A stretch of 26,537 nucleotides of DNA. Origin: a virus. This document shows, piece by piece, positions 1 through 26,537 of the stretch (the first letter of the stretch is position 1; each line of letters starts with the position of its first letter). The stretch is from IMG/VR virus record IMGVR_UViG_3300031885_002150, positions 1 through 26,537 of that record; one strand, written 5' to 3'. Below the pieces are notes generated by a model. That model was given only the letters and a program-made list of their open reading frames with translations, did no database searches and was not told the origin of the DNA. The translations under genes were made by a program, and so were the position numbers.

Positions 1-248
1 GGTCTGGCCCCCGTAGTGAAGTGGTGCGAAAATTCTTATTTTGTGCAACATCACCACCACCCCCCGTCGCCAGTTGGAAGGCTCGGGAAGGGGTTTTAGC
101 GGGCCCTGTAAATTCAAAGGAATGCTTTTGATACTTTCCGAATAGGTTGCAAGGTCTGTACTGTACACGCATTGCGTTGTTTCGTATGCGCGCGAGCGGT
201 TAGTATTGGGGCAGTCCATGGCGGATTCGGCGCAGGGGAGTAGAACGA
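1..248. other. Leader region upstream of the packaging operon, no gene seen
   Basis: No convincing coding sequence, tRNA or long repeat is visible here. There is a short perfect dyad, TGTAC-T-GTACA, at 157-167, and a weak promoter-like pair at 177-206. In lambda-like phages the cohesive-end (cos) site lies next to the small terminase gene, so this stretch is where such a site would be expected, but I cannot identify one from the sequence. Confidence 0.4.
177..206 (+). promoter_or_regulatory. Weak promoter candidate for the packaging/late operon
   Basis: TTGTTT at 177-182 and TAGTAT at 201-206 are separated by 18 bases and resemble -35 and -10 boxes. Transcription would start near 213, upstream of the ribosome binding site at 234-240 of the first gene. 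Planctomycete promoters are poorly constrained and this match is imperfect, so it is only a candidate. Confidence 0.22.
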
Positions 249-983
249 TTGGGACACCGTCGGAAGGATCCAGCGGCCCGAAAGAAGGCGGCCCCGAAAA
301 AACCGCGGCCCGTTTCTAAGCCGGCCCCGAAACCGGTGCCGACGACGATCGAGTACATGACGGCGCAAGCCATTGGAAACGAGCTTGGCGTAAATCGCCG
401 GACGGTTAGGGAGTGGTTTGATCGCGGCTGCCCTGCGGGTCCAGTGTCGGAAGTGATTGCTTGGCGGGACGCTAATATCAAGCTGACGCGGGCGACGTTT
501 GCTAATCGCTTCGGTGGTCCGGCGCCGGCGCCGGAAGTCGACGAAGGGCAAATGAAGCGGGGGCAGCTCCTCGAGTTGCAAACGCGCGAGGCGATCAAGA
601 AAACTCAAACCGAAACTCAGCTTCGGCTGTTTCAGTTACGGGAAAAGCATGGCGAAATGGTTGAGCGGGCCCTGGTTCAACGCCAGGTAGCCGCGATCTA
701 CGTGCGGATCAAGGAGCGGTTGCTCGCGTGTTCGGACGAAATGGAGACGGAATTCCCGGCTGAAACGCGGGTTTCTAACAAGCGGGTGCTCGACGAATTC
801 TTGCGGCGCGTGCTGATGGAAGTCAGTCTGTCCGTCGTGTCCGAGGAAAGCGTTGATGACTTAGTGATAGCGGAGGCCGCCAACATTCTCGCAAGTCGCG
901 AGGCTGACGAAGCGGATGACGGCGAGGAATTGCCCGACGAATCGGGTGACCTTCTCGACGAACCGGCGACGATCGCCGAATAG
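249..983 (+). CDS. Small-terminase-like DNA-binding protein with Nu1-type HTH
   Basis: Probable small terminase subunit, which would recognise the packaging site on phage DNA and recruit the large subunit. The 244-residue product starts with a basic Lys/Pro-rich tail (1-31). A helix-turn-helix of the Nu1/excisionase type follows at about 33-77, with the signature VREWFDRGCPAG and a following AWRDAN. A charged, probably coiled-coil helix spans about 100-160, and the C-terminus (218-244) is strongly acidic. The start is TTG at 249, chosen because AGGGGAG at 234-240 sits 8 bases upstream. It lies five bases before the large terminase gene, the usual neighbour of a small subunit. The HTH and acidic tail fit the role, but sequence identity to known small terminases cannot be checked here. 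The same HTH recurs in the protein at 2997-3605. Confidence 0.65.
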   Translation: MGHRRKDPAARKKAAPKKPRPVSKPAPKPVPTTIEYMTAQAIGNELGVNRRTVREWFDRGCPAGPVSEVIAWRDANIKLTRATFANRFGGPAPAPEVDEGQMKRGQLLELQTREAIKKTQTETQLRLFQLREKHGEMVERALVQRQVAAIYVRIKERLLACSDEMETEFPAETRVSNKRVLDEFLRRVLMEVSLSVVSEESVDDLVIAEAANILASREADEADDGEELPDESGDLLDEPATIAE

Positions 984-988
984 GCTGT

Positions 989-2971
989 TTGGTAGAGCAA
1001 ATGGTGGCTGCGGATTCTTTATTCGCCGATGTTGCGCGCCAGCTCCGGCCGGCTCGTCGAAAGCGGTTGCTCGATTGGTGCATCCGCTACGGATTCAATG
1101 AGATTGGCGAGCCCTATAACCATGGCGGCTATCCTCACCTGGGCGCCCCGGGCGGGCCCTGCGATGCCTATGACGATCCCGAGATTCGGGAAATCGATCT
1201 TCAGTTCGGCACGCGGCTCGGGAAAACCTTCTTCGGCTCGACGTGCCTGGGGCATACGGCCTCCGAGGAACCTTGCCCGATGATGCTCGCGACGCCGGTC
1301 GAGAAACTGGCGCACGATATCACCACCCGCATGTATAAGATGTTCGAGCGCAACCGGACGCTGGCCAAGCAGCTCGGGCGGGTCGACAAGCGTAACAAAA
1401 CGGCGATCGAGCTTGACCATTGTTCGATTCATATCGCCTGGTCGCGATCGCCGAGCACGCTGGGCGATAAGAATGCCAAGGTCGGGCACGGGGCAGAGAT
1501 CGACAAGTGGGAGCGGCCATCCACCAGCAGCGAAGCCGAACCGCTCTCGCTATTCCTGGATCGCGGAAAAAACTTCCCGAATTCCAAGTTCATCCTGGAA
1601 TCGACGCCATCGAAAGCCAAGACGTCGCGGATCGGCCGGCGGATGGCGATGTCGAGCCAGTCACGCTATTACGTGCCATGCCCGCATTGCAAGGCATACC
1701 AGAATTGGAAGTTCGAACACGTCCATTGGGAGAAGCTGCCCAATGGCGAGGAAGATCGTGACCTGGCGGCCAAGACTGCCTATTACGAATGCGAGCATTG
1801 CCAAGAGAAGATCTTAGACCACCATCGCAACGAAGCGCTGCGGATGGGTGTGTGGGTGCCGGCGGGCTGCGGCATCGATCACGATCTGGCTTGGCGGTGT
1901 GCTAAGCGGCGGCTCGAATTATTGAAAGCCGGCAAGTTCTCGCTCGTGCGGCCCGGCAAGTTCTGGGAACACCCTTATTTACTGGGAGAGCCTGATCGCG
2001 ACGGGCGGGCGGCCGGGTTTCATCTGTCATCGCTCAATGCGTCGCGCGTGACCTGGGGAGAAGTGGCGGCGAAGTTCGTCGAAGCCTACAAGTATCCGAC
2101 GGAGCTTCAGAACTTCGTCAATCAATGGCTGGCCGAAACGTGGGTCGATCGCGAGGAGGAACTTAACTGGTCGGATCTGGCGGCCAGGATGATCGTGCCG
2201 GTGCCGCGGTTCGTGGTGCCGGCCTGGGCCTCGATGGTCTGCATCGGCGTGGATAGGCAAGTCGATCATTACAAGTACAGTGTCGATGCGTTTGGGCCCG
2301 ATCGATCGCACACGCTCGACTATGGTCGGGAAACCGACTTGGAAGTGATCTTAAAGGACATTGTCCAACGGCGGTATGAGCATGAGGACGGCGGCGATTC
2401 TGTCATGCCTTCTTACACCCTGATCGATTCGGGGTTTCTGCCGAAGGATGTTTACCTGGCTGTGATTCGCTGTCTATCGGCGAACCCGCCGATACGTGTC
2501 CTGCCGTGCAAGGGGCCGAATAAGCCGTTATTAGCGCCTTATCAAAAGGGGACAACGGGCAAGGATACGATTATGCCCGGAATGCCGCTCATCTGGGTTG
2601 ATCCCGACTGGACGAATGAGAAGCTGGATTTCGAGATTTCGAACACGCAACCCGGAGCGGCCGGCAGTATCAGCGTGTTTCATGGGATGCCGGACGATCA
2701 CGAAGATTGGTTTCGGCAACTTGTCAACGAGCGGCATGTGCTCACCGTCGATAAGAAGAATCGAGAGCACTACGTTTGGCAGCGTATCACGATGTCGCAT
2801 CCCAACGATTACCGGGATACGAAACGCTATAGCGGCATCGCTATGCTCATTGCAACCGGAGGCAAGGGGCCACCCCCGCGAGCCAACTCTGGGGAGCCCG
2901 TCATTTCATCGGCACCGCGCCGTTCTTACAGCTCGCCCGACGGTCGGGCCTATCTTGCTTCACAACGCTAG
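989..2971 (+). CDS. Terminase large subunit, GpA family (DNA packaging ATPase/nuclease)
   Basis: Large terminase motor that cuts concatemeric phage DNA and pumps it into the prohead. The 660-residue length fits the lambda gpA family. Residues 74-80, GTRLGKT, form the Walker A-like loop. AEIDKW at about 169-174 occupies the Walker B position, and ESTP at 204-207 looks like the coupling motif. A zinc-binding pair follows, C231/C234 and C268/C271. The C-terminal nuclease domain shows GVDRQ (D422) and LIDSGF (D480), two of the expected acidic metal ligands. The start could be TTG at 989 or ATG at 1001; neither has a strong ribosome binding site, and translation may be coupled to the gene ending at 983. 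Oddity: the usual Asp of the Walker B 'DE' pair seems to be Ala, and the preceding strand is not very hydrophobic. Family assignment is strong; the exact start is not. Confidence 0.9.
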   Translation: MVEQMVAADSLFADVARQLRPARRKRLLDWCIRYGFNEIGEPYNHGGYPHLGAPGGPCDAYDDPEIREIDLQFGTRLGKTFFGSTCLGHTASEEPCPMMLATPVEKLAHDITTRMYKMFERNRTLAKQLGRVDKRNKTAIELDHCSIHIAWSRSPSTLGDKNAKVGHGAEIDKWERPSTSSEAEPLSLFLDRGKNFPNSKFILESTPSKAKTSRIGRRMAMSSQSRYYVPCPHCKAYQNWKFEHVHWEKLPNGEEDRDLAAKTAYYECEHCQEKILDHHRNEALRMGVWVPAGCGIDHDLAWRCAKRRLELLKAGKFSLVRPGKFWEHPYLLGEPDRDGRAAGFHLSSLNASRVTWGEVAAKFVEAYKYPTELQNFVNQWLAETWVDREEELNWSDLAARMIVPVPRFVVPAWASMVCIGVDRQVDHYKYSVDAFGPDRSHTLDYGRETDLEVILKDIVQRRYEHEDGGDSVMPSYTLIDSGFLPKDVYLAVIRCLSANPPIRVLPCKGPNKPLLAPYQKGTTGKDTIMPGMPLIWVDPDWTNEKLDFEISNTQPGAAGSISVFHGMPDDHEDWFRQLVNERHVLTVDKKNREHYVWQRITMSHPNDYRDTKRYSGIAMLIATGGKGPPPRANSGEPVISSAPRRSYSSPDGRAYLASQR

Positions 2972-2996
2972 GGAATTTCGTAAAGGGAGTATTTCG

Positions 2997-3605
2997 ATGG
3001 CAAAACCCAAAGATCAATTGAAGCCGGTCACCCCGGAGCAGCGGGCGCTGCTGGAAAAAAACGCCGACCTGCCGAGCGATCCGGTCGTCAATCCGGCGAC
3101 CGAAACGGTCAGCAAACCGGAGCCAATGCCCGCCGAAGTGGGTGAGACGGCCGAAGCGATTGAGGAGAAGCCAAGGCACGATCCGTCGCGGGTGCGATCG
3201 ATCGCGGCATTCTTTTACGTCCCCGAGGCGGAAGTGATTAGCTGGCTGGATCAAGGTTGTCCGGCCGGGCAAATGGATACCGTCGCGATGTGGCGGAAGG
3301 ACAATCTGCCGATGCCTGGCGTGCAAATGCTGACGCTCGAGGTTCCCGTGATCGAGAAGCTGATCGGTGGCGACTATCAATCCAAGAAACGAGCTTCGAT
3401 TGACGTATCGATCGACAACAATCAATATCGAGCGCTGCGCTACCTGATGGACGGCTTGCAATCGGTTCAAGCAATTGGTCCGGGTAGCCCGCGAACTTCG
3501 AAGTTCCGGGCCAGTCGAGCCGGCAGCCAAGGGGATGCGGTGCGGTTCCTTCTGGATCAAATCTATCTGCAATACGTCAAGCCGATGGACGTTTCAGTAG
3601 CTTAG
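2997..3605 (+). CDS. HTH protein paralogous to the small-terminase-like protein
   Basis: A 202-residue protein with no clear published function that I can name. Its N-terminal 60 residues are low-complexity (Pro, Glu, Ala). Residues about 65-103 carry VISWLDQGCPAG followed by AMWRKDN, which aligns with VREWFDRGCPAG and AWRDAN of the protein at 249-983, so the two share a Nu1-type DNA-binding domain. The C-terminal half (110-202) has a basic stretch (QSKKRAS near 128-134) and predicted helices. The start is ATG at 2997 with AAAGGGAG at 2982-2989, 7 bases upstream; a longer open frame upstream overlaps the terminase gene and is not needed. Sitting between the large terminase and the gpW-position gene, it may be a second DNA-recognition subunit for packaging or a late regulator. 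The domain relationship is visible; the role is inference. Confidence 0.6.
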   Translation: MAKPKDQLKPVTPEQRALLEKNADLPSDPVVNPATETVSKPEPMPAEVGETAEAIEEKPRHDPSRVRSIAAFFYVPEAEVISWLDQGCPAGQMDTVAMWRKDNLPMPGVQMLTLEVPVIEKLIGGDYQSKKRASIDVSIDNNQYRALRYLMDGLQSVQAIGPGSPRTSKFRASRAGSQGDAVRFLLDQIYLQYVKPMDVSVA

Positions 3606-3610
3606 GCGAG

Positions 3611-3673
3611 CGCGCAGGCGGTCATATCTTAGAACCGCATTACTGCGGGCCCCTATCAGATTGACCGCCTGCG
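3611..3673. repeat. 12-bp inverted repeat enclosing a small hairpin
   Basis: CGCAGGCGGTCA at 3611-3622 is the exact reverse complement of TGACCGCCTGCG at 3662-3673. Inside the loop CCGCA (3633-3637) and TGCGG (3642-3646) form a second, nested hairpin. TTTT follows the right arm, so on the plus strand the element resembles a long-loop intrinsic terminator or a processing structure between packaging and head genes. Sequence symmetry is seen; function is inference. Confidence 0.6.
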
Positions 3674-3696
3674 TTTTCCATTCGCATGATGCCGGC

Positions 3697-3996
3697 ATGA
3701 CCTTCACGCCGGAACAAATGGCGACGGCTGCTCTCGACGCTTACGAGGCTTACAACGTCAACGCGAGTTATCGCGAGGACAATGACGCCACGAAAGCCGC
3801 GGCATTTATCACGGCGTGTACCAGGCTCATCGGGCTCTTGCCAACGATGTCGCGTCAGTCGGCGCGATTCGAGTTGAGTTTCACGCCTTCCGAGCTCCGC
3901 ATGGCACGTCAAGACGCGCAGCGGTTTTTGCAGGCGGCGAATCAATATGCCAATGGCGGAGCCCGCTACTTCTCGCTCGAAAACTTTCGGCAGTAG
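3697..3996 (+). CDS. Small protein in the gpW (head-tail joining) position
   Basis: A 99-residue protein, mostly helical in appearance and without motifs I recognise. It sits exactly between the terminase and portal genes, where lambda encodes gpW, a small head-completion protein of the head-tail joint. Its sequence (FTPEQMATAALDAYEAYN at the start, LRMARQDAQRFLQAANQY near the end) does not let me assign it to that family with confidence. The ATG at 3697 was chosen because it lies beyond the inverted repeat; the TTG at 3661 in the same frame would place the start inside the repeat's right arm. No strong ribosome binding site is visible, which is odd. It ends 6 bases before the portal start, so coupling is likely. 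Confidence 0.55.
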   Translation: MTFTPEQMATAALDAYEAYNVNASYREDNDATKAAAFITACTRLIGLLPTMSRQSARFELSFTPSELRMARQDAQRFLQAANQYANGGARYFSLENFRQ

Positions 3997-4002
3997 CCCC
4001 TT

Positions 4003-5592
4003 ATGCCGCCACGATTGCCCAAAGAGCAAACGCTGTCCGGGGCCTACGAAGGTCTGCGGACGGAATACGACGCCGCCCGCGAGTCGCGGCTCCGTCGTCG
4101 TCGGCCAGGTGTCACGGGGACGGGGCGGTCGGCCGATTGGCATTACCGATCGCAAGTCGATTACCTCAAGCTAATCGAGCTGGCCCGCGATACCCATCGC
4201 AACGATCCGATCGCCGGCCAATTGCTCGAGCGGGTAAGCGATAACGTCGTGCAAGACGGCTTCACCCTGGATCCTGACACTAAGGATAAAGGGCTAGATC
4301 AAGAGCTTCGCGATCGCTGGTACGAATGGGCAGAGAACCCATTGCTGTGCGATAAGGCGCGCGAGTCGACTTTCCAGGAGAAGGAAAAGCTGATTTCGCT
4401 GGCGATGGATATCGACGGCGATTGCTTCGAACTTCCCTGCCGGGATGGCTCGCTGGAAAGCGTCGAAGCCCATCGCTGCCGGACGCCAGGAAACACGGTC
4501 AAGCAAGTCATCTGCGGCGTGAAGCTGGGCCCGCACCGCGAGCGCCAAGAATACTGGTTCACGCCGAACGATATCGACCCCTGGATGCCGCTCGACAAAG
4601 TCGGCGACATTGTGAAATACCCCGCCTACGATAAAGAGGGGATGCGAACCGTTTTCCATATCCTGACGCGGAAGCGTTCTAGCCAAACGCGCGGGATTAC
4701 GGCTCTGGCGCCAATCTTCGACATGCTCGGGATCGGCGGCGATCTGCTTTTCGCGGCGCTCATCCGCAGTCAGATTGCCAATTGCATCGCGTTCATTCGC
4801 CAACGCGGTGCTCTCTATGCCGGCGATGGCAGCGTGGCGGCCACGGGGCCCGTCACGACGCGCACGAATGCCGACGGGTCGACGATGCAATCCGAGGAAA
4901 TCTACCCGGGTATGCAATTGGTGGCGGGGCAAGATGAAACGATCCAAGGATTCTCGCCTGGCGTCGCCTCGCCCGACACTGAGCGGGTAATGAACCTCGT
5001 TCTCTCGATTGTGGGGGCCAACGTCGGCGCACCGCTCAATATGGTGCTGCTGGATCCGACCAAAGCTAACTTCTCCTCGCTGCGCGGCAATTTTGAACAA
5101 GCGAAGTTCGGATTCCGACAAAAACAGCGGCGGATGCGCGAGAAATTCCATACGCCGTGCTACCTCTGGAAAGTTCGCCAGTGGTGCTATGACGATCCGA
5201 CGATGGAGCAGTTTCGCACACGGGGCGATATCAAGCTGTTCAACCATCTGTGGCACGCGCCTGCCTGGCCTTATCTGGATCCGCTCAAGGATGCCGGCGC
5301 GGATTTGATGATCTTGTCGAACGGCCTGAGCTCGCCGCGGCGGATTCACGCCGAGGCCGGTCGCGACTGGGCCGACGTCTGCGATGAGATCGCCAAAGAC
5401 AACGTCATGGCGATGGAGATCGCGATCGCGGCATCGAAAGCCCTCTTTGAGCGAACGGGCGAGCGGGTTGATTGGCGGGAAATCATGCCGCTACCGAAGC
5501 CCGGCAGCCTGAAATTCAATTTGGCCGTCGAGTCCGATGCACCGGAAAACGACGCGGCGTCGAAACCTACATCCGATGCGGGGGCAGCATGA
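4003..5592 (+). CDS. Portal protein, lambda gpB type
   Basis: Forms the ring at one capsid vertex through which DNA enters and leaves and to which the tail attaches. The 529-residue length and the sequence match the lambda portal family. An early basic segment (RLRRRRP) precedes the segment DPIAGQLLERVSDNVVQDGF. The central region includes RGITALAPIFDMLGIGGDLL, and GANVGAPLNMVLLDPTKAN leads into NFSSLRGNFEQAKFGFRQKQ, the typical helical stem and clip area of this family. It starts at ATG 4003, 6 bases after the previous stop, with no strong ribosome binding site, so translation is probably coupled. Its stop overlaps the next start as ATGA at 5589-5592. The C-terminal 25 residues are low-complexity. 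Gene order (large terminase, small protein, portal, S49 protease) supports the call. Confidence 0.88.
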   Translation: MPPRLPKEQTLSGAYEGLRTEYDAARESRLRRRRPGVTGTGRSADWHYRSQVDYLKLIELARDTHRNDPIAGQLLERVSDNVVQDGFTLDPDTKDKGLDQELRDRWYEWAENPLLCDKARESTFQEKEKLISLAMDIDGDCFELPCRDGSLESVEAHRCRTPGNTVKQVICGVKLGPHRERQEYWFTPNDIDPWMPLDKVGDIVKYPAYDKEGMRTVFHILTRKRSSQTRGITALAPIFDMLGIGGDLLFAALIRSQIANCIAFIRQRGALYAGDGSVAATGPVTTRTNADGSTMQSEEIYPGMQLVAGQDETIQGFSPGVASPDTERVMNLVLSIVGANVGAPLNMVLLDPTKANFSSLRGNFEQAKFGFRQKQRRMREKFHTPCYLWKVRQWCYDDPTMEQFRTRGDIKLFNHLWHAPAWPYLDPLKDAGADLMILSNGLSSPRRIHAEAGRDWADVCDEIAKDNVMAMEIAIAASKALFERTGERVDWREIMPLPKPGSLKFNLAVESDAPENDAASKPTSDAGAA

Positions 5593-7193
5593 GCAGCGCA
5601 ATCGAAGAATTTCGGGCTAACCTCACGCCGGCCCGCTTTGACGAATACTTTGGGGCTTGGGCGATGGAATCCAATCGCCTGATGATGATGCGCGAACGCC
5701 TCACCAGCATGGACGTGCGGCGGCATCTGCAAGAGCACGAATCCGAACTCAAGGCTTATGACGACGGCTATCGCCGGCCCAATTCCCAAGACAGTTGTCA
5801 AACGACGTCGACCGGCACGCTGATCGTTTCGCTCACCGGCACGCTGATGAAACAGTGCTCGAGCTACGGAGGAACGAGCACGGTATCGGTGCGGCGGTTG
5901 CTCCGCCTCGCGGCCAGGGATGAATCGGTCAAAAACTGCCTGTTGCTGATCGATTCGCCGGGCGGCACGGTTGCCGGCACGCACGATCTGGCGATGGACG
6001 TGCGGGAATTCGGCAAAATCAAGCCAATTGACGCCTATATCGAAGATTTGGGGGCCTCGGCCGCCTATTGGGTCGCGTCGCAATGCCGCAAGGTTTATTC
6101 GAACGAAGGGGCCTTGATTGGCTCAATTGGCACCCTCGGCGTGTATCTCGATAGCTCGAAATACTACGAAAACGAAGGTTTTAAGGTCCGCGTGATCTCC
6201 ACGGGCCAGTTCAAGGGCACGGGCGTTCAAGGAACCGAGATTACCGACGAACAGCTCGCCTATCTACAGAAGCTAGTCGACGGCAATCAATCCATTTTCA
6301 ACGCCGACGTGGCTGCTGGCCGCGGCGCGGCCCTGAAGCGGGTCGAAAGCTGGGCCGACGGTCGCGTGTTCCGGGCCAGCGAAGCCCTGACCATGGGCCT
6401 GATCGACGGCATCCAAACGCGCGATCTGACGATCGCCAATCTGGCCAAAGCCAAGCCGGCCCGTAGTGCCGTGTCGGCCTCTCTCGCGTCCGACGCCGCC
6501 ACCATGTTCGACGCCGCGCTGCCGACCGAAACCGCCGATGCCGCTCCCGAGGACGAAGAAGAAGATCCTTGCGAGCAGGATCCCGAGGAAATCGACGAAG
6601 AAGTCGAAAAACCCAAGAGTGAAACCACATCGGGGCGTCCCGATGAAACTTTAACGGAGGATGCTTTGATGACTACTCAGAATGCCGCTGGCGCCCCGGC
6701 GCCGGCCCCCGTAGCTGCCGCTTCGGCCGCTATTCCTGCTGCCGTGGCTGCTGCTCCGGCTGCCGATCTTGGCCCGAAAGCCGCCACCCTCGCCGAATTG
6801 AAGGCCGGTTGCTTCGGTGCTGATGCGAATTTCCTTGTCGCGCAGATTGAAGCCGGCGCAACCCTGGCCAGCGCTCAAACGGCCTGGATGGCGCACATGG
6901 CCAACGAGAACGCCACGCTCAAGACCAAGCTCGAAGCCAACAAGCCGGCCGAACGTCCGGGCGTCGATGCCCTGGGCGCTGGTGTCGGCACGTCGAGCGA
7001 GGAAAGCGGCGGGTTGAACGCGGTCGACAAGTGGAACGCGGAATTCGATTCGCGGCTCAAGGCCGGCATGTCGCGCGAGCAAGCGAAAGCCGACATCGAC
7101 AAGAAGCATCCGACGTTGCGGGCGGCCTATGTCGACGCTTTCAACGCCGAAAACAAGGCCAAGTTGGCGGTCGGACCCCGCAACAGCCGTTAG
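5589..7193 (+). CDS. Prohead protease of the S49 (SppA/lambda gpC) family
   Basis: Serine protease that matures the procapsid by cleaving head proteins and scaffold. The product from ATG 5589 is 534 residues. SPGG at 123-126 forms the oxyanion-turn motif. GASAAYW places the nucleophile at Ser157, and STGQFKGTG places the general-base Lys at 209; this is the Ser/Lys dyad of signal-peptide-peptidase-like enzymes. After the protease domain (about 75-305) comes a long acidic, Asp/Glu-rich linker (about 325-350). An Ala/Pro-rich and helical C-terminal region follows, which is the scaffold part. The start overlaps the portal stop (ATGA). The in-frame scaffold start at 6669 gives a second product, as in lambda C/Nu3. 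A longer in-frame extension back to 5472 overlaps the portal and is unlikely. Confidence 0.9.
   Translation: MSSAIEEFRANLTPARFDEYFGAWAMESNRLMMMRERLTSMDVRRHLQEHESELKAYDDGYRRPNSQDSCQTTSTGTLIVSLTGTLMKQCSSYGGTSTVSVRRLLRLAARDESVKNCLLLIDSPGGTVAGTHDLAMDVREFGKIKPIDAYIEDLGASAAYWVASQCRKVYSNEGALIGSIGTLGVYLDSSKYYENEGFKVRVISTGQFKGTGVQGTEITDEQLAYLQKLVDGNQSIFNADVAAGRGAALKRVESWADGRVFRASEALTMGLIDGIQTRDLTIANLAKAKPARSAVSASLASDAATMFDAALPTETADAAPEDEEEDPCEQDPEEIDEEVEKPKSETTSGRPDETLTEDALMTTQNAAGAPAPAPVAAASAAIPAAVAAAPAADLGPKAATLAELKAGCFGADANFLVAQIEAGATLASAQTAWMAHMANENATLKTKLEANKPAERPGVDALGAGVGTSSEESGGLNAVDKWNAEFDSRLKAGMSREQAKADIDKKHPTLRAAYVDAFNAENKAKLAVGPRNSR
6656..6660 (+). promoter_or_regulatory. Internal ribosome binding site for the nested scaffold
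   Basis: GGAGG lies inside the protease gene, 8 bases before an in-frame ATG at 6669. It is among the strongest Shine-Dalgarno sites in the window and its only apparent purpose is to start the nested product. Confidence 0.7.
6669..7193 (+). CDS. Nested capsid scaffold protein (Nu3-like, in frame within the protease gene)
   Basis: Predicted 174-residue scaffold made by internal initiation in the same frame as the protease, so it equals that protein's C-terminus. It begins MTTQNAAG, runs through an Ala/Pro-rich segment to about residue 35, then a helical section (KAATLAELKAG onward, with NENATLKTKLEAN) likely to form a coiled coil. It ends in a basic, helical tail (residues 120-174), typical of the capsid-binding end of scaffolds. 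In lambda, Nu3 is expressed this way from gene C, and the position here is identical. The start is supported by GGAGG at 6656-6660. Scaffolds evolve fast, so architecture and position are the main evidence rather than sequence identity. Confidence 0.72.
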   Translation: MTTQNAAGAPAPAPVAAASAAIPAAVAAAPAADLGPKAATLAELKAGCFGADANFLVAQIEAGATLASAQTAWMAHMANENATLKTKLEANKPAERPGVDALGAGVGTSSEESGGLNAVDKWNAEFDSRLKAGMSREQAKADIDKKHPTLRAAYVDAFNAENKAKLAVGPRNSR

Positions 7194-7235
7194 TTTCCTG
7201 CCCACCGCAAACAGCGTTTTTTGGGGCAGGAAACT
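7192..7235. repeat. Perfect 12-bp inverted repeat after the protease/scaffold stop
   Basis: AGTTTCCTGCCC at 7192-7203 pairs exactly with GGGCAGGAAACT at 7224-7235, with a 20-base loop. The left arm includes part of the TAG stop of the protease/scaffold frame (7191-7193). The loop holds a minor CGC-AAACA-GCG hairpin and a run of six T (7217-7222). The T-run is inside the loop, so it is not a standard terminator. An RNA structure that protects or separates the decoration and capsid message is plausible. Confidence 0.6.
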
Positions 7236-7279
7236 GCCATAAACGAGCGAAATTACAGCGTAATTAGGGGGTTTTTATC

Positions 7280-7951
7280 ATGGTAGCCAGTGCTCAACAA
7301 GTTGACTCGAAGGAACGGGGCTTTCTCGCCGTCGGCGCGATTGGCGCCAACCTGCGGGTCAAGCTCTCGGCCGGCTTGGTCGACGTGGCCGGCATCACCG
7401 ATCGCGAGATCGGGGTTGCGAAACAGGCCGCTTACAAAGCGAACGATCCGATCGCGGTGACCCTGCGCAACAGCCAGGGCACGATGATGATGGTGGCCGC
7501 CGGTTCCATCACACTCAACGCTGCGGTGTATGCCGCGGCCTCGGGCAAGATTTCTTCGACCGTTTCGAATGTTTTCATTGGCTATGCCCTTTCGGCGGCC
7601 ACCGGAAATAACTCGATCATCGAAGTTCTTCCGGGCAATCGCCCGATTTCTGGTGCGACCATCACCGACGCGGCGGGCACGATTTACAAGCTCGCGGCTG
7701 GTGTGGTCACGCTCGACGGTTCGAACCCGACGACGGTTCCGACCGGCTTGGCGACGATCGTCGGGGCAACGGTCACCCGCAAGTCGACGGCGGCCCCGGG
7801 CGTCAGCACGGCCCTCCTGTCGGTGAATTTCACCGGCTCGGATGGCAATTTGGACATTTACGCTTGGAAGCCGACCGCCTCCGGCGACTGCACCGGCATC
7901 GCGTCGACCGACCTGACCGGCATCATTTGCTGGTCCGCCTTCGGCACGTAA
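7280..7951 (+). CDS. Head decoration protein, DUF2190-like, with C-terminal extension
   Basis: Probable capsid cement protein bound to the outside of the head. Residues about 10-119 have the features of DUF2190-like decoration proteins: a hydrophobic AVGAIGANLRVKLS strand, a GITDREIGVAKQAAYKANDP segment, and a repeated beta pattern with AAGSITLNAAVYAAASGK. Residues 120-223 form an extra Thr/Gly/Ala-rich, beta-type domain absent from minimal family members, which may project from the capsid. The start is ATG 7280 with TAGGGGGT at 7265-7272. It occupies the lambda gpD position between protease/scaffold and major capsid genes, and stands alone between two noncoding gaps with hairpins, consistent with separately tuned, high expression. 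Confidence 0.72.
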   Translation: MVASAQQVDSKERGFLAVGAIGANLRVKLSAGLVDVAGITDREIGVAKQAAYKANDPIAVTLRNSQGTMMMVAAGSITLNAAVYAAASGKISSTVSNVFIGYALSAATGNNSIIEVLPGNRPISGATITDAAGTIYKLAAGVVTLDGSNPTTVPTGLATIVGATVTRKSTAAPGVSTALLSVNFTGSDGNLDIYAWKPTASGDCTGIASTDLTGIICWSAFGT

Positions 7952-7955
7952 GAGC

Positions 7956-7981
7956 AACGCACACCGCCCTGCTGCGTTTTT
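7956..7981 (+). terminator. Weak intrinsic terminator-like hairpin after the decoration gene
   Basis: AACGCA (7956-7961) pairs with TGCGTT (7973-7978) across an 11-base loop, and TTTTT ends at 7981. The stem is short, so partial termination or attenuation between decoration and capsid genes is more likely than a full stop. Confidence 0.4.
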
Positions 7982-7999
7982 GACAACTCAATTGCAAAC

Positions 8000-8027
8000 G
8001 GCATAACTCCGGCCCTGGCCGGCTGCC
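8000..8027 (+). promoter_or_regulatory. Hairpin in the leader of the major capsid gene
   Basis: CCGGC (8009-8013) and GCCGG (8018-8022) form a tight stem with a 4-base loop, flanked by GGCA (8000-8003) and TGCC (8024-8027), which can pair outside it. The structure ends 7 bases before GAGAGG (8035-8040), the capsid gene's ribosome binding site. It may stabilise the message or affect initiation; this is inference. Confidence 0.4.
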
Positions 8028-8048
8028 AAATTACGAGAGGATATCGCA

Positions 8049-9026
8049 ATGCCCACGCCATCGACTGATCTTTATAATCTGCGGCCTGATCTGGCCGCCG
8101 GCTATGAGGAGTTTTCCCTGGAAATGGATCGCCGAGGCTTTATCGGCCTCCAGGCGGCTCCGCAGACCGACGTCGCGGAATTCGGCGGCACCTTCCCGAT
8201 CGTTCCGATCGAGCAGTTGCTCCAAAGCCCCGACACCCAGCGCTCGCCGGGATCCGGTTACGCGCGGGGGAAATTCACCTTCACGACTGGCACCTATCAG
8301 ACCAAGGAAAATGGTTATGAGGAGCCGGTCGATGAGAATGAGGCCCGCATGTACGGGTCTTGGATTCGCGCCGATGAGCTCTCCAGCCGTCGCGCTTTCG
8401 ATGCCGTGCTGCGGAATCACGAGAAGCGGGTTTCCTCGCTGATCTTCAACACGACGACGTTTGCGGGTGCCGCGTTGACGACGGCGATTTCGACCGACTG
8501 GACCCAGTATAGTTCGGCCATCCCGATCGACGACGTCGATGCGGCCGTGATGAAGGTGTACGATAATTCCGGCATGTGGCCGAACACCCTCATTATTTCG
8601 CGGGTGCTCTATCGGCATCTGCGGAAGTGCGACCAGATTTCGAATCTGATCGCGTCGAACCCCAATTTCAACCCGACCAGCAAGGGTATCGACAAGTCGA
8701 CTCTGTCGCAGATTTTCGACTTGCCGAACGTCCTGATCGCGGGCGGAACCAAGAGCACGGCGGATGCTGGCCAAGCGGCCACCCTCGCCGGCATTTGGGA
8801 TAAGGACTATGCCATGGTCTGTCACCTCGACGGATCCGAGGATGTCCGTATCCCGAGCTTGGCCCGCACGTTCCACTGGGCGGGCGACGGCAGCGAAATC
8901 GGCGGCCACTTCGAAGAATACGATGAACCCAGGACCAGGGCGCGCATTATCCGCGTGCGCCACCAAACGGATGAAAAGCTCCTCTACCCGGAGCTGGGCC
9001 ATCTGTTGACCGGGGCGGCTTCGTAA
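8049..9026 (+). CDS. Major capsid protein, HK97 fold
   Basis: Main shell protein of the head. The 325-residue length is close to lambda gpE. The segment DWTQYSSAIPIDDVDAAV at about 150-167, followed by WPNTLIISRVLYRHLRKCDQI at about 177-197, matches a pattern common in major capsid proteins of tailed phages (a WxxxSS.PI.D helix, then PNTL plus a strand). An N-terminal arm (1-45) and a likely E-loop region (about 70-105) come before it. Start ATG 8049 has GAGAGG at 8035-8040, 8 bases upstream. It follows the decoration gene as in lambda. There is no long N-terminal delta domain, consistent with the separate scaffold at 6669. Confidence 0.85.
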   Translation: MPTPSTDLYNLRPDLAAGYEEFSLEMDRRGFIGLQAAPQTDVAEFGGTFPIVPIEQLLQSPDTQRSPGSGYARGKFTFTTGTYQTKENGYEEPVDENEARMYGSWIRADELSSRRAFDAVLRNHEKRVSSLIFNTTTFAGAALTTAISTDWTQYSSAIPIDDVDAAVMKVYDNSGMWPNTLIISRVLYRHLRKCDQISNLIASNPNFNPTSKGIDKSTLSQIFDLPNVLIAGGTKSTADAGQAATLAGIWDKDYAMVCHLDGSEDVRIPSLARTFHWAGDGSEIGGHFEEYDEPRTRARIIRVRHQTDEKLLYPELGHLLTGAAS

Positions 9027-9078
9027 GCCTCGCGGCTGCTGGTTGAAAGCCAAGAATAGGGCGCGGGACTTGTCGATC

Positions 9079-9495
9079 ATGTCATTCATGCAATCAATTT
9101 TCGGTTCGGTCGGTGCTCACCTGCACCGGCAGCTTCAGGGGGATGAAATTCTTCATTACCCCCTGGGAGTCAAGACGAATCCGCAAACTCGCACGGGTGT
9201 ACTGATCGACAAGTCCGGCCTGCTTGGCACCAACGAAGTGACGGGCGATGGTGCCGTTACCCGCGATGGCCATGGCGATCGCGAGCGACGGACGGCCCGA
9301 ATCGAGCTCCTGAAATCGATTGTGGTGACCCGCAAAGATCTCTGGTATCTCGACGGCGAATGGTTTTCGACGATCCGCAAGGAAGCGGATGACGTCGGGG
9401 CCGACGGCACGATGTACGCCTGGCGTATCGTGGCGATTGACCCCGATCGCACGCAACACTCGATTCTTAAACCGACGCAACAAAACCGCAGCTAG
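9079..9495 (+). CDS. Putative head-tail connector protein (gpFII position)
   Basis: A 138-residue protein with alternating strands and charged turns (LLKSIVVTRKDLWYLDGEWF, then WRIVAIDPD near the end), suggestive of a small beta-barrel connector. It follows the major capsid gene, where lambda-like phages encode head-completion and head-tail joining proteins. I cannot assign it to a named family from sequence alone. The start is uncertain: ATG 9079 (used here), ATG 9088 or a TTG at 9043. The best upstream purine stretch is GCGGGA about 10 bases before 9079. It ends 5 bases before the next gene. Confidence 0.55.
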   Translation: MSFMQSIFGSVGAHLHRQLQGDEILHYPLGVKTNPQTRTGVLIDKSGLLGTNEVTGDGAVTRDGHGDRERRTARIELLKSIVVTRKDLWYLDGEWFSTIRKEADDVGADGTMYAWRIVAIDPDRTQHSILKPTQQNRS

Positions 9496-9500
9496 TTGCC

Positions 9501-10103
9501 ATGCCAACCCCGATCGTCATTACCGACCTGGCCTTGCCGCGAATCCGCCTGATGGAGCTGGTGGCCGCGTCAGCGACGTTTCGGACGGTAGTCGGGGCGG
9601 CTGATTCGACCGAGGCGATGACGCATATCCTTTCGCCCTATGCAAACGACGAATTACAGGATGCCGTCGATGAGTTTGCTGTGCCGATTTTGGATACCGC
9701 CGGCAATCCCGTGCGTGTCCTCACCGAGCCAATGCCGCGCTGCATCATTAACCATGTGCCGAACTTCACGCGGCGCAAGTACGGGACGGCCTTCGGCGGC
9801 TCGAACGGCGCGCTGCTCATGTACTTTGAATTCCTGCCGTCGGCCGAAATTGCCGACGATCGGAACCTGCAACTCGCCCATTTCGAGGATCTGATCGGGC
9901 TGATTATGCAAGAGCTAGAAGCCCGGCAGGATACTGACAAGCTCACGGGCGAGGACGTGTTTACCAACGGCGAATCTCCGGCCTCAACCCATTTCAATAT
10001 CGAAGAATGGTCGGTTGTGGCGGGGCCTGGTGAATCGATCCCGCAAGAGGAAGGCGGGGAATTGTTCTATGCGGTCGGGATCCTTGTGACCTTCGTAGGC
10101 TAA
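9501..10103 (+). CDS. Putative tail completion/terminator protein
   Basis: A 200-residue protein beginning MPTPIVITDLALPRIRLMEL and ending in a hydrophobic strand (ELFYAVGILVTFVG). Its position between the connector and tail-tube genes, and the pattern of helix, mixed strands and a final hydrophobic strand, suit a tail terminator or completion factor such as lambda gpU. The similarity is architectural only. No strong ribosome binding site is seen; the start is 5 bases after the previous stop, so translation may be coupled. Confidence 0.45.
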   Translation: MPTPIVITDLALPRIRLMELVAASATFRTVVGAADSTEAMTHILSPYANDELQDAVDEFAVPILDTAGNPVRVLTEPMPRCIINHVPNFTRRKYGTAFGGSNGALLMYFEFLPSAEIADDRNLQLAHFEDLIGLIMQELEARQDTDKLTGEDVFTNGESPASTHFNIEEWSVVAGPGESIPQEEGGELFYAVGILVTFVG

Positions 10104-10116
10104 GGGGGATGGCGGG

Positions 10117-10710
10117 ATGCCACGGGATTTTAAGCGGCAATTCCTGGCGGGTATTTCGATGGACGTCGGTCTATCCGATGGCCTCTATAGCCTCGTCAAG
10201 TACGGCCGCCGATGGAATACCTATGCCCGCAATGCTCTGGGCGACGTGCTGCTGATTCATCATCAGCAAGTGATTCCCCGCCATTTTGAATTAGGGGCCC
10301 ATAGCAAATACGGCTATGCCACCCGACGCGATTCGACCCGCCAACGGAAGTATTACTATTGGCACCGGCATCGCGATCAAGATCTTGTTCGCTCGGGACA
10401 AATGGCGCGTTACGTCATTTCGAACTACAACATTTCTTTCCGGGGTGCTTATGGCAGCGACGCGAACCCTGGCACCCTAGTCGGTCGCCTGAATATGCGT
10501 TTGCCGCATCCCCTGGCGCCTGGCAAAAACGGTGGCATCGGGCCGGATGAAATCGCCAAGGAAATCACCGCCACCACCCCTTGGGAGCGGCAGCAAATGG
10601 GCCTGGGATTTATCCGCCGTGTAACTGCGCAGGTGAATGCCTACCACGGCCCGACGAAATATCTCGGTGGAACGCCGCGCCGTTCCACGTTCCCGCGGAC
10701 TGTCCTCTAA
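10117..10710 (+). CDS. Putative neck/tail-completion protein
   Basis: A 197-residue basic protein. The segment HFELGAHSKYGYATR, then RKYYYWHRHRDQDLVRSGQM, has the order His-Phe ... Tyr-Gly-Tyr ... Arg ... Lys ... Leu-Val-x-Ser-Gly. I associate this pattern with head-tail or tail-completion proteins of long-tailed phages. The start ATG 10117 has a purine-rich GGGGGAT about 8 bases upstream; it follows the previous gene by 13 bases. Placement between the probable terminator protein and the tail tube agrees with a neck role. The family call is inference. Confidence 0.45.
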   Translation: MPRDFKRQFLAGISMDVGLSDGLYSLVKYGRRWNTYARNALGDVLLIHHQQVIPRHFELGAHSKYGYATRRDSTRQRKYYYWHRHRDQDLVRSGQMARYVISNYNISFRGAYGSDANPGTLVGRLNMRLPHPLAPGKNGGIGPDEIAKEITATTPWERQQMGLGFIRRVTAQVNAYHGPTKYLGGTPRRSTFPRTVL

Positions 10711-10746
10711 CCAACAACAATTCAAACTCCTCGGGAGGTTCGGGCC

Positions 10747-11724
10747 ATGGCTTCACCTTTTTTTCGCTATTCGCTGTATGCGGCCAATGTTGGCGGCCTC
10801 CTGCTGCGGGATTTGTTCGATTACGATTTTCAATCGGCTACCAAAAAGTCGGTTGTAATTCCCGGCGGATCGCTGCATCCGCAAGCAGTCGTCAATTGCT
10901 GCGCCGATCCTCGCCTGAGCTTTTCGACGAAGGATTTTGCGGGCGTGTTTGGCGGAACCCCAACGGTTTCGATGCAAGCCGGTTATGCGATCAACACGGG
11001 CGCCGAAGCGCCGACGTCGGCCGCCGTTTTCCAGTATCAAGCGCGCGTCGATGGAGCATCCTTCGCGGCATCGAACACCAATTCGCACACGGTTGGCACG
11101 AGCACGAAGGGGTTTTTGTACTGCACCGATATCACGGCGCAGCAAGACGACGAACGGGGTGCCAACATCAAACTGATGTACGCGCCGCTATCGACCGACG
11201 GGCTGACAGATCCGGTTTCCTTCAATACGGCTACCACCCTCACCAGCTCGCCGCTCTATGTCGGCATCGCGTTCCTCGGCCCGGTTGTGCTCGGTGATCC
11301 GAACGGGACGTTTGGCGCCCTGAAGGGCGTGCAAAGCGTTTCGATTAAAACGGGCATCGACTACCGTTCGCCCCGGGCCGATGGCTGCGTTTATTCGATC
11401 AATGGCTCGATTCATTCCCTGGTCCCCGAAATTCGGATCGTGACCAAAGATCCCGTCTATCAATCGCGGATCCTGGCGACCCCGTTCGGTCGGGCCTTTG
11501 TGGCGGGTTCGGCCTTTAATATCTACTTCCGCAAGGGCGTGCATGGTGCCGGCCGGGTAGCAAATACCGCCGCCGAACACTACGTCATCAAAGCTCAAAC
11601 GGGCGACGATACAACCGATTCGATCTCGGTTCGCGAGCTCGATGACGCCTCCTGTGAAATCATCGTGCGGCCGACCAACGGCATCACGATTACCGCCAAC
11701 CAAATCATTCCCCCGCTCATGTAA
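10747..11724 (+). CDS. Probable major tail (tube) protein
   Basis: A 325-residue protein, rich in beta-type sequence with many Thr, Ser, Gly and Ala. It has a very good ribosome binding site (GGGAGG at 10733-10738, 8 bases before the ATG), as expected for an abundant structural protein. It sits just after the neck genes and before the assembly chaperone and tape measure, where tail-tube genes are found. Strand-like segments such as SPLYVGIAFLGPVVLGDPNG and ALKGVQSVSIKTGIDYRS fit a tube beta-barrel, and the C-terminus (DSISVRELDDASCEIIVRPT) looks like an added beta domain. The next gene, at 11740, also has a strong start, so which of the two builds the tube is uncertain. Confidence 0.5.
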   Translation: MASPFFRYSLYAANVGGLLLRDLFDYDFQSATKKSVVIPGGSLHPQAVVNCCADPRLSFSTKDFAGVFGGTPTVSMQAGYAINTGAEAPTSAAVFQYQARVDGASFAASNTNSHTVGTSTKGFLYCTDITAQQDDERGANIKLMYAPLSTDGLTDPVSFNTATTLTSSPLYVGIAFLGPVVLGDPNGTFGALKGVQSVSIKTGIDYRSPRADGCVYSINGSIHSLVPEIRIVTKDPVYQSRILATPFGRAFVAGSAFNIYFRKGVHGAGRVANTAAEHYVIKAQTGDDTTDSISVRELDDASCEIIVRPTNGITITANQIIPPLM

Positions 11725-11739
11725 AGAAGGGAGGGCCAA

Positions 11740-13038
11740 ATGGCTCTTAATTACACCACGCTGTTTGATCGTCTTGGCAAGGGGATCAGCATGATTCTCG
11801 GCGTCAACACGTTTCGATATACCACGCTCCCCGGCAAATGGACCTCGTTTATCACGGCATTCGATGGCGAAAACGATCCAGCGGTGCGGGCCTGCATTAA
11901 CGGTGCGACCGACACGCTGGCGACGGCCAAGGCTGGCTTGAATTCGATTCAAACCTCCACGGCTTCGTCGATCTCGAGCACGATCATCGAAATGCTCAAC
12001 GCCGAAAGCCCGCTCACGTCAAAGACGATCGCGAACGGCATGGCGGAATTGTCGCGGCTGATGATCGTCGACGGGAAAACGGTCGACGCCAATGCGGTCG
12101 GATCCACGGTGACAGCCGGCAGCAATAGCGGCACGGGCCGCATGGTGACCAGTCAGCTCAATGGTCGCGGCAAAACGATCGAAACGATCTACGATGAAAT
12201 TATCGACGTGACATTCACCACCACCACCCAAGCCCTGGCATCTGGCGAGGCCTCGGCCGATAGCTTGCTGGCGGACAACTGGCCTCTGGGGAGCGCCTGC
12301 TCCAAGGCTTTTACCGCCATTTCGACGGGCGGCGCCTCGGATCTGCTGTCGGGTGGCAACATGGAAACCTTCACGGTTGCCAATATCCCGGACGGCTGGA
12401 GCATTCTGGTCGGGTCTGCGGGCACCGATATTCTGTCAGAGGCATCCGTGATTTACGGGGGCGCCAAGGCGCTTAAGATCCTTGGCGACGGGGCCACGCT
12501 TTCGTCGATCGGCCAAGTGATCTCGGGATTGGCGGCCTGCACGCCTTACGCGGTCAACTTTTGGGCCAAGATGGGCGTCGCGCCTGCGGCCGGCATCCTG
12601 ACGGTCGATCTCTGGGACGGAGCCGCTGTGATTAACGATGAGGCGGGCACCGCCAACTCCTTCACGGTGGATCTGACCACGCTCGGCACGACTTACGTTC
12701 CGAAGGGCGGCGTGTTTCGCCTACCGGAACCAGTGCCAGCCAGCGTCACGTTGCGCCTGCGGCTTTCGACGGCCCTGACGAACACCCGGGCCTTGTACCT
12801 CGACAACGTCTCTCTGGGGGCAATGACGCAGCTTTACACGGGCGGACCTTATGCGTCGATCTTCGTCGGCTCGACGGCCTTCAGCCTCGACGATACGTTC
12901 TCGGTCGCCATGACGAACGACTACGGCGGAGCGGTCCAGACGGGCCTCTGGCGGGCCCTGAACCTGGCGACGGTCGGGGTGACCCTGCCGTCGAACTCGT
13001 CCGGCGGTGAAAACATCCTCGACTCCGTGATTCCGTAG
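11740..13038 (+). CDS. Tail structural protein with carbohydrate-binding-like domain
   Basis: A 432-residue protein. Residues 1-200 are Thr/Ser/Ala-rich with helical stretches. Residues about 203-360 look like a jelly-roll carbohydrate-binding domain of the CBM4/9 type. This section opens with NMETFTVANIPDGWSI, continues with a YGGAKALKI strand and an SGLAACTPYAVNFWAK strand, and closes with ALYLDNVSL, the usual ending of that fold. The remaining 70 residues are beta-type. The start ATG 11740 has GGGAGG a few bases upstream. It lies between the probable tube and the assembly chaperone, so it may decorate the tail or form part of the tube with a surface domain that binds host glycans. The domain call is from pattern; binding is inference. 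Confidence 0.5.
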   Translation: MALNYTTLFDRLGKGISMILGVNTFRYTTLPGKWTSFITAFDGENDPAVRACINGATDTLATAKAGLNSIQTSTASSISSTIIEMLNAESPLTSKTIANGMAELSRLMIVDGKTVDANAVGSTVTAGSNSGTGRMVTSQLNGRGKTIETIYDEIIDVTFTTTTQALASGEASADSLLADNWPLGSACSKAFTAISTGGASDLLSGGNMETFTVANIPDGWSILVGSAGTDILSEASVIYGGAKALKILGDGATLSSIGQVISGLAACTPYAVNFWAKMGVAPAAGILTVDLWDGAAVINDEAGTANSFTVDLTTLGTTYVPKGGVFRLPEPVPASVTLRLRLSTALTNTRALYLDNVSLGAMTQLYTGGPYASIFVGSTAFSLDDTFSVAMTNDYGGAVQTGLWRALNLATVGVTLPSNSSGGENILDSVIP

Positions 13039-13046
13039 TCTGGGAG

Positions 13047-13082
13047 GCGGCGGGGCGGTGCCGCGAATGCCTGCCCCGCCGC
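13047..13082. repeat. GC-rich 10-bp inverted repeat before the chaperone gene
   Basis: GCGGCGGGGC at 13047-13056 pairs exactly with GCCCCGCCGC at 13073-13082 across a 16-base loop. It begins 8 bases after the stop of the tail protein. No T-run follows, so it is not a classical terminator; it may be a message-processing or stability element. Confidence 0.55.
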
Positions 13083-13123
13083 TGCTGGCTTGCGTTGCAA
13101 ATTAACCGCGAAATAGGGTCAAA

Positions 13124-13801
13124 ATGGCGTCATATCTACTCTTTGCCGAAAACGAGATCCACGGCAACAGCCTGGCCGAAAAATACGGCCTGCAAGCCCT
13201 GGGGGGCCCGGCCGATAGCGCGATGGCCTGGGTCCAAACCGAATCAAGCCCGACCGGCAAGCGGGGTTTGCTGGGGTTCTGGAGCCAGCTCAACTCCGTG
13301 CATGATCGCCGCTTCGACCCTGGTTCCCAAACATGGCGGCAACTCCCCGGCAGTCCGCTCTGGCTCGGGACCGAGGACCACGATCCGCTCTGCCCGGAGG
13401 ATATTCAGCGCACGAAGATCTACCGTTCGAACCCGGTCACGCTCGAGGATGGGCAGGAATGGCTCATTCCCGTTGCGAACGCTTTGCCCCATTACTGGGG
13501 CATCGACGATGAAGGGCAATTTTCCCGCCGTCCGAAGGGCGATTTTGCCGAGTTTTGCGGCAAGGCGGAAACGCTCTTTAAGGTGTTCAACCGGCAACAG
13601 GCGGATGGCGAGCCGTGGACGCTAGAAACTGACTGGGATTACCTCAATTACGCGCTCCAACTGAACTATAAGCTCACGCCGCAGATTGTGACTGCGCTGC
13701 AATTGATTGGCGATGATAGTGCGGCCGATCTGGTGGCCGCCACGGTCGAAATGAAATTCATTCGGGCGGTTGAGGACGAAAAAAAAAATCAAACGGAGTG
13801 A
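13124..13801 (+). CDS. Tail assembly chaperone, gpG-like (unshifted product)
   Basis: A 225-residue protein directly upstream of the tape measure gene, the standard place of the tail assembly chaperone that coats the tape measure protein during tail building. The sequence is globular and acidic, with a helical C-terminal third (YLNYALQLNYKLTPQIVTAL, then AVEDEKKNQTE). The key sign is a run of ten A at 13779-13788 close to the stop codon: most phage chaperone genes of this type make a second, longer product by frameshifting there. The start ATG 13124 has only a weak TAGGGT upstream. Identity is inferred from position, the slippery run and the open -1 frame rather than from sequence similarity. 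Confidence 0.68.
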   Translation: MASYLLFAENEIHGNSLAEKYGLQALGGPADSAMAWVQTESSPTGKRGLLGFWSQLNSVHDRRFDPGSQTWRQLPGSPLWLGTEDHDPLCPEDIQRTKIYRSNPVTLEDGQEWLIPVANALPHYWGIDDEGQFSRRPKGDFAEFCGKAETLFKVFNRQQADGEPWTLETDWDYLNYALQLNYKLTPQIVTALQLIGDDSAADLVAATVEMKFIRAVEDEKKNQTE

Positions 13802-13929
13802 GCTTACACCCCCGATACATGCGTTTTTTGATGTGGCAGCGCGGGATGCTGCCTGACCACGAGCCGACTCACTTTGATCGGTACTTTCTCGCCACGTCCA
13901 GCCAGGGGGCGGATCCCTTCCGCTTTTAA
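13124..13929 (+). CDS. Frameshifted tail assembly chaperone, gpGT-like
   Basis: Predicted long form of the chaperone: translation enters the -1 frame in the A-run at 13779-13788 and continues to TAA at 13927-13929, for about 268 residues. The added part of about 47 residues includes MRFLMWQRGMLPDHEPTHFD and ends GADPFRF. This short aromatic and charged domain resembles T extensions in that it follows the G part and ends just before the tape measure gene, which starts 3 bases later. The heptamer A AAA AAA is in the correct register for -1 slippage. The +1 frame closes earlier, at 13854-13856. Without frameshifting, 131 bases in an otherwise tightly packed operon would be empty. In lambda the T domain binds the tape measure protein. 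Confidence 0.7.
13779..13788 (+). other. Slippery A10 run for -1 frameshifting or transcriptional slippage
   Basis: Ten consecutive A are read as GAA AAA AAA AAT in the chaperone frame, 10 bases before its stop codon. The heptamer A AAA AAA at 13780-13786 matches the X XXY YYZ form. RNA polymerase can also slip on runs of this length, so the shift may arise at transcription, at translation or both. I see no clear stimulatory hairpin directly downstream. Confidence 0.7.
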
Positions 13930-13932
13930 GTT

Positions 13933-15999
13933 ATGTCCGCAGGTGGTGGCCAGACCGTTACGCTGCAAGTCGCAATGCGGCACGAGCCCGTTATTCGCGG
14001 CCTGCAAAATATCATTGAACAGGCGGAAGCTGTTGGCCGTGCCGGCGGGCGCATGGGCGATGATAGCGAAAAGGGGGCCAGCAAAGCGAATTCAGCCTGG
14101 GACAGAGGCCTTAAAACGCTGATGTCCTATCCGCAGGCGATGCTGGGCATGGTGACCGGCGGCGCTGCGGTCTATGAGATCGTGAATCGCATTCGCGCCG
14201 AGTTTGAACGGCTAGATCAAATTCGCGAAAAGGCGATGAGCAAGCTCGATGCCGTGCAAGAGCCGTTCAAGAATGCGCAGATGCAACTAGACCCGAAATA
14301 CATGGGCTCCCCCGAGGCCAAGAAGGGGATTATCCAGGGCATCACGAATTACGGCCAGGCCGATGCTGGTGCCGGCTTTATGAAAATGCTGCAAGGCATG
14401 GCATCGGCCAAGGGTGCTTTGATGACGTCGGCGCAGGTCATGGAAGCGGCGCAGATTGGAGCGAAGTTTCGCGGGCAAATTGGGCTCAATGACGAAGATG
14501 CCGCGGCCGTCGGCGGCGGCTTGCTCGACTTAATGAATACCGATCTCGACGCCGGCCGTAAGCCGATGTCGCACAAGGCCAGTATGGGCATGGTTTCCAG
14601 GATGTTCGCGCTCGATCGCCCTACGCAAATGGGCGGTTTGTTTAAGTATGAAATGCGGGCGATCAATACGCTCGAGCGCGAACACGGCTGGGACCGCGCC
14701 GACGCGATGGCGTTGCAGGCGACAATGGCGCAAGGCAAGCCGGATCTCTCTGGCCGCACGTCATCGACTTCGACCCAGTTATTCGGTGCTGACTTACCGG
14801 CGGCGTTCAACGTCCTTCACAACCGGGGACTCACTAAAAAGGATTACCCCGACGTCACCCCGGAAAACTTCAAGCAGTTAGGTGCTCGCGCTTTTGAAAT
14901 GCTGATTGCCGACAACGAGACGCAAGTCGAGCTCGATGCCTTGATGAACGGCATCAACTCCAAGAATCCCAGAGCTCGAATGAAGTCCAATCGTTATGGC
15001 ATCGACTATCAGGGGATGATGAGCGGCGAGGCCGGTATGAAGGAATTCAAGCAGAACTTTTTCCAAGCGGATTCTGCGGCCTGGCGACGCTACCGGGCGG
15101 CGGCGAAGGAATTGCGTTCTGGCGGTGATGCTGCTAACGAAGCTCACTATGAGGAGCTTATGGGCGGCAAGCATGAAACTTCCCAGGAACAGTTTTTTGC
15201 CGCTCGCGCCAAGCAGAAGGGCCATCTTGGGGCCATGCAATACACAAACACAACCGCCGCCCGTCGGGGAAGCCTGTCGGAACTTGTTAAAGAGATTGGC
15301 GACGTGTACGGAAGTTCGGCCATCATTCAAACCCTGAAGGACTCAGCAACCACGATTCAGGCCAGCGGCAAGTCGCAAAATGAAATCTCCGATATGGAAG
15401 ATGCCGCAATGACGGATGCGCGAAATCGCGTCCTGCGGTGGGGCATGTCGCAACCCTTTACGTCTGAGGATTCGGCCCGGTTTTCTAAGTGGCGAACGAA
15501 GTACCATCCGCAAGCTAAATACAAGGATGGCGGCCTATTTCGTGAGCACTTTGAGGAGTACCGCAAACTGACGATGCCGGAGGATGATAAGCATTTTGTC
15601 GAGATCGTCGATAGCTTCCTGGAAATGTCGAAAGACGAAAACAAGCGAAGCTCGCAACTCCCTGCGGTTAAGCCGCGCCCGGCAGTACCCGAGCATAATT
15701 TCAGTGCGCCCAACAAATGGACGCGGCCAATCCAGCGCATGCAAAAGACGGAACCCGAAACCGAGGAGGATGTCGGCCCGCCGCCGCCTGGCTGGGTGCC
15801 GCCTGGCGTCGCCCCGCCGACAGCAAGGCCTGGTGAAAACGATCAATCTGCTCGCGATCGTCAACTCGATCAATTGATTGCCGTTCTGTCTGGCGGCCTG
15901 CAAGTCATGTTCGTTGATGAAGGGGGCCGACGGATCGGTCAAACCACTTCGCGGCCCGTGGGCATTGATTACCACGACGATCCCCGGGGGCTGAATTAA
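13933..15999 (+). CDS. Tail tape measure protein
   Basis: Long, mainly helical 688-residue protein that sets tail length and is ejected with the DNA. Position after the frameshifted chaperone pair and before the tail-tip genes is diagnostic. The N-terminus is Gly/Ala-rich. A hydrophobic patch (about 66-84, QAMLGMVTGGAAVYEIVNR) may contact membrane, and long charged helices fill the middle. A Pro-rich segment near 620-645 precedes a short C-terminal domain (QLDQLIAVLSGGLQVMFVDE). From the usual rule of about 0.15 nm per residue, a tail near 100 nm is expected; this is an estimate, not an observation. Start ATG 13933 is 3 bases after the -1 frame stop. No lysozyme or peptidase motif was recognised. 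Confidence 0.72.
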   Translation: MSAGGGQTVTLQVAMRHEPVIRGLQNIIEQAEAVGRAGGRMGDDSEKGASKANSAWDRGLKTLMSYPQAMLGMVTGGAAVYEIVNRIRAEFERLDQIREKAMSKLDAVQEPFKNAQMQLDPKYMGSPEAKKGIIQGITNYGQADAGAGFMKMLQGMASAKGALMTSAQVMEAAQIGAKFRGQIGLNDEDAAAVGGGLLDLMNTDLDAGRKPMSHKASMGMVSRMFALDRPTQMGGLFKYEMRAINTLEREHGWDRADAMALQATMAQGKPDLSGRTSSTSTQLFGADLPAAFNVLHNRGLTKKDYPDVTPENFKQLGARAFEMLIADNETQVELDALMNGINSKNPRARMKSNRYGIDYQGMMSGEAGMKEFKQNFFQADSAAWRRYRAAAKELRSGGDAANEAHYEELMGGKHETSQEQFFAARAKQKGHLGAMQYTNTTAARRGSLSELVKEIGDVYGSSAIIQTLKDSATTIQASGKSQNEISDMEDAAMTDARNRVLRWGMSQPFTSEDSARFSKWRTKYHPQAKYKDGGLFREHFEEYRKLTMPEDDKHFVEIVDSFLEMSKDENKRSSQLPAVKPRPAVPEHNFSAPNKWTRPIQRMQKTEPETEEDVGPPPPGWVPPGVAPPTARPGENDQSARDRQLDQLIAVLSGGLQVMFVDEGGRRIGQTTSRPVGIDYHDDPRGLN

Positions 16000-16434
16000 A
16001 TGGTGATCTTCGATAGCATCGCGATCGTCGGCACGCATGGCTCGCCCGTGTTTGTGGCACCTACATTGCAGCGGGTGAGCGCGGAATATGCCGGCGTGCT
16101 GGGCGAGTCTGAATTGCGGCTGGGGCGCAAGGCCCGCACGATTCAAATTCAAATCAAACTGCATGACAAGCACGCTACCAGCGATGCCCTATTCACCGTT
16201 CTCAAATCGCTCGATAAGATGGTCGGCCAGCATGGCGTGCTAGCGATCGGGGCCGGGGCCTACGGCGGTCTGTTGCGTACCTACAAGAATTGCACGTTTG
16301 AAGGTTTCAATAAGGATCCTCAAGACGATGGCGGGCCCCTCCCCGACATTACCGGCCTGCTTGATGGCGCTGTGCCTAGCTGGTGGGTGGATGGGACGCT
16401 CCTCTTTCGCCAGCTCTCGGTTGAGGACGATTAA
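16000..16434 (+). CDS. Putative distal tail protein (Dit-like)
   Basis: A 144-residue protein starting directly at the end of the tape measure stop codon, with GGGGG at 15986-15990, 9 bases upstream. The order of segments (ARTIQIQIKLHD, LFTVLKSLDKM, YKNCTFEGFNK, WWVDGTLLFRQLSV) gives a compact beta-rich protein of the kind found just after the tape measure, where distal-tail or hub-adaptor proteins lie. The gene ends 2 bases before the next start. I cannot name a family from motifs, so the call rests on position and general character. Confidence 0.42.
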   Translation: MVIFDSIAIVGTHGSPVFVAPTLQRVSAEYAGVLGESELRLGRKARTIQIQIKLHDKHATSDALFTVLKSLDKMVGQHGVLAIGAGAYGGLLRTYKNCTFEGFNKDPQDDGGPLPDITGLLDGAVPSWWVDGTLLFRQLSVEDD

Positions 16435-16436
16435 AC

Positions 16437-18419
16437 ATGCCGGATCTATCGCGCGACGGTATTGTTCCCGTCGTGAACATCACGAATATCGAGCCGTCGA
16501 TTTTCCGCGTGCTGGAAATCACCAAAACGGCTCATTCACAACTGCTTGACCATGCGATCATTCTGGTCGATCTGGGATCTCAAGCGGGGCAGCGTTACGT
16601 TCAAAATTTGGACCTTAACGCGCTGACGATCACCACCCCCGAGGGCCCGATCGACTTGCGCGGCGCCATCTGTTCAATCATTGCCGAAGTCGATGGGCAA
16701 ACCCGCACCTTGCATTGGGGGAAAACCACGGTTTCTGAAGTAAGAATTCCCGACTCGATTACGCTAGTTAGTCGACTGGAGGAACACCACTTTGGAAAAC
16801 CGCTGGGCTATCAAAAAGTCTACGATCCGATTTCGCACGTCGTTACGCGCTCCGACCATGCCGTAGTTTTTAACCCTGAAATAAAAGGCAAGATTTTCGG
16901 CAACAAGCGCACGGGCAACGTGACGATTTCCGACGATCCGATTTTCATTCAGTTTGGCAGCGTGCAAACCGTGGCTGCCCAAAACTTCCAGGGCGTTCTG
17001 ACGATTGATATTTTTGGCGACTTGGCGACAGCCGAGGCTGCCAGTGAGAACTGGTCATTAGTGGATGCGGCGGATTATCTATTTAAGGACTGCAATTCGG
17101 CGCAACAGTATGTGCTCAATCCGACCCTTGCCGAACTCCAGCAGGTTTTGCCGGATAGCCAGTTAATCCTCAAGAATCACGAACTTCGGGCGGGGATTTA
17201 CCTACCGGCGGCCCTGGAGCAATTGCTCGAACCGTATGGGTTTTACGCCTATATCGAGTATGAATCGCCGACGGTGCGGCGAATTAAGATCATGCGGCAC
17301 GGGCTGGGCCGTGAGCGCACCGTCAAACTTCAGGCGGTGGGACAGAAGCTAGACCCGGAGCTTTCAGGTCTGGTCAAGGCGCAATTGCAATACGATTCCA
17401 GCATGGCGGTCAATCAGGTGCTCGCGACGGGTGGTTTTACCGAAATGGAAGCCACCTTTGAGCTTAAACCCGCCTGGGATGCCGAACTCGATTCAACGCC
17501 GATCGGCGATCTGTACAAGAGCAAACCTTTCTGGGTGCAAGATCCTAAGTATGCGCGGGTGTGGCGTGATTGGGTTCTGAACGAAGCTCGCGACTATCCG
17601 CGGCCCAGCTCGAACGGAAACGTCGACCTCACCACGATGTTTCGTCTGACTTACGGCCAATCGCATCCCGAAGTCGCCCCGGTTCGGCGAAAGTTTTTGC
17701 CCTGCCTGACTCGGGGGATCGATGGAGAGCCAATCGGCAAAGAGGGCCATTGCGTCGTCGAATGGTACAACCCGCTGAAACCTGGCGGTGCTGGATGGCA
17801 GGCGCTCGACGTTTATGAATACTGGAGCTGCAAGCTGCTGGAGCACGAATGCGGCATTAGCTTTACCGGGGAAACCCCGCCGGTCGATCTGTTTTTCTTG
17901 GGAAACAACGCCAAGGTCCGCATTACCGCTACCATCCGCAGCGACACGCGGATCTCTTATCTGGCGGCACGGCTTAGCAGTTCGGTAAACGTCGATGTGA
18001 AACAAGCGACGCTTGACGTAGGCCGGAGTTTTCACGCACGCGCGCTGCATCCCCTGAGTAAGTTCTTTCCCGCCCTATTCTCGGGGACTGTTAAGGCGGA
18101 CATTGTTGACGGCCGGACGGCGCTGCAAACCTTTGCGCTGGATCTGCGAGATACCTGGGATCAAGCGGCTTGCTCGGGAACGCTGCAACTTGAAGGACTG
18201 GACGTTGATATCAAAATCGGCGACGTGATTACGGGCATTACGGGGCGAACGGTCAGCTTCAATACCACGATGGCGGCCGGCGGTGAGGGTCGGTATCCGC
18301 AAGTCGTCGGGATTACGCTCGACGTGCAAGAGCAGCGAACGATCGTCACGATCAACGAATTCCGCGAAACCAACGCCTTTGTGGCCAGCTTCATCCGCAA
18401 AACTCGCCGGCTCAAATAG
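16437..18419 (+). CDS. Putative tail hub/tip protein
   Basis: A 660-residue protein, mostly beta-type, containing AALEQLLEPYGFYAYIEYES near 263 and DIKIGDVITGITGRTVSF near the end. This mix suggests a baseplate-hub-like fold (gp27-type modules) at the end of the tail tube. It follows the Dit-position gene by 2 bases, and a GAGG at 16423-16426 within that gene can serve as its ribosome binding site. Phages of this type place the hub here, before the adhesins. No glycosidase or peptidase motif was seen. The hub call is mainly from position and size. Confidence 0.45.
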   Translation: MPDLSRDGIVPVVNITNIEPSIFRVLEITKTAHSQLLDHAIILVDLGSQAGQRYVQNLDLNALTITTPEGPIDLRGAICSIIAEVDGQTRTLHWGKTTVSEVRIPDSITLVSRLEEHHFGKPLGYQKVYDPISHVVTRSDHAVVFNPEIKGKIFGNKRTGNVTISDDPIFIQFGSVQTVAAQNFQGVLTIDIFGDLATAEAASENWSLVDAADYLFKDCNSAQQYVLNPTLAELQQVLPDSQLILKNHELRAGIYLPAALEQLLEPYGFYAYIEYESPTVRRIKIMRHGLGRERTVKLQAVGQKLDPELSGLVKAQLQYDSSMAVNQVLATGGFTEMEATFELKPAWDAELDSTPIGDLYKSKPFWVQDPKYARVWRDWVLNEARDYPRPSSNGNVDLTTMFRLTYGQSHPEVAPVRRKFLPCLTRGIDGEPIGKEGHCVVEWYNPLKPGGAGWQALDVYEYWSCKLLEHECGISFTGETPPVDLFFLGNNAKVRITATIRSDTRISYLAARLSSSVNVDVKQATLDVGRSFHARALHPLSKFFPALFSGTVKADIVDGRTALQTFALDLRDTWDQAACSGTLQLEGLDVDIKIGDVITGITGRTVSFNTTMAAGGEGRYPQVVGITLDVQEQRTIVTINEFRETNAFVASFIRKTRRLK

Positions 18420-18428
18420 GTTGCTCTT

Positions 18429-21233
18429 ATGTCGGAAGATGAACGGATTCCAATTCGCGCCGGCAATGAGGGCAAGCTGAACCAGCATCGGGTTCGGCTC
18501 AAGGAGAAGTTGTTGCCTGGCCTGACTGCGAAAGCGCAGCTTTTGCTGTGGGACGGCCAGGCCAACGAACTCTATCCAGTAACCGCGGGCCAGCACGAGA
18601 TCACGCTTAGCGCCCAATTGAATCGGGCGTTTGGCTTGAAGAATGAGGAAGGTTGGGCGGTTTTCTACCCGGACACGTTCGTTTGGGAAGTTACGTCGAT
18701 GGAGGGCTGTTTGCTGCGGCCCGCCGTGGCGATCGACGCGATCGATCCCGATGCCGAGGGGACGGTGCGGATCGGAACGAATCCCGATCACGCGGACGTC
18801 GAAGTCACCAACAGTTCCAAGGCCGCGATCGCGGTCGATGACAAGCTGACGGTGTTCTACAGTCCGTTCGATGAAAAATGGTATAGCGTCGCGGGCGGGG
18901 CGGCCAGCGATATGCGGATCGTGACGGCTTTGCAGCCAAGCTATCAAGAAGGGTTTTGCTGGTGGGTGGGCGAGCTCGCCAAGCCGTCCGCCGCGGCAAC
19001 CGCTTACTGCGCGGATCAATTTACCGGCGATGGCCCGTGCTACCTGGCGATCCTCTCCAAGAATCTCGGATCGACGGCCATCACGCACGCGACGCTCCAA
19101 GTGAATCACCACTACATGGGATTCAAGATCGGCAAGGTTGGCGACGTGCCGGTCTATGCGATCGAGATCGCGGAGAACTTTGCCTATCCCGTGACGCTCA
19201 CCACGGGCGGAGCGGCCGGGGCGACCATCACGAATATCAACCTGCCGATCGGCGGCCCGGCGGTCAGCGCCGTCAATTGGACGAATGCCCCGATGTCGCC
19301 TGGCGATCGGTGCATGTGCGTGCTGAACCAGTCGGACAACATCTATTACCTCACCAAAGCCGGCAGTCCGGGCACAACGGACATCTACCATTTGACCGTT
19401 CCCTCGCCAGGAGTCGCCCCGCTTGACCAAATTCTGATGCCGCTGCCGGGCGGCGGGTCGGCGCTGGCCCGCAATTGGTCGAGTGAGCGGATGAACGCCG
19501 AGGATTATGTCACGCTGTATAAGGACAGCTTTGACGGATCCTGGAACCTGATTAAGTCGGGCGGCGGCCTGGGATCCGAGATCTACCATATCACGATCGT
19601 CGAAGGTGTTGACGCGGGCCAGACGACGGAACTTACCCTGCCGACGGGCTTGCCCGTCACGGCCACAAATTGGGCCCCGTCGGCGATGACGGTCGGCGAT
19701 AAAGCCCACGTCTACAAAGATGCTTACGATGGCACTTGGATACTGTTCCGCACGCCGCGGGATGGCGAGACGCGGGGGCTGATGGAGGGCAAGGTTACGT
19801 TTGCCTTCACGAAGGACACGCCAGCGTTTTCCGTCCAAGTGCTACACGACGATGCCGGCGGCGTCGCCCCGGGTACGCTGGTGGCGGTGCAAAATCTGCC
19901 GTCCGGTAGTACCTATGCGTTTTCGGGCAAGGTCGGCGATGGCGTCGTGTTTCGCCGCTCGCCGCTCACGGCCGCCTATCGCGTTGTCTACGTACATAGC
20001 ATCCCCAAGAATGCGGTTTGGCAGGCCTCGGTGCTGTCTGAATCAATCCCCGCCGGCCAGACGGGGCTGATTCAATTGCCGGACAACACGATCGGCGTCT
20101 CGGGCCAGGTGACCGCCCGGAATTGGTCGAGCTTCGCGGATGCCAAGCTGAATGAGCTGTGCGTCGCCTGGCAAGATCAAAACAGTTTGGGCTATTACTT
20201 TATGACGTCGGGCCGGGCAACCCGGCTATTTCACGGCCGGCTGAATGCCCGGATGAATTCTGCCGACGCCAACGGCTCGTTGACGGGCTCACCGCTAAGC
20301 CCGCTTGATGGCGGCAGCGAAGTTACCGGCATCCCCACGGCCTCGAACGTATTCCACCAGTCGGGGATGCCGAACGATTGGGTTTTGATCGCGCAAGTCC
20401 GCTCCGGCTCCGGTGTGACGTATGAGATCGTGCAAGCCGGCGGGCACCCTGAGATCTTCGCGACCGAAGTGTCGGAAGATCTGCTACCGTTCCAAAGCAC
20501 GGAAGTACCGCTAGCGAGCGGGGAAGTCGTCACGGCGATGAATTGGTCGTACAAGACGATCGATCAGGGCGATGCCGTCACGGCCTATAAAAATCAAGTC
20601 GATGAGAGCTGGTATCTCATCAAGTCGGGCGGCGATTCGACCGGCACGCGCTGGTTTCGCGGCCAGATTTCCGAGGGCATTTCTTCCGGCAGTAGTGGGG
20701 CCGACGTTATCAACGTCGTCGGGCTCGACGGCAAGCCCTGCAACCGGACCTATTTCGCTGGGAACCCGTTTCGCCTGGCGGCGCTGGGTGTTGCCCAGGC
20801 GCTGTTTTACGAAATCATCAGCGATATCGATCCGAATTTTAAGTATTACGAGCTCGCGCAGGTTAATTGCACGAATGTCGAAATGCTCGAAGATATCCAG
20901 ATAGCCGACGGACAGGTCATTAAGTATTACAAGACCATCACTGTGCATGATGGCGGTGAGGATCTAACTAACGAGATACTATTCACGCTCGCGTTGCAAA
21001 CGATCGTCACTCGCGTATTTACGAGCGGCCTCGACCTGTACATGAACCGCACGCAAGAATACATCATTTACAACTTGGGCGGCGTACCGACGAACGAGCT
21101 GATCGTTCAAGGCACCGAATGCGCGACGGGCTCGGGCTCGGCGCTGCCTGGTGGCGATGTGGGTTCCGGCGATACGTTCGATTATCTCGCCTATCTCGAC
21201 CATCTTTACAACAACTACTATTACAACCAATAA
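18429..21233 (+). CDS. Repeat-containing tail adhesin/fibre candidate
   Basis: The largest protein in the window, 934 residues, with no membrane segment or signal peptide. It contains at least five degenerate copies of a beta-type module of about 60-70 residues, roughly at 243-311, 319-378, 385-443, 532-596 and 676-735. The best-preserved core is NWSS..M...D.V..YKD..DGSW.LIKSGG. Residues 100-155 may hold a more divergent copy. The C-terminal 180 residues are unlike the repeats and end in a Tyr/Asn-rich tail (YLDHLYNNYYYNQ). It lies just after the hub gene, where receptor-binding proteins are usual. Modular repeats of this kind suit an extended fibre with a distal binding domain. Start ATG 18429 lacks a clear ribosome binding site. 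Confidence 0.55.
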   Translation: MSEDERIPIRAGNEGKLNQHRVRLKEKLLPGLTAKAQLLLWDGQANELYPVTAGQHEITLSAQLNRAFGLKNEEGWAVFYPDTFVWEVTSMEGCLLRPAVAIDAIDPDAEGTVRIGTNPDHADVEVTNSSKAAIAVDDKLTVFYSPFDEKWYSVAGGAASDMRIVTALQPSYQEGFCWWVGELAKPSAAATAYCADQFTGDGPCYLAILSKNLGSTAITHATLQVNHHYMGFKIGKVGDVPVYAIEIAENFAYPVTLTTGGAAGATITNINLPIGGPAVSAVNWTNAPMSPGDRCMCVLNQSDNIYYLTKAGSPGTTDIYHLTVPSPGVAPLDQILMPLPGGGSALARNWSSERMNAEDYVTLYKDSFDGSWNLIKSGGGLGSEIYHITIVEGVDAGQTTELTLPTGLPVTATNWAPSAMTVGDKAHVYKDAYDGTWILFRTPRDGETRGLMEGKVTFAFTKDTPAFSVQVLHDDAGGVAPGTLVAVQNLPSGSTYAFSGKVGDGVVFRRSPLTAAYRVVYVHSIPKNAVWQASVLSESIPAGQTGLIQLPDNTIGVSGQVTARNWSSFADAKLNELCVAWQDQNSLGYYFMTSGRATRLFHGRLNARMNSADANGSLTGSPLSPLDGGSEVTGIPTASNVFHQSGMPNDWVLIAQVRSGSGVTYEIVQAGGHPEIFATEVSEDLLPFQSTEVPLASGEVVTAMNWSYKTIDQGDAVTAYKNQVDESWYLIKSGGDSTGTRWFRGQISEGISSGSSGADVINVVGLDGKPCNRTYFAGNPFRLAALGVAQALFYEIISDIDPNFKYYELAQVNCTNVEMLEDIQIADGQVIKYYKTITVHDGGEDLTNEILFTLALQTIVTRVFTSGLDLYMNRTQEYIIYNLGGVPTNELIVQGTECATGSGSALPGGDVGSGDTFDYLAYLDHLYNNYYYNQ
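19155..20633 (+). repeat. Degenerate protein-coding repeats (NW...YKD..DGSW.LIKSGG module)
   Basis: Within the 934-residue protein, modules lie at about 19155-19361, 19383-19562, 19581-19757, 20022-20216 and 20454-20633. Copies 2 and 5 are closest (YKDSFDGSWNLIKSGG and YKNQVDESWYLIKSGG). Copy 3 has VYKDAYDGTWILFRT; copies 1 and 4 keep the NW and aromatic positions only. DNA similarity between copies is low, so the duplication is old. Confidence 0.6.
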
Positions 21234-21246
21234 GGAGATCTAGGTT

Positions 21247-21708
21247 ATGGCTGGCTTGCGAATTATCGTGCCGTTTACGGCCACCACGGGGACCGTCACG
21301 CAAACACTGGTTCAAATCGTCGCCCCCACGAATCAACGGCTTTCAATCTTGCGGATCTTTATCGGTGGCGTGTCTGGCAATGCCGCCGATCTGCCGGTTC
21401 TAATGGAAGTCCTGCCGCAAACCTCGGCCGGCACGTCGAGCGCCGTCACCCCGGTCAAGGTGAACGATAGCGACGACGAAACGGTCCAGACGACGGCCCG
21501 GCAAGGCTTCAGCAGCACGGAACCGACGGATGCCGGCGGTGCGATCGTCAAGCATACGTTCCCCGTGCCGACGACGGGCCCGGGCCGCGATTTTGTATTC
21601 CCGCCAGGCCGCGAGCTGTTCGTGAAGGGCGGCACGCGGATGGGGATCCGGGCCAACACGCCGGGCCAAGTTTCGGTGTTCAAGGGGTTCATCGAACTCG
21701 AGGAGTAG
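21247..21708 (+). CDS. Small beta-rich tail-associated protein
   Basis: A 153-residue Thr/Gly/Pro-rich protein of beta-sandwich character (RIIVPFTATTGTVTQTLVQI at the start, GQVSVFKGFIELEE at the end). An AAGGAG purine stretch overlaps the previous stop codon and lies about 9 bases before the ATG at 21247. It is flanked by the repeat adhesin and a cysteine-rich protein, so it is probably a minor tail or adhesin-accessory protein. I recognise no domain. Confidence 0.45.
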   Translation: MAGLRIIVPFTATTGTVTQTLVQIVAPTNQRLSILRIFIGGVSGNAADLPVLMEVLPQTSAGTSSAVTPVKVNDSDDETVQTTARQGFSSTEPTDAGGAIVKHTFPVPTTGPGRDFVFPPGRELFVKGGTRMGIRANTPGQVSVFKGFIELEE

Positions 21709-21712
21709 GCCT

Positions 21713-22747
21713 GTGGTTCGCTGGATGTGGAAAGACGGCAAGGTGCTGCACGAGGGTCCGAACTTTATCGCGACCGTCGAGGCCTGTTGCTGCCATACGC
21801 CTCCGCCTGGCCTCTGCTCGGCTTGCATTATTTTTTACGGTTCGCTCGAAAGTGATGCCTACCCAGGGTTGTTCGGCAATAACATTTTCATGCCGGAAAC
21901 TGAGGAGATCATCGCGACGGCCGTGAATGTTGTCGTCCTGGATGTTGCTGAAACGAAGGATCTACTATCGCAAGCGCTGGAGTGCCATTGCACGCCGCAA
22001 GAATATGATTGCTTACTGGTTTGCGGTGATCCAGATTTTCCTGTGCTTCGCTCATTGAAGTGCGAAACTCTCGTCTTTGGCAATACGGAGCCTGGTGGGA
22101 CGTTTCGGTTTATTTGCGGCGGCGTGTGCTATAGCGATGGCAGTCTGCCGCTCGACCCCGGCGGAAAAGTCGACGGTGATCCATGCACCTATGACAACAC
22201 CGATGGGGCGGGGTCGCGTCCGGGAGTTTGCGTACAAGAAGATTCGATCATCAACGTCGCGGATAAGTGCTGCAAGGTTTTCAATAAATCATGGGAATTG
22301 ACGGACGTTGCGGGGGGCTGCGAATGGCAAACGCACACCTACAATCTCTGCAATTTCCCGGATATCCACTATGACCAGTATTACCACGTCGTGGACACGA
22401 TTCAGGACTGCCGGATCCATGGCGGGGATATCTATCTCGCCGCCTGGCGATCGCGCAACTGGTATCCCGAGACTTTTTCGGTAGTCGAACCGGCTGACAC
22501 GATGTTTTGGTGGGCGATCTTGTACATCAAAGCCAACAATATGCGGCATTATGTGCTGTATCGAAGTACCGCCCCACTGTCTTACATTTACGATGCGGAA
22601 GGCACTCGTTGCGCGAATTCCAGCGGCATCTTCGAAATGAAAATTCAGCGCACGAAGATCTTCAACGACGTTTACCCTTACGATCCCTGGGTCGTGCCGA
22701 CCTGTGATTTTCCGCAGTACATTAATCTGACCGCCTACTATGCCTAG
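21713..22747 (+). CDS. Cysteine-rich tail-tip protein of unknown function
   Basis: A 344-residue protein with 21 cysteines, very unusual for a phage structural protein. Several are clustered: ACCCHTPPPGLCSAC near 24-38, ECHC, FICGGVC and DKCC. The remainder is aromatic-rich (Trp and Tyr). The spacing does not match a zinc finger I know throughout, so disulfide bonding outside the cell or metal binding are both possible. The start is GTG 21713 after GAGGAG in the end of the previous gene; an ATG at 21725 would be only 4 codons shorter. It overlaps the following gene by 8 bases. No signal peptide is visible. Function unknown; a role at the tail tip or in receptor contact is inferred from position. 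Confidence 0.5.
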   Translation: MVRWMWKDGKVLHEGPNFIATVEACCCHTPPPGLCSACIIFYGSLESDAYPGLFGNNIFMPETEEIIATAVNVVVLDVAETKDLLSQALECHCTPQEYDCLLVCGDPDFPVLRSLKCETLVFGNTEPGGTFRFICGGVCYSDGSLPLDPGGKVDGDPCTYDNTDGAGSRPGVCVQEDSIINVADKCCKVFNKSWELTDVAGGCEWQTHTYNLCNFPDIHYDQYYHVVDTIQDCRIHGGDIYLAAWRSRNWYPETFSVVEPADTMFWWAILYIKANNMRHYVLYRSTAPLSYIYDAEGTRCANSSGIFEMKIQRTKIFNDVYPYDPWVVPTCDFPQYINLTAYYA

Positions 22748-23318
22748 ACCAACGCATTGCCAATTCGCGACGCTTCGCGGCAAAGACGGTTTGTATTACC
22801 ATCGGGCGGCTTGCGGCCTGAAAACCCGCTTCTCGCGGATGCCCGAATACTCCCGCCAGTGCGACGGCTCGTGCGATGCAATCCCGGGGCCCGGCGATCG
22901 ATTGAAGGAATATCTGGCCGCCTTTGGCATTCGAAACATCGTGGCCGCCGAGGCGGTGCCGGATCCGAAAACCGGCCAACCCTGCACGAGCTGCACCGCC
23001 TTGCAAGATGCCATGAATTACGGCGGGCCCGAGCATTGTCGCCAACACCGGGCGAAATACCTTGGCGATATGCGGATCCGCTACGATCGCCTGTCGGCGG
23101 TGCAGAAGGCCGGGCTTCTGGCCAAGGCCGCGCTCATGGCCCCCTCGAGCGGTTTGGTCTGGAAGCTCGACCTGTTGGATCCGCTGGGCTCGCTCTACGA
23201 TCTGGCCGTCATTGAAACCGAACGGGAAATCCTATTCACGGCCAGCAAGGGGAGCCAGTTCCCGAACGATCCCTTTAATACCTCGCCTGGCGCGGCCTGC
23301 CCGAACCCGGCAAAATGA
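22740..23318 (+). CDS. Putative zinc-ribbon protein at the end of the tail operon
   Basis: A 192-residue protein with eight cysteines: 7, 25, 41, 45, 82, 85, 100 and 187, several beside His. Residues 50-103 (GDRLKEYLAAFGI, then CTSCTALQDAMNYGGPEHC) resemble a motif I have seen in small proteins near phage tail genes: a Gly-Ile helix, CxxC, then an MN/LN-x-G turn. The CxxC pair and nearby Cys/His suggest metal binding. The C-terminal half (110-192) is helical and otherwise featureless. ATG 22740 overlaps the previous gene by 8 bases, so translation is coupled. It is the last plus-strand gene of the late operon. The motif resemblance is from memory and moderately uncertain. Confidence 0.45.
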   Translation: MPRPTHCQFATLRGKDGLYYHRAACGLKTRFSRMPEYSRQCDGSCDAIPGPGDRLKEYLAAFGIRNIVAAEAVPDPKTGQPCTSCTALQDAMNYGGPEHCRQHRAKYLGDMRIRYDRLSAVQKAGLLAKAALMAPSSGLVWKLDLLDPLGSLYDLAVIETEREILFTASKGSQFPNDPFNTSPGAACPNPAK

Positions 23319-23321
23319 CTT

Positions 23322-23340
23322 TATGAGTCGATCACTCATA
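23322..23340. terminator. Hairpin between convergent genes
   Basis: TATGAG (23322-23327) pairs with CTCATA (23335-23340) across a 7-base loop. It lies 4 bases after the stop of the late operon and 10 bases before the end of the minus-strand nuclease gene, the usual place for a shared terminator, but there is no T-run on either strand. Termination is likely to be partial. Confidence 0.35.
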
Positions 23341-23349
23341 GGTTCATAA

Positions 23350-23766
23350 TCATGGATCGTGCCGCTCCCAACCGTCTGCCCGCATCAGGGCGCCAACTTC
23401 CTTTCCATCGACAAACACCCAAAGCGATCGACGGCCGTAGGGGTCGCGCTTACCGGATTCGACCACGGTCACCACGCCCGAGGCGAATAGCTTTTCAAGG
23501 GCCGCTTTGGCAAGCTGCCCTTTGGCGAGCTCGCCGTCGGTGATTGTCACGGTCTGCCGTTGGCGGGACACTTCCCAGGCGTCGAAAGCGAAGATCCGCA
23601 CGGTCTGCTGAGCCAGGACGATATCGAACCCAAGCACGATGTCCGCCACGAACGTATCGCCGTCGTGAATCTTCACGTTGGCCAGGGTGGCACCCTTTAG
23701 GATCGGGGCCGGCGCGGGGGATGAGGGGGCAAAAGCAATCGCCAGGGCTGCCAGGAAATAGAGCAT
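23350..23766 (-). CDS. Secreted thermonuclease-like (SNase family) protein
   Basis: A 138-residue predicted nuclease that would cut DNA or RNA outside the cytoplasm. An N-terminal hydrophobic segment (LYFLAALAIAFAP, residues 2-14) is a signal peptide or anchor. The SNase motifs follow in order: VKIHDGDTF (31-39, metal-binding Asp), VRIFAFDAWE (56-65, Arg57 and Glu65 as catalytic residues) and KRDPYGRRSLWVFVDGKEVG (106-125, a catalytic Arg). The usual DxPE has Trp in place of Pro, which departs from the consensus. It is convergent with the late operon and read from the noncoding region upstream, so it has its own promoter. It could be an accessory gene expressed in the lysogen or a scavenger of host nucleic acid. 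The length fits small SNase proteins. Confidence 0.72.
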   Translation of the reverse strand: MLYFLAALAIAFAPSSPAPAPILKGATLANVKIHDGDTFVADIVLGFDIVLAQQTVRIFAFDAWEVSRQRQTVTITDGELAKGQLAKAALEKLFASGVVTVVESGKRDPYGRRSLWVFVDGKEVGALMRADGWERHDP

Positions 23767-23879
23767 GATCGGGCTCGCTTTAAGGGGTGAATTGCGCCGT
23801 GCATAGGATTGTGCATAAAGTTGATCGGTTTTGGCAATCCTGATGGCAAGTCTTGATTCCCAGTAATGTTAAACCGGAA

Positions 23880-23906
23880 TATAGGCCTTTAGCCTATAGG
23901 GCTATA
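23880..23906. promoter_or_regulatory. Overlapping TATAGG/CCTATA dyads (operator candidate)
   Basis: TATAGGC (23880-23886) pairs with GCCTATA (23892-23898). The second half-site is also part of a new dyad, TATAG-GG-CTATA (23895-23906). The array of related half-sites looks like an operator or stacked hairpin in AT-rich DNA upstream of 24217. Confidence 0.45.
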
Positions 23907-23935
23907 AATCGGCTGCGCCCGATGGGTGAGCGGCT

Positions 23936-23952
23936 GTGTCACACTGTGACAC
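23936..23952. promoter_or_regulatory. Perfect 17-bp palindrome (operator candidate)
   Basis: GTGTCACACTGTGACAC reads GTGTCACA-C-TGTGACAC: 8-base arms with one central base and no mismatch. A symmetric site of this size is typical for a dimeric repressor or activator. Confidence 0.55.
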
Positions 23953-23966
23953 CCCTGGTTACAAGC

Positions 23967-23989
23967 TGGTCCGCGATGGTCCGCGGACC
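23967..23989. repeat. Tandem TGGTCCGCG copies and a 12-bp palindrome
   Basis: TGGTCCGCG occurs at 23967-23975 and 23977-23985, spaced 10 bases apart (one helical turn). The second copy continues into the perfect palindrome GGTCCGCGGACC at 23978-23989. Helically phased sites suggest protein binding on one face of DNA. Confidence 0.5.
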
Positions 23990-24056
23990 GCGCCATTGCA
24001 CGCGGCGTCGGGCGGTTTTGTCAAACAGGCTGGACAAATCAGGCAATGCCGTGCCA

Positions 24057-24077
24057 ATGACAAGGCGCCCTTGTCAT
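24057..24077. promoter_or_regulatory. 9-bp dyad ATGACAAGG / CCTTGTCAT (operator candidate)
   Basis: ATGACAAGG (24057-24065) and CCTTGTCAT (24069-24077) are perfect inverted copies around a 3-base centre, with a further half-site CTTGTCA right after it. The TTGTCA core recurs nearby. Confidence 0.5.
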
Positions 24078-24163
24078 CTTGTCACGGTTGCGCCGGCCCT
24101 GTTAGGCTGCCGCTGTTGAGGTCACCTTGTGGAAACTCCTGTGGAGGGAGTCGGGAATGGTGG

Positions 24164-24201
24164 GGCGGCCCGAGGAGTCATGCCCTTGGGCCGCCTTTTT
24201 T
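24164..24201 (+). terminator. Strong intrinsic terminator placed before the gene at 24217
   Basis: GGCGGCCCGAGG (24164-24175) pairs with CCTTGGGCCGCC (24184-24195), 12 pairs with one G-U, with an 8-base loop, followed by six T (24196-24201). The ribosome binding site of 24217 begins only 3 bases later, so no promoter fits in between: either it ends a small upstream RNA or it is an attenuator controlling that gene. Confidence 0.75.
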
Positions 24202-24216
24202 GGTGAGGGCTAAGCC

Positions 24217-24594
24217 ATGTTGGAAGCCGAAGTCCCCCGCCGCTCGCTGCTCAAGAGCATCCTGGCGATGCCGCTGCTGGCCATCTTCGGTTTCACCTTG
24301 CCCCGGGCCCCGAAACGCGAGCCGGTTCGAACCTGGGACACGCTGGGCACGGTCCTGCGTTCTCGGGAAACATTGCTGGGCACGGTCGACTGGGTAACCG
24401 ATAGCCATGCCTGGGTCACCCTGGCCGACGGCGGACGGACCCTCGAAGGCGATCGGCAATTGCTCGCCAAAACCTGGGTGATGGAAAAACTCGAGCCGGG
24501 CGAGGCCGTCTTGGTCTATCGCGATTGGCCGACGGATGCCTGCTTTTACGTCGTGGCCATCGACTATAGCGGCCACAATCGCCCGCTGGTTTGA
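24217..24594 (+). CDS. Small exported or membrane-anchored protein, Tat-like signal
   Basis: A 125-residue protein of unknown function. The N-terminus PRRSLLK (7-13) followed by a hydrophobic stretch to about residue 27 resembles a twin-arginine signal, but could equally be a simple membrane anchor. The rest has beta-type segments (LLGTVDWVTDSHAWVTLADG, then AVLVYRDWPTDACFYVVAIDY) and no catalytic motif I know. The start ATG 24217 has a GAGGG about 8 bases upstream. It is preceded by a strong terminator without room for a promoter and followed by two hairpins, so it looks like a self-contained, regulated accessory gene of the phage. Confidence 0.55.
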   Translation: MLEAEVPRRSLLKSILAMPLLAIFGFTLPRAPKREPVRTWDTLGTVLRSRETLLGTVDWVTDSHAWVTLADGGRTLEGDRQLLAKTWVMEKLEPGEAVLVYRDWPTDACFYVVAIDYSGHNRPLV

Positions 24595-24648
24595 CAGCGC
24601 GCGCCCGGAATGGCACATTAGGGATTCTCCGGTTCGGCTTTGATGTAG

Positions 24649-24680
24649 GAACGGCCTGGGATCCGCCTCCCGGGCCGTTT
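24649..24680 (+). terminator. Hairpin terminator candidate after the small exported protein gene
   Basis: ACGGCCTGGGA (24651-24661) pairs with TCCCGGGCCGT (24668-24678), 11 pairs with one G-U, across a 6-base loop. The T-tract that follows is weak (TTT, C, T). It can end transcripts of the gene finishing at 24594, and the pairing extends slightly to A-T and G-U at the base. Confidence 0.55.
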
Positions 24681-24757
24681 CTATGCGCGGACTGCTAGAC
24701 CGCCTGCGCTCTCGTCGCTAATCTGCATCTGGAGTTAGGAAGCCTTCACGGCGAGAA
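24681..24757. other. Expected attP region next to integrase, core not identified
   Basis: In the free lambda genome the attachment site lies directly beyond the 3' end of int. The comparable segment here is between the hairpin ending at 24680 and the terminator at 24758. I see no tRNA remnant or obvious core repeat, so only the position supports this. Confidence 0.2.
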
Positions 24758-24786
24758 CGCTCGGTGTCCACCACCGGGCGTTTTTT
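24758..24786 (+). terminator. Intrinsic terminator at the 3' end of the integrase gene
   Basis: CGCTCGGTG (24758-24766) pairs with CACCGGGCG (24772-24780), 9 pairs with one G-U, 5-base loop, then six T (24781-24786). It stops plus-strand transcription just before it would run antisense into integrase, whose stop codon begins within the T-run. Confidence 0.75.
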
Positions 24787-26107
24787 ATTCGCCGGCCGGC
24801 TCCTGGCCGATGATGCCCGGGTGCGATTCGAAGATGGCCGACCATTGCCCGTCTAAGGCCTGGGCGACGTCCAGCAGCTCCGCCTGGTCGATCTCGCGAT
24901 AAACGTCGGTCGTGGCCATGTTCTCGTGCCCCAGGAGCTTCTGGGCGGCTTCCTGCCCCAATGCCTTGCCAACGATCGTGGCGGCCGTGTGCCGCAGCCG
25001 ATTGGGGTGCCAGGGCTCGATGGTGACGCCGGCCCGCCCCGCTTTGGCGATCGCGTACTGGATCGCCCGCCAGTAGGCTCCGGCCGTGTAACAGGGGCCA
25101 AATCGCTCACTCTGATCCGGGGGCGTTTCCTCCCGTGTTTCTCCGGCGTTTGTGCTCGGTGCGGGGGTAGAAACCGCCTGTTGATCCGGAGGCAGTTCCG
25201 CGGCTGCCGCTCCGGCGGGCCGGCGCGCCAAGTGCCGGCGCCGCTCGGCCTCGGCCGGTCGGAAACAAAACGCGCTGAAATCGTGCTGCGAGCAGTACGG
25301 CCTGAGCATGTCGATCGCGAACTTCGGGATCGATACGAGCCGGGTGGCACCCCGCCAAGCGTTCTTATGATCTTCGGGCTGGTAGATGAACCGGCCGCCG
25401 GCCGCCCGGATCTCGCTCGGACGCATCCGGCAAACCTCGTCGGGGCGCATGCCGCATACTAACTGCACGCGGACCATCGTCGCTACCATCGGGCTCAAAA
25501 ATGGGAGCGTCTGCTCGACGACGGCCAGGGGCACGGGCAAGATCTTGGGATGATCGAGCACGCCATACTCGCCCCGCCGCAAACCTTTGACCGGGGCCAT
25601 TTCGGCATACAGGGTCGGCCTCGCCCCTGTCGCCTTGTTGTTCAGGCTGCACCACCCGAAAAACCGCTTGATGATCGTCACCCGCTTATTGATAACCCGC
25701 CGGGCGTAACCTTCTTCAACGAGATCGCGCTGCAAGGCCATCAGGTCGACCGGGTGAAAATCGTTGATCGGCAGGTCGCCATACAATTCCTCGAGCGGGC
25801 GCAGCGATTGGACGACGTTTTGAAACTCTCGCCGCAAGCCGGTCGCGTTCGTATATCGGGCCTCGCTGTCGGCCAGGAATGCCGCGATCGCCTCGACGAT
25901 CGAGATCGACGTGCCGGGGGCCGGCGGCAACACCTTCGGCTTGACGGCCTCGTTGACAAGCCGATCGAGAATCGCGGCGTATTCGCGATGGCTCTCCGGG
26001 CTGTTGTATTTGCCGAGATAAACCTCGCGCCCTCCGTTCAACCGCACGGTTCGAACGTAGGCTTGGCCGTTTTTAGGGCCCCGATATTTGAGTAGCGATC
26101 GACTCAT
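24785..26107 (-). CDS. Tyrosine recombinase / phage integrase
   Basis: Site-specific recombinase for phage integration and excision. The 440-residue product has an N-terminal arm-binding region (1-60), a core-binding SAM-like domain (about 68-150) and a catalytic domain. Catalytic residues: Arg221 (CGMRPDEV), a likely beta-hairpin Lys248 (EDHKNAW), box II NRLRHT with Arg372 and His373, LGH His394 and nucleophile Tyr403 (TDVYREID). The usual first His of HxLRH is Asn369, which I associate with planctomycete integrases. An insert rich in Ala, Pro, Glu and Arg lies at about 285-335. The ATG is 2 bases downstream of the previous gene's stop, so the two form an operon. It runs toward the tail genes. 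Confidence 0.88.
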   Translation of the reverse strand: MSRSLLKYRGPKNGQAYVRTVRLNGGREVYLGKYNSPESHREYAAILDRLVNEAVKPKVLPPAPGTSISIVEAIAAFLADSEARYTNATGLRREFQNVVQSLRPLEELYGDLPINDFHPVDLMALQRDLVEEGYARRVINKRVTIIKRFFGWCSLNNKATGARPTLYAEMAPVKGLRRGEYGVLDHPKILPVPLAVVEQTLPFLSPMVATMVRVQLVCGMRPDEVCRMRPSEIRAAGGRFIYQPEDHKNAWRGATRLVSIPKFAIDMLRPYCSQHDFSAFCFRPAEAERRRHLARRPAGAAAAELPPDQQAVSTPAPSTNAGETREETPPDQSERFGPCYTAGAYWRAIQYAIAKAGRAGVTIEPWHPNRLRHTAATIVGKALGQEAAQKLLGHENMATTDVYREIDQAELLDVAQALDGQWSAIFESHPGIIGQEPAGE

Positions 26108-26109
26108 GG

Positions 26110-26537
26110 CTAGCGGATTTCCCTCAGCACTTCGAGTTGTCGGTCGGTTAATGTTTGCTGCTTGCCCATGGCGATTGTGATTTCGAGCACGGCCTCGGTC
26201 GGCGTTTGACCGTATCGCAAAATCTGATCGGGCTCGCCCGGAAAGAGTTTGGCCGTATAACCGCCATTTCGCGGGTCACGCTCCAGCGCAGGCCGCATCG
26301 CGATCGCGGCCTTGACCGCCTGATCGCCGCGGATCCCTGCCCGTTCGGCCTGCTCCTTAAAGTGCCGGCAGTAACGTCGAATCTCCGCTTCCATTTGCGC
26401 AGCGAATGAATGGGGCTCTGGCACGGGCACCGTGAAAATCTGATCGGGCTCGGCGTCTTGGTAGCACTTCAGGATTTCGCGGGCGGCGGCCAACTCGCCT
26501 GCCTCTGCTGCTGGGGGTGCGGCTGCGATAGGTGGTG
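26110..26537 (-). CDS. Partial gene upstream of integrase (5' end outside the window)
   Basis: The frame stays open to the window edge. No start is needed inside the window, although a TTG at 26493 occurs. The visible C-terminal part, about 140 residues, begins in an Ala/Pro-rich segment, then is charged and helical (EAEIRRYCRHFKEQAERAGI) and ends KQQTLTDRQLEVLREIR. It has no motif I can name. It stops at 26110, 2 bases before the integrase ATG, and so is co-transcribed and probably coupled. Its location corresponds to xis in lambda, but the sequence does not show the winged-helix of excisionases and I do not claim that function. Confidence 0.55.
   Translation of the reverse strand, partial: PPIAAAPPAAEAGELAAAREILKCYQDAEPDQIFTVPVPEPHSFAAQMEAEIRRYCRHFKEQAERAGIRGDQAVKAAIAMRPALERDPRNGGYTAKLFPGEPDQILRYGQTPTEAVLEITIAMGKQQTLTDRQLEVLREIR

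Follow-up and report, generated by a model that had tools for sequence, protein, structure and literature searches.

Organization of the Chaperone Locus

The window analyzed here comprises 26,537 nucleotides (positions 1 to 26,537) of the viral record IMGVR_UViG_3300031885_002150. Its tail region carries an open reading frame (ORF) for a G-like protein, a run of ten A residues close to the end of this ORF, and a short open −1 frame that ends just before the next large ORF. The features of the locus are as follows:

11740-13038, plus strand: protein of 432 aa in the upstream tail module; by its position, a putative tube or major tail protein
13124-13801, plus strand: G-like gene, putative tail assembly chaperone, zero frame, 225 aa, TGA stop (direct reading and homologues)
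13779-13788, plus strand: A10 run, candidate slippage tract; A9 or A10 at the equivalent place in 25 of 34 representative loci
13786-13929, plus strand: T-like extension of 47 codons and a TAA stop, read in the −1 frame; all 34 loci conserve it, in this frame and no other
13798-13800, plus strand: −1 frame GTG that overlaps the zero-frame stop (GTGA); could allow a stop-start alternative; relatives do not conserve it as a start
13810-13884, plus strand: conserved core of the T-like extension, PRYxRxLxWxRGxLPxxxPTxFDRY (alignment of more than 34 extensions)
13933-15999, plus strand: putative tape measure protein of 688 aa (position, length, and an N-terminus similar in relatives)
Predicted junction peptide region of the G-T fusion: KKKSNGVSLHPR

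The 3′ end of the zero-frame ORF at 13124-13801 reads GAC GAA AAA AAA AAT CAA ACG GAG TGA. The heptamer A AAA AAA lies in zero-frame register at 13780-13786 and follows the X XXY YYZ pattern, so that direct reading reproduces to the base the A10 run and the in-register heptamer near the stop codon described in the initial annotation. The −1 frame is uninterrupted from 13774 until the TAA at 13927-13929, which leaves 3 bases (GTT) before the ATG at 13933, whereas the +1 frame is closed by TGA at 13854-13856. Between the zero-frame stop and the ATG that opens the next large ORF lie 131 bases (13802-13932). All of these coordinates agree with those reported earlier, namely a −1 frame running to 13929, a 131-base gap, 3 bases to the next gene, and +1 closure at 13856.

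The predicted G-T fusion comprises 268 aa (30.5 kDa). Its T part had been described as a short aromatic extension, and its 47 codons indeed encode a basic (pI 9.7) and aromatic segment, whereas G is acidic (pI 4.7). The GTG at 13798-13800 had escaped the initial annotation; given its GTGA overlap with the zero-frame stop, a stop-start reading of the locus needed testing. Taken alone, the window locus is unable to prove a shift, and the proof is supplied by comparison with its relatives.

Identification of Homologous Loci

Almost no matches were returned when single sequences (chaperone, portal, capsid, terminase, and the 660-aa tail protein) were used as queries. Neither ORF of the locus matched anything in Pfam, PHROGs, or GenBank phages, two scans of genome contigs recovered no relatives, and tblastn gave no match for four family members against phage records or for one against plasmids. 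A terminase search led to one kin contig (L004), in which the ORF at the equivalent place is 28% identical to the window chaperone. The −1 frame that follows it reads TPRLLRVRMWTRGLLPKFKPTIGDLYL, which aligns to HPRYMRFLMWQRGMLPDHEPTHFDRYF in the window.

A scan for a terminase motif recovered 21 kin contigs, all confirmed as terminase homologues, with the chaperone present in 12 records. Scanning for a chaperone motif located ~100 codons upstream of the junction (LxDG[QN]xWxxP...LP) recovered 41 stretches, nearly all of them true homologues. Neither scan selects for A-runs. Together, the motif scans yielded ~40 homologous loci from uncultivated phages, and loci below 90% identity were taken as representatives, 34 of them with the extension. 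Neither Pfam nor PHROGs nor the sequenced phage records contain the chaperone family. The loci define an unannotated family of putative tail chaperones.

Conservation of the −1 Frame Extension

To score the T extension, each locus was left out of its own profile, and the six frames of the whole locus were searched. The best match was the −1 frame at the G/T junction in 34 of 34 representatives. For the window, the −1 frame was recovered with E = 1.4e-17 by a profile built without the window and with E = 9.9e-16 when its two nearest relatives were also omitted; it was the sole significant match among the six frames, the next best having an E of about 0.5-1. The consensus of the T core is R-x-x-x-x-x-W-x-x-G-L-x-P-x-(Y/H)-x-P-(T/S)-x-x-D, and the length of the extension varies across the family from ~29 to 66 aa (47 in the window).

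The initial annotation had called for a comparison of the −1 frame in related phages and had stated that relatives with neither the A-run nor an open −1 frame would refute its prediction. The prediction survived this comparison: the −1 extension was found in all 34 representatives and an A-run of at least six in 28 of them. Two further, related loci (L035 and L074) have no recognizable T extension, and their next large gene begins directly; they are losses or alternatives of T and not counter-examples. In L035, GGGGGAG, a slip-site candidate in relatives, sits at the Shine–Dalgarno position of the next gene.

Length of the A-Run

A ribosomal heptamer requires seven A residues (or A6 with C). 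Among the 34 representatives, A9 was found in 20, A10 in five, A8, A7, and A6 in one each, and no run in six, so that 25 of the 28 A-runs are 9-10 long. Where a run reaches at least seven, it reaches at least nine in 25 of 27 loci, compared with 21% expected from the codon use of the same genes if only the in-phase heptamer were kept (p about 3e-15, kinship ignored). When lineages were defined at below 40% identity, 17 of 17 had a run of at least nine (p about 4e-12), although these p-values are not fully corrected for phylogeny.

The A9 runs occupy all three codon phases (13, 4, and 3 loci), and the residues flanking them vary (EKK, QKK, GKKK, SKKK, and FKKK), which argues that the DNA run, rather than the peptide, is conserved. 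Each A9/A10 run also holds an in-register A AAA AAA. In ~545 kb of kin contigs with 60% GC, 21 A/T runs of at least nine were counted, and 20 of them lie at the chaperone junction; the only one away from it is at L048:13082-13091. On the tree, the run is retained across deep divergence, the median end branch measuring 0.74 changes per column, and it shows a minimum of four switches. Judged from these comparisons, the length of the A-run is under selection.

RNA Structure and Other Slip Sites

No downstream stem-loop was detected in the window by pseudoknot-free folding (z about −0.2 to +0.8). Downstream structure was likewise missing at the 28 A-run sites (mean z −0.06 vs. −0.31 in controls) and at the sites with at least nine A alone (mean z +0.15 to +0.34). 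Lower z than at the A9+ sites was obtained for nine loci that have a different site (the sites were picked by inspection, and four of the loci are close relatives), with p values of 0.0003, 0.018, and 0.0035 at 45, 60, and 80 nt, respectively. Among the non-A junctions, L078 combines A AAA AAC with a strong hairpin (z about −4), L055 has C CCT TTC (z about −2), and L029, L030, L056, and L057 have GGGGGAG in register at the equivalent junction; z was about −2.5 at 45 nt in L056 and about −3 at 80 nt in L038. The A7-only locus, L042, has no notable hairpin (z +0.2 to +1.5).

Upstream of the runs, GGAG or GAGG occurs in 9 of 28 loci as against 13% in controls (p about 0.007), mostly at the poor spacing of just 2-4 nt. 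In the window, GAGG stands 3 nt before the A10 run.

A different arrangement was seen in a contig related to the window by its capsid (39%), the tail chaperone of which is unrelated (L003, IMGVR_UViG_3300024518_002051, 12372-12787). Here, the heptamer A AAA AAC is in register (GAT GAA AAA AAC). The −1 frame would add 134 residues, among them the cysteine pairs CPAC and CSHC, and stops 24 bases short of the tape measure gene. This locus is a candidate for a canonical ribosomal G/GT pair.

Predicted Products and Neighboring Genes

The AlphaFold2 model of G (mean pLDDT 93, pTM 0.87) comprises an N-terminal beta domain (about residues 1-137) and a C-terminal helical domain (139-224). A fold search of BFVD returned an entry named “Tail assembly chaperone” at rank 1, a moderate match (E 0.02, probability 0.98, TM 0.30/0.45). 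Against the PDB, G had no sequence match, and the fold search returned antibody noise only.

In relatives, an ORF of 296-475 aa occupies the place of 11740-13038, and complete copies of the gene after the junction mostly encode 458-742 aa and resemble one another at the N-terminus. The 11740-13038 product had no Pfam or PHROG family match and the 13933-15999 product no PHROG tape measure match; both the tube and the tape measure assignments are putative and were made by position. The placement of the chaperone ORF and the ORF sizes are right for G/GT in the window and in relatives, although in the window no PHROG tail family is matched by either neighbor. Since no Pfam or PHROG family recognizes G, its name is drawn from the order of the genes, the conserved architecture, and a single fold match of moderate strength, which together indicate that it is probably a tail assembly chaperone.

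Elsewhere in the window, a large ORF at 5472-7193 contains a Peptidase_S49 domain (Pfam E 2.9e-30) and probably encodes a prohead protease whose C-terminal part is scaffold-like. A tyrosine integrase (Pfam PF00589, E 1.1e-13) is encoded on the minus strand at 24785-26107, near the contig end, and its presence suggests that the phage is probably temperate; the integrase may be planctomycete-like. A small minus-strand ORF at 23350-23766 resembles a staphylococcal nuclease by eye and had no Pfam match at 0.001.

Origin of the Frame Change

The locus almost certainly encodes a G/GT tail assembly chaperone pair. The −1 extension of the relatives, the gene order, and the fold match support the frameshifted chaperone proposed in the initial annotation, and comparison of the loci establishes that T is in the −1 frame, that it is coupled to G, and that a tract of 9-10 A is conserved.

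The GTGA overlap, present in the window and in L031, would allow T to be a separate small protein started from the GTG by stop-start coupling, with no frameshift at all. The start is not conserved, however: L032 and L033 have GTT where the window has GTG, L034, L036, and L078 have no start codon ahead of the T core, and, unlike the window with its GTG at 13798, 21 of the 28 A-run loci contain no ATG, GTG, or TTG before the core. In addition, the T frame is embedded far within the G ORF in L036, L037, L072, and L073, and the A-run would be left unexplained. A separate T gene with its own start was rejected on this loss of start codons, and we regard it as very improbable; with starts missing and the T frame inside the G ORF, frameshifting, at whichever level, is the shared route. 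Even less probable is that the split between G and T comes from faulty sequencing, gene decay, or phase variation switched at the DNA level. Homopolymers are prone to sequencing errors and mutate readily, and the window is an uncultivated metagenomic contig, but independent contigs are concordant, loci without A-runs still keep the −1 T frame, and neither in-frame G-T fusions nor scattered frames were found among relatives. In all 34 representatives T is in the −1 frame relative to G, with no case of 0 or +1, and because this relation is constant, sequencing error and phase variation were rejected as general explanations.

The remaining question is the level at which the shift occurs. Standard expression would yield the 225-aa G protein, while at the A10 tract a fraction of the products would enter the −1 frame and give the 268-aa G-T fusion. 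In the A9/A10 members, the likely main route, which we propose with moderate confidence, is RNA polymerase slippage: the polymerase would add one A to some transcripts, and ordinary ribosomes would then read the −1 frame, with ribosomal −1 slippage on A AAA AAA as a possible further contribution. This reading is favored because the runs are 9-10 long and not 7, because the A9+ sites lack downstream structure, and because the other sites have it. In bacteria, efficient transcriptional slippage in vivo sets in at nine A, and selection against runs from nine A upward is seen in many genomes (PMC1088944, PMC5009743). The initial annotation had mentioned in an aside that polymerase slippage may contribute; the clustering of runs at 9-10 and the missing structure strengthen this suggestion, and we infer the polymerase to be the main agent, the fusion to be produced, and its role to lie in tail assembly. 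If the lambda system serves as a guide, the tape measure protein would be coated by the G part, and recruitment of the tail tube subunit would fall to T, which is short, basic, and aromatic.

A purely ribosomal shift is possible but rather doubtful. It would rely on tandem tRNA-Lys slippage on A AAA AAA, of the lambda G-T or E. coli dnaX type, with the extra A residues incidental or boosting. Long A-runs may raise ribosomal slippage as well. Every A-run locus has the heptamer in register, canonical sites occur in kin loci (the A AAA AAC with hairpin of L078, C CCT TTC, and GGGGGAG) and, with A AAA AAC and the long −1 extension, in the capsid relative L003, L042 has A7 without a notable hairpin, and the modest GGAG/GAGG excess would also fit. 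What this explanation leaves unaccounted for is that 25 of 27 runs reach nine when seven would be enough, in three phases and with varied flanking residues, and that downstream structure is missing at A9+ sites and present at the others. Our confidence in polymerase slippage is lower than in the G/GT pair itself because the non-A sites were chosen by eye, four of them come from close kin, and L042, the Shine–Dalgarno-like excess, and the heptamer within every A9 run would suit the ribosome too. The simplest reading of the comparison is one family with two routes, in which polymerase slippage would operate at 9-10 A and ribosomal frameshifting elsewhere.

Comparison with Known Systems

As in gpG/gpGT of phage lambda, the locus lies upstream of a putative tape measure gene, the predicted −1 shift falls near the end of the chaperone gene, and the extension would be made only as a fusion. 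The lambda slip site is G GGA AAG; here, it would be A9/A10 without detectable stimulators. The two systems have no sequence family in common, and the extension in the window is short (47 aa). The G/GT −1 frameshift is widely conserved in long-tailed phages despite low sequence similarity (PMC5009743). GGGGGAA (“fivetwo”) is a frameshift motif of actinobacteriophage (SEA-PHAGES) tail chaperones (PRFect, PMC10885494), and GGGGGAG of the four family members is close to it, whereas the window has an A-run instead. By sequence, the family falls outside every described chaperone family in the libraries searched.

The dnaX gene of Thermus thermophilus likewise has a nine-A slip site at which inserted A residues shift the frame (PMC1088944, PMC5009743), although slippage there truncates the product and here would extend it, and the gene and its role are unrelated. 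Polymerase slippage on homopolymers also generates length variants of a secretion-apparatus protein, the ratio of which matters, in Citrobacter rodentium tssM and Shigella spa13 (PMC4256274, PMC5009743); these are type VI and type III secretion genes and not phage tail chaperones.

Implications for the Phage Group

Overall, the data are compatible with an unannotated phage group, its host probably a planctomycete, in which the tail chaperone ratio would be set by polymerase slippage at selected A9/A10 runs, with repeated evolutionary switches to and from ribosomal sites (A AAA AAC, C CCT TTC, and GGGGGAG); we consider this full proposition evenly poised. G/GT frameshifting is a textbook case of translational recoding. 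The open-licence PMC literature yielded no description of transcriptional slippage producing a tail chaperone, and, if true, the proposed mechanism would be the first case found there in which transcription sets the ratio of the tail chaperones. It would then be a phage counterpart of the dnaX contrast between polymerase slippage in Thermus and ribosomal frameshifting in E. coli, with the ~30 junctions of the related loci as a natural comparison set. The definition of the family lets chaperone and tape measure genes be recognized in many uncultivated phages.
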